From positions 1-60,020 of the forward strand of contig MTND01000010.1 in assembly GCA_002010305.1 (NCBI GenBank): a stretch of DNA of 60,020 bases. Reading direction: 5' to 3'. Numbering within the stretch: position 1 is the stretch's first letter; each line of letters starts with the position of its first letter. A program made the translations under genes and the position numbers. Of the stretch, positions 1 to 60,020 are shown in pieces. A model generated the notes under the pieces. It was not told the DNA's origin. It was given only the letters and a program-made list of their open reading frames with translations, and searched no databases. Origin of the DNA: Archaeoglobi archaeon JdFR-42 (GTDB lineage Archaea; Halobacteriota; Archaeoglobi; Archaeoglobales; JdFR-42).

Positions 1-1
1 G

Positions 2-103
2 TGGGGCGCAGATGGGTGGGCTCCAGACGCCACCAACGCGGTAAGAGAGGCCATAAATCTGGTCAAAGGATTGAAAAGAGAGATAATGGGTGAGGGGGAC
101 TGA
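2..103 (+). CDS. Corrinoid protein, C-terminal end only (partial)
   Basis: Only the last 33 codons are inside the window; the gene runs off the left edge. The readable end, GADGWAPDATNAVREAINLV, is the usual C-terminal helix of B12-binding corrinoid proteins of the MtbC/MttC/MtoC type. These proteins carry a methyl group on cobalt between a substrate methyltransferase and a second methyltransferase. The stop codon is 34 bases before the start of the activator gene. A corrinoid activator and an MtrH homologue follow, which agrees with this reading. The call rests on a short stretch plus context; the cobalt-ligating histidine lies outside the window. Confidence 0.72.
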   Translation, partial: WGADGWAPDATNAVREAINLVKGLKREIMGEGD

Positions 104-137
104 CTTTCCAGCCTATAGATATGGCAGGAGGGAGAAA

Positions 138-2048
138 ATGGAATCCACAGCCAGACTTAGTGATGGAGGGCAGGCAAGGATAGTTTTTCAACCAGAGGGG
201 AAAAGAGGGGTTTTTCCTGTTGGAACCACAATTATGGACGCTGCCAGGGAAGTGGGAGTAGATATTGAAACCATATGCGGTGGTAAACTGACGTGCGGCA
301 AGTGTCAGGTTATTATAGAGGGTGGAATGGAGAATCTTTCTCCAGTAACTGAAGATGAGCAAAGACTTCTAGATAAGAAAAAGGCAGGAAAAAACTACAG
401 ACTTGCATGTGTAACAAAATTTTATGGAGACGTTGTTGTCTATGTCCCAGAGGAGAGTCGTGGTGGAGAGCAAATCATCCTCAAAGAAGGGGTAGAGCTC
501 TCTGTTGAAATGGATCCAGCTGTTAAAAAGTATTATCTTGAGCTTGAAAAACCACACTTAAAAGATGATCTGGGAGACTTTGAACGAGTTCTCAATGCTC
601 TAAAAAAGGATTATGGAATCGAAGGAGTGGACATCGATTACCAGGTTCTGAGAAAAATGCCTGATGTTCTGAGAGATAACGACTGGAAAGTCACTGTATC
701 CATATGGGACGACAAAGAGATAGTGGATATTGAGGGAGGATATACAGCTGAAGAAGTATATGGTCTTGCTGTAGATATCGGTACAACCACTGTGGTAGGA
801 TATCTCACCGATTTAAGAACAGGAGAAGTCCTTGCCGTGGATTCCATGATGAACCCTCAGGTTACCTACGGAGAAGACGTGATGTCCAGAATTACCTTTG
901 CCATGCAGGAACCTGATGGACTGGATAAACTGAACGATAAAATCATAAACGGGCTTAACAAAATTCTCGAAAAAGCCTGTCAGCAGGCAAATATATCCCC
1001 CACCAAAGTGAGTGAAGTAACCATTGTCGGTAATACAGGAATGCACCACATATTTATGAAAATCAATCCCAAACATATCGCTATGGCACCTTATGTACCA
1101 GCTCTGCACCAGTCTCACGATGTGAAAGCAAGAGATTTAGGGCTTAACATAGCTGAAGGTAGTTATGTTCACGTTTTGCCTATAGAAGCCGGATGGGTTG
1201 GTGCAGACAATGTGGCTGTTCTGATAGCAACTGAACCATACAAACAGGATGAAATGCAACTTATAATAGATATCGGGACAAATGGAGAGATAGTTCTTGG
1301 CAATAAAGAGAGGATGATGTCCTGTTCTGCTGCTGCGGGTCCTGCACTTGAGGGGGCCCATATCAAGCATGGCATGAGAGCTGCCACGGGAGCTATCGAA
1401 AAGATCAGAATCGATCCTGAAACCTATGAGTCTACGTACAATACCATCGGGAATGCACCACCAAGGGGGATATGTGGATCAGGAATTATTGATGCAGTGG
1501 CCGAAATGTTCAGGGCAGGAATAGTCAAGAAAAATGGACGATTTAATTTGGATCTCGATACACCTCGAGTGAGAGAAACAGATGGTATTCCTGAATACGT
1601 TATTGCTTGGGCAAATGAAACCTCCACTGGACATGATATCGTCATGACTCAGAAAGATATCAGGGAAGTGCAACTGGCCAAAGGCGCCATGTCCGCTGGT
1701 GCTCATATCCTTATGAACGAGATGGGTGTGGATAAAGTAGACAGGGTCATTGTGGCCGGAGCGTTTGGAAATTACATCGATAAACTCTCCGCTCTTATCA
1801 TAGGACTCGTCCCTGAGGTTCCTTTGGACAGAATTGATTCTGTAGGAAATGCAGCCGGTGTGGGAGCGAGAATTGCTCTGATCAGCAGAAAGAAAAGGAA
1901 GGAGGCCAACGAAATAGCCAGACGAGTCGAACACATAAAACTGGCAGTTCATCCAGATTTTGAAAAAGAGTTTACCCGGGCCATGTTCTTCCCCCATATG
2001 GAGAAAAAGAGGTATCAGAACTTTGATGAGATAATTCGGAGTCGATAA
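138..2048 (+). CDS. RACo-type reductive activator of corrinoid proteins (2Fe-2S + ASKHA/DUF4445)
   Basis: The 636-residue protein begins with a plant-type 2Fe-2S ferredoxin domain (Cys47, Cys53, Cys56, Cys91). The rest is an ASKHA-fold ATPase domain, with phosphate-binding motifs AVDIGTTTVVG and IIDIGTNGEIV. The family uses ATP and a low-potential electron to return inactive Co(II) corrinoid to Co(I). An N-terminal 2Fe-2S domain is typical of bacterial RACo and MtoD-like activators; methanogen RamA instead has a C-terminal 4Fe-4S ferredoxin. ATG138 is chosen because AGGAGGGAG lies just before it; a GTG at 90 would extend it by 16 residues. The corrinoid protein upstream is the likely client. 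It is followed two bases later by the MtrH homologue. Confidence 0.88.
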   Translation: MESTARLSDGGQARIVFQPEGKRGVFPVGTTIMDAAREVGVDIETICGGKLTCGKCQVIIEGGMENLSPVTEDEQRLLDKKKAGKNYRLACVTKFYGDVVVYVPEESRGGEQIILKEGVELSVEMDPAVKKYYLELEKPHLKDDLGDFERVLNALKKDYGIEGVDIDYQVLRKMPDVLRDNDWKVTVSIWDDKEIVDIEGGYTAEEVYGLAVDIGTTTVVGYLTDLRTGEVLAVDSMMNPQVTYGEDVMSRITFAMQEPDGLDKLNDKIINGLNKILEKACQQANISPTKVSEVTIVGNTGMHHIFMKINPKHIAMAPYVPALHQSHDVKARDLGLNIAEGSYVHVLPIEAGWVGADNVAVLIATEPYKQDEMQLIIDIGTNGEIVLGNKERMMSCSAAAGPALEGAHIKHGMRAATGAIEKIRIDPETYESTYNTIGNAPPRGICGSGIIDAVAEMFRAGIVKKNGRFNLDLDTPRVRETDGIPEYVIAWANETSTGHDIVMTQKDIREVQLAKGAMSAGAHILMNEMGVDKVDRVIVAGAFGNYIDKLSALIIGLVPEVPLDRIDSVGNAAGVGARIALISRKKRKEANEIARRVEHIKLAVHPDFEKEFTRAMFFPHMEKKRYQNFDEIIRSR

Positions 2049-2049
2049 C

Positions 2050-2985
2050 ATGTTTGTGGTTAAAAATCCTCAGAAGGTCGTGGAGATAGAAGGGATAAAG
2101 ATTGGAGGAACCGGTGAGAATCCCACTGTACTGATAGGTACCATGTTCTACACAGGCCACAAAATTGTTGAGAGACGTAAGGAAGGTAAATTCAACAGGA
2201 AAAGGGCTGAGGAGCTTATTAACATGCAGGAGACATTGAGTGATGAGACTGGTATCCCTTCCATGCTGGATATCGTTGCCGTGTCTGCCGAAGAGTTCAA
2301 AAATTACATCGATTTCGTAGCTGATGTGACAGACATGCCATTCATGATCGATGCTTGGAAAATCCCACCCAAAATTGGAGCTGCTAAATACGTGAAGGAG
2401 ATTGGTCTGGAGAACAGAGTGATATACAACAGTCTATCCCCTTGGAGCGAAGACCTTGATAAGGAAATTGCAGAATTAAAAAAGATTGGTCTCAAACACG
2501 GTCTGACGGTTGCTTACAACATGGCAGATCCCACTGTAGAGGGGAGAATATCCCTCCTTAATGATCTTTTACTCCCGAGTCTCGAAAAAGCTGGTTTCGA
2601 GAACATACTGATAGATACCTCTGTGCTCAACACACCTGCTATTGCTCTGTCCATCCTTGCAAACAAACAAATCAAGGAGGAATTTGGTTATCCCGTTGGA
2701 TGCGCCCCATCCAATGGAACAGACATGTGGAAATACCCGAGAGAGCAGTGGGGTAAAATCGGATTTGCTGCTGTTGACAGTGCTGCTCACGCAATATCAG
2801 CATTGATGTGGAACGACTTCATGTTGTACGGTGCAATAGAAAATGCAAAATGGATATTTCCTGCTGTTGCTACTGCTTCCTCCATTCTCGCAACTTTTCT
2901 ATATGATGAAACGGAAAAATTGCCTTCGGATACACACCCAATAAGCAAACTATTTCCTGAATTCGTGGAGCAACTCAAAAAATAA
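2050..2985 (+). CDS. MtrH-family methyltransferase (tetrahydromethanopterin S-methyltransferase subunit H homologue)
   Basis: This 311-residue TIM-barrel protein matches MtrH over its length (VEIEGIKIGGTGENPTVLIG at the start, then GCAPSNGTDMW near residue 219). MtrH moves methyl between tetrahydromethanopterin and a corrinoid. No other mtr subunit is present. Instead the gene sits one base after the corrinoid activator and close to a corrinoid protein. Stand-alone MtrH homologues of this kind serve methylotrophic or methoxydotrophic systems. The inferred role is to pass a methyl group from the neighbouring corrinoid protein to tetrahydromethanopterin. The original methyl donor cannot be told from this window, because the substrate methyltransferase would lie upstream. 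Confidence 0.87.
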   Translation: MFVVKNPQKVVEIEGIKIGGTGENPTVLIGTMFYTGHKIVERRKEGKFNRKRAEELINMQETLSDETGIPSMLDIVAVSAEEFKNYIDFVADVTDMPFMIDAWKIPPKIGAAKYVKEIGLENRVIYNSLSPWSEDLDKEIAELKKIGLKHGLTVAYNMADPTVEGRISLLNDLLLPSLEKAGFENILIDTSVLNTPAIALSILANKQIKEEFGYPVGCAPSNGTDMWKYPREQWGKIGFAAVDSAAHAISALMWNDFMLYGAIENAKWIFPAVATASSILATFLYDETEKLPSDTHPISKLFPEFVEQLKK

Positions 2986-3023
2986 TCTACCATACCTTTT
3001 AATTTTCTCTCCCAATATGTACC

Positions 3024-4283
3024 TCACCTAAAAGGATGGATGTTTTTTCCCTTAACTCTGATCAGTGGCATGGAAATATGTCTTCGAGCTCTTGGTGGTA
3101 CTTCATACAACCCTGGAGATAATTCTCTCGGAATTTCTACCTCAATTTTACTTTCTGCAGAAGTTTTGCACCTCTTGCATCGAAATCCCTGATTTTTCCC
3201 CGCTGATTCCATGCTCTTACCACACACCCAACAGACAGGATTTTTATAATCTACTATCTTTGCAAGCTTTATTATCTCAATCTTCTCGAGATTTACTGTT
3301 CTCTTTTTCATACTCCCATATACAACAATCTCATCACCTGGGTGTAGGGCTCTGATAACATTTCTAAATTGCTTTGTTGGTTCGTATGCTGCACATTTCA
3401 CTTTTCCGAATCTTGTCTCGAGATAAAAGAAAACATGACCTCCGATATGAGTATATGGTTTCTCGATCACCACTCCCTTTAATCTATAGGATCGATAATC
3501 CCTCAAGACGTCAACTTCCTTTTCAGGAATTAGATGCATATCGGTGGACTGATTGGTGATAAAAAGCTGAAACTTATCTATTTCCTCAGATCTAATGATA
3601 AGGAATGCTCTGATAATGGCAAATACACTTTTTCCTCTGATTCCAAACAAAACCGGGTCAGGAGACCCAGGAGTAAAAACAACCTCATCATTTTCTCTAT
3701 CAACAGTATCCCATACAAGGGGATAGGCTATCTCATCTGCTTTGAAAACTGAATTCCTATCAACTTCCCGTTGTGTACCAAACCTTGAAGGATGGCGGTA
3801 GGTCAGCAACTCATACGTAGGATCTCTAACATCCAGCCCAACTGCTGCTAGGGCCCCCACAACTCCTCTACCATTCCTCAGAGCATAATGTTGTATATCT
3901 AGATCCTCAATTAGTTCCATGGCCTCCTCATAAGTCATCACATCTCTTAGAGCTTTTTTTGCGAAAATTCTTAACTTTTCATGAATCTCTTCAACAATAA
4001 CTAGCCCAGGGTTTGTATTTCTATCATCCAGCCAGCAATTATTATCCAGATGTTTTCTGCATAAATCTGCAAGTTCTTCAATGTCTATATCACCCCACAC
4101 AGGAATGGCTACAGCACCATTACCTCTGGTTTTATAGGGGATTGTTGGGTTCAACCGAATTAGCCTAGGAAGACCGACATGCCATCGTTCTCTCAATTCT
4201 TCCATTAAAGTGACGGCCCAGTAGGTGGTACATCCTCCATTAACAGAATCCGTGTCATCTACACCAATCCAGAGAAGTTTCAT
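3024..4283 (-). CDS. tiaS: tRNA(Ile2) 2-agmatinylcytidine synthetase TiaS
   Basis: TiaS attaches agmatine to C34 of tRNA-Ile2 so that the anticodon reads AUA. The protein (419 residues) opens with the diagnostic IGVDDTDSVNGGCTTYWA. It has an OB-fold region near residue 290 (GVVIEKPYTHIGGHVFF) and ends with a zinc ribbon (CWVCGK ... CKRCK). An upstream in-frame ATG at 4394 exists. ATG4283 is preferred because it starts at the conserved sequence and a TTTATATGG box lies 20-28 bases before it, which fits a leaderless transcript. The gene diverges from the TctA-like gene. TiaS is a strictly archaeal marker. Confidence 0.93.
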   Translation of the reverse strand: MKLLWIGVDDTDSVNGGCTTYWAVTLMEELRERWHVGLPRLIRLNPTIPYKTRGNGAVAIPVWGDIDIEELADLCRKHLDNNCWLDDRNTNPGLVIVEEIHEKLRIFAKKALRDVMTYEEAMELIEDLDIQHYALRNGRGVVGALAAVGLDVRDPTYELLTYRHPSRFGTQREVDRNSVFKADEIAYPLVWDTVDRENDEVVFTPGSPDPVLFGIRGKSVFAIIRAFLIIRSEEIDKFQLFITNQSTDMHLIPEKEVDVLRDYRSYRLKGVVIEKPYTHIGGHVFFYLETRFGKVKCAAYEPTKQFRNVIRALHPGDEIVVYGSMKKRTVNLEKIEIIKLAKIVDYKNPVCWVCGKSMESAGKNQGFRCKRCKTSAESKIEVEIPRELSPGLYEVPPRARRHISMPLIRVKGKNIHPFR

Positions 4284-4302
4284 CCAATCCCATCTTCGTT
4301 CC

Positions 4303-4311
4303 ACCATATAA
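4303..4311 (-). promoter_or_regulatory. TATA box of tiaS
   Basis: TTTATATGG on the minus strand ends 20 bases before ATG4283. This is the expected spacing for a leaderless archaeal transcript, and it argues against the longer start at 4394. Confidence 0.55.
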
Positions 4312-4430
4312 ACATTTTTCAGCATTTTTGCCAAGGGAATTGATAACCGATAAATCCGTAACCAGAGATTAAAATCCTGCAACCATTTGTTCACAATTTG
4401 TGACTCTTTGAGTTACAATTTCAGAAAATC

Positions 4431-4439
4431 ATTTATCTA
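4431..4439 (+). promoter_or_regulatory. TATA-like box of the TctA-like gene
   Basis: ATTTATCTA lies 20-28 bases upstream of GTG4459. This is the usual leaderless spacing, and it is the main reason for choosing GTG4459 over ATG4387 as the start. Confidence 0.4.
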
Positions 4440-4458
4440 TCTTTCACATTCCCTTGGT

Positions 4459-5742
4459 GTGCATTCTGGAATTATCATATCTATCTCTCTTGGTATAGCT
4501 CTTGGAATACTGAGCGGACTCATCCCTGGAATTCATACCAACACTTTTGCTTTAATCCTTGCGACCTTTTCAGACTGGTTTATGCAATTCGGATTCACTC
4601 CGGAAAATATTGCCTTGATTATTGTGGCAAATACAATTACCCATACCTTTCTGGACATAATACCCTCTGTGTTTCTTGGGGCTCCAGAAGAAGATACTGC
4701 TCTTGCAATCCTCCCAACCCATGAACTACTGTTGGAAGGGAAAGGAATAGAGGCAATTAAGCTCTCTGCTACCGGCAGTATTATGAGTGCATTGCTGAGC
4801 CTCAGCCTTATATTCCCGGTGTATATTCTACTAATATGGGGATATAGTACTATAGCAAAATACACCCTTTGGGTGCTTACGGCAGTTATATTTTCTATCA
4901 TCTGGTCTGAGCGGGGAGAGTCAATATATGGAGCAGGTCGTTACAGCAGAATGAAATTCAGAGGATACGCCTTTTTCACTCTCATTATTTCTGGTGTTCT
5001 GGGAATTGTTGTCTTTCAATACCAATATTTAAGCAACCCTTACGTAGGAGTGGATTCAAACATCTTGTTTCCACTATTGACCGGACTTTTTGGTATACCC
5101 ACACTCATTTTAAGTTCAATTTCCAATCCAGAGATACCGGATCAAAAGAATGTAGATATGAATCTTAGATTGAAAGAGATACTCAGAGGTTTTACCACCG
5201 GAACATTTTCTGGCCTTGCGGTATCCATGTTCCCTGGCATCAGTAATGGTGTTGCTACTATACTTTCAAGGTTGCTGACCCCCTATAAAGATATAAAAAC
5301 AGGTAAACGAGAGTTTATAGTATCTCTATCCTCAGCTAATACATCCAATGCCATATTTACTCTACTGATCCTATTCTCCCTTGGAAAAATGAGGAGTGGA
5401 GCTGCGGTCTTCATTTCCTCCATTACACGTACAGTTTCAGAGACTGCATTTTTGATATGGATCTATACCATCGGAATAACTGCTATCTTAGCCTTCTTCC
5501 TGACTTTATTTTTTGGTAAAGTCATGGCCAGAATTGTACTACGAGTGAATTATGCTAGGTTGTCTCACGTGGTCCTGATTTTTTTGCTTGTAATGGTATT
5601 TCTTCTTAATGGATCATATGGTTTGGTAGTAATTTTCTTTGCTACTCTTGTAGGTTTTTTACCCATATTACTTAAAGTTAGGAGAGTAAACTGTATGGGA
5701 GTGATAATGATCCCGGTTATCCTATATCTCATAGGAGGGTAA
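4459..5742 (+). CDS. TctA/DUF112-like archaeal membrane protein
   Basis: This is a very hydrophobic protein of about 427 residues with roughly ten membrane segments. The repeated G-I-x-x-G-x-x-P-G-I-H/S motifs (GILSGLIPGIHTNT near the N-terminus, GLAVSMFPGISNG about residue 280) mark the TctA-like family (COG1784 in archaea). Bacterial TctA is the large membrane subunit of tripartite tricarboxylate transporters. The archaeal branch stands alone without TctB or TctC, and its substrate is unknown. The N-terminal copy keeps the fold-repeat character (two halves each with a PG motif). GTG4459 is chosen over ATG4387 because of TATA spacing and because the first membrane segment begins right there. 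Confidence 0.75.
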   Translation: MHSGIIISISLGIALGILSGLIPGIHTNTFALILATFSDWFMQFGFTPENIALIIVANTITHTFLDIIPSVFLGAPEEDTALAILPTHELLLEGKGIEAIKLSATGSIMSALLSLSLIFPVYILLIWGYSTIAKYTLWVLTAVIFSIIWSERGESIYGAGRYSRMKFRGYAFFTLIISGVLGIVVFQYQYLSNPYVGVDSNILFPLLTGLFGIPTLILSSISNPEIPDQKNVDMNLRLKEILRGFTTGTFSGLAVSMFPGISNGVATILSRLLTPYKDIKTGKREFIVSLSSANTSNAIFTLLILFSLGKMRSGAAVFISSITRTVSETAFLIWIYTIGITAILAFFLTLFFGKVMARIVLRVNYARLSHVVLIFLLVMVFLLNGSYGLVVIFFATLVGFLPILLKVRRVNCMGVIMIPVILYLIGG

Positions 5743-5783
5743 AGGACAAGATATTTTAAGAGTCAGATTAATAAATCCCCAGT

Positions 5784-6749
5784 ATGGTGGAAAAGCCTCT
5801 TGCTGTTGCTATCAGCAGTAACCGCTATGATGGTATAACGCGAGTAATGGAGTTTATTAAAGATGATCTGTCTATCAATGATGGCGACTCTATCCTCATA
5901 AAACCAAATCTGGTCTCTTGGAACAACTTCAACGCTAACACTAGCTACAGAACCGTTTTTTCTCTTATTAACTTTCTCAAGGACAATTACAGCAATCTCA
6001 ACATTGTTGTAGGCGAGGGGAGTGCTGAAGCTTGGAAGAACGGAAAAACTACCTACGACCTTTTCAGACAGATGAAATACACAAAAATCCAAGAACGATA
6101 TCGAGAAGTAATATTCAGAGACTTCCTAGAAGAGGCCATCCATGAAACTTTCGAAGTGGAAACTATCCATGGAAAAGATACAGTGGAAATTTCGTCCTAT
6201 TATAAAGAATTTGATTACATAATTTCGGTAGCCCTCCCAAAAACCCATGATTTTGCCATTGCTACCCTTTCCATCAAAAACATGATGGGTCTGTTAAGAC
6301 CTGGAGATTGGATTAAGATTCATGGACTGAAATCAGAGAGAGACCTCCACAAGAAAGGGTTTTTCAGGAAAGGGAGAGATGAGAGTGTTTATCTAAAAAG
6401 CATTCACCTCATTCATAAAAACATTGTTCGACTGATGAAAGTATGTCCCCCTACCCTTTCGATTATTGATGGCTTCACTGGCATAGAAGGAGATGGTCCT
6501 GTTCACGGAAAATTAGTAGATCTCGGCATATTTATAGCAAGTGAGGATCCTGCCAGAGCAGACGCTTTTGGAGTAAAAATAATGGGATTCCTTCCAGAAG
6601 ATATAGGCTATCTGTATTATGTTGGAAAAGAGGGGTTAGGTAGCCTTAATACCAATCCAGACAGGGGTGACGAATTTCAACATAAAGTGAAGAAGTTTGA
6701 GCCTCATCCTGATTATGAACTTCAAGCCCAATGGAGGGAAAATTTATAA
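5784..6749 (+). CDS. DUF362 family protein
   Basis: The 321-residue protein matches DUF362 (SILIKPNLV near residue 38, VALPKTHDFAIATLSIKNMMGL about residue 155, ASEDPARADAFG near residue 255). DUF362 proteins are often fused to or encoded beside 4Fe-4S ferredoxins; their reaction is not settled. This one has no ferredoxin domain. Its stop codon overlaps the ATG of hdrA (TAATG), so the two are almost certainly co-transcribed. That makes it a candidate accessory factor for the HdrA/polyferredoxin complex, by context only. Confidence 0.8.
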   Translation: MVEKPLAVAISSNRYDGITRVMEFIKDDLSINDGDSILIKPNLVSWNNFNANTSYRTVFSLINFLKDNYSNLNIVVGEGSAEAWKNGKTTYDLFRQMKYTKIQERYREVIFRDFLEEAIHETFEVETIHGKDTVEISSYYKEFDYIISVALPKTHDFAIATLSIKNMMGLLRPGDWIKIHGLKSERDLHKKGFFRKGRDESVYLKSIHLIHKNIVRLMKVCPPTLSIIDGFTGIEGDGPVHGKLVDLGIFIASEDPARADAFGVKIMGFLPEDIGYLYYVGKEGLGSLNTNPDRGDEFQHKVKKFEPHPDYELQAQWRENL

Positions 6750-9163
6750 TGTCACAGAGTCTCGAATCTACTTCCCGGACAGGTGTAGATATGAACATAG
6801 GAGTGTTTGTCTGCCACTGTGGTTTGAACATTGCAAGAGTGATTCACATACCTGAGATAGTTGAGTATGCAAAGAATCTTGATGGTGTGACGTTTGTCAA
6901 AGACATACAGTATGCTTGCTCTGATTCTGGTCAAGAAGAGATTATCCAAGCAATTAAAGAAAACAAGCTGGATAGAGTGGTTATTGCTGCATGTTCCCCA
7001 AAAATGCATGAGGTTACGTTCAGAAGAGCAGTTTATCAGGCCGGTTTAAATCCTTATCTGGTAGAAATCGTGAACATACGGGAACAGTGTTCATGGGTTC
7101 ACTCTGAGACACCTAGATCAGCTACACTCAAAGCAAAAGACCTGATACGGATGGGGGTTTCGAGGGCAAAAAAACTCAAACCTCTCAAACGAAAGAAAAT
7201 TCCGATAACAAAAAGTGTATTAGTAATAGGTGGAGGGGTCGCTGGAATTGAGGCAGCACTGGACTTGGCAGATTCAGGCACAAAGGTGTATCTGGTAGAG
7301 AAAAAACCTACCATCGGAGGACATATGGCCAGATTTAATGAGGTCTTTCCCAACAATGACTGTTCAATATGCATCCTAGCTCCAAAGATGTCTTGTGCTC
7401 TCACCCACAAAAATATAGAAGTGATAACCAATGCCGAAGTAACTGGACTGGAAGGCACCGTAGGAAATTTTAAAGTCACTATAAAAAAACATCCCAGATA
7501 TGTAGATGAAGAACTCTGCAAAGGCTGTATTTCTGACTGCAGCAGTGTGTGTCCCGTTGAAGTTCCCAATGAGTTTGATTATACAATTGGGCCGAGGAAA
7601 GCCATTTACATGCCATTCCCCCAATCCACCCCCTTGATTGCAGCTATTGATCGTGAGCATTGCATCGGGTGTAAACTTTGTCAAGAGGCTTGTGAACCTG
7701 ATGCCATAAACTTCGACCAGAAACCTGAAACTATGGAAGTTGAGGTTGGGGCCATTGTGGTAGCGACGGGATGGAAACCTTTTGATGCGCGAAAAATAGA
7801 AGAATATGGTTACGGCAGATTTACCAACGTGATCACCACTTATGAACTGGAGAGGTTATTAAGTGCTTCTGGACCAACCCTTGGTCAGGTTCTGAGACCT
7901 TCTGATCTGGTACCTCCTAAAAAGGTAGCCTTTATCCAGTGTGTTGGTTCCAGAGACGAAAAGACCAATCCATACTGTTCTCGAGTCTGCTGTATGGTAT
8001 CCCTTAAAAACGCCCAGATTATCAAAGAAAGATTAAGTGATGTCGACATAACAATATTCTACATCGACATCAGAGCTTTCGGAAGGTGGTACGAAGAATA
8101 CTACAAAAGGAGTCAGGAAATAGGAATTAAATTTGTCAGATCCAGAGTAGCTGAGGTAAAAGAGATTGAAGGTAAGAACCTGACCCTCATGTATGAAGAC
8201 ACGCTAAATGGTGGAATAAAAGAAGAGACCTTTGACATGGTTGTATTATCAGGAGGGATGGAAGGAGGAGAAGATACTCAAACTCTCTCCACTATACTGA
8301 ACATTCCGACTGGAGAAGATGGTTTTTTTGAGGTAGCCCACCCGAAATTGAGACCTGTAGAAACCACTGTCGAAGGAATTTATGTAGTTGGTACTGCAAC
8401 AGGTCCCAAAGACATCCAAGATTCCCTAGCTCAGGCGGGTCTTGCTGTTGCAAAAATCCTTAAACTATTTATGAGGAAGGATGCAGAGCTTGAACCGTAT
8501 AGTGGGACTGTAATTGAAGACCAGTGTATTGGATGTCAGCTCTGCATGGAGATCTGCCAAGCACACAACATAATAATGGAGAACCGAAAAGCATTGATTA
8601 ATGAGGCGGCATGTAAAGGTTGTGGTGTCTGTGCTGCGGCATGCCCAACAAATGCCATAGAAATGAAATATTTCACTGATGAACAGATCATGGCTCAAAT
8701 CGATGCTCTCGGAGAGGAGAAAAACACTTATCCCCTTATACTTGGATTTCTATGTTGGTGGTGTGGATATGGGGCAGCAGATCTGGCTGGTAATCTAAAA
8801 TTACAGTATCCACCCAATCTCAGAATAATCCGGGTACTGTGTGCTGGAAGAGTTGATCCAGAATTCATTATGCGAGCTTTTCAGAAGGGTGTGGATGGGG
8901 TCATGATTGTGGGATGTAGACTGGGAGAATGTCATTACGATTTTGGAAATCAATATGCAATAGAGCGAATAGATATTTTGAAAGATGTTTTAGATAAAAT
9001 AGGCATCAACCCCAGAAGACTTAAAACCCTGTGGGTATCTGCTGGAGAGGCAAGCATATTTGCAAGAGAAGTGGAGAACTTTGTTGTAGAGCTTGAGAGT
9101 ATAGGGCCTCTGGGTGAGGAGCTCCAGACGATCCCTGAAGGTGGCAAACATGGAGATACGTAG
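6749..9163 (+). CDS. hdrA: HdrA-MvhD fusion: heterodisulfide reductase subunit A with C-terminal 2Fe-2S MvhD domain
   Basis: HdrA is the flavin subunit of soluble heterodisulfide reductase and bifurcates electrons between ferredoxin and CoM-S-S-CoB or related acceptors. Visible in order: CHCG at residues 22-25; a GGGVAGIEAALDL FAD-binding fold near 155; CSICILAPKMSC; an inserted 4Fe-4S ferredoxin region (CKGC ... CIGCKLCQEAC); the HdrA motif NPYCSRVCC; two C-terminal 4Fe-4S motifs (CIGCQLCMEIC, CKGCGVCAAACP); and an MvhD domain from about residue 655 (FLCWWCGYGAADLAG ... GCRLGECHY). The fusion replaces a separate MvhD. All positions that are selenocysteine in some methanococci are cysteine here. 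ATG6749 has GGAGGG ten bases before it. No hdrBC is in the window. Confidence 0.93.
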   Translation: MSQSLESTSRTGVDMNIGVFVCHCGLNIARVIHIPEIVEYAKNLDGVTFVKDIQYACSDSGQEEIIQAIKENKLDRVVIAACSPKMHEVTFRRAVYQAGLNPYLVEIVNIREQCSWVHSETPRSATLKAKDLIRMGVSRAKKLKPLKRKKIPITKSVLVIGGGVAGIEAALDLADSGTKVYLVEKKPTIGGHMARFNEVFPNNDCSICILAPKMSCALTHKNIEVITNAEVTGLEGTVGNFKVTIKKHPRYVDEELCKGCISDCSSVCPVEVPNEFDYTIGPRKAIYMPFPQSTPLIAAIDREHCIGCKLCQEACEPDAINFDQKPETMEVEVGAIVVATGWKPFDARKIEEYGYGRFTNVITTYELERLLSASGPTLGQVLRPSDLVPPKKVAFIQCVGSRDEKTNPYCSRVCCMVSLKNAQIIKERLSDVDITIFYIDIRAFGRWYEEYYKRSQEIGIKFVRSRVAEVKEIEGKNLTLMYEDTLNGGIKEETFDMVVLSGGMEGGEDTQTLSTILNIPTGEDGFFEVAHPKLRPVETTVEGIYVVGTATGPKDIQDSLAQAGLAVAKILKLFMRKDAELEPYSGTVIEDQCIGCQLCMEICQAHNIIMENRKALINEAACKGCGVCAAACPTNAIEMKYFTDEQIMAQIDALGEEKNTYPLILGFLCWWCGYGAADLAGNLKLQYPPNLRIIRVLCAGRVDPEFIMRAFQKGVDGVMIVGCRLGECHYDFGNQYAIERIDILKDVLDKIGINPRRLKTLWVSAGEASIFAREVENFVVELESIGPLGEELQTIPEGGKHGDT

Positions 9164-10421
9164 AGAAGTGGACATAGAAAATCACACATTTACTTTTCAG
9201 CAGAAAACCGAGAAAAGTGCTCGTATACTTGAGTTCGATTACAAGAAATGCAACGGATGCGCTGTATGTGTTTTCGCCTGTCCTGTCAACGCAATTGAGC
9301 TTGGACCTGTGAGCGAGATTGCTACTGGCCTTGATGCACCCCCTATCATTCTTGATCATATTAAATGCACTTACTGTGGGATTTGTGCTGCTATATGCCC
9401 CTTTAAAGCTTTTAATTTTCTGGAGAATGGAGAAAAAGTGGAATTCCCACTGGCTCTTGTGGATCACGCAAAAATTATCAATGATAAATGTATCGGATGC
9501 AAGCTATGTCAAGAGGTGTGTCCTACTGGAGCTATAAAACGGGAGATAGAGGTAAAAAGAGAAGATTTCCCAGAGAAAAATCAAAATTTAATCGGAGAAT
9601 TGAAAATAGACAAGGACAAATGTAATTTATGTGGAATCTGTGCTGATTTTTGCCCTGCATTCATTCTGATAGAGAAAGAAGTAGGACCAGATACCATAAT
9701 ACCTTTTGATCAGCTTCTTTTTGATCAAACGCAATGTGATTACTGTAAGCTGTGTGAGGAGATATGCCCTGAGGATGCCATAACAGTTGAGGGAAAGAGG
9801 ATCAAAGGCCAGCTTCCAGATGTATTTGGGAGAGTCTGGATTGAACTGGATAAATGTTCTCACTGCGATTATTGTGTCAAAATCTGCCCTTATGATGCAG
9901 TGGAGAATACCAAGACAGGAGATGGTGACCTGATACTATATGAGGGAAGACTTCACAAGTGTGATCCTGTGGGGTGTGCCGCTTGCATAAAAATATGTAA
10001 GCATAACAAGGTGTGGTATGTCTCCAAAAAAGATGGTAGAATTGCATTCAATGAAGATTTTTGTATATATTGTGGGGCCTGCGAATACGCCTGCCCATAT
10101 GATCTGATTGAAGTAAGAAAAGATGTCATATTCACTCGCGAGCTCATTAATATCCCCCAGCCATGGAGAGAGAGCTGGGAAATGGCAATTGAACGAGTCA
10201 TATCAAAAGAGAGAATAAAGGAGCTTGAAAGAAAAGCTGTTTCTGAAAGACCTACCCTTAAACCAGTTGAGGAAGAGGAAAGAGAGGTTCGGGTTTCACC
10301 AAACCAGAAATATATCCAGCAACAGCTTGAGAAAGTGATTGCCAACTTGACGTCACCAAAGGTAAGAGTTTTAATGGAGAGAGGAAAAGAGGACTCAGTA
10401 GATAAACTTCTGGAGGAATAA
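9150..10421 (+). CDS. Polyferredoxin with eight 4Fe-4S motifs (FwdF/MvhB-like)
   Basis: The 423-residue protein is built from ferredoxin repeats. Clear CxxCxxCxxxCP motifs are CNGCAVCVFACP, CTYCGICAAICP, CIGCKLCQEVCP, CNLCGICADFCP, CDYCKLCEEICP, CSHCDYCVKICP and CIYCGACEYACP; a divergent one reads CDPVGCAACIKICK. About eight clusters in this length fits FwdF (formylmethanofuran dehydrogenase) or MvhB polyferredoxins, which conduct electrons between large complexes. The last 90 residues lack cysteine and are charged, perhaps a docking tail. Its ATG9150 lies inside the end of hdrA with GAAGGTGGC just before it, so the two proteins probably form one electron-transfer complex. Confidence 0.87.
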   Translation: MEIRREVDIENHTFTFQQKTEKSARILEFDYKKCNGCAVCVFACPVNAIELGPVSEIATGLDAPPIILDHIKCTYCGICAAICPFKAFNFLENGEKVEFPLALVDHAKIINDKCIGCKLCQEVCPTGAIKREIEVKREDFPEKNQNLIGELKIDKDKCNLCGICADFCPAFILIEKEVGPDTIIPFDQLLFDQTQCDYCKLCEEICPEDAITVEGKRIKGQLPDVFGRVWIELDKCSHCDYCVKICPYDAVENTKTGDGDLILYEGRLHKCDPVGCAACIKICKHNKVWYVSKKDGRIAFNEDFCIYCGACEYACPYDLIEVRKDVIFTRELINIPQPWRESWEMAIERVISKERIKELERKAVSERPTLKPVEEEEREVRVSPNQKYIQQQLEKVIANLTSPKVRVLMERGKEDSVDKLLEE

Positions 10422-10422
10422 G

Positions 10423-11622
10423 ATGACGGGCGAAAGACTGGGAGATGTGACAGTGAGCAATCTCAACGGGAAGAAAATCGTCCTCGGTATAACAGGAAGT
10501 ATTGCTGCAGTCAGGTGTGTGGATCTTGCAAGAGAGTTGAGGAAACACGGAGCAGAAGTGATAGCTGTTATGACAGAAGAGGCAATGCGGATTATTCATC
10601 CAAACGCCATGGAGTTTGCAACGGGAAATCCAGTTATAACAGAGCTAACTGGAAAAATCGAGCATGTCAGCCTTCTTGGACTAAATGGTGAGGCAGACAT
10701 GCTTCTAATAGCTCCTTCTACCGCCAATACTCTTTCCAAAATCGCATGTGGGATAGATGATACACCTGTCACCACTATGGCCACCACAGCTATAGGCTCT
10801 GGAATTCCTGTATCCATAGCACCTGCCATGCATGAAGGGATGTTCAACCATCCCAAGATTAAAGAACATATCAGAAGCCTAGAGATGCTAGGTATACAGA
10901 TAATTCCGCCGGAAGTGAAAGAAGGGAAGGCTAAACTGGCCTCCACTAACACTATTGTTTGCTATCTGGAACGAATTTTTACCGGAAAAGAGTTGAAGGG
11001 CAAAAAAGTCCTGATAACCTCTGGACCCTCCATTGAGCGTATAGATCCAATTCGATTTATCACCAACAGAAGTGCCGGGATAATGGGAACAGAATTAGCC
11101 TTGGAGTGCTGGCGAAGGGGAGCTGATGTTACTGTCATCCAGGCTTTTGAAGGGGCTTATCCTTTTATAAACTATATCAGGGCAGAAGATGTTAGAACTA
11201 TCCTTGACACCGTTATGAAAGAATTAGATAAAGGATATGACCTGTTTATCTCTGCTGCTGCCATATCTGATTTTACTGTTGACGCCGCTAATACCAAAAT
11301 TAAAACCAACAGGAACGTGAGTATAACCCTAAAAGAGGCTCCAAAAGTTATACGAGAGGTCAGAAAAGCTTTTGACATCCATATTATAGGGTTTAAGGCC
11401 GAAACAGGAGTTAACGATGAGGAGCTAATAAAAATAGCAAAGGAAAAACTTCAATGCGATTCCCTACAGATGGTTGTGGCCAACGATGTCCTTGAGAAAG
11501 GAATGGGTACAAAAGATGATAGAGTAGTAATTGTCACCGAAAGGAAAGAAGAGTGGATAGAGGGGGAAAAATCCCTTATAGCGAGGAGGATCCTCGATAG
11601 ATATGCAGAAGAATTTCTCTAA
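10423..11622 (+). CDS. coaBC: Bifunctional phosphopantothenoylcysteine decarboxylase / phosphopantothenate-cysteine ligase (CoaBC, Dfp)
   Basis: CoaBC makes 4'-phosphopantetheine for coenzyme A. The N-terminal flavoprotein half shows LGITGSIAAVRCVDLAREL and the proton-relay region IAPAMHEGMFNHP (about residue 130). The C-terminal ligase half shows LITSGPSIERIDPIRFITNRSAG (about residue 200), and residues A-A-I-S-D-F take the place of the usual A-A-V-A-D-[FWY]. The length, 399 residues, is normal. The start follows the polyferredoxin stop by one base with GGAGG in front. It overlaps pantoate kinase by 20 bases, so the two CoA genes are translationally coupled at the end of the hdrA operon. Confidence 0.93.
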   Translation: MTGERLGDVTVSNLNGKKIVLGITGSIAAVRCVDLARELRKHGAEVIAVMTEEAMRIIHPNAMEFATGNPVITELTGKIEHVSLLGLNGEADMLLIAPSTANTLSKIACGIDDTPVTTMATTAIGSGIPVSIAPAMHEGMFNHPKIKEHIRSLEMLGIQIIPPEVKEGKAKLASTNTIVCYLERIFTGKELKGKKVLITSGPSIERIDPIRFITNRSAGIMGTELALECWRRGADVTVIQAFEGAYPFINYIRAEDVRTILDTVMKELDKGYDLFISAAAISDFTVDAANTKIKTNRNVSITLKEAPKVIREVRKAFDIHIIGFKAETGVNDEELIKIAKEKLQCDSLQMVVANDVLEKGMGTKDDRVVIVTERKEEWIEGEKSLIARRILDRYAEEFL

Positions 11623-12433
11623 GGCCTTTTGTCCAGCCCATATAACCGGGTTTTTCGCTCCTGAATTCCGGAATGGGATGGTTGGATCAATCGGTGCAGG
11701 GATTACTCTGAATGTAGGGGTAACAGCTCGTGTTTCGGATGGAGACCCTGGAATTTTTTTCAATGAACAACCTACAGAGATCGATCCTGTGAAAACTATT
11801 ATAGAGCAGTTGAATTTTTCAGGACGTATTGAACTTAAATCTAATCTCCCACTGGGATGTGGATTTGGATTGAGTGGTGCCGCTTCTCTTGCTTCTGCCT
11901 TGGCAATTAATCAGGCCTTGCACATGAGCAACGACGTTCTTACTCTGGCAGATATGGCCCATGTTTCTGAAATTACCTGTAAAACCGGGTTAGGAGATGT
12001 AGTGGCCCAAATGTATGGTGGGATGATTGTTAGGGAACGGGGAGGAAAACCCTCTGAGGCAGTGGTAAGAAAATTCACTATATCTTCACCCATTGATATA
12101 GTCATATTGGGACAACTACCAACTGAAGAAATTCTCAGCGATAATACTGTGATGAAGAAGATCGCTATTGCAGGGAGACAGAAACTGAAAGCTTTTCTAA
12201 AATTCCCTACCCTATCCAATTTTTTCTTTCAATCCAGAGAGTTTGCTGTGGGTACAGGACTTGCTGATTCCTCCATACTCGATATAATCGAGGCTGTGGA
12301 AAGCCAGGGAGGTCTGGCTTCAATGGCCATGCTTGGAAAGGTTGTTTTTGCAATTAACGGTTTTGATGCTCTAAATGAATTCGGTGAAGTAATCCAGACG
12401 AGAATTGACGACTGTGGTGCGAGACTTATTTAA
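11603..12433 (+). CDS. Pantoate kinase (archaeal GHMP kinase)
   Basis: Archaea make 4'-phosphopantothenate with pantoate kinase and phosphopantothenate synthetase in place of the bacterial route. This 276-residue protein has the family N-terminus (KAFCPAHITGFF) and the GHMP phosphate loop LPLGCGFGLSGAASLASALA (around residue 83). It starts inside coaBC with a 20-base overlap, a classic partner gene. It ends convergently against the GNAT gene with only ten bases between stops. Confidence 0.9.
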   Translation: MQKNFSKAFCPAHITGFFAPEFRNGMVGSIGAGITLNVGVTARVSDGDPGIFFNEQPTEIDPVKTIIEQLNFSGRIELKSNLPLGCGFGLSGAASLASALAINQALHMSNDVLTLADMAHVSEITCKTGLGDVVAQMYGGMIVRERGGKPSEAVVRKFTISSPIDIVILGQLPTEEILSDNTVMKKIAIAGRQKLKAFLKFPTLSNFFFQSREFAVGTGLADSSILDIIEAVESQGGLASMAMLGKVVFAINGFDALNEFGEVIQTRIDDCGARLI

Positions 12434-12443
12434 AATAAAAAAA

Positions 12444-12899
12444 TTAAACTTTAAGTTCGAGATTGATGGCTCTTGAAGGTGTAAACTTTGAAGCGCTGAA
12501 GAATTTTATGAGGGGGCAGTTGCTCCATTCCACTCTGGTATATATACGCTCAACTCCGGCTGCCTTTGCATTGGTTATGAACTGGCCAAGAAGCTCTTTT
12601 CCTACACCATGCTTGGTGTAACTTTTATCCACTCCAATAGTTGTAATGGAGGCGATATTTTCAGGAATTCCAAACTCTCCTGAAAAAAGACTTCCCATGA
12701 TGAATCCAATTACTTTTCCATCATATTCTGCAACAAGAGACATAACTACCCTGTATTTTGGATCCAGTACTTCTTCGAGTTTTCTCTTATAATACTCCTC
12801 TCGCCTGTAGCCAACATACTGCTCATCTATCCGTATTATATCCTCTATATCTTCTCGTTTCATCACCCTTATGGACAACTTATTTGGGTCAAACCTCAT
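12444..12899 (-). CDS. GNAT family N-acetyltransferase
   Basis: The 151-residue protein has the GNAT fold: an N-terminal IRVMKREDIEDIIRIDE strand-helix, VAEYDGKVIGFIMG as the beta4 strand, and the acetyl-CoA loop VDKSYTKHGVGKELLGQFI (about residue 96). The tail RVEWSNCPLIKFFSASKFTPS matches RimI-like proteins. The acceptor substrate cannot be told. It is a single gene with an AT-rich TATA-like tract just upstream (about 12905-12925). Confidence 0.83.
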   Translation of the reverse strand: MRFDPNKLSIRVMKREDIEDIIRIDEQYVGYRREEYYKRKLEEVLDPKYRVVMSLVAEYDGKVIGFIMGSLFSGEFGIPENIASITTIGVDKSYTKHGVGKELLGQFITNAKAAGVERIYTRVEWSNCPLIKFFSASKFTPSRAINLELKV

Positions 12900-13120
12900 T
12901 TAAACACCTATATTAATAATTATAATTTCTTGATATTTAACACAATCGGTTATAAAAGAGACTGTCAAGATTTGCTGAAAACCCATACGCTCCACACAAA
13001 TAACGGACCAAACTGATCGTTCTGATCGTTACAATAGAGGCCAGAGTTGCTTGCATGGTTTTCCACCCTATAAAATGCCCACATAATTTCTAGAACTATC
13101 CGTAAACGTTAAATGGAAGC

Positions 13121-13381
13121 ATGAACAACCATATATCTGGTATGTCCTATCGTACGTTTGAACGATTGTTGAGTGACATGCAGATTTCTATAGATGCAAC
13201 AGAGAGGAGGAAATTATACAAGAAGGTTCTCAGAGAATTTGGGATACGGGAATCAGGACAGGATCTAGAGGACAGATTGAAGGATGATTTTGAGAGAGAG
13301 GAGATTGAACGGTTCATAAAGGAGATTTTAAGACTAGAGAGAGTGAAGAAAAAAGGTCAAGGATTGGAAACGTATCTGTAA
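13121..13381 (+). CDS. Hypothetical protein, 86 aa, charged and helical
   Basis: I do not recognise this protein. It is rich in Arg, Glu and Lys with helix-forming periodicity (RRKLYKKVLREFGIRE, ERFIKEILRLERVKKK) and has no cysteine pairs, signal peptide or membrane segment. The length suits a small nucleic-acid-binding or regulatory protein. ATG13121 gives the longest form; ATG13142 is possible. A TATA-like box CTATAAAAT sits about 13069-13077. The gene ends 61 bases before the selenocysteine tRNA on the same strand. Confidence 0.5.
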   Translation: MNNHISGMSYRTFERLLSDMQISIDATERRKLYKKVLREFGIRESGQDLEDRLKDDFEREEIERFIKEILRLERVKKKGQGLETYL

Positions 13382-13409
13382 TCAAGATTGTTCCCACTAA
13401 AGGGAAACG

Positions 13410-13417
13410 TTAATATT
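13410..13417 (+). promoter_or_regulatory. TATA-like box of the tRNA-Sec gene
   Basis: TTAATATT lies 26-33 bases before the first base of the tRNA, the normal archaeal TATA position for a stable RNA. Confidence 0.45.
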
Positions 13418-13442
13418 ACCCTTCGTCAGGAGAACTACTTCA

Positions 13443-13529
13443 GGCGCCCAACATCAGGGTGGTCCCTGACGTGGACTTCAAATCCACGGGCCCTTGACTG
13501 GGCCGGGGTTCGATTCCCCTTGGGCGCCG
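13443..13529 (+). tRNA. selC: tRNA-Sec (anticodon TCA), selenocysteine
   Basis: All special features of tRNA-Sec are present. The acceptor stem has nine perfect pairs (13443-13451 with 13520-13528), and the T-stem has only four (13505-13508 with 13516-13519), giving the 9/4 fold. The D-arm has a six-pair stem (TCAGGG/CCCTGA) closed by a four-base loop (TGGT). The anticodon loop CTTCAAA carries TCA (13478-13480), which reads UGA. A long variable arm pairs GGCCC with GGGCC (13489-13493, 13500-13504). The discriminator is G (13529) and CCA is not encoded. This shows that the organism can insert selenocysteine; SelB, SepSecS, PSTK and SelD must lie elsewhere. Confidence 0.96.
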
Positions 13530-13550
13530 TTAATCTAGTTAGAGAAGCTT

Positions 13551-13811
13551 TTAGAGGTTCAGATTAATTAATCGCATGGTAAATTCTTTTAAAATTTTCA
13601 GTTCTTTTTTAAATCCATCATCAATAAAATCTACCGTTTTGTGACTATTAGGCTGTTTCTTCCCTATACAGAATACTCTAAGGACGTTATAACCAACTTA
13701 CCTGATCTCCTATATGTATAGGTATTTGACATATTCTGATTCATAATAGACCCAACTCCACTGAAATTTCACGAAACGGTTTTCAACCAAAAGTTTAATA
13801 CGTTCATAATC
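13551..13811 (-). pseudogene. Decayed protein gene, two in-frame stops
   Basis: One minus-strand frame reads like protein on both sides of two stops: IKLLVENRFVKFQWSWVYYE and on to KYLYI, then TAG (13710-13712), three codons, TAA (13698-13700), then VGYNVLRVFCIGKKQPNSHK and on to the end at 13551. Codon use and amino-acid make-up look coding, but there is no ATG. The likely reading is a small gene that has lost function. I cannot name the family. It fills most of the stretch between tRNA-Sec and the next gene. Confidence 0.35.
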
Positions 13812-13825
13812 ATATACATTTGAGG

Positions 13826-14053
13826 ATGATTTTTAAAAAAAGAATACCTCGAGAACTGGAAAACTATGCAAAAGAAGTACTGCGAGATATCATACCTGCC
13901 CAAGATCCTCTTAGCTATCTTCGGGAAGGAGAAAAAAGTCTTGAAGAATTGTTAAGAGATGCAACTTTTCTGGCACAAATGGAGGAGAAAGCAGGGCGAT
14001 CCATCACAAAAGAAGAACTCAAGGAAATACTTAAAAGACTTATGGAAAAATAG
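13826..14053 (+). CDS. Hypothetical protein, 75 aa
   Basis: I do not recognise this protein. It is a charged, helical small protein (RELENYAKEVLRDII, then SLEELLRDATFLAQ, then SITKEELKEILKRLMEK) with no cysteine or membrane segment. ATG13826 is preferred to the TTG at 13820 because a TTTAATA box near 13794-13800 lies about 26 bases upstream, giving a leaderless transcript. A second coding-like frame begins at its stop codon (see 14050-14268), so the two might be a small operon. Confidence 0.48.
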   Translation: MIFKKRIPRELENYAKEVLRDIIPAQDPLSYLREGEKSLEELLRDATFLAQMEEKAGRSITKEELKEILKRLMEK

Positions 14054-14268
14054 ATAGTAGAGGAAAACTTTCATACCAAAACTCAGAAATCAATGAAATA
14101 CCTGTAGCCTCAAAAGATGTTGTAAGACGAATAGATCAGCTGTTCTCAAAGTTTCCCCCCACAGGGTATCAGGAAAGCAAGCTGTTTGAAAGTGAGAATT
14201 TGATTCGATCCTCTTTACAAATCAAAATACCTCTATCATATTTATTTCACTCAAAGCACCCAATATAA
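14050..14268 (+). other. Coding-like frame without a standard start codon
   Basis: A 72-codon open frame overlaps the stop of the preceding gene (ATAG: ATA 14050-14052) and ends at TAA 14266-14268. It contains NEIPVASKDVVRRIDQLFSK followed by FPPTGYQESKLFE, with codon use like neighbouring genes. No ATG, GTG or early TTG is in frame. It may be a remnant or use AUA as start. Between 14269 and 14435 I see only AT-rich promoter-like sequence before the antiporter gene. Confidence 0.3.
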
Positions 14269-14435
14269 TCTTGCTAAAGATTGATGACAATTAGATGGCG
14301 TAAAATACACATTAACATCTTATTAATAGAAGCCTTTATTGCCATTCCCTATTCCTAATTCACGGTTTCATCAAGCAACCATTAAAGGATAATAAGGAAC
14401 TAATTTTATAAAACATAAGTTACTCGGTATCACCG

Positions 14436-15602
14436 ATGCAGAGTCTGATAATATCCCTGACTATTATTTTTATAGCCATAATGATAGCTCCGGCCATATC
14501 CAAAAAAATTCGTTTGCCTCTGATCGTTGTCGAAATAATCATGGGTACAATCTTTGGGAATTCCTTCCTCGATATAATCTCTTCCGATCCTATAATCGAC
14601 TTTTTTAAATCTTTTGGTCTGATTTACCTGATGTTCCTTGCTGGAATGGATGTAGATTTTGAGAAAATTGAGGGTTACGTTTCCAAGACACTGAAAATAG
14701 CTGCATTCTCAATTCTAGTCCCCTTTGCAGCAGGTGCGATGATATCACCTTACATAGGTGTACATCCTCTTTTTTTAGGTACAGTTTTTTCGACCACATC
14801 AATAGGTATAATCCTACCTTTCACTAAAGAAGTCGGCCATAAAAAAGCATTCGCTCACACGTTACTCAGTTCAGTAGTTCTAGTGGACATTCTGAGTATA
14901 TTTTTGCTAGCATTTTCGGTAACCTTTATTCAGGGAGCTTTTACTCTCTCTTTTCTATACTCATCAACTCTTATCATCATATTATTTTTGATTCCAAAAG
15001 TAATAAAAAAAGGTGGGATCCAGACCAGAGTGGATAAGTGGTTGTGCGATGAGGCACATTTTGAACAGGGAGTCAGAGTGTCGTTTGCTCTGATAATCGC
15101 TCTTGTCGCATTTTCAGGAGTACTGGGATTCCATTCTATTATAGGGGCCTTTATAGCTGGATTGATAATATCCGAACTCACCCCCCATGAGAGATCTTTA
15201 CTGGAAAAAAAGCTTGAAAGTTTTGGTTACGGTTTTTTTATCCCATTATTCTTCATCCTGGTAGGAGCCAGAATCAATTTGCCCGCGATTTTCTCCAACA
15301 TAAAAACTATCGAAGTTCTTATGATAATAATAGCCACTGGAATTCTCTCAAAAACTATTGGTGTGGGTCTGATTTCTAAACTAACAGGGTTTAATATCAG
15401 AGAGAGCATATCTCTTGGTCTCCTTCATGCAGCAAGAATGAGTTTGATAATAGCTGCTGTTGAAATAGGATTCGAGATAGGGTTAATAGGAGAAGACCTC
15501 TTTTCCATCTTTGTGATACTGGCGATGATCTCTGTCATTTTCACACCATCGGTTGCTAAACATATACTCTCCACAGACAGAAAGTTACTGGAAGTTAAGT
15601 GA
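14436..15602 (+). CDS. CPA2 family cation/proton antiporter (KefB/NapA-like)
   Basis: The 388-residue protein has about 12 membrane segments and the CPA2 fold. Near residue 69 is GMDVDFEKIE, followed by the conserved STTSIGIILPFTKE region (about residue 118). The core motif HSIIGAFIAGLIISE is near residue 233 and GLLHAARMSLIIAAVEIG is near 327. CPA2 proteins exchange Na+ or K+ for protons. No TrkA-N or RCK regulatory domain is attached, so it is the short form. It stands alone with a TATA-like TTTTATAAAAC about 35 bases before ATG14436. Confidence 0.85.
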   Translation: MQSLIISLTIIFIAIMIAPAISKKIRLPLIVVEIIMGTIFGNSFLDIISSDPIIDFFKSFGLIYLMFLAGMDVDFEKIEGYVSKTLKIAAFSILVPFAAGAMISPYIGVHPLFLGTVFSTTSIGIILPFTKEVGHKKAFAHTLLSSVVLVDILSIFLLAFSVTFIQGAFTLSFLYSSTLIIILFLIPKVIKKGGIQTRVDKWLCDEAHFEQGVRVSFALIIALVAFSGVLGFHSIIGAFIAGLIISELTPHERSLLEKKLESFGYGFFIPLFFILVGARINLPAIFSNIKTIEVLMIIIATGILSKTIGVGLISKLTGFNIRESISLGLLHAARMSLIIAAVEIGFEIGLIGEDLFSIFVILAMISVIFTPSVAKHILSTDRKLLEVK

Positions 15603-15726
15603 GACGTGTACAGATGACGGCAAACTTATTCCATGTTTACACCATCTGATTTTCCATTACTCAGAAATACAGTTTTAAAAATATATCAGAGTCCATTTTA
15701 AGAGATTTTCCGAGAAAATTAAAAAA

Positions 15727-15867
15727 TGGGGCCGGTGCGATTTGAACGCACGATCGACGGGTCTCTTCGGGTCAGCACTCCAACGGCTCATCATCTGATA
15801 TCAGCAGACCCGTTGGTCATCATTTTCCGCTGGAGCCCGTCGCCCTACCTGGCTAGGCCACGACCCC
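15727..15867 (-). tRNA. tRNA-Trp (anticodon CCA) with a 67-nt intron
   Basis: On the minus strand the 5' exon runs from 15867 to 15830 and the 3' exon from 15762 to 15727. The acceptor stem is GGGGTCG with CGGCCCC, and the anticodon stem ACGGG/CCCGT encloses the loop CTCCAGA with CCA at 15833-15831. The intron (15829-15763) sits after position 37, the standard archaeal site, bordered by a near-canonical bulge-helix-bulge. A TATA-like CTATATAATC is about 31 bases upstream. The intron carries a box C/D RNA (separate entry). Confidence 0.95.
15763..15829 (-). ncRNA. Intron-encoded box C/D guide RNA in pre-tRNA-Trp
   Basis: In minus-strand order the intron contains box C ATGATGA (15823-15817), D' CTGA (15804-15801), C' ATGATGA (15794-15788) and D CTGA (15775-15772). 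The nine bases before D (CCGTTGGAG, 15786-15778) pair with the 5' exon and the fifth base before D falls opposite C34. The bases before D' (ACGGGTCT) pair with the 3' exon and place position 39 opposite the fifth base. So the intron should guide 2'-O-methylation of C34 and C39 in its own precursor. This arrangement is known in Haloferax and other Euryarchaeota, where the second target is U39. Confidence 0.9.
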
Positions 15868-15876
15868 ATAGGATAT

Positions 15877-15893
15877 TGTCAATAAATTGACAG
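15877..15893. repeat. Dyad TTGTCAATAAATTGACA next to the tRNA-Trp promoter
   Basis: The 16 bases TGTCAAT-AA-ATTGACA form a perfect dyad between the TATA box and the 5' end of tRNA-Trp. The half-site TTGTCAA is the same as in two of the dyads upstream of the NIF3 operon (40792, 40836). Function unknown; it may be chance in AT-rich DNA. Confidence 0.35.
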
Positions 15894-15968
15894 ATTATAT
15901 AGCCATGCTTTACAATATACCTGGAGCTAACAATTATATAACCATTACGATACCCCAAAATCAGTCTA

Positions 15969-16517
15969 TTAAAGCCCCAATTCTCTGGAAATGCCCTTCA
16001 TACTCATTAAAGCTATGTCCATAAATTCCTCAAGAGAGAGACCAAGTTTTTCAATTTCCCTTATACCATCTCTATAAGCTCCTCGGGCAAAACTTTTATC
16101 TTTAAATTTTTTCAGTACTGAATTAACCATTACATTTTCAATTTTTTTTCCTTTAACCAGAGCACAGGCAATAATAAGTCCTGTAATTGAATCTGCAGCA
16201 ATAAGAGCTACTTCCAAAGGTGTTTTCCTTTCTGAGAAAATTTTATAATTATGTTTTTTAACTGCATCGATAATTTCTCCACTTACACCCATTTTTTCCA
16301 GTTTTTCTGCTGTTATTATTCCATGTGTTTCCGGAGTGGATTGTTCATAATCCAGATCGTGAATCAAACCTGTGAAACCCCATTTTTCAACATCTTCTCC
16401 GAGCTTTTTCGCTAACCCCCTCATGATAGCTTCTGTGGCAAGACAATGTTTGAGGAGGTTATCGCTGGATGACATGTCCTTAAGTATTCTTAACGCCTCT
16501 TCTCTTCTCAAAGTCAA
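15969..16517 (-). CDS. HD domain phosphohydrolase
   Basis: The 182-residue protein has the HD metal-binding set: His in KHCLATEAIM (about residue 24), HD in GLIHDLDYE (about residue 53), and a later Asp in ALIAADSITGLI (about residue 109). Stand-alone HDIG-type proteins of this size hydrolyse phosphate esters of nucleotides or related compounds; the exact substrate is unknown. It is the last gene of a minus-strand group with the NUDIX gene 55 bases upstream. Confidence 0.83.
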   Translation of the reverse strand: MTLRREEALRILKDMSSSDNLLKHCLATEAIMRGLAKKLGEDVEKWGFTGLIHDLDYEQSTPETHGIITAEKLEKMGVSGEIIDAVKKHNYKIFSERKTPLEVALIAADSITGLIIACALVKGKKIENVMVNSVLKKFKDKSFARGAYRDGIREIEKLGLSLEEFMDIALMSMKGISRELGL

Positions 16518-16572
16518 TAAACCACCTCCTGGTCATTACTCTGATAAAACCTCTCTCGCCTCCAGAGGCTCT

Positions 16573-16992
16573 TTATCTTTTTATAAGTTTCTGAATAAGC
16601 ATTCTGGTAGAAGAGCTCAGATCCAGTTCTAGAGTCTTTCTCAGAGGAAGGGATATAACATCTGTAGCATCTCCAGAGGGTTTCGCTTCTTTCAAAGGTG
16701 TGACAGGAGAGACAAGGATATCTACCACTACATAATGATACCTTACCTTCCCTCTATCATCTACGATAATCTCCCCTACATCAATGATCTTTTCTGGAAT
16801 TCCCTCTATATCTGTCTCTTCCTTTAACTCTCTAATGGCAGCGTCAAAAAGTGGTTCTCCCAGCTTCACATGGCCTCCTGGAATACTCCATTTTCCTTCA
16901 TCTGGTGGATACTTTCGTTTAATAAGGAGGATATTCTGCCCCTCCAAGACAACTGCTCCAACTCCCACTTCAGGTCTGTCTGGAAACTCCAT
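16573..16992 (-). CDS. NUDIX hydrolase (ADP-ribose pyrophosphatase-like)
   Basis: The 139-residue protein carries a full NUDIX box, GHVKLGEPLFDAAIRELKEE (residues about 39-58), which binds magnesium and cleaves nucleoside diphosphates linked to another group. The order GVGAVVLEGQNILLIKRKYPPDEGKWSIPGG is typical of archaeal ADP-ribose pyrophosphatase-like members. It lies in a same-strand cluster with a small unknown gene upstream and an HD hydrolase downstream. Confidence 0.88.
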   Translation of the reverse strand: MEFPDRPEVGVGAVVLEGQNILLIKRKYPPDEGKWSIPGGHVKLGEPLFDAAIRELKEETDIEGIPEKIIDVGEIIVDDRGKVRYHYVVVDILVSPVTPLKEAKPSGDATDVISLPLRKTLELDLSSSTRMLIQKLIKR

Positions 16993-17050
16993 ACTGATGG
17001 TTCCCCCAAAAATATCTTCGGGATCTTTACCGTTTCGCCTGTATCAGCCC

Positions 17051-17236
17051 TCAATCACACACAAAAGAAAGAACTTCTATCTCCTCATACTTCAGCACAT
17101 CTTCCGGGGCAACAGCAGAATTACCAACCAGAATAATCCCACCTTCCTCTACGATTTCCCTTGCATATTTCACTGCTTCATCTCCTTCTTTCTCAATTAT
17201 TTTTCCATCCTGTTCAACAATTTTGAATCTCACCAT
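17051..17236 (-). CDS. Small hypothetical protein, 61 aa
   Basis: I do not recognise the family. The protein has an alternating strand-helix-strand pattern (VRFKIVEQDGKIIEK, EAVKYAREIVEEGG, IILVGNSAVAPEDVL) that suggests a compact alpha/beta fold, with no cysteine pair and no membrane segment. It lies 58 bases upstream of the NUDIX gene on the same strand. Coding-like composition and position support it as real. Confidence 0.55.
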   Translation of the reverse strand: MVRFKIVEQDGKIIEKEGDEAVKYAREIVEEGGIILVGNSAVAPEDVLKYEEIEVLSFVCD

Positions 17237-17317
17237 ATAGCATCATACAGCAAATGGACTGCCCCATTAAAAATGTTATCCTGCAAAAAGATATAAAGGT
17301 CTCCGGAAAATCTTTTC

Positions 17318-17842
17318 ATGATGAAAGAATGTATAAGGCTCTTGTTTAAAAGAAAATCAGTACGAAGTTTTCTAGATAAAGACGTGGACGATAAAGTTAT
17401 TCTCCAGATCTTGGAGGCTGGCAACGCAGCACCTTCAGCTGGAAATCTGCAACCAAGGGAGTTCATTGTGGTCCGTAATAAAAATATAAAAGAGGAACTG
17501 TCAAAGGCTGCACTGAATCAGCGATTTATAGCCAGAGCTCCCGTGGTGATAGTGGTGGTAGCAAATTTCCCCAGATCCACTAGGGTATATGGAGAGAGAG
17601 GATACTTTTACACCATTCAGGACTGCTCAGCAGCAATTCAGAATATTCTTCTGGCAGCCGAAGCCCTTGGCCTAGGAAGTTGCTGGGTAGGAGCTTTCAA
17701 GGATGAAGAAGTAAGCAGGATACTCAAATTGCCTGACCATACCAGACCTATGGCCATCATACCAATAGGATATCCTAAAAAAGAAGGGGCTAAAACTGGA
17801 AGAATATCTATTCAAGAATTGATCCACAGAGACCATTGGTAA
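17318..17842 (+). CDS. Nitroreductase family protein
   Basis: The 174-residue protein shows the nitroreductase FMN-binding pattern: RKSVRSFLDKDVDD at the N-terminus, AGNAAPSAGNLQPREFIVV (about residue 34), DCSAAIQNILLAAEALGLGS (about 101) and CWVGAF. Members use NAD(P)H or F420H2-type donors to reduce quinones, nitro groups or flavin-related substrates. A second Met codon directly follows the first. It diverges from the small 17051-17236 gene. Confidence 0.87.
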   Translation: MMKECIRLLFKRKSVRSFLDKDVDDKVILQILEAGNAAPSAGNLQPREFIVVRNKNIKEELSKAALNQRFIARAPVVIVVVANFPRSTRVYGERGYFYTIQDCSAAIQNILLAAEALGLGSCWVGAFKDEEVSRILKLPDHTRPMAIIPIGYPKKEGAKTGRISIQELIHRDHW

Positions 17843-17849
17843 CAACGTA

Positions 17850-18114
17850 TAGAGCATATGACCCGATTCATCTCCTTTATTTTCCTTAAGGTGGTTCCTA
17901 ACATTTATTCTCTCGGATGACATTCCATACTCCGGTATAGACAACCACAGAGCTTTGAAATCCAGAAACGCTAGATTATTGTCCACCCGACTCCATCAAT
18001 ATTAGCTTTATTCCCAGATCATGCGAGAATGGGAGTGGATCTCATCAAGAACCTATTCTGGCTGTCGCAGCCAATTGTTGCAGCCAACATCCCAAATATA
18101 AAAAGTCTTCTCAT
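17850..18114 (-). pseudogene. Decayed small lipoprotein gene
   Basis: A minus-strand frame from ATG18114 reads MRRLFIFGMLAATIGCDSQN, a convincing lipoprotein signal with lipobox ATIGC. It meets an in-frame TGA at 18021-18019, reads SGNKANIDGVG after it, and then needs a frame change near 17987 to continue as VDNNLAFLDFKALWLSIPEY and beyond. A stop plus a frameshift is best explained as decay. The rest of 17843-18263 holds only AT-rich sequence and the TATA box of elp3. Confidence 0.4.
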
Positions 18115-18230
18115 TCAATCCCATGTAATCACACCTCACAATCATTTTCCAATTTAAGATTTCTGAAGATCCTCCATAACCTTTGTATGGTCTTTAGATG
18201 TTTTGTTATACAACAGAACTGGGTGCCAAA

Positions 18231-18239
18231 TGTATATAT
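18231..18239 (+). promoter_or_regulatory. TATA box of elp3
   Basis: TGTATATAT lies 25-33 bases before the GTG at 18264, matching leaderless spacing and supporting GTG as the start codon. Confidence 0.5.
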
Positions 18240-18263
18240 CCCTTTACCGATCTGAGATAGGCC

Positions 18264-19850
18264 GTGGCACCAAACCTTTCAGAAAAATATAACCAAGCAT
18301 GTAAAGAAATTGCTACTAGATTAATACATGGAGAAGAGGATCTGGATCGGATTAAAAGAGAGGTCAGCCGAAAATACGGTCTTGCATCACTACCTCGAAA
18401 TTCCGACATTCTAAAAATTATTCCACCTGAAAAGAAGAAGAAGTTTCAAAAAATACTGGTTTTAAAACCTGTTAGAACCATTTCTGGAGTGGCGGTTGTA
18501 TCTGTCATGACCTCTCCTTCCAGATGTCCTCATGGTAAATGCATTCCCTGTCCAGGAGGGGTGGAATTCTCCACTCCTCAAAGCTATGTAGGTCACGAAC
18601 CGGCTGCCCTACGAGGGAAACAGCATGATTTTAATCCTTTTAACCAAGTATATCATAGACTGAAGCAGCTCCAAGAGATAGGGCATCCTATTGACAAAGT
18701 AGAACTCATTGTTATGGGTGGTACCTTTACCTCAAGAACCCTCTGCTATCAGGAATGGTTTGTAAAGGAATGTTTCAATGCTATGAACTATTTGTCCGGG
18801 TTGAAAGAGGAGATTATTCTGGAGAAAGCTCAGATTAAAAACGAAAAAGCCCGAATTAGAAATGTAGGAATAACCTTCGAGACCCGGCCGGATTGGGCCA
18901 GACCATTTCACATTGAAACTATGCTCAGACTTGGTGGAACTAAAGTAGAGCTTGGTGTTCAGGCAGTATATGATTTTATTTTAAAGCGGATAGAAAGGGG
19001 ACATACAGTTGACGATGTGGTTAATGCAACACGACTGCTAAAAGATGCTGGATTCAAAGTCGGATACCATATGATGCCCGGACTTCCTGGAAGCAATAAA
19101 AAAAGAGATATACGGATGTTCAGGAAGATATTCACACAGGATGCATTCAAACCAGATTACCTGAAGATCTATCCCACTCTTGTTGTGAAAGGTACCAGAT
19201 TGTATGAAATGTGGAAGAAGGGGGAATACATCCCTTACACTACAGAGGAGGCTGTGGATCTGATCGCAGAAATTAAAACATTTGTTCCAGAGTACGTAAG
19301 AATTCAGAGAATTCAGAGAGATATTCCGGTTAGATTTGTAGAGGCTGGAACTAAAAAAAGCAACATTCGTCAGCTTGTTTTTGAAAAATTGGAAAGAGAA
19401 GGGAAGAAGTGCAGATGTATTCGATGTCGGGAAGTTGGTCATAAAATGCTTAAAAACCAAGATATTGGAGAATCGATCGATATAAAAATATCGCAGTATT
19501 CAGCCAGTGGGGGTAATGAGTATTTTATTTCCGCTGTATATGACGAAAAAGATGTTCTGTTTGGATTTACAAGGTTAAGAATTCCAGGAGAGGTATTTTC
19601 ATCAGAGTTGAAATCATCTGGAATTGTGAGAGAACTCCACGTATATGGCCCTATGGTGCCCATCGGAAAGCAGCCACTCACAGAATGGCAGCACAGAGGA
19701 ATCGGAGAGAGACTACTTAGAGAAGCTGAAAACATTACCCTCGAAAATGGGTGTAAAAACCTTGCGGTAATAAGTGGAGTGGGTGTGAGAGACTACTATA
19801 GAAATATGGGATATAGAAAAAAAAGATACTATATGGTCAAAAAACTATAA
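18264..19850 (+). CDS. elp3: Elp3: tRNA uridine(34) acetyltransferase/radical SAM enzyme
   Basis: Elp3 adds carboxymethyl-type groups to wobble uridine of tRNA using acetyl-CoA and a radical-SAM centre. The 528-residue protein has the N-terminal tRNA-binding segment, the radical-SAM cysteines in SRCPHGKCIPCPGG (about residues 90-103), VELGVQAVYDFILKRIERGH (about residue 230) and a zinc site (CRCIRCREVGH, about residue 376). A C-terminal GNAT domain reads HRGIGERLLREAENI (about 476). The length and domain order are normal for archaeal Elp3. The start is GTG18264, 25 bases after a TATA box, so the transcript is probably leaderless. Confidence 0.94.
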   Translation: MAPNLSEKYNQACKEIATRLIHGEEDLDRIKREVSRKYGLASLPRNSDILKIIPPEKKKKFQKILVLKPVRTISGVAVVSVMTSPSRCPHGKCIPCPGGVEFSTPQSYVGHEPAALRGKQHDFNPFNQVYHRLKQLQEIGHPIDKVELIVMGGTFTSRTLCYQEWFVKECFNAMNYLSGLKEEIILEKAQIKNEKARIRNVGITFETRPDWARPFHIETMLRLGGTKVELGVQAVYDFILKRIERGHTVDDVVNATRLLKDAGFKVGYHMMPGLPGSNKKRDIRMFRKIFTQDAFKPDYLKIYPTLVVKGTRLYEMWKKGEYIPYTTEEAVDLIAEIKTFVPEYVRIQRIQRDIPVRFVEAGTKKSNIRQLVFEKLEREGKKCRCIRCREVGHKMLKNQDIGESIDIKISQYSASGGNEYFISAVYDEKDVLFGFTRLRIPGEVFSSELKSSGIVRELHVYGPMVPIGKQPLTEWQHRGIGERLLREAENITLENGCKNLAVISGVGVRDYYRNMGYRKKRYYMVKKL

Positions 19851-19885
19851 AGCCTGACATGGTATCTGACAGTGAGGAGAGCAGA

Positions 19886-20629
19886 TTACCTTCTTGCTTT
19901 TCTCCACACCATAAAAAGGGCTATTACAACAGCCACAAAAAGTAAAATGAAAACTAGTTGCCACCCAATCAATCCTCCCCCCATCACTTCTGCCGCTTCT
20001 GGTACCGACACAGGCGAGGGAATTGCTTTGGGCATGGGTGTTGGGGTTGGCATGGGTGTAGGTGTACTTACTGGCATGGATTCGGGAACTGCCGTGTAAG
20101 CTATTTCCTGTCCCTTAAGGTAATATCCATAATACCATCCCAGAACCCCTCCAAATAAGGATGCAAAAACGAGAGCTGGCAGAAGACTCTTCAATTCTCT
20201 TATAATCCGTCCCCTGTCGGTCATTTTTGGAGCTATAACAATGTACTTTTCCTGAGGCTCGTAAATTTTAATTTTTCGTCCTTTTCTACTCCATCGTATT
20301 TCTTTTACACTTATAAGCCCCACTTCGAGAAGTTTTTCCACATTATACTGGACGGTTGTCAAGGGAACTTCCAGTTTTTCAGCTATTTTGGATGCAGAGA
20401 GAGGTTCTTCCGAGAGCAATTTGAGGATTTTTACTGCAGTCTCATTGGACAGTGCCTGGCTCACCACTTTTGCCAGGTCATCATCCATTGGAAGAACCAG
20501 CAGCTTTTTTACCATCGAGTACAGATTGGGATGAAGGTACATGAACTTTTTGATAACTACGAACCCGTTAGAAGTTATTTCCCTTAGAATTGAAGCTCCC
20601 TCTGGAAAACTTTTTAACTCATCTATCAA
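19886..20629 (-). CDS. Membrane-anchored winged-helix transcriptional regulator
   Basis: The 247-residue protein combines an ArsR-like winged helix (SNETAVKILKLLSEEPLSAS then KIAEKLEVPLTTVQYNVEKL, residues about 61-100) with two membrane segments (ALVFASLFGGVLGWYYGYYL about 151-170; the last about 222-240). Between them is a Pro/Thr/Met-rich spacer of roughly 30 residues (PTPMPTPTPMP) that should lie outside the cell. So DNA binding is cytoplasmic and a short outside loop might sense something. The start is uncertain: ATG20629 is only 11 bases from divergent rnhA, and ATG20488 would begin just before the winged helix. Confidence 0.72.
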   Translation of the reverse strand: MIDELKSFPEGASILREITSNGFVVIKKFMYLHPNLYSMVKKLLVLPMDDDLAKVVSQALSNETAVKILKLLSEEPLSASKIAEKLEVPLTTVQYNVEKLLEVGLISVKEIRWSRKGRKIKIYEPQEKYIVIAPKMTDRGRIIRELKSLLPALVFASLFGGVLGWYYGYYLKGQEIAYTAVPESMPVSTPTPMPTPTPMPKAIPSPVSVPEAAEVMGGGLIGWQLVFILLFVAVVIALFMVWRKARR

Positions 20630-20640
20630 AACTCAAATAG

Positions 20641-21039
20641 ATGAAGATTTTCATTGATGGGGCATCAAAGGGAAATCCAGGGAAAGCCGGAATAGGTGTA
20701 GTCATACAGAGTCATGATGGAAGTGTTATTCAAACTTACAAAGAGTATATTGGCTATGCCACCAATAATCAGGCCGAATATTTAGCTTTAATAAAGGGAC
20801 TTGATCTTGCAAGTAAAAGAGGAGCAGTGAATCTTGAGGTGTATTCAGATTCCGAGCTTCTAATCCGGCAGATGAATGGGGAGTATAAGGTCAGAAATCC
20901 TCATCTGAGAAAACTGTATGGTCAGGTAAAAAATCTAGAAAAAGGCTTCAAAAAAATCACTTACAGGCACATCTCACGAAAACAAAATTATCTGGCAGAT
21001 AAGCTGGCAAATGAAGCGATATATTCATCAAATCATTGA
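20641..21039 (+). CDS. rnhA: Ribonuclease HI family protein
   Basis: RNase HI cuts the RNA strand of RNA-DNA hybrids. The 132-residue protein shows the acidic catalytic set: Asp in FIDGASKGNPGKAGIG (residue 6), Glu in NNQAEYLALIKGL (about residue 46), Asp in VYSDSELLIRQM (about 70) and Asp in NYLADKLANEA (about 121). It is short and lacks the basic protrusion, like the archaeal type related to Sulfolobus RNase HI. It converges on cobQ with 10 bases between stops. Confidence 0.9.
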   Translation: MKIFIDGASKGNPGKAGIGVVIQSHDGSVIQTYKEYIGYATNNQAEYLALIKGLDLASKRGAVNLEVYSDSELLIRQMNGEYKVRNPHLRKLYGQVKNLEKGFKKITYRHISRKQNYLADKLANEAIYSSNH

Positions 21040-21049
21040 GCAGATTAAG

Positions 21050-22522
21050 TCATATCAGTCCCAGATCCATGAGAATTTGATCCACATCAATGTGCTGTTT
21101 AACCTCGCTCACCAGCTTCTCAATTCCATCGTCTTTTTTCCTGATGTCTGCTTTTTTCCCCAAATACTCCAGTACTGCCCTTATGACATTATCGTTCAGG
21201 AACAGGCCATGCATGTAGGTTCCAAAAACCATACCATCTTCTGAACAACTACCTTCATTCTCAAAAATCGGGTTGGATGCCTTCGTAATACCCATATGAA
21301 TCTCATATCCCTTTACTTTTTCTCCTTTTATTCTGTCGAGAATCACACAGTCTCCAGTTACTTTCCGCTCTACCTGCACTGTGGTTTTCTCATATTTATC
21401 GAATATACTCACCCCATCAATGAGGCCGAGACCTTCAATTTCAATATCTCCCTTCCCAAGTTCAATCCCTCTATCTACAATGACTCTGCTGAGCATCTGA
21501 TATCCACCACATATCCCTATAATAGGGATTCTCCCTGCAATTTTTTTGAGTTTTTTATCCATACCATGTTTTTTTAGCTCTATGAGATCTGCTACCGTGT
21601 TTTTAGTACCTGGAATGATCACAATAGAATACGAGTCTAGATCTTCATTAAGATCTACATACCGTACATCTGTATATTTTTCAAGTTTTTCAAAGTCAGT
21701 AAAATTGGAGATTCTTGGTAAACGAAGAATTGCAATATCCCCTCCCTTTTTCCTAGACCGACCTTTTTTCTCTTCCAGAGCTAGTGAGTCTTCTGATGGC
21801 AAATCAAAATCGAGATAAGGTAACACACCATACACTCTCACTCCAGTCATTGTTTCAAGGGCTGATATCCCAGAATCAAGAAGTCTCACATCCCCCCTGA
21901 ACTTGTTTATGATGAAACCTTTGATCAGTTTTCTATCCTCTTCTGGTATCAGCATATACGTGCCGTACAGACTGGCGAACACTCCACCCCTCTCAATATC
22001 GCCCACCAGATAAGTCTTCGCTCCGGTAAAACGGGCTACCGCCATATTGGTTATATCTCTGTCATAAAGGTTTATCTCGGCCGGATTTCCAGCTCCCTCT
22101 ATTACCACTATATCATATTCTTCAGACAATTTTTTAATGGATTTTGTAACAACATTCCACAGAGTTTGTGTTTCTTTATAATAATCTCTCGCCTGTATAT
22201 CTTTATAGGGCGCTCCATATACCATAATCTGGGCAGTTGAATCTCCCTTTGGTTTTATGAGTATAGGGTTCATGTATTCAGTGGGTTCTTCTTCACAGGC
22301 CATGGCCTGGACTGCCTGGGCTATGGCTATCTCTTTGCCCTCTTTTGTCACATAAGAATTGAGACTCATATTCTGGGCTTTAAAAGGAGTTACTTTATAC
22401 CCCATATCTTTTAAAATTTTGCAGAAAGCTGCAGTCAAAACACTCTTACCTGCATGGGATGTAGTTCCCACAAACATTATGAATTTGCATTCACTTTCCA
22501 CTCCATCTTTCCTGTCATACAT
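21050..22522 (-). CDS. cobQ: Cobyric acid synthase (CobQ/CbiP)
   Basis: CobQ amidates four side chains of adenosylcobyrinic acid diamide with glutamine and ATP in cobamide synthesis. The 490-residue protein has the P-loop MFVGTTSHAGKSVLTAAFCK, the region VIEGAGNPAEINL (about residue 137), and a glutamine amidotransferase half with catalytic Cys in GICGGYQMLS (about residue 333) and His in YMHGLF (about 435). The need for cobamides fits the corrinoid methyl-transfer module at the left edge. ATG22522 follows GAGGATGAAACGGG. Confidence 0.93.
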   Translation of the reverse strand: MYDRKDGVESECKFIMFVGTTSHAGKSVLTAAFCKILKDMGYKVTPFKAQNMSLNSYVTKEGKEIAIAQAVQAMACEEEPTEYMNPILIKPKGDSTAQIMVYGAPYKDIQARDYYKETQTLWNVVTKSIKKLSEEYDIVVIEGAGNPAEINLYDRDITNMAVARFTGAKTYLVGDIERGGVFASLYGTYMLIPEEDRKLIKGFIINKFRGDVRLLDSGISALETMTGVRVYGVLPYLDFDLPSEDSLALEEKKGRSRKKGGDIAILRLPRISNFTDFEKLEKYTDVRYVDLNEDLDSYSIVIIPGTKNTVADLIELKKHGMDKKLKKIAGRIPIIGICGGYQMLSRVIVDRGIELGKGDIEIEGLGLIDGVSIFDKYEKTTVQVERKVTGDCVILDRIKGEKVKGYEIHMGITKASNPIFENEGSCSEDGMVFGTYMHGLFLNDNVIRAVLEYLGKKADIRKKDDGIEKLVSEVKQHIDVDQILMDLGLI

Positions 22523-22613
22523 CCCGTTTCATCCTCATAATTTTAAGATTCCCTTGCTGTTCTTAACTTCATAAAAAGGAGATGAAAAACATATATTATC
22601 TACCACTTTTATG

Positions 22614-23087
22614 TTATTTTCTAAAAAAAATCAGTCTCTCACACATGTTATCTCCTTTCTCAAAGGATTTTAGAGTCACTACATCCACCTGAGGATTTAT
22701 ATTCTCAACGGTGACCTTGAACCACACATCACATCCAGCCTGATCTTCATCTTTCAGATTCATTCGTTGATGCCATTCCCACCAAGGACAGCTTGTGTGT
22801 CTCACAATTACTCCATCTTCACGTTCTATAATCTCAACTTCCTCTCCCATGATTTCGCTGCTTATCTGAATAGCTCTGGCAATACTCTTAATATCCTCAG
22901 GTTTTGCTACACCATATTCAAGATACAACTGAGCAGTTCCCTTGCCCACTTTTTCCCAGAACTTTTTAACAAGCCTTCTTGCAGCTTCATTTCCATACTC
23001 ATCCTTAACTGTATCTCGCCACTTAAAATAGAAATCTCTGCATATGTTCCACATAGCCCTTAGATCTTTTTCCGCATCTCTTACCAT
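22614..23087 (-). CDS. L-2-amino-thiazoline-4-carboxylate hydrolase-like protein
   Basis: The 157-residue protein resembles the ATC-hydrolase-like family common in anaerobic archaea and bacteria. It has a helical N-terminal half (MWNICRDFYFKWRDTVKDEY) and a cysteine-containing C-terminal half with HTSCPWWEWHQRM (about residue 96) and GCDVWFKVTVENINP (about 117). Real substrates of these homologues are unknown; some sit beside fatty-acid or amino-acid degradation genes. Here it diverges from the etfBA operon. The name is family-level only. Confidence 0.55.
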   Translation of the reverse strand: MVRDAEKDLRAMWNICRDFYFKWRDTVKDEYGNEAARRLVKKFWEKVGKGTAQLYLEYGVAKPEDIKSIARAIQISSEIMGEEVEIIEREDGVIVRHTSCPWWEWHQRMNLKDEDQAGCDVWFKVTVENINPQVDVVTLKSFEKGDNMCERLIFFRK

Positions 23088-23193
23088 TGATTTTCACCTT
23101 TTTACCTGTGATGTACCCTTCGCAATCAACCATCATATATTTTTTAATAGAAAAACTTTTTTATCATATCGCTAATCAATAAGTGGTGGTTTA

Positions 23194-23952
23194 ATGAAGA
23201 TCATAGTAGGGATCAAGCAGGTCTATGATGTAGACCAGATCAGAATCGATCAAGAGACCAGAGAACCTGTTCTGGACGTTCCTCTTAAAATCGATGATCT
23301 CAGTAAAAATGCCCTTGAAGAAGCCGTAAAACTGAAGGAAAAGCATGGTGGCCATATTTATGCCATACTGATCAATGGACCGAAAGCTGGAGAGGCTGTT
23401 AAAGAGGCTCTTGCCATAGGTGCTGATGAAGCGTATATTGTAGACACAAGCAATAAAGAAGTAGATACTCGAATTACTTCAAAGATCTTTAGCGCTCTTG
23501 TGAGGAAGGTTGAGTTTGACCTAATCCTCCTGGGTCACGCTTCTGTTGACAGTTACACCGGTCAGTTAGGCCCAAGAGTTGGAGAGATTCTCGGTATTCC
23601 CGTGATCACCCATGTAAGGGAGATACAGGTAAATGACGGAAAATTAATCGCCACAAGAGATCTAGAGACAGAATTTGAGATTGTAGCTGTGTCTATGCCC
23701 GCCTTGATTACCGTTACAAACGAGATAAACGAACCCCGCCTCCCTTCTCTATCTCAGATACTCAGTGCAAGAAAGAAACCCATCCACACATTAACACTGG
23801 AAGAAGTTGGGATTGCAGAGGAGTCTCTGTATGTAAACATAATCTCCAATAAAGCACCGAGAATGGAGAGAAAAAGAAAGATATACGAGGATGAGCATGA
23901 TACAGGCCTTCAGGAGATGATCTCAGATCTTGTAAAAGAGGGAGTGATATAA
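23194..23952 (+). CDS. etfB: Electron transfer flavoprotein beta subunit
   Basis: EtfB with EtfA takes electrons from acyl-CoA dehydrogenases. The 252-residue protein begins IIVGIKQVYDVDQIRID and shows the AMP/FAD-binding region DLILLGHASVDSYTGQLGPR (about residue 109) and the EtfB signature DLETEFEIVAVSMPALITV (about residue 155). The length is standard. EtfA follows with a one-base overlap (TAATG), so the subunits are made together. A FixC/FixX pair in the same locus is the likely onward electron acceptor. Confidence 0.92.
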   Translation: MKIIVGIKQVYDVDQIRIDQETREPVLDVPLKIDDLSKNALEEAVKLKEKHGGHIYAILINGPKAGEAVKEALAIGADEAYIVDTSNKEVDTRITSKIFSALVRKVEFDLILLGHASVDSYTGQLGPRVGEILGIPVITHVREIQVNDGKLIATRDLETEFEIVAVSMPALITVTNEINEPRLPSLSQILSARKKPIHTLTLEEVGIAEESLYVNIISNKAPRMERKRKIYEDEHDTGLQEMISDLVKEGVI

Positions 23953-24896
23953 TGGGTATCGCTATTTTTTCTGAACATGCCGAGTTAATCAAAGAGGTTT
24001 TATCAGCAGCAAACATATTAGTGGATCGATTTGGCGATTCAACTGTAATTACTTTTGAAAATAATGATTTTGAGAAGTATGGAGCAAAAAGTATAGTAAC
24101 AATTGAAGGGCCCCCAGAAAAAGTGAGGCTTGAGGACTACATGGTGCAGGCTCTCTTACAGTACTACGAGCGGTTTAAACCAGAAGTGATTCTCATAGGA
24201 TCAACCAGACGCGGAAAAGAAATAGCATCAAGACTTGCAGGAAAACTTGACACAGGATGTGTGACTGATATTACAGGTATCAAAATCAATGACGGCAATG
24301 ATGGAATTACAGTAGAGCGCTTTTCCTACAGTGGGCGTACCATTGCAAAAGAGGTCATAAACTCCAGCCCCGTCATACTCTCAGTCATGCCTAGGGCCTT
24401 CGAACCAGTAGAGAGAGAAGGAAGAGGAGAAGTGGTAGCATTTGATTTCACGTACAACCTCAAAGATTCGCCAGGTATTGAAATTGTAGACAAGAAAACC
24501 AGAGAGAGCGAGGCAATGGAACTTGAAAAAGCAGAAGTAATACTAGGAGTTGGTCGAGGAATTGGAGGGGCGGATAAAATCAAAGAGTTGGAAGAGCTGA
24601 AAGATCTCCTAAATGCAGAAATTGGGAGTACACGCCCTGTGGCCTATGACTATGGATGGCTTCCTGAAAGCACTATGATTGGCTTATCAGGAAAAAGAGC
24701 AAAACCAAAGCTGTACATAGGTATTGGAGTTTCAGGACAGATTCAGCATATCACAGGAATTATGCAGGCTAAAACCATTGTAGCCATAAACAAAGATAAA
24801 GAGGCCCCTATATTCGAATATGTTGACTATGGGTTTGTGGGAGACTGGAAAGAAATAATACCGAAAATGGTTGAACAATTGAAAAAGATTAGATAA
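23952..24896 (+). CDS. etfA: Electron transfer flavoprotein alpha subunit
   Basis: The 314-residue protein has the EtfA C-terminal FAD domain: VILGVGRGIGG (about residue 196), RPVAYDYGWLP (about 231), IGLSGKRAKPKLYIGIGVSG (about 244) and QAKTIVAINKDKEAPIFEYV (about 273). It forms the heterodimer with EtfB encoded directly upstream with a one-base overlap. It carries no N-terminal ferredoxin domain. Whether this pair bifurcates electrons cannot be decided by eye. Downstream genes are beta-oxidation enzymes. Confidence 0.92.
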   Translation: MGIAIFSEHAELIKEVLSAANILVDRFGDSTVITFENNDFEKYGAKSIVTIEGPPEKVRLEDYMVQALLQYYERFKPEVILIGSTRRGKEIASRLAGKLDTGCVTDITGIKINDGNDGITVERFSYSGRTIAKEVINSSPVILSVMPRAFEPVEREGRGEVVAFDFTYNLKDSPGIEIVDKKTRESEAMELEKAEVILGVGRGIGGADKIKELEELKDLLNAEIGSTRPVAYDYGWLPESTMIGLSGKRAKPKLYIGIGVSGQIQHITGIMQAKTIVAINKDKEAPIFEYVDYGFVGDWKEIIPKMVEQLKKIR

Positions 24897-25038
24897 CCAA
24901 TAATCTATTTTCTACTTCTACTTTTTTCCAAATAAACCTCAAAAATAGCTGTTACGGCCCTTAAAAAGCAAAATAACCGATTTTTCCAGAGAAACGAAAT
25001 CGCTATACTTAAATAACATGTATACGATATTTAAAATC

Positions 25039-25896
25039 ATGAAAATCGAGAAAATTTGTGTCGTCGGAGCAGGAACCATGGGACACGGCATCGCCCAGGT
25101 TGCTGCCATGCACGGATACCCCGTTACCATGATAGATATCAAACAGGAGTTCATAGACAGAGCCTTTGAAGGCATACAGTTCAGCTTAAATAAGTTTGCC
25201 AGCAAGGGTAAAATCAGCCAAGAGGATGTTGAAAAAACTCTGGAGAGAATCACTGGGTCTACCAATTATGAAGACGCTGGAGACGCCAGTCTCGTAATTG
25301 AGTCCATCCCAGAAGACATGAAACTCAAACAGGATCTCTTTAAAAACCTGGACGACATATGTCCTGAAGATACAATTTTTGCATCCAACACATCAGCCCT
25401 GAGTATAACTGAAATGGCCTCTGTTACTGAGAGAAAAGAGAAATTCATAGGTATGCACTGGTTCAATCCACCTCCAATAATGAAATTAATTGAAATAGTC
25501 AAAACTGTGGATACCTCTGAAGATACTCTGAACACCATCATTCAACTCTCCAAGGAATTTGGGAAAGAGGTTGTCGTGTGTAAAGACGCCGTAGGTTTCA
25601 TAACAAGCAGAGCTCTTCAAGCCTTCGTTACAGAATGTATAAGAATCCTTGAAGAGGGAATAGCCAGTCCAGAGGATATCGACAAAGCCATAAAACTCGG
25701 TCTGAATCATCCCATGGGTCCCTTCGAACTCCTTGACTTCACTAATGGAATACCAGTCATATATCACGCAGGAGAAGAGATGAGAAAAGTATATGGAGAC
25801 AGATTCACCGTTCCTCAGACAGTACGAATGTTGTACCATGCAGGAAGACACGGAAGAAAGAGTGGTAGAGGGTTTTATGATTACAGGAAGGAGTAG
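25039..25896 (+). CDS. hbd: 3-hydroxyacyl-CoA (3-hydroxybutyryl-CoA) dehydrogenase
   Basis: This enzyme oxidises 3-hydroxyacyl-CoA with NAD+. The 285-residue protein shows the NAD fold VVGAGTMGHGIAQVAAMHG, the catalytic His region GMHWFNPPPIMKLIEIV (about residue 137) and the C-terminal domain signature NHPMGPFELLDF (about 225). It is the single-function type without a crotonase domain. ATG25039 is chosen over ATG25018 because TACTTAAATA at 25007-25014 lies 25-32 bases before it (leaderless). Thiolase follows three bases after its stop, so oxidation and cleavage steps are in one operon. Confidence 0.92.
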   Translation: MKIEKICVVGAGTMGHGIAQVAAMHGYPVTMIDIKQEFIDRAFEGIQFSLNKFASKGKISQEDVEKTLERITGSTNYEDAGDASLVIESIPEDMKLKQDLFKNLDDICPEDTIFASNTSALSITEMASVTERKEKFIGMHWFNPPPIMKLIEIVKTVDTSEDTLNTIIQLSKEFGKEVVVCKDAVGFITSRALQAFVTECIRILEEGIASPEDIDKAIKLGLNHPMGPFELLDFTNGIPVIYHAGEEMRKVYGDRFTVPQTVRMLYHAGRHGRKSGRGFYDYRKE

Positions 25897-25899
25897 TAT

Positions 25900-27069
25900 A
25901 TGACCGATGTAGCAATCGTTGGAGTAGGAACTACAAAATATGGAAAACATCTGGATAAATCCGGAACAGATCTGGCTCAAATGGCAGTGAGGGAAGCATT
26001 GAATGACGCTAGAAACATAACCATCAGGGACATAGAGGGATTCGTGCTGAGTTCCCAGAACCCAGAAATCCTCCAGAAGCAGGGAAATTCAGTGAATCAT
26101 TATTCAGAATTTCTTGGAATTGGAGCAAAATACGCCGCAAGAGTTGAGGGTGCATGTGTGAGTGGCACGATGGGGCTACGGACTGGATACCTAGCAGTAA
26201 AATCAGGGATGGTGGATACATGCCTAGTTGTAGGAGTGGAGAAATGCTATGAACTGCCATCAGGCTCAGACATAATGGCCGCCTTTGCCTATGTAATAGA
26301 TAGAGACTGGGAAGCTGCTTTCGGCTCTAACGCTCCCATGGGATTTGCCATGTTTGCCACCCGACACATGCAGGTATATGGCACAACTGAGGAACAACTG
26401 GCCACGATATCAGTCAAGAACAGAAATTTTGCATCTAAGAACCCAAAAGCACATCTTCAGAAACCCATTACTGTGGAGGATGTGCTGAATTCAAAGCCTG
26501 TGTGCAAGCCTTTAAAGCTGTTGGACTGTTGTCCTGTCAGTGATGGTGCTTCTGCTGTGATACTGGCAAGGGGGGATATTGCCAGAGATTACACTGACAC
26601 TCCTGTATATATTAGAGGTATAGGTCAGTTTCTCGTTCCTGAAAACGTGATAAGCAGTCTTTCTGATCTGACAGAATTTACTGCTCTGAAAATGGCATCC
26701 CAAGAGGCTTACAGACAAGCTGGAATTACCGCAGATGATGTGGATGTGGCTGAGACTCATGATTGTTTCACCATAGCAGAATTACTGGAGATTGAGGCCA
26801 TGGGCTTTTGTGAAAAGGGAGAAGGAGGCAGATTTGTTGAAGAGGGGCAAACAGATCTGGGGGGGAAAGTAGCGGTAAATACTGGAGGCGGATTACTCTC
26901 CAGAGGCCACCCCATAGGGGCAACTGGAATATGTCAGGCGAGTATTATCACAGAACAGCTCAGAGGAGATGCTCCCAAAGGGAGACAGGTGGATGGAGCA
27001 GAGATAGGTCTGAGCCAGAACTTGGGCGGATGGGGAACGAGTCAGGCAGTAGTAATTTACTCGAGGTGA
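25900..27069 (+). CDS. Thiolase family protein (acetyl-CoA C-acyltransferase, archaeal/SCP2 type)
   Basis: The 389-residue thiolase fold has the acylated Cys in GACVSGTMGLRTG (about residue 86) and the catalytic His in GGLLSRGHPIGATG (about residue 332). The second Cys motif of bacterial thiolases is replaced by NLGGWGTS, as in archaeal and SCP2-type members. It is followed at once by a DUF35 protein, the usual archaeal partner that bridges thiolase and HMG-CoA synthase. Because it sits behind hbd and etfBA and no HMG-CoA synthase is present, a role in beta-oxidation is more likely than mevalonate synthesis. Confidence 0.9.
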   Translation: MTDVAIVGVGTTKYGKHLDKSGTDLAQMAVREALNDARNITIRDIEGFVLSSQNPEILQKQGNSVNHYSEFLGIGAKYAARVEGACVSGTMGLRTGYLAVKSGMVDTCLVVGVEKCYELPSGSDIMAAFAYVIDRDWEAAFGSNAPMGFAMFATRHMQVYGTTEEQLATISVKNRNFASKNPKAHLQKPITVEDVLNSKPVCKPLKLLDCCPVSDGASAVILARGDIARDYTDTPVYIRGIGQFLVPENVISSLSDLTEFTALKMASQEAYRQAGITADDVDVAETHDCFTIAELLEIEAMGFCEKGEGGRFVEEGQTDLGGKVAVNTGGGLLSRGHPIGATGICQASIITEQLRGDAPKGRQVDGAEIGLSQNLGGWGTSQAVVIYSR

Positions 27070-27074
27070 TATGA

Positions 27075-27506
27075 ATGGAAGAGGAACGAGAGATAATGGA
27101 GGTTCCGCCCAGATATCCGAACTTTGAGCAGACTGCCATAAAAGAATTCTGGGACGCTCTGGAAAATGAAAAGCTTATAACGACACGGTGTGAAAGCTGT
27201 GGGAAGATTGAATTCCCTCCAAAAATCATATGCACTTCATGTTATTCAGACGATATGGAATGGGTGGATTTGCCTCTCCAGGGAAAACTGTATTCTTTTG
27301 CAGAAATGTTCGCAGTTCCCAGTGGGTTTAATCCTCCTATTACTGTGGCAGTGGTGGAGCTAGAAAACGGTGTTCGGCTATTTGGACATGTAATAAATGC
27401 ATCCTATGATGAGCTGAAAGTGGGAGACGATATAGAGATTACCTTTGAAGAGATGAACTGGTTCGACTACAAAAAACACAAGTATTTTGTGTTCAAGAAG
27501 AAGTGA
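27075..27506 (+). CDS. Zn-ribbon OB-fold protein (DUF35), thiolase partner
   Basis: The 143-residue protein has an N-terminal helix (IKEFWDALENEKLITTRCE), a rubredoxin-like zinc ribbon (CESCGK then CTSCYSD, residues about 37-57) and an OB-fold (LYSFAEMFAVPSGFNPPITV). In archaeal acetoacetyl-CoA thiolase complexes DUF35 binds CoA and passes intermediates. It begins five bases after the thiolase stop, so the two proteins probably form a complex here as well. Confidence 0.88.
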   Translation: MEEEREIMEVPPRYPNFEQTAIKEFWDALENEKLITTRCESCGKIEFPPKIICTSCYSDDMEWVDLPLQGKLYSFAEMFAVPSGFNPPITVAVVELENGVRLFGHVINASYDELKVGDDIEITFEEMNWFDYKKHKYFVFKKK

Positions 27507-27556
27507 GAATTTCATTTCTCTTCTTTTTTTAAGATAATGTAACACCCCCAAGAAAC

Positions 27557-27850
27557 TCAACCATAGCGGTAATAAACCCCAAATCCACCTCGGGGATAGC
27601 TCCAGTTTACCCCTTTATTCCCCATCTGATGACATACAATGAAACATGTTCCACATTCCAGACAACCTTCGTAGTTGAAATGAACCTCCTCTTCAAACTC
27701 ATACAGCTTTGCAGGACATGAATGGAGGCATGGCTTAAGCTGGCAGTCCCTGCATAATTCATTATCCACTGTGATATGGGCCTCTTTATCCAGTTCAAAA
27801 ACATTCAGTCCGAGTCTGTCCTGGATGCTCAATCGTTTTACATCTCTCAT
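27557..27850 (-). CDS. fixX: FixX-like ferredoxin partner of ETF:quinone oxidoreductase
   Basis: The 97-residue protein begins with the FixX-type N-terminus (LSIQDRLGLNVFELDKEAHI) and carries two cysteine groups, CRDCQLKPCLHSCP and CLECGTCFIVC, followed by GVNWSYPRGGFGVYYRYG, the FixX C-terminal signature. Electrons from EtfAB go through FixC flavin to this ferredoxin. Its ATG overlaps the stop of fixC (ATGA), which fixes the start at 27850. It converges on the DUF35 gene. Confidence 0.9.
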   Translation of the reverse strand: MRDVKRLSIQDRLGLNVFELDKEAHITVDNELCRDCQLKPCLHSCPAKLYEFEEEVHFNYEGCLECGTCFIVCHQMGNKGVNWSYPRGGFGVYYRYG

Positions 27851-29118
27851 AGTATCCTGCTCCCTTTCCAAAGATCTTTCATCAAAGTAAACGTACTCAC
27901 GTCAGCCTCTTTGATGGCTTCCCGGATTTGTTTACAGAGAGTCTCCTGCTCACCTTTAATATCGAAGATCTTCTTCACCATAACATTCACCAGATCGGGG
28001 TAGAGGGAATATATGCGTGAACTGGAAAGAAATATTGGGGCTTTTTCAAATTTTCTCAGATCTTTCAGAACGAATTCACTCTCCAATAACTGCTCATATA
28101 AGGCAAGGGATTTCAGAGAGAAATCATTTTTTTCAGAGCATTTGATTATAGTCTGGGCTGCAAGAACTCCAGAGGCAAAAGCAAAATCCATTCCACGAAC
28201 CGTAAATCCTGTATTAAGGCAAAATCCTGCAGCATCTCCCGTAAGAAGGTATCCCTCCCCAACAAGCTTCGGTATTGCTCTTATTCCACCTTCTGGGATC
28301 ATATGGGCAGAATATTCTACTGTTGTACCACCATTAATCAATGGTCTGACATAGGGATGTTCCTTTAAACCACTGAGCAACTCATCCAAATCAGACCCGT
28401 GACTTGCAATTTCCTTCACGTTAGCTACAATGCCAAGAGAGATGGTCTCCAAGTTGGTATACAAAAATCCACCTCCGGGCAATCCGTCAGTAGGGGAGCC
28501 CACCATAAGATTTGCAACTCCTTCCTTGGAATCGACCTGAAATCGCCGGTTTATTTCTTCTTCGCCCAGTTTAATTACCTCTTTCACCCCAACTGCTAGT
28601 TCTTCAGCTTTGAAATCATCTCGCAATCCTGCTTTCTTTCCGAGAGGAGAGTTGACACCATCTGCTATGATAACAGCTCTGGCAGTTATTTCATCATCAC
28701 CTGCACAGATTCCAGTAGTATCCTCCTCTCTAATCAGATCATCCACTCTAACTCCAGAAGCGACAATACCTCCTTTTTCTTCCACCTTCCCTGCAAGCCA
28801 ACCATCAAGTTTTTCTCGTATAACGGTATATGATCTTCCTTCAGTTTTACCTGAAAACTCCAGAGTTGTTGCGCTTTCATCAGTTAAAAATGAAATTCGT
28901 TCTTTTACAATCTCTCTTTCAAAAGGCAAATCTTCCATGAGCTCAGGCGTGAACTTTTCGATGGCATGAGTATATATCCGACCACCGGTTACATTCTTCG
29001 AACCGGGAACCTTTCCACGTTCAACGACAAGTATATTCAACCCTGCGGACGCCATAACATACCCTGAAGAGAGTCCCGCGATTCCCGCTCCCACTACAAT
29101 TGCATCAAAATCCGCCAA
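27847..29118 (-). CDS. fixC: FixC/ETF:quinone oxidoreductase family flavoprotein
   Basis: FixC oxidises reduced ETF and, with FixX, reduces a quinone or another carrier at the membrane. The 423-residue protein starts FDAIVVGAGIAGLSSGYVMA, the FAD fold, then shows VPGSKNVTGGRIYTHAIE (about residue 38) and the second FAD motif GYLLTGDAAGFCLNTGFTVR (about residue 280). The start is taken as TTG29118, preceded by AGGGGCTGAT, which gives the family-standard N-terminus; no ATG is available. fixX overlaps its end. Together with etfBA on the other strand it completes an electron route for acyl-CoA oxidation. Confidence 0.9.
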   Translation of the reverse strand: MADFDAIVVGAGIAGLSSGYVMASAGLNILVVERGKVPGSKNVTGGRIYTHAIEKFTPELMEDLPFEREIVKERISFLTDESATTLEFSGKTEGRSYTVIREKLDGWLAGKVEEKGGIVASGVRVDDLIREEDTTGICAGDDEITARAVIIADGVNSPLGKKAGLRDDFKAEELAVGVKEVIKLGEEEINRRFQVDSKEGVANLMVGSPTDGLPGGGFLYTNLETISLGIVANVKEIASHGSDLDELLSGLKEHPYVRPLINGGTTVEYSAHMIPEGGIRAIPKLVGEGYLLTGDAAGFCLNTGFTVRGMDFAFASGVLAAQTIIKCSEKNDFSLKSLALYEQLLESEFVLKDLRKFEKAPIFLSSSRIYSLYPDLVNVMVKKIFDIKGEQETLCKQIREAIKEADVSTFTLMKDLWKGSRIL

Positions 29119-29366
29119 GCTTATCAGCCCCTGGAAACAAATAAAACATACCAATAAAAATTTTGCTATTTATCTTTATTATCCACATACCATTCCCTGA
29201 TCCAATGAATTCGGGGTCTGAAGACTTCCGTCAAGTTCTTCCAACATTCTCTTTGCAACACCTCTCTGAAGAGCTCTTATGGAATATCTGTAGATTTATT
29301 ACATTTTGTAGATAAACCCCTATCTACAATATACAAACCATATATAACTCCAAATTTCCATCATCA

Positions 29367-30911
29367 CTAGTTGCGAACACAATTAAATTCGAAGACAAGA
29401 ACATCCAAGGATTCGCTATCATATACTCTCATAATTTCCTCTTTCAACTCTTCTTCCGTCATGATGTCTCCATTCACTGTTATTACATTCGTTACACCCA
29501 GATCCAATAGCAACTTTTCCAGATTAATCCTACCTCCTACGAACTTCTGGCCTCCTGTACGGGCAGCTATTCTATTACTAAGAATTATATATAGTATCCT
29601 TGCCTTTCTTTCAACACTCTCAATAATTCCCTGAACACCAGTGTGGAAGAACCCCATATCCCCGCATAACGCCACACTTTTTTTTCCAGTTCCCATAGAA
29701 ATCCCGATGGCAACTCCAGGAGAGGATCCCAGAGAATACGCCGTACCAGTAATTCCATAAGAACTGGCCACACACAGAACAGAACACCCCAAGTCGAGAG
29801 CTACAGGCTCAGGGATATACTCGATGTATGCGAGATCCCTAATAACATTAAACAGTTTCTGGAGAGAGCATTTTTCACATACTTCTGGCCTGATAATCGA
29901 TCCTAAGAAGACTTTTCTCCTGATGATATCGTCTTCAATATACTCCAAGGCTAGATGAACATCTTTTTTTTCAATAAGACCTGAAACTGGCATATGACCT
30001 GTTAGCTTCCCCAGAACAACAGTTTTGCTAGAGGAAGTTAGAAATCGTTCAATAAATGGATAAGTTTCCTCTACAACAAGAACTCTGGAATGGTTTTTCA
30101 AAAAATCCATAACCTTTCTTTCAGGAAACGGGAACACCATTCCTAAATGGAGATGATCAGCCTGGAGATCAGTATTCACTTTTCTGACAAGAGAACTGCA
30201 AAAACCACTAGAGATTATTCCGACATCTGTGTTGCCATTGATTTCTTCCTGATTCAGATTGGTAACTTCACTCCATCCCTTCATAATCGGCACTTTTGTC
30301 AGATGATGCCGTTTCCGTCTCCCCTGTTCAGTATACTTCCATGCGATATTTCTAGTTAATTTTACTTTAGAAGATTCAATAGATTTCATATCAGAAATAA
30401 AGCCCGAGGATTCCAGCACTCTGGATGTTACCCTAATAAGCACTGGTGAGTGAATTAATTCGGAAAGTTCCACCCCTTCTACAATGGCTTTAACCAGTTC
30501 ACTGGGAGTTGATGGATCAAATACTGGGAACTCACCTATAAGACCGTATAAACGTGAGTCCTGTTCGTTCTGAGATTTTACAGCGGAAGGATCATCACCG
30601 GCAAGGACCACAAGACCGCTTCCAATGCCATGAAAAGAGGCAGTGATAAGAGGATCAGACGCTATATTAACTCCGACATGCTTCAACACCACCATGGCTC
30701 GTTTTCCACTGGCTGAAACACCAAGAGCGATTTCAGTTGCAACCTTTTCATTGATAGACCACATGGCGTTGACATCATTTTCAACGAGATAAGGGATGAT
30801 ATCGTCGACCGGATACCCATACACTCCAGTAACAACCTCAATTCCAGAAAGCATCACTCCTTCAACAATCGCCTGAAGTCCGGTGAGAGACTTTGAGAAA
30901 TGAGACCTCAT
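29367..30911 (-). CDS. Indolepyruvate:ferredoxin oxidoreductase alpha (IorA)-like TPP enzyme lacking the ferredoxin domain
   Basis: The 514-residue protein follows IorA through its pyrimidine-binding domain (GVYGYPVDDIIPYLVE near residue 30, INEKVATEIALGVSASGKRA about 53) and its TPP domain (CGDMGFFHTGVQGIIESV about 419, SNRIAARTGGQ about 449). IorA is normally about 600 residues with two C-terminal 4Fe-4S clusters; here it stops after the TPP domain. The usual CPGCPHR loop is replaced by VCEKCSLQK (about residue 340). No iorB is nearby. It may be a 2-oxoacid decarboxylase/oxidoreductase using another electron carrier. Confidence 0.75.
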   Translation of the reverse strand: MRSHFSKSLTGLQAIVEGVMLSGIEVVTGVYGYPVDDIIPYLVENDVNAMWSINEKVATEIALGVSASGKRAMVVLKHVGVNIASDPLITASFHGIGSGLVVLAGDDPSAVKSQNEQDSRLYGLIGEFPVFDPSTPSELVKAIVEGVELSELIHSPVLIRVTSRVLESSGFISDMKSIESSKVKLTRNIAWKYTEQGRRKRHHLTKVPIMKGWSEVTNLNQEEINGNTDVGIISSGFCSSLVRKVNTDLQADHLHLGMVFPFPERKVMDFLKNHSRVLVVEETYPFIERFLTSSSKTVVLGKLTGHMPVSGLIEKKDVHLALEYIEDDIIRRKVFLGSIIRPEVCEKCSLQKLFNVIRDLAYIEYIPEPVALDLGCSVLCVASSYGITGTAYSLGSSPGVAIGISMGTGKKSVALCGDMGFFHTGVQGIIESVERKARILYIILSNRIAARTGGQKFVGGRINLEKLLLDLGVTNVITVNGDIMTEEELKEEIMRVYDSESLDVLVFEFNCVRN

Positions 30912-31001
30912 GTTCCGAGATACATTCCTTTCAAATTTAACAGTTTGCGTATGTTGATGCTTACGACCCTATAGATGTAATTTAATAATCTGGGTTATCG
31001 A

Positions 31002-31011
31002 TAAATATATA
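31002..31011 (+). promoter_or_regulatory. TATA box of the CMD-like gene
   Basis: TAAATATATA lies 24-33 bases upstream of ATG31035, the usual archaeal distance for a leaderless or near-leaderless mRNA. Confidence 0.5.
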
Positions 31012-31034
31012 TATTTCACTAAAAAGCGTGATGA

Positions 31035-31541
31035 ATGGTTGGTAACATGTCCTTGCTGGACAGATTCAGGAAAAAAGAGGAAAAAGGAGAGGAGGAAATG
31101 TCTGAAAAAGAATTAACACCAGAAGAAGCAGATAAGTATATGGAAGAGGTAATGGGGTTCACGCCACGAATGTTTAAAATAATAAACCAGCTTAACCCCG
31201 AAGCCGGAAAGACCTTTGCAGATTTTTATAACAGCCTGTGGAAAGATGCAGCCCTATCCAAAAAGATGAAAGAGTTGATCTTCACCGCTATTGGAGTAGC
31301 TACCATGTCCCCTCGATGTCTGATTCATGTAGTACCAGCTATGAAAGCTGGAGCGACTGTTGAGGAAGTCTTTGAAGCTGCCTCTGTTGGAGTTATTGCC
31401 GCTGGTTTTGTAGCCAATGGAAAAGGAATACCTTACGCTTTCGAATACGCTGTTAAGGCTGTTGAAATTGCCCAGAAATTCCAAGCTGGAGAGGACTGGG
31501 AGTATCTACCTCAACCAAAATTCGACCACGGAATACACTAA
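31035..31541 (+). CDS. Carboxymuconolactone decarboxylase/AhpD-like protein
   Basis: The 168-residue protein has the CMD helical core: FADFYNSLWKDAALSKKMKE (about residue 57), then LIFTAIGVATMSPRCLIHVV (about 77) and AGATVEEVFEAASVGVIAAG (about 103). AhpD-type members use a CxxC pair plus His for thiol redox chemistry. Here only one Cys remains (SPRCLIHV), so the redox role is doubtful. The N-terminus is charged (RFRKKEEKGEEE). ATG31047 is an alternative start. It is a single gene with its own TATA box. Confidence 0.78.
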   Translation: MVGNMSLLDRFRKKEEKGEEEMSEKELTPEEADKYMEEVMGFTPRMFKIINQLNPEAGKTFADFYNSLWKDAALSKKMKELIFTAIGVATMSPRCLIHVVPAMKAGATVEEVFEAASVGVIAAGFVANGKGIPYAFEYAVKAVEIAQKFQAGEDWEYLPQPKFDHGIH

Positions 31542-31793
31542 TCTTTTATCCTATTTCTTTTTATCATTGGTGGGGATTGTCCCTAATTAGTGGCTTTTTT
31601 GTGTTGTATGTTTACTCAACCTGAAGAGGCCACAATAATAGATTAGATGGGCGATCAAAATTAATAACAAAAATATAATGAGAACTCTTAATCTCTATTT
31701 TTTCTTGTGAATAACCTTGACATGACTCCAAATCCAATAGATAACAACTTCTAACAACCACAGTATAGGTGTCATACACAAACCATTGCATAA

Positions 31794-32010
31794 TTTAAAA
31801 AAACAAAGGAGAGAGGAGAAACTAGAAAAACAACCAATATACCAAAAAATAAATATAGGACAACCCTCTACCTCGACTTTGGGACTGTCCAGAAAATCAA
31901 AGAAAAATACCCGATTTCAGTGTCTAAAATCGTTTACAACCTGCTACATGCTATCATTGATGGAAAGAATCCTTTAGAAAGTTTCATTCCTGAAAATATC
32001 CTTAGAGAAT
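31794..32010 (+). pseudogene. Ribbon-helix-helix protein remnant running into tRNA-Leu
   Basis: A frame from about 31794 reads LYLDFGTVQKIKEKYPISVS followed by KIVYNLLHAIIDGKNPLESF, close to a ribbon-helix-helix DNA-binding domain, and runs without a stop into tRNA-Leu at 32011. A strong GGAGAGAGGAG is at 31808-31818 but no ATG, GTG or TTG follows in this frame. It looks like a gene cut by, or joined to, the tRNA during an insertion or rearrangement. The stretch 31542-31793 before it holds nothing I can recognise. Confidence 0.42.
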
Positions 32011-32095
32011 GCGGGGGTTGCCGAGCCAGGCCAAAGGCGACAGACTCAAGATCTGTTCCCGAAGGGGTCCGAGGGTTCAAATCCCTCCCCCCGCA
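32011..32095 (+). tRNA. tRNA-Leu (anticodon CAA)
   Basis: The acceptor stem GCGGGGG pairs with CCCCCGC (32088-32094) with discriminator A. The anticodon stem ACAGA/TCTGT encloses the loop CTCAAGA with CAA at positions 34-36. A class II long variable arm and the T-arm GAGGG TTCAAAT CCCTC are intact. There is no intron and no encoded CCA. Confidence 0.95.
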
Positions 32096-32254
32096 CTATT
32101 TTACAGGTATATACTACAAATCGAGGGCAGTAATTCATCACTCTCTCCTCTACCCCCCATTTTAACGAAGGCACCATTATCAACGAATTTGCTTGAAAAA
32201 AGGAGTTTTGAAGTAGGAGTATGTTTAAGATTAAAACTACAAGAGGTAATAAAA

Positions 32255-32563
32255 ATGAAAAAGAGTTCAATTATTGCTGGAATATTGTCAATAATAGTTC
32301 CAGGATTAGGGCAGATCTATAAAGGGGAGGGCAATAAAGGTGCAGCAATTCTTGCGGCTGCGATAGTAATAGGCAATTTAAACATCATTATACTACCACT
32401 CATCTCAATGGCAAATCCAGTTATTCCGTCGACTGTATCTGACCCGAGAGCGGTGTGGGCTTACTGGATACCAAGGGTATTTCATGATATACTGTCGTTT
32501 TGGAGTATTGTATTCTGGCTCTGGGCAGTAGTGGATGCGGTCATCACCCCCAAGAAAGAGTAA
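32255..32563 (+). CDS. Small TM2-like membrane protein, 102 aa
   Basis: The protein begins KKSSIIAGILSIIVPGLGQI and then YKGEGNKGA, the signature of TM2-domain and related small membrane proteins with a G-x-G-Q-I-Y-x-G turn between helices. A third hydrophobic helix (SFWSIVFWLWAVVDAVI) ends the protein. Function unknown. ATG32255 is chosen because AGAGGT lies seven bases before it; the frame is open further upstream but would cross tRNA-Leu. It is the first of three same-strand membrane-protein genes separated by folded spacers. Confidence 0.72.
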   Translation: MKKSSIIAGILSIIVPGLGQIYKGEGNKGAAILAAAIVIGNLNIIILPLISMANPVIPSTVSDPRAVWAYWIPRVFHDILSFWSIVFWLWAVVDAVITPKKE

Positions 32564-32592
32564 ATGGTGGATCGATTGAGTGTGCATTACTG

Positions 32593-32688
32593 CATATAAC
32601 AACCTATCCTCAAGTTACTCTCCCGTTGATTGAGCAGCGTCTCATATCGGCAAATGTTTATACTAAACGGTGGCAGGGTGTTTCATAA
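32593..32688. repeat. Imperfect inverted repeat in the spacer after the TM2-like gene
   Basis: TATAACAACCTATCC (32593-32607) is roughly complementary to GGCAGGGTGTTTCATA (32671-32686), with bulges, closing a loop of about 60 bases. The match is weak. It is listed because the following spacers between same-strand genes also hold inverted repeats. Confidence 0.25.
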
Positions 32689-32770
32689 CAAGAAGAGGAG
32701 ATAAACCACGATCAGAATAGTATTTTCCCTTGTCATATTCCTTCACGGATTAATCCACCTGCTTGGGTTC

Positions 32771-33838
32771 GTGAAGGAATGGAATTTAGCTCAGTTAAAG
32801 CAACTAACAGGAGAGACGCTTATTTCTTTATCGGGCGGTTTATCTAAAATAGCAGGAATACTCTGGTTGATTGCAGGTTTACTTTTCATCCTTTCTGCAG
32901 TAACATATTCGTTGAGAAAAGAATGGTGGTGGATGGTTGCAGCTATCGCAATTGCTGTTTCCCAAATTCTGATTATCCTCTACTGGAAGGATGCAAAATT
33001 TGGAACCATTGTCAACGTCATCGTACTCATCGCTTGTATCCTTTCATACGGAGCCTGGAGCTTCGATAAAACTGTTGACGATGAACTCAATTCACTCCTG
33101 CTGGGAAAGGAGACAGAGAAAAGAATGGTAACCTTAGAAATGATTGATGAGCTTCCACCTGTGGTACAGAGATGGCTTGAGCGTTCCAATATTGTTGGAA
33201 AAGAGGTCATTCAGATCACACATCTAAAACAGAAGGGTGCATTGAAAACCAAACCTGAGAGTAGCTGGATGTTTGTGGAGGCAGAACAGTATATCACCGC
33301 AGATCCTCCTAGCTTTATATGGATGGCTGATGTAAAATCCTCATTTTTGCATCTTTCGGGAAGGGACAAATACGAAGTCGGAAAGGGGCACATGCTCATC
33401 AAATTGTTTTCTCTCGTTCCAGTTGTCGATGCCAGAGGAGAGGATATAGATCAAGGGGCCTTGTTGAGGTATTTGGGTGAAATGGTGTGGCATCCTTCAT
33501 CAGCGTTGAGCGATTATATCACATGGGAAGAGATGAATTCCACAACTGCAAGGGCAACCATGAACTATGGAGGAATAACAGCCTCAGGCATATTCAAATT
33601 TGATGAGAATGGAGATTTTGTAAGTTTTGAAGCTGATCGGTATTACTATCGCAAAGAAGGTTCAACTCTGGAACGATGGGTTATTACAGCTGAGAAAAGT
33701 TACAGAGAATTCGGAGGTATCAGGGTTCCTGTAAATCTGTCCGTAACGTGGAAGTTTGAAACTGGAGATTTTACATGGTATAGAGTGGAGATCACGGATA
33801 TAGAGTATAACAAAAGGATTGATGATAAGAGGAGATGA
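32771..33838 (+). CDS. DUF6544-like membrane protein
   Basis: The 355-residue form has two or three membrane segments near the N-terminus (IAGILWLIAGLLFILSAV, WWWMVAAIAIAVSQILIILY) and a large outside domain (LPPVVQRWLERSNIVG, then VDARGEDIDQGALLRYLGEM, then RYYYRKEGSTLERW). This matches the DUF6544-type family, whose role is unknown. GTG32771 is the first standard start. The frame remains open upstream to 32705 and encodes RIVFSLVIFLHGLIHLLGFV, the usual family N-terminus, behind a GAGGAG at 32695-32700. The true start may therefore be the ATC at 32711. Confidence 0.75.
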   Translation: MKEWNLAQLKQLTGETLISLSGGLSKIAGILWLIAGLLFILSAVTYSLRKEWWWMVAAIAIAVSQILIILYWKDAKFGTIVNVIVLIACILSYGAWSFDKTVDDELNSLLLGKETEKRMVTLEMIDELPPVVQRWLERSNIVGKEVIQITHLKQKGALKTKPESSWMFVEAEQYITADPPSFIWMADVKSSFLHLSGRDKYEVGKGHMLIKLFSLVPVVDARGEDIDQGALLRYLGEMVWHPSSALSDYITWEEMNSTTARATMNYGGITASGIFKFDENGDFVSFEADRYYYRKEGSTLERWVITAEKSYREFGGIRVPVNLSVTWKFETGDFTWYRVEITDIEYNKRIDDKRR

Positions 33839-33851
33839 AAATGTATAATTA

Positions 33852-33937
33852 CAGTGGACTTGCAGGCTCTCGCAACCCTTCAGATCACTTACGAGACTAT
33901 ATCCGACTTCGCTAACGTTGCGTGCAAATTCCACCTG
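33852..33937. repeat. Long bulged hairpin in the spacer after the DUF6544-like gene
   Basis: Three stem blocks pair in order: CAG-TGGA (33852-33858) with TCCA-CCTG (33930-33937, one bulged C), TTGCA (33860-33864) with TGCAA (33923-33927), and CGCAAC (33871-33876) with GTTGCG (33917-33922). A six-base bulge (33865-33870) lies on one side and a 40-base loop remains. About 18 pairs in an 86-base element is well above what random DNA gives. It resembles a recombination-site or mobile-element end fold. Confidence 0.55.
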
Positions 33938-33976
33938 CTGATATACTCCAACTATTAGGCAAAATACGGAGTGGCT

Positions 33977-34381
33977 ATGATGCTCATCGATAAAATAAAT
34001 TACTTAATAAGTTGCTTCATTTTGTTGATTCCGATATTTTTGTGGAATGTTATATTCACAAGTAAACTGCCAGAGCCATATCGAATGAACAACTTCTGGA
34101 ATAACATACCCTATTTTATTAGAATATCAGAGAATATCCTAAGAGCAATTGTTTTCTTTCTCCCATTGCTCCTTAAGCTGGAAATTAATGAGCCACAGCA
34201 AAAAATCGGTTTTCTAATATATATGGCCGGGATAGGCGTGTATTTTATGTCCTGGTTAATGCAGATATATTTTCCTGACTCTTCTTGGAGTCAAAGTGTA
34301 TTTGGATTTATGGCCCCTGCATATACAACAATTATATGGTTTGTTGGAATAGGACTCATCGGGAAATCTCCTTTTTATTGA
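33977..34381 (+). CDS. Hypothetical four-helix membrane protein
   Basis: The protein of about 134 residues has four membrane segments (YLISCFILLIPIFLWNVIF, ILRAIVFFLPLLLK, IGFLIYMAGIGVYFMSWLMQ, TIIWFVGIGLIG). I do not recognise the family. GGAG at 33968-33971 supports ATG33977 or ATG33980. It is the third gene of the cassette-like run and is surrounded by folded spacers. Confidence 0.6.
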   Translation: MMLIDKINYLISCFILLIPIFLWNVIFTSKLPEPYRMNNFWNNIPYFIRISENILRAIVFFLPLLLKLEINEPQQKIGFLIYMAGIGVYFMSWLMQIYFPDSSWSQSVFGFMAPAYTTIIWFVGIGLIGKSPFY

Positions 34382-34750
34382 TATACCATATCATTACTCT
34401 ATTTACATTATTTTCTCAGTTTTTTTTGTGGTGTTTCATTCGATTCATTCTTTTATCGTGTATTCAAGGATCTAAATGTAATCGCGTCTTTCGCTTAGCA
34501 CAACATATACGGCTTCGTCGCTCTCACCCTTTGCCTTCACTTTATTCGCCAACTTTGTTAGTTTAACCTTTTTCTCTAAAATAACTGACTTTCCTCGCTG
34601 AAATCCCGGATAAACCTTCCATGAAAAAATGATACAATAACAAATCGTTGATTACTGAAGTTATGAAACAATAAGAATGTAAGGATATGAATTTACGTTG
34701 TTACATTGTCAATAATTTTTTTATATTGTTAATCATTTAAAATAAACCTC
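34382..34750. other. Gene-free spacer, AT-rich
   Basis: No convincing gene is seen. The segment 34490-34570 is less AT-rich than its surroundings (ACATATACGGCTTCGTCGCT, then GCCAACTTTGTTAG) and looks like a degenerate element end. The right part, around 34715-34740, holds TTTTTTATATTG, the probable promoter of the ligase gene, next to a half-site TTGTCAATAA. Confidence 0.4.
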
Positions 34751-36196
34751 ATGTCACTTGACATTAAACGACAATGGTTGGAAATACAGGATAAGTATGC
34801 ACCAAACCTATATGGTTGGAAGCCAAGCGATGAAAAGTATTACGATAAAGTCGTCGAAACCCGATCAAGAGCTGATACTAGAAAAATACAGGATGAAAAA
34901 CTACGTTTCTTGGCTAGATATTTATGGGAATATAGTCCATTCTACAGGAAGAAGTTTAAAGGAGCAAGTTTAAGGCCAGAGGATATCAGAGGAATAGAGG
35001 ATCTCAAAAAATTCCCTATAACTGTTAAGGAAGAATGGGTCGCAAGCACAAATGAACGACCTCCCTATGGAGATTACTCATCTATCTCTCCTGAAGAGTG
35101 GAAAAAGATAGGTGCTATGCTCTACACTACCAGTGGGACTACTTCAAGGCCCAGAGCCTTCATGTACACCATCCACGACTGGCACATGATATCTTACGTG
35201 CTTGCTATGGATTTTTATGCAGGTGGCATTAAACCAGGTAACCTTGTCCTGTCAACTTTCCCAATGACCCCTGCTGCGGGAGCATGGTCACCATTCTATG
35301 GGATCCTTAGAATAGGAGTGCCTCAGATAGCCACAGGGGCAATGCCAGATGAAAGAAAGGTAGATTTCATAAAGAATTTCGATGTCACTGTACTCCTTGG
35401 CACTCCGTCCTATATCCTACATTTAACCGATGTTGCTATAAATATGGGCGTTGACCCTGCTAAAGATACCCATGTCAATTTGATTTTTGTTACTGGAGAG
35501 CCCGGAGGAGCTGTTACTTCCACGAGGCGAAAAATAGAAGAAGCATGGGATGCTCTCGTTGTGGATTACCTTGGGTCTACAGAGAGTCATCCAAATGGTA
35601 TGCTGTGCTACGAAGAAGCTGTTGCTTCCTCTGAAGAGATGAGACCTCCTAACATACATGAAGTCCCAGAATTCATCATTAGCGAAATTATCGATGAAGA
35701 GACCTTTGAACCAGTGTCACCTGGTGAGAAAGGCCTGCTTGTAGTCACGAATATATACCTTGAAGCAACTCCTTGTCTGAGATACCTCCAAGGGGATTAT
35801 GTGATTAAAGATGAAGAGTGGCAATGTGTCTGCGGTCGTACTGCGGCAGTCTTCAGAGGGGGATTGCTAGGGAGATCAGATGACATGATGAAAATTAGAG
35901 GGGTGGGTGTATACCCTACAGCTATAGAGGAGGTGGTAAGGAGTTACAAAGAGTTAGGTAGCGAATTCAGGATAATAGTTGATTTGAATCCAGAAACCAA
36001 AATGGATGAGCTACTAGTTGAGATAGAGCCTCTACCAGAAATACCCAGAGAGAAGTGGAAAGAATTAGAAGTAAAAGTAGCTAATGATTTGAGGAGAGCT
36101 ATCGGTTTAAGAACAAACGTTAAGTGCATACCTTTTGGCACTATTCCCAGAACTGCTTTTAAAGCGAGGAGAGTAACCGACAAAAGAGGGCGTTAA
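34751..36196 (+). CDS. Phenylacetate-CoA ligase family (AMP-dependent acyl-CoA ligase)
   Basis: These enzymes activate aromatic or other acids with ATP and CoA. The 481-residue protein shows FYRKKFKGASLRPEDIRGIE (about residue 62), the adenylate-forming loop AMLYTTSGTTSRPR (about 122), DYLGSTESHPNG (about 276), GRSDDMMKIRGVGVYPTAIE (about 376) and a C-terminal PaaK domain. A CWCG-like pair (CVCG about 360) and another Cys (CLRYLQGDY) may hold zinc, as in some relatives. The acid substrate is unknown; a fatty or aromatic acid feeding the beta-oxidation genes is a fair guess. It is a single gene with its own AT-rich promoter. Confidence 0.85.
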   Translation: MSLDIKRQWLEIQDKYAPNLYGWKPSDEKYYDKVVETRSRADTRKIQDEKLRFLARYLWEYSPFYRKKFKGASLRPEDIRGIEDLKKFPITVKEEWVASTNERPPYGDYSSISPEEWKKIGAMLYTTSGTTSRPRAFMYTIHDWHMISYVLAMDFYAGGIKPGNLVLSTFPMTPAAGAWSPFYGILRIGVPQIATGAMPDERKVDFIKNFDVTVLLGTPSYILHLTDVAINMGVDPAKDTHVNLIFVTGEPGGAVTSTRRKIEEAWDALVVDYLGSTESHPNGMLCYEEAVASSEEMRPPNIHEVPEFIISEIIDEETFEPVSPGEKGLLVVTNIYLEATPCLRYLQGDYVIKDEEWQCVCGRTAAVFRGGLLGRSDDMMKIRGVGVYPTAIEEVVRSYKELGSEFRIIVDLNPETKMDELLVEIEPLPEIPREKWKELEVKVANDLRRAIGLRTNVKCIPFGTIPRTAFKARRVTDKRGR

Positions 36197-36484
36197 AATT
36201 TATATCAGGTGGGGATTCATCTCACTACCAAGCCTGGGGGGGTTTTACACGAGTTATTGAGGTGCATAAAACATGTCCTCGCCTTGAATCGCTTGTGAGT
36301 TTGGATGGATAAACTTCTAAGGTATGGAAATAGGGTAAGGAGATGGAAGGAGTTTGGGATGAATATAAGTCTCCGGGTTCCGATAAAAAGATATGATTTT
36401 AGTTTCAATTAGAATTAAAATTGTAGAAAGAACCATTAAAAATAACAAAGAATAACGAGAAGGTTAAAAGAGGGTGAATTTCCT

Positions 36485-36652
36485 ATGAAAAAAGAAAAGA
36501 AAGATACTCTCAGTACGTTTATACTGGGGATGTTATTCCTCTGGTTAGGTTTTAAGAACGCTTTATCCGGTTTCTGGCTATTAGTAGCAATTCTGGGAGG
36601 AATATTCATTTTCAATGGAGTGGTAAAACTCACCAAGTTAACAAAAAGATAG
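36485..36652 (+). CDS. Small membrane protein, 55 aa
   Basis: ATG36485 opens a 55-codon gene reading MKKEKKDTLSTFILGMLFLW then LGFKNALSGFWLLVAILGGI and ending KLTKLTKR. It has a basic start, two membrane helices and a basic end. AGAGGGTGA lies about ten bases before the start. Function unknown. The 288 bases before it hold one coding-like remnant (TTKPGGVLHELLRCIKHVLA, interrupted by TGA at 36296) that I cannot assign. Confidence 0.6.
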   Translation: MKKEKKDTLSTFILGMLFLWLGFKNALSGFWLLVAILGGIFIFNGVVKLTKLTKR

Positions 36653-36821
36653 TTTTATTCATATATCTTTTAGACCTTAAATTTCCGTAGCAATTTCACC
36701 TACTCTGCTGGATGCCTTAAGTTGCATAAACCCTCATATCCCCAATTTAAGCCATTTTGTAGAAGCGAAGCTCAGAGAATTCCTGTATTCCTTGAATCAC
36801 CCGTTAACAAGAAATTACGAG

Positions 36822-36895
36822 TGGGCTCGCCCGGATTCGAACCGGGGATCTCCGCCTTGTAAGGGCGACGTCATAACCACCTAGACCACGAGCCC
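36822..36895 (-). tRNA. tRNA-Val (anticodon TAC)
   Basis: On the minus strand the acceptor stem GGGCTCG pairs with CGAGCCC, with discriminator A. The anticodon loop CTTACAA carries TAC, and the T-arm is CCGG GTTCGAATC CGGG in outline. The length is 74 bases, without intron or encoded CCA. Confidence 0.95.
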
Positions 36896-37065
36896 GATTA
36901 CATTCCGAAAACTATCATAAAAACTATATTTAACCATTTTGCTTTCCACACCCTCATGATTCCATAATACTGCTCCAGCCCACATAAACCTTTTTTGTCC
37001 TTTCAGACAGAAATCAGATTCAATCTGAAAGAGTCCTAATATTCTTCCCTAACATAACGACAACT

Positions 37066-37075
37066 TTTATATAGG
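37066..37075 (+). promoter_or_regulatory. TATA box of glyA
   Basis: CTTTTATATA is a strong TATA box. Its distance supports ATG37104 as the glyA start, since ATG37086 would lie only about 11 bases downstream. Confidence 0.5.
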
Positions 37076-37103
37076 TAATTCTTGTATGCCTACGGTTGAT
37101 ATC

Positions 37104-38378
37104 ATGAATTCTGATGTATCATCTGTATTTGAGAACATAAAAAAGCATCATGAATTTTTCCAATCGGTGATTCCACTGATAGCAAGCGAGAACGTAACCA
37201 GCCTGAGCGTGAGAAAGGCACTGATATCTGATTTTGCCCACAGATATGCTGAAGGTAAAGTGGGCGAAAGATACTATCAAGGTTGTAAGTACATCGACGA
37301 GGTTGAAGCTCTTGCCATAAAACTCAGCAAAAAGCTGTTTAATGCGGAACATGTTAACGTCCAGCCAATATCGGGTGTAACTGCAAACCTGGCATCTTTT
37401 TTTGCCTTGACAGATCCGGGAGATATCCTGATGGCTTTATCTGTCCCTCACGGTGGCCATATTTCACACAGTAATTTTTCTGCTGCGGGTATCCGGGGTT
37501 TGACCATCCTTCACCATCCATTTGATTCAGAGACCATGAATATCGACCCGGATAAAATGCATGAACTTATACTGAAAGAGAATCCTAAAGTAATACTCTT
37601 CGGTTCAAGTGTATTTTTATTCCCTCACCCGATAAGTGAGGCGAGAGAAGCTGCTGATGAAGTTGGAGCCAGAATTGTATACGATGGATCTCATGTTCTC
37701 GGTTTGATAGCAGGAAAAGAGTTTCAAGATCCCCTTCGTGAAGGAGTTGATGTCCTAGCGGGTAGTACTCACAAGACTTTTTTTGGCCCTCAGCGAGGTA
37801 TAATTCTCACCACTGAAGAACTGGCAGAAAAAATTGATAAATCTGTATTTCCAGGGATAGTGAGTAATCACCATCTCCATTCCCTTGCAGGATATGCTAT
37901 AGCAGCAGCAGAAATGCTAGCTTTTGGTAAAGATTATGCCAGGCAAACCGTGAAAAACGCCCAAACTCTCGCCTCAGAACTTTATAATCTTGGATTTGAT
38001 GTCCTTTGTGAAAATCATGGTTTTACCAAATCCCATCAGGTTGTGGTTGATGTATCCTCCATTGGAGGGGGGAAAAATGTTTCTGACCTCCTGGAAAAGG
38101 CAGGTGTTATTCTTAATAGCAACCTCCTTCCCTGGGATGATGTTTCAAAATCCCATAACCCATCTGGCATAAGAATTGGAGTACAGGAAGTAACACGACT
38201 TGGTATGAAAGAGAACGAAATGCAGGTAATCGCGGAATTTATTTACGATGCAACCATTGGAAAAAAGGACCCCATGAATGTGAGAAATAGGGTAACCGAA
38301 TTCAGAGAAGAGTTCAGCAGAGTGGAATATTCTTTCGACAGGAACCCAGCTTATCAGTTAACAGATATAAGGTGGTAA
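37104..38378 (+). CDS. glyA: Serine hydroxymethyltransferase (archaeal, tetrahydromethanopterin-linked)
   Basis: GlyA converts serine and a reduced pterin to glycine and methylene-pterin. The 424-residue protein shows [32 protein letters not shown] (about residue 58), VPHGGHISH, and the PLP lysine in [14 protein letters not shown] (about residue 224). It is shorter and divergent from bacterial GlyA, as in methanogens that use tetrahydromethanopterin. The start is set by the TATA box at 37066-37075. Confidence 0.92.
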
Positions 38379-38599
38379 ATTGTTTGAGACTGCACTACCG
38401 GAAAACAATATGTCAGAGAGAGGAAGAGACTATAGAAGAATAGAAACCTTTAAATTTAGATGTATTCCGTATCTCCAAGAAATGTTTAGTTCTTGGAGGA
38501 TATCACTACCTGTATTTAATCTCGCTATCATCCCAATCCGAAAAATATATAAAAACGGGCTCTGAGTGAGCCTTAATTTAACAATAAAGAGGGACAAAG

Positions 38600-39460
38600 A
38601 TGCTGGAAAAACTTGAAGAAAGGATTTCTGTGTTGCAGAGAGAGCTAAAAGAATATGAGGAGAATAGAGATAATCTTAATTCCCTGGCAAAAGAGATGAT
38701 TGCCAAGCGAAATGAACTGAATCAGCAGGTAAAAGATCTTTTAGAGAAAGCTAAAGAATTTAAGGCTAAACGAGACGAACTTAACAACCAGGCAAAAGAA
38801 TGGAGATCGGAGAGAAATAAACTGAATGAGCAGATAGACAAGCTGTATGAGCAAGTTGACAAACTCAGACGCAAAATCGATACTAAAGGAGGTAGGCCTC
38901 TTCGAGAGCTTCAAAGGGAGATAAACAAACTGGAATTTCGCCAGCAGACTGCGGTTCTTACTGTTGAAAAAGAACGACAGCTTGTAGACAGGATTTCAAA
39001 ACTTAGAGAAGAACTGGAAGAGAGAAAGAGACAACTGGAACAAAACGCTGAGCTCAGAGAGTTGCTCAACAGTATTCGTACTCTGAAACAGCAAACTGGG
39101 AGCCTCAATCAGAAAATCAAAGAAACAATGGAAAAAGCCAACGAGTATCACGGACAGATGGTAGAGTATTTCAAGAAAATTGATGAGCTTAGAAAAGAGG
39201 CAGATAAAGCCCACCAAGAGTTTATCAACGCCAAGAACAAGGCTGATGAATACCACAAATTGGTGGTAAAAGTCAGGAAAGAGATAAAAGACTTTGAAAA
39301 GGTTATCAAGGCCCTTAAGCTTCAAAGCGCAAAGACCAGAGAGCAGATAGAGCGTGAAAAGCTAAGGAAGAAAGCCCAAGAAATATATGAGATGTTCAAG
39401 AAGGGCGAAAAACTCAGCACAGAAGACATACTCCTACTCCAGAGAGCAGGATTGATATAA
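38600..39460 (+). CDS. Archaeal coiled-coil protein (COG1340-like)
   Basis: The 286-residue protein is almost entirely heptad-repeat coiled coil, rich in Glu, Lys, Gln and Leu (ELNQQVKDLLEKAKEFKAKR, then DELNNQAKEWRSERNKLNEQ), with short breaks near residues 95-100 (TKGGRP) and a compact C-terminal end (GEKLSTEDILLLQRAGLI). This matches COG1340-type proteins found in most Euryarchaeota, whose role is not settled. A TATA-like AATATATAA lies near 38544-38552, and a five-pair hairpin GGCTC/GAGCC (38558-38572) lies in the leader. Confidence 0.75.
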   Translation: MLEKLEERISVLQRELKEYEENRDNLNSLAKEMIAKRNELNQQVKDLLEKAKEFKAKRDELNNQAKEWRSERNKLNEQIDKLYEQVDKLRRKIDTKGGRPLRELQREINKLEFRQQTAVLTVEKERQLVDRISKLREELEERKRQLEQNAELRELLNSIRTLKQQTGSLNQKIKETMEKANEYHGQMVEYFKKIDELRKEADKAHQEFINAKNKADEYHKLVVKVRKEIKDFEKVIKALKLQSAKTREQIEREKLRKKAQEIYEMFKKGEKLSTEDILLLQRAGLI

Positions 39461-39502
39461 ATAAGATTGAAGAAGAGGGCAGACTTTAATCCTTCTTTAA
39501 CT

Positions 39503-40045
39503 TCAAAGAACAATATGGGCAAGATAACTGATCTTGGTGTAAGGTTCAATTTCTACTCTGTATCCTTCCCTTTGAAATATTTCTGTTAATTTTTCAGCTG
39601 ATATAAACTGTGGCTTCATTACAGCCAGCTTCTCAATCACTCCAACGAATAAACGTACCCACCAGCGTCCAATATCAAATTCTTCTATAATTATCTGCCC
39701 GCCTGGACGAGTAACTCTTATCATTTCGCTAATGGATTTCTCTGGATCTTGAGTGTGATGAAGAGCATCAGTGCATATCACCGCATCCACTATATCATTT
39801 CTGAAAGGGAGATACTCTGCCACCCCCCTTACGAGATTGCTCATGCCTTTCTTTTTTGCTTCTCTAAGCATACCCTGTGAGGGGTCCACTATTATTACAT
39901 CTTTTGATATTTTCTGAGAAATAACTCCAGTTCCACCACCCACATCAATAATTATCCTAGCATTATTGAGTTTGATTCTGATCGGGCTCACATCCCGCCA
40001 GTTCATAAATCTATCATACCAGCGGGCCATTCTGTCGAAATTCAT
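39503..40045 (-). CDS. Class I SAM-dependent methyltransferase
   Basis: The 180-residue protein has the SAM fold: IIIDVGGGTGVISQKI (motif I, about residue 31), VIIVDPSQGMLREA (about 51), EYLPFRNDIVDAVICTDALH (about 76) and VTRPGGQIIIEEFD (about 111). It resembles UbiE/menaquinone-type C-methyltransferases, but the substrate cannot be told. It is a short version without an extra C-terminal domain. It converges on the coiled-coil gene and diverges from the DUF2150-like gene. Confidence 0.86.
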   Translation of the reverse strand: MNFDRMARWYDRFMNWRDVSPIRIKLNNARIIIDVGGGTGVISQKISKDVIIVDPSQGMLREAKKKGMSNLVRGVAEYLPFRNDIVDAVICTDALHHTQDPEKSISEMIRVTRPGGQIIIEEFDIGRWWVRLFVGVIEKLAVMKPQFISAEKLTEIFQREGYRVEIEPYTKISYLAHIVL

Positions 40046-40155
40046 GATACAGACATAACAGAGGTATTAAAAATATCTTGCCCTTATCAGAAGACCCTCT
40101 TCATATCGTAAAAACAACAATCTATTAATATACCTTCTCAAAACACAGTTTTCCG

Positions 40156-40722
40156 ATGGAAGAGATCAGTTACTACACCATGGAAAGATGGAACAATTGG
40201 ATGAAAGAAATAGAGGGCGAATCTGTTGATCTGGATAGCCCCGATACCCTCAAAGTGTTTGACAATCTGACCAACGATATCGCTCTGACATGTATTAAAA
40301 TCTTAGAGGATATCTCTCGAAGAAAAATTAAGAGAGAAGATGGACTGAAATATCTTGAAGAGTTGAAAAAAATTATTTTCAACACTAGACAATTTGATGA
40401 TGAGGACAAAAACATGATTATGGAATTTGTCAAAGGCTCTCTATTTGCCATAATAAACTCTACTGAGTACAAGATCCTTGGTAAAAAGACTACTCGTTCA
40501 GTGGAAGATCTGGTAAGGGAGGCAATCATCAGTGAAAAAAGGGGGGACCTAGATAAAGCCCTGGATATCATTTCCAGAATAGGGGCTATGGTACTTCAAG
40601 GACGAGAGCTACCTGAGATCAACCTTCCAGAAGAAGATCTTGTGGTGTTGAACTGGTATGATGGTATTGAGACTCTCAATACCTTACTCATCACCATGAA
40701 AATGGACGAAGCTGGAGGATAA
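40156..40722 (+). CDS. DUF2150-like archaeal protein
   Basis: The 188-residue, acidic, helical protein begins YYTMERWNNWMKEIE and contains ILEDISRRKIKREDGLKYLE (about residue 50) and GMVLQGRELPEI-like sequence near 150. This agrees with DUF2150, a family of unknown role found only in archaea. There are no cysteines for metal binding. The four-dyad array begins about 70 bases after its stop, so the array could also fold in the 3' end of its mRNA. Confidence 0.62.
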   Translation: MEEISYYTMERWNNWMKEIEGESVDLDSPDTLKVFDNLTNDIALTCIKILEDISRRKIKREDGLKYLEELKKIIFNTRQFDDEDKNMIMEFVKGSLFAIINSTEYKILGKKTTRSVEDLVREAIISEKRGDLDKALDIISRIGAMVLQGRELPEINLPEEDLVVLNWYDGIETLNTLLITMKMDEAGG

Positions 40723-40791
40723 TCGCAAGATACTACTTGACATTCCAAAGATGATATTTACTTTCCTTTAATACGTCCTTTTAAACGAATA

Positions 40792-40879
40792 TTGTCAACT
40801 CATGTTGACAAGTTGTAAATTACAATTTACAATATTTGTCAATTTATGTTGATAAAGTGTAAAGCATAGCTTTACAATA
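40792..40879. repeat. Tandem pair of 44-bp units, four dyads, upstream of the NIF3 operon
   Basis: Two direct 44-base units (from 40792 and from 40836) each hold two dyads. Dyad A1 is TTGTCAAC-TCAT-GTTGACAA (40792-40811). Dyad B1 is TTGTAAAT-TACA-ATTTACAA (40813-40832). Dyad A2 is TTGTCAAT-TTAT-GTTGATAA (40836-40855), with two mismatches. Dyad B2 is TGTAAAGC-ATA-GCTTTACA (40858-40876). The arms of B differ between units but remain paired (AAAT/ATTT versus AAGC/GCTT). Spacing is 21-23 bases, about two helical turns. The array ends just before the TATA box of the NIF3 operon. Confidence 0.85.
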
Positions 40880-40882
40880 CTG

Positions 40883-40890
40883 TTTTATAA
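40883..40890 (+). promoter_or_regulatory. TATA box of the NIF3-SWIM-TrmO/dUTPase operon
   Basis: TTTTATAA lies 23-30 bases before GTG40913, supporting that GTG as a leaderless start and placing the dyad array directly upstream, where activators or repressors bind. Confidence 0.5.
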
Positions 40891-40912
40891 GGTGTGCTCT
40901 CTTCTAATATAT

Positions 40913-41644
40913 GTGCTCCTTAAGTCTTTAATAGATGAGCTGGAAGAAATAGCTCCACCAGAGCTGGCTGAAGACTGGGATAGGGGGGCTGGTCTTGTTC
41001 TGAGAGGGTCAAAAAAAGTTGAAAAGGCTTGTATAACTCTGGATATAACTCCCTTTTCTGTAAAAGAGGCTGTAAAGAGAGATGCCGGCATTTTGATAGC
41101 TCATCATCCCTTATTATTCAACCCCATTACCACCATTGATAACCATATTAGAGAGATCCTCGAAACTGCCATACCAGCCGGATTATCCATATATGTGATG
41201 CACACCAACTATGATAAAGTAGATGGTGGGATCAACGACACCCTTGCCCAAATATTACAAATAAAAGGAAAGAAACTGGAAGGTAATCCCTATATCCGGG
41301 TTGGGTTATTGGAAGCTTCAGGGGCCAAGGAGCTTGCGACTCATGTTTCAAAAAAGCTTAATACCCATGTTACTTGGGTGAACGATAGAGCCATCCAGAC
41401 CGTTGCATGCATGGGGGGTAGTGGACTTAAAGAGGAGAACATCCGTTTACTTATCGATAGTGGGGTTGACGCTTTTATCTCAGGGGAATTGCGACACGAG
41501 TGCCTTAAATTTGATAATATCGTAATCATCGATGCCACCCATCAAGCCACAGAAACTCCCGGAATGAAAAAGCTTGTGGATATACTGCCTGTAGAAAGCT
41601 TTTATCTCGAACATAAATACAGAACGGGATTTGTGTTTCCATGA
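40913..41644 (+). CDS. NIF3 family protein (Nif3-like dinuclear metal-centre hexameric protein)
   Basis: The 243-residue protein has the NIF3 pattern: AEDWDRGAGLVLRG (about residue 18), GILIAHHPLLFNP with two metal-binding His (about residue 57), YVMHTNYDKVDGGIND (about 90) and the C-terminal ISGELRHECLKFDNIVIID plus HQATETPG. The family binds two metals and is conserved across life; its reaction is uncertain, with GTP cyclohydrolase type 2 activity reported for one member. The start GTG40913 is set by the TATA box. It overlaps the SWIM gene by four bases. Confidence 0.87.
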   Translation: MLLKSLIDELEEIAPPELAEDWDRGAGLVLRGSKKVEKACITLDITPFSVKEAVKRDAGILIAHHPLLFNPITTIDNHIREILETAIPAGLSIYVMHTNYDKVDGGINDTLAQILQIKGKKLEGNPYIRVGLLEASGAKELATHVSKKLNTHVTWVNDRAIQTVACMGGSGLKEENIRLLIDSGVDAFISGELRHECLKFDNIVIIDATHQATETPGMKKLVDILPVESFYLEHKYRTGFVFP

Positions 41645-41979
41645 AAGACGTTTTCGAATTGATATCTGAAAAAGGAAAGATAGATAAGGATATGGAAAAA
41701 ATGATTATAGATCGTTTTGGGAAACGGGGAGAGAAAGCCCTAGATCTTGTTAAATCTGGTAATGTCAAAAAATATCGAGACTTCTTCGTAGTAGTTGGGA
41801 ACGAAGAGTATATAGTTGAAGAAAACTATTGTACTTGCAGAGATTTTGAATTTAAAGGTAGAGGGATGTGTTCCCACATTATCGCAGTGAAGATTGCCAG
41901 TGCTACTGGCAAACATGATTTCTTTGATGTTTTTTATATGGACCTTAACCCAGATTTCCTTAAGAGGGGTAAGAGATGA
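41641..41979 (+). CDS. SWIM zinc-finger protein
   Basis: The 112-residue protein contains a SWIM motif CTCRDFEFKGRGMCSHIIAV (about residues 64-83) with the CxC...CxH zinc ligands, preceded by EEYIVEENY. SWIM domains bind DNA or protein; small archaeal ones are often found beside recombination or RNA-processing genes. Its ATG overlaps the NIF3 stop (ATGA) and its end overlaps the next gene by four bases, so all three genes are translationally coupled. The protein might bind nucleic acid for the TrmO/dUTPase fusion downstream. Confidence 0.85.
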   Translation: MKDVFELISEKGKIDKDMEKMIIDRFGKRGEKALDLVKSGNVKKYRDFFVVVGNEEYIVEENYCTCRDFEFKGRGMCSHIIAVKIASATGKHDFFDVFYMDLNPDFLKRGKR

Positions 41980-42833
41980 GATCCATAGGATTTGTGAAAA
42001 AAACCAATACCACTACTATAATCGAGATCCTAGAAGAGTATGCTGATGGTCTGGAAGGAGTGGAAAAGAAAAAACATTTATGGGTGCTGTATGAGTTCCA
42101 TCTCGCATCAGAAAAGACTAAAATACATCCTCTGGGATGTGATGATCTTCCAGAAATAGGAGTATTTGCATCCAGGAGTCCTAGCAGACCCAATAGGATT
42201 GGAATGAGTCTCGTCACCCTCGTAAAAAGAGAAGGGAACATGTTATATGTGAAGGGTTTAGATGCTTTACCTGAAACCCCTATACTGGACATAAAGCCAT
42301 TTGCAGGAGTGTATGACATGCCTTACGGAGCTGTATTACCAAAGCAGGAGATTTTCAGACGAATAAAGAAAGATGATCTGGTAAAAGACTATTTAGATCT
42401 GGAGGTTCAGTTACAAGCCAGCGGGTTTGACCTAACTCTCAGAGAGATTCACAAATTGGATGGAAATGGTACTGTGGATTTCGATAATTCTTCTAGAGTT
42501 ATTGCTTCCTCCTTTCATATCCCTTTTGAAGACGATACTATGTTCCTTCCAGCTGGATATTACAAGGTGATTTACAATGAAGTTGTGAAGATACCAAGGG
42601 ATATTATGGCCCTCGGGAGACCAAGGAGTAGCCTGATAAGAAACGGAGCTACCATTCTCACGGCAGTCTGGGACCCTGGATATGAGGGTAGGAGTGAAAG
42701 TGGTCTGGTGGTGTATAATCCGAGAGGGATTCGATTGAAAAGAAATGCCCGGATACTACAACTTGTGTTTTTTAAACTGACTGAAGAAACTGAAGAAGAG
42801 TATAATGGTTTGTTCAGAGGGGAGAACATATAA
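41976..42833 (+). CDS. Fusion of TrmO (tRNA m6t6A37 methyltransferase) and dUTPase/dCTP-deaminase-like domain
   Basis: Residues 1-118 are a TrmO/TsaA domain: SIGFVKKTNTTTIIEILEEY, KHLWVLYEFH, GVFASRSPSRPNRIGMSLV (about 64) and ILDIKPFAGVYD. TrmO methylates N6 of t6A37. Residues 120-285 are a dUTPase/dCTP deaminase fold: ASGFDLTLREIHKLDG (about 148), GYYKVIYNEVVKIPRDIMAL, GRPRSSLIRNGATILTAVWD then PGYEG (about 211-235). Both are normally separate proteins, one for tRNA modification and one for nucleotide clean-up. The junction is in frame with no extra stop. It is the last gene of the NIF3 operon. Confidence 0.85.
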   Translation: MRSIGFVKKTNTTTIIEILEEYADGLEGVEKKKHLWVLYEFHLASEKTKIHPLGCDDLPEIGVFASRSPSRPNRIGMSLVTLVKREGNMLYVKGLDALPETPILDIKPFAGVYDMPYGAVLPKQEIFRRIKKDDLVKDYLDLEVQLQASGFDLTLREIHKLDGNGTVDFDNSSRVIASSFHIPFEDDTMFLPAGYYKVIYNEVVKIPRDIMALGRPRSSLIRNGATILTAVWDPGYEGRSESGLVVYNPRGIRLKRNARILQLVFFKLTEETEEEYNGLFRGENI

Positions 42834-43013
42834 TCTTTGAGGGGCTTTATTCATTTCATTGACCAAAATTTCTTATAATCACCGACTCCCAATTTATTTC
42901 TTTAACCCGTTTTTTTAAACCCGTTTTTAGCCCTTCATATTCAGGGATACTCCTGTACATTTACAACAATTCCTCTCTAACTTCCTTTGAACATTTAATA
43001 CCCATATCACACT

Positions 43014-44168
43014 CTATTTATCGAGCCTGTAAATATCCTTGGCGTTTTCATAACCTACCTTACGAGCGAGTTCCAGAGGAAGATTGGATAGGAATCTCAC
43101 CGTTCTTTCTACACTGTAAGGACCAATCCTTTTACGAATCTTTGGTGTAACATAAAACTGATCACTACCTAAAATAAAGCGATCTGAGAATGTACTTATC
43201 AACTTGAGCCATTCCGCCTTTATTCTCCCCTCGTTATCTAGAGGATAATTCTTAGGCCGTCCATTCTGAATAATCTTAATGCTCATATAAAGATTCGGAT
43301 GTCTACTCAACAGTTCACCACAGAGCTCAACACTCCGATATCCCGTGTTATCCCAACCTGCATGTGACCAGATTATCTTCGCCTTCCGATTATAATCCAA
43401 TAACCGTTCAAAAGCCACAATATTCGGATGTAATACTTCTGGGTTCGGTGGGGAACTGAACTTAATAGGTAGGGGCATCTCTTCTAGAACTGCCTCCATA
43501 TGAATAACGATTGGAACATCATGACTGGCAGCTATGTCAGTAAGCAGCAAAAAAAGGGAATGATCAGGCGGAGCGGATTCATAAGGATGTTTGGGAAAGA
43601 AGGATAGGTGTTCAGCGGTCATTTCTCCAAATCCAATAGCTCCTTTTGCAAGAACTTCTTGAGCCTTTTCCTCAAATTTTTTTCGCAGGTCTGACTTTAC
43701 CTCTTCACCATAGACAGTTTGTTGAATCATAGGATTTAGTGTTCCTCCACCACCAAGACGGGCGAAACGATCAGGGTATTTTCTTACAGTATCGATGAAA
43801 TCGTCAACATCATATTTATTTGGATGCTCAGGAGGGAACGGTTGGGGCATGACTAGCGTTTTGTTGATACTCAATTTGTCCATCGTGGCTAGGGCTATAT
43901 GAGCTGCACCATCATAATCTACTATAACTTCTGAATGATGTTGAATACGGCCTATCAGATGAGCGTGGGCATCGATGACCAATTCTGGCATATCGTTTTG
44001 ATCCTGGAAATTCTGATTGGTCTGGATATTCAAAGGGGTAGCTGGCTTTGGTGAAGGATATTCAGTAGAAGTTGGTTTCTCAGCACATCCACTCAGAATA
44101 AAGGGGCTTGCCGCAGATATGTAGCCTGCCTTCTTCAGGAATTCTCGTCGGTACATCTCTTTATCCAT
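43014..44168 (-). CDS. Tat-exported lipoprotein amidohydrolase (amidohydrolase 2 family)
   Basis: The 384-residue protein begins with a twin-arginine signal (YRREFLKKAGYISAASPFIL) ending in a lipobox LSGC, then a Thr/Pro-rich linker. The mature part is an amidohydrolase-2 TIM barrel: VIDAHAHLIG (about residue 64), LGGGGTLNPM, FGEMTAEHLS, VPIVIHMEAVLEEMPLP (about 218), IIWSHAGWDN (about 264) and ILGSDQFYV (about 335). These supply His and Asp metal ligands. Such enzymes hydrolyse or decarboxylate cyclic or amide compounds. An outside-facing lipoprotein version is unusual for archaea. It has no operon partner. Confidence 0.84.
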   Translation of the reverse strand: MDKEMYRREFLKKAGYISAASPFILSGCAEKPTSTEYPSPKPATPLNIQTNQNFQDQNDMPELVIDAHAHLIGRIQHHSEVIVDYDGAAHIALATMDKLSINKTLVMPQPFPPEHPNKYDVDDFIDTVRKYPDRFARLGGGGTLNPMIQQTVYGEEVKSDLRKKFEEKAQEVLAKGAIGFGEMTAEHLSFFPKHPYESAPPDHSLFLLLTDIAASHDVPIVIHMEAVLEEMPLPIKFSSPPNPEVLHPNIVAFERLLDYNRKAKIIWSHAGWDNTGYRSVELCGELLSRHPNLYMSIKIIQNGRPKNYPLDNEGRIKAEWLKLISTFSDRFILGSDQFYVTPKIRKRIGPYSVERTVRFLSNLPLELARKVGYENAKDIYRLDK

Positions 44169-44446
44169 TCTATTCTACTAGTTTGTCCATATCACTCCCT
44201 TCTGAAAGTTAAAATGAAATTTTATTAAATTAAATTGGATTTGGATATATGCCCTCTAATGTATTTAGAAATTAAAAAATTTCGCTAAAAAACAATATGG
44301 TTAACAGGAGAAACGTTGGAAATGTACAGACATTACCAAAAAGATTCAGTTTTTAGATCACAATTGGTATAAAATACAACAAAAAATAATTCAACAAATG
44401 ATCAATAGGGTTGCTAAAAGAGCAGGAATAAAGAAGACAATATCCT

Positions 44447-45241
44447 TCACACTCGTTCCTGTGTATCCACCGCTTGGATGAACTCTTTTAAAAGCTGTTT
44501 CTCAAACTTTACTTTATTGAATTCCTTTACACCCTCTGAAGTAATAACGAAGGATCTCCATCTGGTGTCATGCCATACTCCCCTCATCTTCCTAACTCTT
44601 AATTGTTTCAATAGAATTCCCTTTTCCATCAAAACAGGATCATATCTGATATCAATGAGCCCGTCCATTATGTAATCAAGTATGGAGGAAAACTCCTCAA
44701 GGGGTCTGATACCATAGTGATGGGATGCGAGGAATGTAACTCCATGCTCTTTAGGGCCAATGGCTCTCCATGTTTTTATATGATCCAGAAGCATTGGTGC
44801 TCCACAAAGGGTCATAATCTCCGTCAGGGAGTCAAAAATCACCAAACCTTTGTTAGCCATGTTAAAGTTGTCTATATACATATTCAGTTTTTTCGTCAAG
44901 CTATTCAGATCGTTAGGATCAATAATAGGAAACCTCCTTCCTTTGAGATGATTTTTTGCTCTGTAACTGAACCCGTCCACAAATATGATCCTTTCCTCCA
45001 CATCTCCTTCTACATCAAATCCAAGGGATCGCATGTTGTCCAGGATGGAATCAGGAGAATCATCAAGACATATATACAGAACCTTGTCTCCCTTTTTTAA
45101 TCTCTGGTAAGCGGCTTCTTGAAGGATTACAGATTTACCGGTTCCCCCTTCACCTGAAATAAGAACAAAGGAACTTCTCGGAAACCCGTTTGGGAGAACA
45201 GCATCCAGCACTTGAATACCAAATTTGATGAGGTCAGACAT
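44447..45241 (-). CDS. KaiC/RAD55-like ATPase
   Basis: The 264-residue protein has a single RecA-type domain: Walker A LISGEGGTGKSVILQEAAYQ (about residue 28), VLYICLDDSPDSILDNMRSL (about 55), and Walker B GLVIFDSLTEIM (about 131). It has one KaiC domain, as in archaeal RAD55 or FlaH/GvpD-like regulators of signalling. The C-terminal lysine-rich tail is unlike FlaH. No chemotaxis or archaellum gene is close. It lies 54 bases downstream of the radical-SAM/HhH gene on the same strand and may share its transcript. Confidence 0.82.
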   Translation of the reverse strand: MSDLIKFGIQVLDAVLPNGFPRSSFVLISGEGGTGKSVILQEAAYQRLKKGDKVLYICLDDSPDSILDNMRSLGFDVEGDVEERIIFVDGFSYRAKNHLKGRRFPIIDPNDLNSLTKKLNMYIDNFNMANKGLVIFDSLTEIMTLCGAPMLLDHIKTWRAIGPKEHGVTFLASHHYGIRPLEEFSSILDYIMDGLIDIRYDPVLMEKGILLKQLRVRKMRGVWHDTRWRSFVITSEGVKEFNKVKFEKQLLKEFIQAVDTQERV

Positions 45242-45295
45242 AAGCAGCCATTTCCCTTTAAATTATTAATAACTGACGGATTTATATTGAAGGAG

Positions 45296-46930
45296 TCATA
45301 TTGAAATATACTCTTTGAGTAAATCATGCACTTCCTTTCCAACCTTGCTTGCTATCTCACTAGCGTTATTAAAAGGCCTTGCCCTTACAATTCTAGCAGC
45401 TCTTCTCGAACCTATACCCGGAATTTCTTTCAGAACACTATAAGGCGCAGTATTTATGTCAAAGGGGTAGGGCAAAGCAGAGACGGACCTCGGTCCATGG
45501 TCCATTACAATAACATCCATTATCGAACCAACTTCATAAACCCCTGGAATTCCTACCAGAACTGGGTAGGTTCCCAGCTGTCTCCCAAAAGCAGTATTTC
45601 CTCGCTGAATTTCTACCATCACATCCTTTAGGATTCTTCCTTTTGGGATAACTTTCCGGAGCATGGGTAAATCAACATCCCTCCGTATCTTTTCCTTATA
45701 TTCTCTGAACAGCCTTTTATGCCTGATTACATTTTTATATCCAAATCGTTCCATGGGAGTATTTCTAAGCACAGCCACCTGTCGCAGGTTTATTCGACGA
45801 ACCAATAATCCAGAATCCAGTATATCCTTCAAAAACTGGTAATTCAACTTAAAAGTGGATTCACTCTCACCCTTAAGACCAAAAACAAAATTCAACCCAG
45901 GTAGCAATTCAGGAAGTCCATTTTCTCCCACTCTGTTTCCCACTTCATTAATAAGACGTATAGCCTCAAACACATCTTCCGGATCAGCCAGTAATCCGTT
46001 TTTTCTTATCACAACGGGATCTGCAGATTCCATTCCGAAGGCTGCTACGTCTCCTGAAGTGTGATATTTAATTAAGATGGTAGCAAGTTTCTTACTTTCT
46101 TCCGGATGTTCAGCGATAACCTTTGGATTGACGTTATCGATATGCAGAGTTTTCAGATCTGGAGCTACAAACCGGATTTTTTCAAGCAATTCTTTTATGG
46201 CCATGGGATCAGGTCTGGGTATATCTCCTCTAAAATCACCATACAGGGTAAAAAAGTCGGACTGGTTACCAAGCCTGAAATGCTTAACTCCACACTCATA
46301 AAGAGCTTGAATTTCCTTAACAATTCCTTCAATACTCCTGAACTCCGGAAATCCGTAAAACCGTTCGGTGCAAAAAGAGCATTTTGCCCAGAAACACCCT
46401 TTATAGGTCTCTATCTCACATATTACGTTGGGAAACATGGGGTGCTGTCTCACAATCTCTGCACCTGCTACACTAAATGAGTTTATCATATTTCTTCCTG
46501 CCTCTAGTGACTTCCTTCCACCAAGGACTTCATACAATTCCCGTTCAAATTCTGGAGAGAAGATCTGATCGTACACTTCTTCAAAAACACCTCTATGTTT
46601 CCCATCCAGTTCCCAATATACGGGCCCTATGAGAAACTTTTTCCCAGATGGTAAACGAAAGAACTCTAAAAGCTCTCTTTTACTCGCCGGCCTGCCTGCT
46701 AGATATTTTCCCGGTACAAGGGTGCCTGCTATAACCAGTAGTAGATCATATTTCTCCAGCACTTTTTGGTTCTTTCTCACGTCTTCGATGGTGTAATAAC
46801 CCGGTAAAGTGCCCAATGTTTCTCTGACTACGCCTGCTGCATACCGTATATATGGAGAAATGTAAGGGGGAACCCCAAGACAGGAAGGCTCATCTACATA
46901 CCCATCTATAATAGCTACCTTCACCATCAA
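45296..46930 (-). CDS. Radical SAM protein with C-terminal helix-hairpin-helix (COG1031-like)
   Basis: The 544-residue protein resembles COG1031, a mainly archaeal radical-SAM family of unknown role. The N-terminal 150 residues form a cobalamin-domain-like fold. The cluster-binding motif reads CFWAKCSFC (about residue 182), that is C-x4-C-x2-C, one residue longer than normal. GMESADPVVIRKNGLL (about 298) and GLNFVFGLKGESE follow. The C-terminus is a HhH DNA-binding-like domain (LKEIPGIGSRRAARIVRARP, about 500-520). DNA or RNA modification is the inferred job. Its start overlaps the HTH regulator gene. Confidence 0.82.
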   Translation of the reverse strand: MMVKVAIIDGYVDEPSCLGVPPYISPYIRYAAGVVRETLGTLPGYYTIEDVRKNQKVLEKYDLLLVIAGTLVPGKYLAGRPASKRELLEFFRLPSGKKFLIGPVYWELDGKHRGVFEEVYDQIFSPEFERELYEVLGGRKSLEAGRNMINSFSVAGAEIVRQHPMFPNVICEIETYKGCFWAKCSFCTERFYGFPEFRSIEGIVKEIQALYECGVKHFRLGNQSDFFTLYGDFRGDIPRPDPMAIKELLEKIRFVAPDLKTLHIDNVNPKVIAEHPEESKKLATILIKYHTSGDVAAFGMESADPVVIRKNGLLADPEDVFEAIRLINEVGNRVGENGLPELLPGLNFVFGLKGESESTFKLNYQFLKDILDSGLLVRRINLRQVAVLRNTPMERFGYKNVIRHKRLFREYKEKIRRDVDLPMLRKVIPKGRILKDVMVEIQRGNTAFGRQLGTYPVLVGIPGVYEVGSIMDVIVMDHGPRSVSALPYPFDINTAPYSVLKEIPGIGSRRAARIVRARPFNNASEIASKVGKEVHDLLKEYISI

Positions 46931-47460
46931 GACCTGTCTTTTTCCTTAAAGTCGTTAATATAATCATCAAAGACCTTTTCATCCAGATCGAATTTCAGGA
47001 CTCTGTAAAGAACGTTGATATTCAGTTCGTCTATTAGTTTTCCATGTTCTTTGAGCAAATTATGGGACCATTTAGACATTTCCTCAAAAGTCCTGAAGAT
47101 CATAATCATTTTCCATCGGTATACTCCATCAGTGATAAAAAACAGCAGAGTATGGGGGTCATTAAGAATATACTCAAGGGTCCCTCTCCATTCGTCCTTG
47201 AAATGCTCATTGTTAAAACTGATTTCCAGAAGGAAAAAGGTAAACATATTTTCGTTGGGAATTATGCTCTCCCTGAACACTTTGCGCTCTTTCATTTCTC
47301 TAAGAATTTCAGAGATACGGGTGTGACTCAGGGAAATATCATATTTTTCTTTTAGAACCTTGCTCAACTCTCTAGTAGATGCATTGGGCTTGGCGACCTT
47401 TTCTTTCAACAGAGCTACTTCCACAAATCGCATTTCATTGTGAGTGCTTTTTTGAGTCAT
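46927..47460 (-). CDS. Winged-helix transcriptional regulator
   Basis: The protein of about 177 residues has an N-terminal winged helix (FVEVALLKEKVAKPNASTRE, then LSKVLKEKYDISLSHTRISE) and a C-terminal ligand-binding-like half (LEYILNDPHTLLFFITDGVY). ATG47460 is chosen since a GATATATATG box (47493-47484) lies about 27 bases upstream. Other starts at 47469 and 47505 are too near or before it. The stop overlaps the ATG of the radical-SAM/HhH gene (ATGA), so it likely controls its own operon with that enzyme. Confidence 0.75.
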   Translation of the reverse strand: MTQKSTHNEMRFVEVALLKEKVAKPNASTRELSKVLKEKYDISLSHTRISEILREMKERKVFRESIIPNENMFTFFLLEISFNNEHFKDEWRGTLEYILNDPHTLLFFITDGVYRWKMIMIFRTFEEMSKWSHNLLKEHGKLIDELNINVLYRVLKFDLDEKVFDDYINDFKEKDRS

Positions 47461-47497
47461 CAATCTCATATTGTAAAGAGGACATATATATCTATTT

Positions 47498-47914
47498 TTA
47501 CACATTCATGACTTTATGAGTATATAACCTGTTTTTGTCAACAATATGATATACTTTCATACCCCTTCTCACAAGAGAGTCAGCTATATATCTCCTATGA
47601 CACCTGAACCACAGTTTTTCAGCACACATAATTGCAATTACATTCCTCCTCGCTATGTGTATTAACCTCTCTATCGCTTCAGAATAATCTTCAGAAGTAA
47701 CATAGGCAGCATATCCTCCTTTCCTGAAACCTCCAAGATCCTCAAACCACTCATAACTAATACCACCATATTCTTTAAGGGTTCTTTCAAGGCTATTCTT
47801 ATTGTATTCTTCTCTCTTGCTCTTGGGAAAGCGTCTAACATCTACTAATAGCTCTATACCATGGATCGAAAGAATTTCAATGAAATCCTCTATAGTTCTA
47901 GTAGAATAGCCCAC
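47498..47914 (-). CDS. DUF488 family protein
   Basis: The 138-residue protein matches DUF488: VGYSTRTIEDFIEIL, LLVDVRRFPKSKREEYNK (about residue 23), YGGISYEWFEDLGGFRKG, and the conserved IAIMCAEKLWFRCHRRYIAD (about 93) with Cys and His. Its function is unknown; structures suggest a small nucleotide or redox site. The first standard start is GTG47914, eight bases after the radical-SAM gene stop. The family N-terminus usually has four more residues (x-I-Y-T); the codons GTA-ATC-TAT-ACT that would supply them are present upstream without a standard start. Confidence 0.83.
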   Translation of the reverse strand: MGYSTRTIEDFIEILSIHGIELLVDVRRFPKSKREEYNKNSLERTLKEYGGISYEWFEDLGGFRKGGYAAYVTSEDYSEAIERLIHIARRNVIAIMCAEKLWFRCHRRYIADSLVRRGMKVYHIVDKNRLYTHKVMNV

Positions 47915-47922
47915 AGTATAGA

Positions 47923-49392
47923 TTACTGGACGGGAATTCCATATTTCCGGAATAGGCGTTCCACTCCCCTGAAAAATAATTTAAAGCCCATTTTGAGGAT
48001 AGGAGAATACCACATACCATCAAAATATTCTCTAGTAATATCCTTAGCCCATCTCATATCATGCTTCAGACAAATCTTCAATAACTCAATATGCTCTTCT
48101 CTGATGTCTCTCGCCAAGAACCAGTCGTTCTTTTTCAGAAGACCCAGAGGTACAAAAAACAGAGGGACTATCAGGCTCCGATAGTCTCTCAGATTCTCTA
48201 CTAGTTCAATAGTTTTCAGGATGTCTTCTTCAGTTTCTTCTGGTAATCCCACTATTAATGTTGCCGCTGGTATCATTCTGCAATCGTGCATTATACCAAA
48301 GGCTTCTCCCACCAGTTCTGGCCACCTAGAAACATCAAAAGGTCTAGCTTTGTTTTTCATAATGATCTCAGCAAGTCTTACAGATCCAGTCTCTATACCC
48401 ACTTCCGCCCCCCAAAAAGGCTGAGAACTCAGAATTGTATCAGCCAGAACAGGCATAAGATTCTTCAGATACACCACACTTGCAAGGGAGACATGACTTA
48501 AAGCAAGCTTGGAATAGTGAGATGAAGCAAGAGATATAAGATCAAAAATTTTATTTTCATTTGGTATAAAACTCTTTGAGCCATAGAGAAACACATCGTC
48601 AGAATGAAGAATTCCTACCTTAATGCCAGATCTGACATTAACCTCTATTTCCCTCCTAATTTTCTCTAAAGGATACCATCGTATGGGTTTTCTCGTTACG
48701 CTACAAAAACTGCATCCTTTTGGACAGCCTCGACCTATCTCAACAAGTCCATTGATTGAAGGATTTTTAATTTCTGGGATTTCATCCACTGTAGGGTAAT
48801 AGTCATCTCCATTAACAAATTTTGGAAGCTCTTCTCCTTCTAAAGCCCGTTTAACAAGATTACTGATCACATTTTCTGCTTCACCTTCTACCACACAGTC
48901 AATTCCGAATTTTTCCAGATAACTTTCTCTGACTTTGAACTGCCATGTACCTGGACCGCCAACAATAACCCTTACCCCATTCTTCTTCGCTTTCCTCATA
49001 TCAGGACTGGTCATAAATCGCTTAAATGAGACTGCATTCATAGGCTCTTTTTTGAGAAGACTTGCAAAGGTTGTAGAAGGGGGTCCAAGCCCCAGATAAT
49101 CATGTCCGGTTATTAGCATCACTTTCATATCATCTGTATACTTACCAATAGAGTGAGGTGGGATGGTTACTACATCAAAACCATCTTCCATCAGTTTAGC
49201 TTCGATTTTTCTAAGACCATAGGGGGCCTGAGGGGCAACCCCATTCAATCCTTTCATTTTTGGGAAAAAAAGCCATGAAAAAATGAATTCAGGGACTCCC
49301 ACAGCAGGAGATGTGGCTCCAAATCCAAGAAATTCCCTACCATGATAGTCGCTCATCATGGTTCTGTCGGCAGTAAGTACTATTTCCGCCAT
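47923..49392 (-). CDS. B12-binding-domain radical SAM protein
   Basis: The 489-residue protein has an N-terminal cobalamin-binding-like fold (APQAPYGLRKIEAKLMEDGF, VMLITGHDYLGLGPP, VRVIVGGPGTWQF) and the radical-SAM motif CPKGCSFCS (C-x3-C-x2-C, about residue 228). EVGIETGSVRLAEIIMKNKA and AATLIVGLPEETEEDILKTI follow. Members carry out methylation or other carbon-radical steps. ATG49392 is chosen because GGGGGGATGAT lies just before it. It heads a minus-strand run with DUF488, the HTH gene and the second radical-SAM gene; the GbsR-like gene lies upstream. Confidence 0.85.
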   Translation of the reverse strand: MAEIVLTADRTMMSDYHGREFLGFGATSPAVGVPEFIFSWLFFPKMKGLNGVAPQAPYGLRKIEAKLMEDGFDVVTIPPHSIGKYTDDMKVMLITGHDYLGLGPPSTTFASLLKKEPMNAVSFKRFMTSPDMRKAKKNGVRVIVGGPGTWQFKVRESYLEKFGIDCVVEGEAENVISNLVKRALEGEELPKFVNGDDYYPTVDEIPEIKNPSINGLVEIGRGCPKGCSFCSVTRKPIRWYPLEKIRREIEVNVRSGIKVGILHSDDVFLYGSKSFIPNENKIFDLISLASSHYSKLALSHVSLASVVYLKNLMPVLADTILSSQPFWGAEVGIETGSVRLAEIIMKNKARPFDVSRWPELVGEAFGIMHDCRMIPAATLIVGLPEETEEDILKTIELVENLRDYRSLIVPLFFVPLGLLKKNDWFLARDIREEHIELLKICLKHDMRWAKDITREYFDGMWYSPILKMGFKLFFRGVERLFRKYGIPVQ

Positions 49393-49424
49393 ATCATCCC
49401 CCCAATCCATCAATTTGGTAATTA

Positions 49425-49850
49425 TTAGAGATTCAAGAGATCTTTAGATTTGGAAATACTTTCAAAGATGGTTTTAAGATTGGTATACGCCCCTATGTCT
49501 TTGTCTTTTAGTATTTCCATCTCCCTCTGGACTTCTTTTTCAAAAATTTCCAGTTCTTCTTTAATTCTCGCAAGAAACTTCGAGTATACACGTTTAATAT
49601 CATGTTCTAAAGTAAACAGAGCTTTTCTACCTTTTTTGGTCCTCTCGATAAAGCCTGCATTAACTAGTGATTCCAGACCCAAACTCACCAGAGAAAGACT
49701 GTACTCAGTCCTTTCAGCTATTTCTTTCATGGTCAGAGGTTTCTCTGCCAATAGAATCGTACTCATGATTCTACTATAACTGTCCTTTATTCCCAGCATC
49801 CGAAACAATCGGTATGCGCTATCGTGAAGGGTCCAGCTTACTGAATTCAC
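49425..49850 (-). CDS. GbsR/MarR-like winged-helix regulator
   Basis: The 141-residue protein has a winged helix (YSRIMSTILLAEKPLTMKEI, then AERTEYSLSLVSLGLESLVN, residues about 25-65), a wing (GFIERTKKGRKALFTL) and a long C-terminal helix (ARIKEELEIFEKEVQREMEI) typical of GbsR-like dimeric regulators. The downstream radical-SAM gene starts 32 bases after its stop, so it is the likely regulator of that cluster. The promoter region (49851-49900) is very AT-rich. Confidence 0.8.
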   Translation of the reverse strand: MNSVSWTLHDSAYRLFRMLGIKDSYSRIMSTILLAEKPLTMKEIAERTEYSLSLVSLGLESLVNAGFIERTKKGRKALFTLEHDIKRVYSKFLARIKEELEIFEKEVQREMEILKDKDIGAYTNLKTIFESISKSKDLLNL

Positions 49851-49937
49851 ATATTGCAGTAATTTTTAAAAAATTTAAAATTTTTGGTACTACTTATGAA
49901 CAGAACTTCTCAATGATACAACCTTCAACTTAATCCA

Positions 49938-50300
49938 CTAAAAAGTCAGTACAGTATTACTTTCCACAGCAATATCTATGAGGGTTGCTGCTCCAGATAT
50001 CTCCACACCTTCAATGAAATCTTCTTGAGAGAGCCCCTTATTTCTGACAGCATTTTCACACACCATGATTCTCACACCATGTTTAAGTACCTCATCCAGT
50101 CTCTGTTTAACGGTAGGCATACCCTCTTCGACGACTTCCTGCTCAGCTTTTCCTTTTACCATAACTTCTACTCCATCCTGAACACAGTACACTATGGTCT
50201 CAAAACCCATGGTGGCAGCAATGGATGCGAACATCAGACCAGATTTGACTTTTTGAGGTTCAGACATGCCAGATAGCAATACGATTATCACTTTGCCCAT
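49938..50300 (-). CDS. DsrE family protein
   Basis: The 120-residue protein matches DsrE/F: KVIIVLLSGMSEPQKVKSGL, MFASIAATMGFETIVYCVQD (about residue 23), then GVRIMVCENAVRNKGLSQED (about 75), where the Cys is at the usual DsrE site. Such proteins are small sulfur-carrier or persulfide-handling proteins. One conserved Cys is present. It is next to the beta-CASP nuclease gene on the same strand but with a 53-base gap. Its physiological partner is not visible. Confidence 0.84.
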   Translation of the reverse strand: MGKVIIVLLSGMSEPQKVKSGLMFASIAATMGFETIVYCVQDGVEVMVKGKAEQEVVEEGMPTVKQRLDEVLKHGVRIMVCENAVRNKGLSQEDFIEGVEISGAATLIDIAVESNTVLTF

Positions 50301-50353
50301 ACTTCATGCTCTCCTGATATTTTTAATTCCCAGAATAAAATTAAAACATGGAG

Positions 50354-51583
50354 TTAAACGAAGAATACATCCCCATTTTGGGGAGCATACGCGTCAACTC
50401 CAATGGACTCTTTTATCCATCCTGCAAACTGCTCTGTATTTTCCCCATGCATAGTGAAAACTATCTCACATCCCTTATCGCAAACATCCTTTACCAGCTC
50501 TTTGAGCTGTCGATCATCTGAATGGGCTGAAAAATCATACTGCTCTACTTTCATTTTAAGATCTAGCAAACGTCCATCCACATTGATAACACTCTTATCC
50601 AGTGCCATACGCCCATTAGTTTCCTCCACCTGATACCCGGTAAGAAGGATCTTGGATTTGCTGTCATTATAAAGACGGGATATATAATACAGGGCTGGAC
50701 CACCATTTAGCATCCCAGCTGTAGTGACAACCACACACGGTTCTGTAAGAACTTTTTTACGCTTTTTCGCATTTACAAAAGTAGCTTTTTCAAATGCTTT
50801 CTTCAATTTTTTCACGTTACTGACATAATCTGGATATCCTTCAATGATCCTGTATACCTCTTTTCCCATTCCATCCACATAGGGTGTTATCCCGTATTTA
50901 TCCAATATCAGCATAACCTCCTGAGTTCTTCCAATGGCAAAGGAGGGTATTATTGCCGTACCTCCATTATCAAGGGTTTCTTTTATCGAATCTACGAACT
51001 GTCTCTCCAGTTCACTTCTATCAGGATGGATTGTATCGAAATACGTACTTTCCACAATGAGTATGTCTGATTCAGGATAACGGGTATTGGCCCCACTTAG
51101 CAGGCGTGTATCTTCTGTTTTTACATCTCCAGTGTATAGGATACTTACCTCCCCTTCTAAGTGGATGGAAGAACTGCCTGGAATATGGCCTGCATCATAC
51201 AGGGTTATTTCCCATTGCCCAGATTCCACAGGCATATCATATCCAATAGTTCTCGCTTTAAGGGTGAATTCCCTCAGCTCCTCATCCCCAAAGATGGAGA
51301 TATTATCAGCCATTATTTTCTTAGAGTCTTTTGCCAGAAGGATTGACAGATCTTTTGTTGGGGGGGTCATCAGCAATTCTGGATTGCAATCCATGAGGTT
51401 AGGAACCACTCCGCAGTGATCTAGATGTCCATGAGATACCACGACTGTCTTTGGAGAGATCCCATTCATTGGGAACTGGGGTGGCTCTGCCGGTTTCATG
51501 CCGTAATCCATCATGATATTGTCCACTAAAACCGCAGAACGGCCTACTTCTCTGCATCCTCCCAGGAATTGAATTACTGTTAT
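50354..51583 (-). CDS. Beta-CASP metallo-beta-lactamase ribonuclease (aCPSF2-like), AUA start
   Basis: The 409-residue protein shows FLGGCREVGRSAVLV, the zinc motif SHGHLDHCG (about residue 50), DAGHIPGSSSIHL (about 128), TGDVKTED, and the beta-CASP motifs PSFAIGRTQE (about 213) and FSAHSDD (about 350). Archaeal members cut RNA 3' ends or act as exonucleases; the lack of KH domains makes it aCPSF2-like. The start is taken as ATA51583: a perfect GGAGGTG (51595-51589) is five bases before it and the family's usual N-terminus begins there. The only standard start upstream (TTG51652) lies at or before the TATA box. Confidence 0.88.
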   Translation of the reverse strand: MTVIQFLGGCREVGRSAVLVDNIMMDYGMKPAEPPQFPMNGISPKTVVVSHGHLDHCGVVPNLMDCNPELLMTPPTKDLSILLAKDSKKIMADNISIFGDEELREFTLKARTIGYDMPVESGQWEITLYDAGHIPGSSSIHLEGEVSILYTGDVKTEDTRLLSGANTRYPESDILIVESTYFDTIHPDRSELERQFVDSIKETLDNGGTAIIPSFAIGRTQEVMLILDKYGITPYVDGMGKEVYRIIEGYPDYVSNVKKLKKAFEKATFVNAKKRKKVLTEPCVVVTTAGMLNGGPALYYISRLYNDSKSKILLTGYQVEETNGRMALDKSVINVDGRLLDLKMKVEQYDFSAHSDDRQLKELVKDVCDKGCEIVFTMHGENTEQFAGWIKESIGVDAYAPQNGDVFFV

Positions 51584-51588
51584 TTTTT

Positions 51589-51595
51589 CACCTCC
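51589..51595 (-). promoter_or_regulatory. Shine-Dalgarno GGAGGTG deciding the aCPSF2-like start
   Basis: GGAGGTG on the minus strand is followed by five A bases and then ATA (51583-51581). No ATG, GTG or TTG is in frame between the TATA box (AAATATTTATATC, about 51626-51638) and residue 8 of the conserved domain. Confidence 0.7.
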
Positions 51596-51823
51596 GATAT
51601 TTAAATCATATGAGGTTTGAACCGTTAGATATAAATATTTCGGTGGCAACAAAATTAATCTCCCAATAAATCTACTGATTTCAAGAGTAATGATTTACAA
51701 TTTTTTGGAACTTTTTATGCAATTTATTATTGTTAAGATTATTGCTAGATACTTCCTGTATTTTCCCATTTTGAATGTTAAGACTTTTTAGATTTCTAAT
51801 TGATTTCATCGGTTTACTTAATA

Positions 51824-52816
51824 CTACCATACACCATACAACTCTTTTCCACACTTGGGACATTTCCCATCCTTTACCCTATTTCTCAAAACTCTATAAG
51901 CGGACCTCTCTATTAACAATATACTACAGTCTGGACAGTAGGTATTTTCGAATCTGTGTCTAATATTTCCAGCATAAGCAAACTCTATTCCTTCTTTTTT
52001 TGCCAGTTCTATACATTTTACAAGTGTCTCTATATTAGTTGGGGGTTTACTGAAAAGATGAGCGGGAAAGTACCTTGTGAAATGAATTGGGACCCTTTCT
52101 CCAGCATATTTCAGGTGGTTATCAATAATCTCCAATACACTCTCCATAGAATCATTAACATTTGTTATAACCAGATTTACAATTTCTACATGTAGCTCCA
52201 GATCAACAGCTTTTTTAATAGTTCTCCAGACAAATTTTGCCTTTCCTCCACAATAGTTCTTGTAAGTATTTTCATTCCCTTTAATGTCAATGTTTATGGC
52301 ATCCAATCCAGCTTCGCTCAATATCCTTAGTGCTTTTGGAGTAATATATCCGTTGGAAACCATTGTATTGAACAGACCTTTACTTTTGGCTTGAGGAAAC
52401 AAATCAAGGAGAAATTCAAACAGGAGTGTAGGCTCATTAAAACTTGCACATGTGCTTAAATCTCTATGCTTCAAAGCAAGTTCAATGATTTCTTTGGGTT
52501 CGACTTCCTTAAAACTTTCTTTTGGTGACATTTTTGAAATATGCCAGTTTTGACACCAAGGACACGCTAAATTGCATGAGTATGTTGAGAAAGTCATACT
52601 GGTTGATGCAGGCTTGAAGTGAAAAAAGGGTTTAATTTCTATAGGCCTACTTTCCATAGCACTTATATTTCCATAAGTTAAGGTAAGAAGCTCTCCGTTA
52701 ATGTTAACTCTGGTGTTACAGATTCCTCTTTTCCCCTTTGAAATTTTACACAGATTCCAGCAGAGCTGACATATAATCTCATCTTTCCTTTTGATATACA
52801 GCCCAGCTTTATGCAT
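51824..52816 (-). CDS. amrS: AmmeMemoRadiSam system radical SAM enzyme (AmrS)
   Basis: The 330-residue protein has an N-terminal cysteine group (CQLCWNLCKISKGKRGIC, about residues 16-33), the radical-SAM motif CNLACPWCQNW (about residue 81), EAGLDAINIDIKG (about 167) and a C-terminal zinc ribbon (CPDC ... CPKCGKEL). This is the PflA-like AmrS family, which normally travels with AmmeMemoRadiSam A and B proteins (AMMECR1 and MEMO-like). Those are not in the window. The pathway is uncharacterised. It stands alone, and the 580 bases upstream are nearly empty. Confidence 0.85.
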   Translation of the reverse strand: MHKAGLYIKRKDEIICQLCWNLCKISKGKRGICNTRVNINGELLTLTYGNISAMESRPIEIKPFFHFKPASTSMTFSTYSCNLACPWCQNWHISKMSPKESFKEVEPKEIIELALKHRDLSTCASFNEPTLLFEFLLDLFPQAKSKGLFNTMVSNGYITPKALRILSEAGLDAINIDIKGNENTYKNYCGGKAKFVWRTIKKAVDLELHVEIVNLVITNVNDSMESVLEIIDNHLKYAGERVPIHFTRYFPAHLFSKPPTNIETLVKCIELAKKEGIEFAYAGNIRHRFENTYCPDCSILLIERSAYRVLRNRVKDGKCPKCGKELYGVW

Positions 52817-53396
52817 ATATTAAGTAAGGAGTTACTAACTTAAGTCTTGTCTATCCTAGTTTATAATCCAATGAATTAATTTAATTTTTCCATTTCTGAT
52901 GAATCTCCATATAATTTCCACATTCTTAAATCAAGAACATTGGATTAATAGTATTGCAGGCTTTATGGTGGATAAAGATCTTAGAATAATAGGGCACACA
53001 TGAGACGTGGTTGGTTCTTTCTAACTCAGTAATATCTAGGGTTAACTAACGAAGCAAACAGTATTTAAATAAAATCGATATAAGCTGGCACATGCCGGAA
53101 ATCTCTTTTTATCCTTAAAAGATGTTTTCTTTTTTTGCATATCTTCCAGAATCGTATCTACTGGAATCCCTTACCATATTTTTGGGTATAAAATTCCTCT
53201 TAACACTCAATGTTAAAAATCCTAAAATAACACAGACATTTAACGTAAGAAATCACAACCCCATGTATCCAATAAATACCACAAATAATATATACCTCAC
53301 TCCTGCAAGAAATACGGACACACAGAGAAATGTTCAGATCACCTGAATCAGCCATTAAACACGAGAGATTTACATTATGGTGTCAAAAAAGCTTAT
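52817..53396. other. Gene-free region before tRNA-His
   Basis: No convincing gene. A 74-codon frame at 53122-53346 with one hydrophobic stretch (YLLESLTIFLGIKFLLTLNV) has no ribosome-binding site and a biased Asn/Thr/Ile composition; I regard it as chance. The rest is AT-rich with scattered TATA-like words. Confidence 0.4.
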
Positions 53397-53469
53397 GGCC
53401 GGGATGGGGTAGGGGTATCCTAAGGGACTGTGGATCCCTCGACCCGGGTTCGAATCCCGGTCCCGGCCC
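53397..53469 (+). tRNA. tRNA-His (anticodon GTG)
   Basis: The acceptor stem GGCCGGG (53397-53403) pairs with CCCGGCC (53462-53468). The discriminator is C73 (53469), the hallmark of tRNA-His. The anticodon stem AGGGA/TCCCT holds the loop CTGTGGA with GTG (53430-53432). The base before the stem is T, so G-1 is not encoded and must be added after transcription. There is no intron and no CCA. The following 297 bases (to 53766) hold only a CCACG/CGTGG inverted pair near 53633 and 53668 and no gene. Confidence 0.94.
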
Positions 53470-53766
53470 TTCTAGCAAAGTTAAATGCGCGAGGATAGGA
53501 TTATACCTAAAATAGTATCCAGAGAGAACAGAGAGTTTCAGTGAAGTTAGCTCTAAATTAGAACGCAGTTAAGTCACGGATGTAAAGGATGAAATATTCT
53601 CAATAGCCTAATTCACATGAAAATTGTAAAAGACCACGGGGAGAATTAAAAGTCTAATACAGAAAGTCGTGGTGATTTCATCCACTGCCTTTGGGGTTCT
53701 ATGAGCTTCAAACATCCTGCCATAACTCTTTCCCTTAAATGGGCTCAAACAACACAAATTTAGAAA

Positions 53767-54237
53767 CTACCTAGACGACAACAATTTTTCTAATTTTTCA
53801 ATATGCTTGGCTTCCCACTTGATTAGTGTATCAAGAGTTTCTTTTATTTCTTTAGCAATCTCAGTTCCAGTTTCTCTAACAACATCCTCGAAATCCATAC
53901 TCTGGATGTGGCTATAATACCTGAACGTCCATTTTTCCCACTTTAAAACTTCATTCAGAATGAAATCTATATATTCTTTGGTAAAATCATATTCTTTGGT
54001 CCACCCGGTCTCCCTGAGATACTCTTTAAAATCACTCATTTTAAATCCAAGGTTGTCTACCAGCCTTTCCAGCATGAACCTGTGGATGTCATTATCTTTT
54101 AATATATCAAAAAGAACATCCCACACATGCTCATCCGCAACATTAAATAACCCTTCTTCAATTACGGCTGATTCATTAAATTCTGCAGTGCATCCTCTCA
54201 CCAGGAGAGAGACCAAGACACTAACAGAATATTCCAT
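53767..54237 (-). CDS. Hypothetical helical protein, 156 aa
   Basis: I do not recognise the family. The protein is mostly helical and acidic, with aromatic-rich KWEKWTFRYYSHIQSMDFED (about residue 99) and an end reading EIKETLDTLIKWEAKHIEKL. The pattern of E-x-x-H in the last helix recalls ferritin-like bundles, but the pairs needed for a di-iron site are not clear. Cys16 is single. It is a stand-alone gene with an AT-rich promoter region at 54240-54300. Confidence 0.6.
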   Translation of the reverse strand: MEYSVSVLVSLLVRGCTAEFNESAVIEEGLFNVADEHVWDVLFDILKDNDIHRFMLERLVDNLGFKMSDFKEYLRETGWTKEYDFTKEYIDFILNEVLKWEKWTFRYYSHIQSMDFEDVVRETGTEIAKEIKETLDTLIKWEAKHIEKLEKLLSSR

Positions 54238-54422
54238 ACACCTTAATAAAAGTATAATCCTATATTTATTTTTTTATTCAAGATTATATTTACTCCCATT
54301 CCTTATGGAATCCATGCTCGACAATACAAAAGCTTTATAAGTTGTTTTAATTATATACCAAAAAGAAATATATATCCACAGGGTGGGACATCCTAAAACG
54401 CCCTGTTATAGATATTATCCTC

Positions 54423-55112
54423 CTATATCTCAAAATCCTTTGCAAGTTTACCAATTTCCTTTGCTACATACCATAAAATCACTGTAAAAATTGCATAGGC
54501 CAGTACAATAAACCCTCGAAAAGCATTTTCAGAATACTCTCTAGCCATAAGATCCAAGCCAAGAAGAGATGAAAAAATCCTGATTCCTATAGCAGGAGTG
54601 TAAAGACTCACAGGTTGGACGATCATTAACGCCACTTTCCTGTATTTCCTTACTTCCACCAGAAAATAAAAAGCCATTACCGTAAAAATGGTTGTAGTAC
54701 CTACAACAATCTGCCAAGGAAAATCAACCCTCTCAAATAAAAACCACATAACCGGTAGATAAAACAAGAGATTGATAAAATCTCTGTTGATACCCGGTCG
54801 ATATCCATTTTGTATCATTCTGCGAGTAAGGCTGATATTAATATAAATCAGCACCATCCACAGAGCAAAAAAACTATAATCACGTACTACAATAGAAGCA
54901 TCATTCTGCTCGATTACATACCATAGTTCCGATAGCCACACAAAGAATAGAGGCATAGCAAACAGTACACCATAAAGAAATGTAGATTTAATATTCCAGC
55001 TGATGAATTCTTCCACCACACTTCTATCCAGACGTAAAATAAATGATAAGCTTAATAGAGATAATAGCAACAAGATGCTTCCCGTTATCAAAAATAATGC
55101 CAATCCTATCAC
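54423..55112 (-). CDS. Membrane protein, about six helices, unknown family
   Basis: From GTG55112 the protein is 229 residues and begins IGLALFLITGSILLLLSLLS. About six membrane segments follow (FLYGVLFAMPLFFVWLSELW; DYSFFALWMVLIYINISLTR; INLLFYLPVMWFLFERV; IVVGTTTIFTVMAFYFLVEV; GFIVLAYAIFTVILWYVAKE). I do not recognise the family. An open frame runs to 55325, but that would overlap the divergent RHH gene and pass its operators. The TATA-like GGTATAAATACC (55153-55142) fits a start near 55112. Confidence 0.65.
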   Translation of the reverse strand: MIGLALFLITGSILLLLSLLSLSFILRLDRSVVEEFISWNIKSTFLYGVLFAMPLFFVWLSELWYVIEQNDASIVVRDYSFFALWMVLIYINISLTRRMIQNGYRPGINRDFINLLFYLPVMWFLFERVDFPWQIVVGTTTIFTVMAFYFLVEVRKYRKVALMIVQPVSLYTPAIGIRIFSSLLGLDLMAREYSENAFRGFIVLAYAIFTVILWYVAKEIGKLAKDFEI

Positions 55113-55120
55113 CGTTTTGT

Positions 55121-55179
55121 ACGTATTAAAATACGTAATTAGGTATTTATACCTTGCGTTTCTCCGTACTTTTATACGG
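55121..55179. promoter_or_regulatory. Three palindromes between the RHH gene and the membrane-protein gene
   Basis: ACGTAT-TAAA-ATACGT (55121-55136), AGGTAT-TT-ATACCT (55141-55154) and CCGTA-CTTTTA-TACGG (55164-55179) share the half-site pattern CGTA/TACG or its close variant. Their centres are 19 and 24 bases apart. They cover the divergent promoters, including the TATA-like boxes. Ribbon-helix-helix proteins bind such short tandem palindromes, so autoregulation by the adjacent RHH protein is likely. Confidence 0.65.
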
Positions 55180-55191
55180 ACGGTTTGATCT

Positions 55192-55389
55192 ATGCCCAGA
55201 AGTAAAGGAAAACTTGGATTAAGAAAAGAGATCAGGATTAACAGATACGTTAAAGAGAGAATGGAGGAGCTGCTGAATACTGGAGATTTCAGTTCAGAGG
55301 CAGACCTGATCAGAACTGCAATCATAACCCTTTACAAGGACTATGAATGCAACGGAAGGTTGAGGAATATTAAAAGAGAACTAACCTAA
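55192..55389 (+). CDS. Ribbon-helix-helix transcriptional regulator (CopG-like)
   Basis: The 65-residue protein has the ribbon-helix-helix layout: a beta strand (LRKEIRINRYVKERMEELLN) followed by SSEADLIRTAIITLYKDYEC. CopG/MetJ-type proteins bind short palindromes as dimers of dimers. It diverges from a membrane protein and the gap holds three related palindromes. It could repress both its own gene and the membrane-protein gene. Confidence 0.8.
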   Translation: MPRSKGKLGLRKEIRINRYVKERMEELLNTGDFSSEADLIRTAIITLYKDYECNGRLRNIKRELT

Positions 55390-55417
55390 GGCCGTCTGTT
55401 CTTTTTGAACTGGGTTG

Positions 55418-56881
<1,464 letters not shown>

Positions 56882-56884
56882 TCA

Positions 56885-57595
56885 TTAGCCTTGCCTTAAC
56901 TCCTTTATAAGTCTTGCCACTTTCTCTCGTCTAATCTTTGAATCCCTTCCCTTTTCACACACGATGCTCCTAACACCAACTATATCGGGCTGCAATTCTT
57001 TAAGAATTGGCAGGTGTTCCCAAGATATCGCCCCGGCAATCGCAACTTCAAGCCCATTTTCTCTAGCAAGGTTGATAAAAATTTTAATTTGATCTTGGCT
57101 CATGAACTCAAAAGTGCTTTTTCCATCCTTTATTCCTGTATCCACCATCACTACATCGACTCCAGCTTCTTTACCGATTTGTGGCAGTTTGAAAGGATGA
57201 AGAGAGCTTATCCTCGCATAATCTGAATAACATGCACCCACAACCTTTTTTCTCGAATCATAATCTTTTACAGCCTTAACTACTCCCTCAAGGAGATTCA
57301 AACCCTCTTCATAACTTCTGATACCATAAAGCCCGACTTTGACATAATCGGCTCCTGCAACAGCAGCCCCAAGGGCCGCAAGAGAAGCTGTTCCCGGTTT
57401 ATAATCAAAATCACCTATGGTGGCACTCAATTCTGTACTACCTTTTACAACCGCCTCTTTAACTTCAGAAATTATCCAGGGAAAATTTGCCCCAAGAGAT
57501 CCTTCAGCAGGATTTTTTACATCAATTATATCTGCTCCACCTTCCTGTGCCTCAATTGCTTCTTCAAGATTTTTTGGACTTATTAGAATTCTCAT
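56885..57595 (-). CDS. mfnB: (5-formylfuran-3-yl)methyl phosphate synthase MfnB
   Basis: MfnB joins two glyceraldehyde-3-phosphate molecules to make the furan ring of methanofuran. The 236-residue protein begins ILISPKNLEEAIEAQEGGAD and has the Schiff-base Lys27 in IIDVKNPAEGSLGANFPW, followed by KVGLYGIRSYEEG and VMVDTGIKDGKSTFEFMSQD. ATG57595 is chosen because GGGGAG is six bases before it; a longer frame to 57652 lacks this. Its presence implies a C1 pathway using methanofuran, so the organism is a methanogen or a related methanofuran user. guaB lies nine bases downstream. Confidence 0.93.
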   Translation of the reverse strand: MRILISPKNLEEAIEAQEGGADIIDVKNPAEGSLGANFPWIISEVKEAVVKGSTELSATIGDFDYKPGTASLAALGAAVAGADYVKVGLYGIRSYEEGLNLLEGVVKAVKDYDSRKKVVGACYSDYARISSLHPFKLPQIGKEAGVDVVMVDTGIKDGKSTFEFMSQDQIKIFINLARENGLEVAIAGAISWEHLPILKELQPDIVGVRSIVCEKGRDSKIRREKVARLIKELRQG

Positions 57596-57708
57596 TTCTC
57601 CCCACTTATTGTGATGTAAGACGTAGATGAAATAAATTTTATGTTTTATCACATTCTACTCAATCCATCCATTAACTTTTTCTATATTTTCTGCTTCAGG
57701 TATCACTT

Positions 57709-58608
57709 ATGATAGAGCCCATAAGACCTAGTAAAAATCATGAACTGAAAAAATATGTTGCAATAATCTTTCTTGTCGTCGCAGTAATTGGCATTTTTTA
57801 TGTAGTATACCCTCGTGAAATAACTCATGAAGAGATTGCAGTAGTTACCATCCAAGGAACCATAGTATCTGGAGAGGTTTCACCAGATTCTGGATATGTC
57901 TCTTCTGTTAGCATCTCAAAACTCTTAATGGATCTGAAAGAAAACGAGAGTGTGAAAGGGATTGTAATCAGGGTTAACAGTCCAGGGGGGACTCCATCCG
58001 CTTCTCAAGAGATCATGGACGCAGTAGAAAAAGTTAGAGAGAGAAAACCTGTTGTAGTGTCCTTTGGAGATATAGCCACATCTGGTGCCTATTATGCTGT
58101 GGTGCCTGCCACCATAATATATTCAAATCCTGATACAGTCACAGGTAACATCGGAGTCATATGGATAATCGAAAATAAAGAAGGGAAATACAGCGATGAG
58201 GGAATCAAATATTACATCTACAAATCTGGTCAGATGAAAGACATGGGAGCTCCATGGAGGGCTCCAACTGAAGAAGAAGAAGAGTGGATCAACCAGACCA
58301 TTCATGAAATTTTCAACAGAATGGTTGATCAGATAGTCAGCTACCGGAACCTCACTCAAGAGGAGATTGCATTCATGTCAGACGGAAAAGTTATGACTGG
58401 AGCTATAGCCCAGCAATATGGGCTTATCGACAGACTTGGAACTCTAGAAGATGCTATAGATGCTGCAAAGGAGCTGGCAGAGGCTCCTCATGCCGAAGTA
58501 CACTATTATGGAGAAGATTACAGCGATAGTAGAAGTGATTCACAGATCTCTGAAAAAGCAAAGCTGCATTACCTTGAGATGAGTCCCGTTGGATTTCCTG
58601 AAGCATGA
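57709..58608 (+). CDS. sppA: Signal peptide peptidase SppA-like serine protease
   Basis: The 299-residue protein has one N-terminal membrane helix (YVAIIFLVVAVIGIFYVVYP, about residues 16-35) and an SppA domain: VTIQGTIVSGEVSPDSGYVS, VKGIVIRVNSPGGTPSASQE (about 83), catalytic Ser in FGDIATSGAYYAVV (about 127), NIGVIWIIENKEGKY (about 146) and VMTGAIAQQYGLIDRLG (about 227). It is the short archaeal type (a single S49 domain). Such enzymes clear cleaved signal peptides at the membrane. Its last 40 bases overlap the MFS gene on the other strand. Confidence 0.89.
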   Translation: MIEPIRPSKNHELKKYVAIIFLVVAVIGIFYVVYPREITHEEIAVVTIQGTIVSGEVSPDSGYVSSVSISKLLMDLKENESVKGIVIRVNSPGGTPSASQEIMDAVEKVRERKPVVVSFGDIATSGAYYAVVPATIIYSNPDTVTGNIGVIWIIENKEGKYSDEGIKYYIYKSGQMKDMGAPWRAPTEEEEEWINQTIHEIFNRMVDQIVSYRNLTQEEIAFMSDGKVMTGAIAQQYGLIDRLGTLEDAIDAAKELAEAPHAEVHYYGEDYSDSRSDSQISEKAKLHYLEMSPVGFPEA

Positions 58609-59747
58609 ACTCTGGGTGGAGTTCTCGATATCTTAACTGAAATAATTGTGGCCACTATCACTGCCAACCCCATAACAATAATTCCTGACGAAAATCCACT
58701 TACCTCAGCAACATCGAGAAGGAGCTTGGGAAGGACACCCATCCCCACCAAAGTGCCCATGAATAGAATAAAACCCAAAGCAGGACTTTGATCTTCTTTC
58801 TGAATTATTTTTGATACTACTACAAAAGCCATGGGAAAGAAGAAAGAAGAAAAGAAAGCCTGGAGAAACAGGATAGCTCCTATATAAGGGGGAGTTGCCA
58901 ATGGTATCAAAAGGGTCAGCAAACCAGTAACAGCTACAGAGAGATTTAAAAAGGTTTCATGTCCTACTCGATCTGAAACAATTCCGATCACCGGAGTGGA
59001 TAAACCACCGAGTCGTGCTATTCCAAGAAGGTACAGAGCATTGGTAAGCTTAAAACCTTTTTCTGAGACCAGATACAGCGGTAGCACAGAAAAAAGACCA
59101 GCAGCACTGAACGCCATTATGATCCATAAGATAGCAACATACCACACAAATCTATCTGAAACGACTTCAAAATAATGTTTGATCCCAGAACTCTGTTCCC
59201 TAATATTGGAAGTGGTTGTAATGAATAGCAAGGTAACAACCATTAAAGTGACCCCAATACCAACAAGCATAACACTCCAGTGAAATTTTTTCAGGAGTAT
59301 ACTGGCCATCACGGGCATGAGTATCATAGCAATCGGAGCCCCGGAGTCATGAAGCCCTATGGCACGGCCCCATTTTGAAAAGCTAGAAGTTATCAAAGGA
59401 ATTGCAGCTGGGAGATAAGCTCCAAGAGAGAGACCCAAAAAGAGGAAGCCAGCCACTAGACCATAGAAATTTCGGAGTTCAGTAATTGCCACTAGTACTA
59501 ACCCGGCCAGAAACATGAAAATGGCTATATGATTCCTGTATCCCAGAATTTGAGAGAGCATTCCCGAAAAAAGTAACATGATGCTGTAGCCCATGCCGAG
59601 GAATAAAATGAAAAAACCAATCTGACTATGAGAAAACCCTATTTCAGCCTCCATTAAAGGGAAGAAGGAGGAAAACAGTACTCTCACTGAGAAATTTAAA
59701 AACCACATTGCCCAGCATATTACAAGAAGTCTAGATGCATAACTCAC
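58569..59747 (-). CDS. MFS transporter
   Basis: The 392-residue protein has 12 hydrophobic segments with the MFS pattern, a first-half loop (LSQILGYRNHIAIF) and the related second-half RLGGLSTPVIGIVSDRVGHE (about residue 243). SKWGRAIGLHDSGAPIA (about residue 123) recalls the nitrate/nitrite and oxalate:formate branches. The substrate cannot be told. The gene overlaps the sppA end by 40 bases tail to tail. Confidence 0.83.
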   Translation of the reverse strand: MSYASRLLVICWAMWFLNFSVRVLFSSFFPLMEAEIGFSHSQIGFFILFLGMGYSIMLLFSGMLSQILGYRNHIAIFMFLAGLVLVAITELRNFYGLVAGFLFLGLSLGAYLPAAIPLITSSFSKWGRAIGLHDSGAPIAMILMPVMASILLKKFHWSVMLVGIGVTLMVVTLLFITTTSNIREQSSGIKHYFEVVSDRFVWYVAILWIIMAFSAAGLFSVLPLYLVSEKGFKLTNALYLLGIARLGGLSTPVIGIVSDRVGHETFLNLSVAVTGLLTLLIPLATPPYIGAILFLQAFFSSFFFPMAFVVVSKIIQKEDQSPALGFILFMGTLVGMGVLPKLLLDVAEVSGFSSGIIVMGLAVIVATIISVKISRTPPRVHASGNPTGLISR

Positions 59748-59929
59748 AGAGGAAAATCAACAGGAGGGATAAAAAAATATTGGTTCTTGCGGGGTGCTTT
59801 TAATCTAAAAACATTTGTTATATGCTATCATATAAAATTAATCTACCAAAATAATTAAATATGATTTATCATGGAACTTAAATTGATTAAAAAATGATAT
59901 GAGAGTTTAAATTTGGGAGGAGTTAAAAT

Positions 59930-60020
59930 ATGAGAACAAAATGGAAAATCCTTGTGTTGGTAATAGCCGTTTTGAGTATAGCAGCTTTTACCCTTGGATG
60001 TGCAGAAGAGAAACCAGCAC
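59930..60020 (+). CDS. Lipoprotein, N-terminal part only (partial)
   Basis: ATG59930 with GGGAGGAG seven bases before it opens a frame reading RTKWKILVLVIAVLSIAAFT then LGCAEEKPA, a clear lipoprotein signal with lipobox TLGC. The gene leaves the window after 30 codons. Such signals are usual for solute-binding proteins of ABC transporters, but the family cannot be read. The gap 59748-59929 is AT-rich with no other gene. Confidence 0.75.
   Translation, partial: MRTKWKILVLVIAVLSIAAFTLGCAEEKPA

Follow-up and report, generated by a model that had tools for sequence, protein, structure and literature searches.

A selenocysteine tRNA, its biosynthetic gene set, and a candidate UGSC-family selenoprotein gene in the Archaeoglobi archaeon JdFR-42

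Introduction

Does the Archaeoglobi archaeon JdFR-42 insert selenocysteine (Sec) into protein, and if so, into which proteins? The question is raised by a tRNA gene with a UCA anticodon in the window, by which we mean the whole 60,020-nucleotide stretch of DNA that was analysed (assembly GCA_002010305.1, contig MTND01000010.1, positions 1 to 60,020). A 2026 review places archaeal Sec decoding in the Methanococcales, Methanopyrales, and Asgards, omits the Archaeoglobi, and gives HdrA, hydrogenase, and SelD as near-universal archaeal selenoproteins (PMC13188914). Fusion of PSTK to aSelB, together with Sec use, has been known since 2022 from Bathyarchaeota and from "one Archaeoglobus species" (PMC8762117, and again PMC9499178), in systems where SepRS-SepCysS is present without SepCysE (PMC8762117). 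Because of that report, neither the Sec trait nor the fusion is new, and JdFR-42 may be the very Archaeoglobus species concerned.

Results

The window encodes a tRNA-Sec of the archaeal/eukaryotic form

ARAGORN called a plus-strand tRNA-SeC (13443-13529) and placed its anticodon, TCA, at position 36; cmscan matched the gene to the full length of Rfam model RF01852 with 75.6 bits (E 9.4e-14), above the gathering score of 47. It is the single tRNA-Sec gene of the JdFR-42 genome, and its parts are as follows.

13443..13529, plus strand: tRNA-Sec gene (ARAGORN, RF01852), including the discriminator G at 13529; CCA is not encoded
13443..13451, plus strand: 5' strand of the acceptor stem, GGCGCCCAA, 9 bp with TTGGGCGCC at 13520-13528 (cmscan structure line, sequence)
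13454..13469, plus strand: D-arm, 6 bp TCAGGG/CCCTGA (13454-13459 / 13464-13469), loop TGGT (13460-13463)
13478..13480, plus strand: anticodon TCA (UCA), which reads UGA (ARAGORN)
13489..13504, plus strand: long variable arm GGCCC-TTGACT-GGGCC, 5-bp stem and 6-nt loop (cmscan)
13505..13519, plus strand: T-arm, 4-bp stem GGGG/CCCC, loop TTCGATT (cmscan)

The gene therefore has every part that the initial annotation had counted (nine acceptor and four T-stem pairs, a 6-bp D-stem with a 4-nt loop, a long variable arm, anticodon UCA, and a G discriminator), and the covariance match agrees. The 13-bp acceptor branch (9/4, the archaeal/eukaryotic form), UCA, G73, and the long variable arm are all present, and the anticodon stem, read from the sequence, is 6 bp (CGTGGA/TCCACG). 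The D-stem is also 6 bp, both here and in G209, a sister genus of the same family, in place of the usual archaeal 7-bp form. Exceptions with 6 bp are known among archaeal tRNA-Sec from M. kandleri and Sifarchaeia (PMC5330540, PMC9499178); a 6-bp D-stem is no bar to membership, and the JdFR-42 family joins these two groups.

Differences between two genera fall in compensatory pairs

Matches to RF01852 above the gathering score were found in 3 of 394 genomes of the phylum (JdFR-42, G209, and G289), so the JdFR-42 match is not due to chance. The G289 match (54.4 bits, L029) was rejected as a false positive, being a tRNA-Ser(TGA) within a 15-tRNA array according to ARAGORN. The G209 tRNA-Sec scored 76.5 bits and differs from that of JdFR-42 at 8 positions, all 8 of which lie within four double compensatory pairs: 12-27, 14-25, and 16-23 in the D-stem (3 of its 6 pairs), and 47-62, the outermost pair of the variable arm, which is G-C in JdFR-42 and A-T in G209. 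This distribution implies that the RNA is under selection.

The window belongs to an Archaeoglobales-like genome

The JdFR-42 assembly is 2.15 Mb in 42 contigs, 99.59% complete, with 2.15% estimated contamination. By its pattern of kinship the organism looks like a member of the order Archaeoglobales in a family apart. It carries two divergent McrA genes, L209:6862-8439 and L225:7628-9229 (minus strand), as does Ca. Polytropus; their TIGR03256 scores of 575 and 527 bits lie under the cut-off of 767.75, which is what alkyl-CoM or Polytropus-type enzymes would be expected to show. The kinship, the SepRS and SepCysS genes described below, and the mcrA pair bear out the early suggestion of a lineage other than the known Sec-decoding archaea. 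Of 109 stretches compared by tetranucleotide profile, the window is one of those nearest the genome mean; its GC content is 40.5% compared to 40.2% for the genome, and it contains a gene block that is collinear with G209.

At 15727-15867 (minus strand) the window also has a tRNA, missed by ARAGORN, whose intron contains the C/D-box RNA sR3 (RF00005 48 bits, RF01133 53.2 bits). It is presumably tRNA-Trp, the tRNA that usually carries an intron of this sort in archaea.

Genes for Sec synthesis and delivery are complete

A search of the genome for selB, pstk, spcS, and selD, proposed when the tRNA was first noticed, recovered all four, selB and pstk as one open reading frame. PSTK, SepSecS, SelD, and EF-Sec/aSelB are all encoded by JdFR-42, and selD, the PSTK-aSelB fusion, and SepSecS share one locus on contig C2 (stretch L020).

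L020, minus strand: SelD, Cys form (HGCSCK), NF010705 404.5 bits
L020:5198-7318: PSTK-aSelB fusion, 706 aa, one open reading frame without a stop between the halves (TIGR03574, TIGR00475)

The PSTK half of the fusion matched TIGR03574 at residues 7-237 with 173.9 bits, under the cut-off of 290.5, and the aSelB half matched TIGR00475 (selB) at 272-561 with 278.8 bits; archaeal SelB (4ac9) is the best solved relative of this second half. SepSecS (TIGR03531, 479.7 bits) lies directly downstream, its frame overlapping that of the fusion by 8 nt. G209 has the same order, PSTK-aSelB followed by SepSecS (L094), with proteins about 58% and 67% identical to those of JdFR-42, and the genes that follow are syntenic between the two genomes. 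Moreover, JdFR-42 encodes SepRS (TIGR00470, 813 bits) and SepCysS (TIGR02539, 511 bits); the SepRS is about 62% identical to that of Archaeoglobus fulgidus. This full gene set and the four compensatory pairs support the view that the tRNA is neither degraded nor a suppressor.

Two MFS transporter-like genes downstream of SepSecS (L020:8804-9940 and 10625-11827) are both kept in G209 and may serve in selenium uptake.

The usual archaeal selenoproteins carry Cys or have an uninterrupted frame

One of the proteins that contain Sec in other archaea is encoded in the window itself.

6731..9163, plus strand: HdrA2-MvhD fusion, 810 aa, Cys form (NF040770 1234 bits, PF02662)

This frame has no in-frame stop, comparison with G209 showed no UGA column, and its FlpD domain is the only one in the genome, in agreement with the earlier reading that HdrA and its MvhD domain use cysteine. 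The genome has a single NiFe hydrogenase large subunit, with a Cys motif (DPCIAC) at its C-terminus, and a HesB-like open reading frame at L157 carries Cys. In-frame stops were absent from the hydrogenase, HdrA-MvhD, SelD, seven Mo/W enzymes, and an AhpC-type match. As far as gene sequences tell, then, HdrA, MvhD, hydrogenase, SelD, and the Mo/W enzymes of JdFR-42 are Cys forms or lack an in-frame stop.

A UGSC-family gene has UGA at the Sec position of its motif

In-frame UGA codons were sought in stretches covering nearly all contigs of the assembly. The sensitivity of coding-bias scans was 57-77% on Cys-to-UGA knock-in controls. These scans missed the gene described here, which emerged as the one convincing gene once a relaxed list had been screened for redox motifs (CxxU, UxxC, and similar).

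L163:15221-15874 (C4:94421-95074): UGSC gene with in-frame UGA, ...AEKCDAVITAHCD-U-GSCTAWTIRDALILESKGVPVATFCS...
L163:15888-17111 (C4): next gene, resembling the segment fused behind UGSC in NZ_CP021650.1

The predicted protein, 217 residues long if the UGA is read through and 102 if it is not, matched PF24696 (UGSC) with 174.5 bits (cut-off 25) and NF041046 ("UGSC family (seleno)protein") with 135 bits (cut-off 125). Its UGA aligns exactly with the U of the motif, as in known UGSC selenoproteins (PMC2398784; NF041046; PF24696), and the frame beyond it is intact for 114 codons. A paralogue in the same genome has Cys (HGDCGSCTAW), as do the two haloarchaeal plasmid homologues examined at full length. 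On the Acidovorax plasmid NZ_CP021650.1, UGA occupies the same UGSC codon and the annotation ends there; past the UGA the frame continues into a segment like the archaeon's next gene (TDGL..PPTKERV). That next gene, which starts about 13 nt past the UGSC stop, had no Pfam or NCBIfam match, and it possibly also resembles the "Unknown_1" domain of PMC2398784. The JdFR-42 genome holds at least one candidate selenoprotein gene with an in-frame UGA, UGSC, whose recoding we infer, and, with nearly the whole assembly covered, no in-frame UGA was convincing other than the one at the U of this PF24696 protein. The earlier deduction that the selenoproteins must be others than HdrA and MvhD is supported by this gene, for which no SECIS was recognised.

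The Acidovorax frame, from Acidovorax sp. T1 plasmid p2-T1 (L284:1483-1773), is annotated as a "hypothetical protein" that stops at the UGSC-motif UGA, and is likely a truncated selenoprotein annotation.

Because the next gene starts so close to the stop, UGSC has no ordinary 3' UTR. No SECIS was recognised around the operon with Rfam or with the published eSECIS-like and eaSECIS models, and folding and motif searches gave nothing convincing. Possibly the element sits upstream or further along the operon, or belongs to a different type; it is also possible that the UGA is undecoded. The GC content of the UGSC gene is 50.6%, and that of its neighbour 47.0%, compared to 40% for the genome, which suggests lateral transfer, and hence that the gene was acquired from elsewhere; this atypical composition is probably why the codon-bias scans missed it. 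The coding scans could likewise have overlooked a native selenoprotein whose composition is ordinary.

Another frame with an internal UGA, an amidohydrolase at L191:2738-3883 (C15) with UGA at L191:3071, was rejected. The closest solved relative, 3ooq, has Met at that position, a search of G209 and the other genomes of the order turned up no ortholog, and the stop lies within an overlap with the following gene; a nonsense mutation or sequencing error is therefore the more likely explanation.

Discussion

We conclude with considerable confidence that the window carries the working tRNA-Sec of an archaeal/eukaryal-type system whose usual targets are in the Cys form, and that UGSC is its best-supported target. 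Whether a laterally acquired, bacterial-type UGSC is decoded by the archaeal Sec machinery and is the main or only selenoprotein of this Archaeoglobi lineage is a narrower proposition, for and against which we see the chances as evenly balanced.

The reading that competes most directly accepts a functional tRNA and machinery but takes UGSC as a recent bacterial import with an undecoded UGA, the real selenoprotein having been missed. The raised GC content, the lack of a recognisable SECIS, and the incomplete sensitivity of scans that missed UGSC itself are all consistent with it. However, the UGA lies exactly at the family's Sec position, the frame past it has stayed intact, the partner gene has been kept adjacent, and no second candidate combines a redox motif with long coding sequence on both sides; we regard this reading as unlikely, though worth keeping in view. 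That the tRNA is instead a relic or a UGA suppressor, retained without selenoprotein synthesis, would fit the absence of Sec forms among the usual archaeal selenoproteins, but the full set of genes for biosynthesis and elongation, a fusion and a SepSecS that another genus shares, and the compensatory changes make it very improbable. Contamination by a contig of another archaeon that decodes Sec, an Asgard for example, is conceivable in a metagenome-like assembly of many contigs with some estimated contamination. Yet the window has near-average tetranucleotides and GC content and contains a gene block collinear with G209, which itself has the tRNA-Sec and the fusion, and we give contamination hardly any credence.

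For the favoured reading, of a working Sec system, we start from the tRNA, the gene set, the fusion, and the UGA position, which are read from the DNA, and propose the catalytic steps, channelling, UGA recoding, and UGSC function as follows. By family membership, SerRS would charge tRNA-Sec with serine, the PSTK half of the 706-aa protein would phosphorylate Ser-tRNA-Sec, SepSecS would form Sec-tRNA with selenophosphate supplied by the Cys-form SelD, and the aSelB half would bring Sec-tRNA to UGA. The fusion may keep Sep-tRNA-Sec beside the elongation factor and away from SepCysS, as proposed in PMC8762117. The UGSC-family protein is likely a thiol/selenol redox protein, and its gene adjoins a conserved partner.

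JdFR-42 shares the SerRS-PSTK-SepSecS-aSelB route with Methanococcales and Methanopyrus, and the 6-bp D-stem with M. kandleri (PMC5330540). By contrast, pstk and selB are separate in those organisms and fused here; HdrA, VhuD, VhuU, SelD, FdhA, and FwdB contain Sec there, whereas the JdFR-42 proteins have Cys or no in-frame stop; and their SECIS elements lie in the 3' UTR with a GAA_A motif, whereas none was recognised here. The biosynthetic route is likewise that of Asgards (PMC11227280), and the 6-bp D-stem that of Sifarchaeia (PMC9499178), but the Asgard SelD, HdrA, FrhD, FrhA, and Prx-like Sec proteins with eSECIS-like elements (PMC11227280) have no such form in JdFR-42. The closest likeness is to the systems of PMC8762117, which have PSTK and aSelB in one open reading frame, SepRS-SepCysS, and, in one case, an Archaeoglobi host. 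Beyond that report, the present analysis adds two genera of one family, the structure and compensatory changes of the tRNA-Sec, the Cys forms, and the UGSC candidate. The 2026 review (PMC13188914) lists UGSC selenoproteins from bacteria only, the family lacking its mark for those found in archaea, whereas the JdFR-42 gene belongs to an archaeal genome whose Sec machinery is archaeal too, and no SECIS was recognised for it. What is new is that the system is conserved in two genera with compensatory changes in the tRNA, that the usual archaeal selenoproteins are in the Cys state, and that an archaeon has a UGSC candidate.

These results describe a third setting for archaeal Sec: an Archaeoglobi family with divergent mcrA, a full Sec system, fused PSTK-aSelB, and Cys-form targets. 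Because SepCysS is in use in the same cells, it offers a natural test of whether Sep-tRNA-Sec is protected by the fusion of kinase and elongation factor. If UGSC is decoded, it would be a new archaeal selenoprotein family and would require a SECIS of a new type or position. If the protein is really made, a lineage can retain Sec for the sake of one laterally acquired protein, and the SECIS that its archaeal machinery accepts must differ from both of those described.
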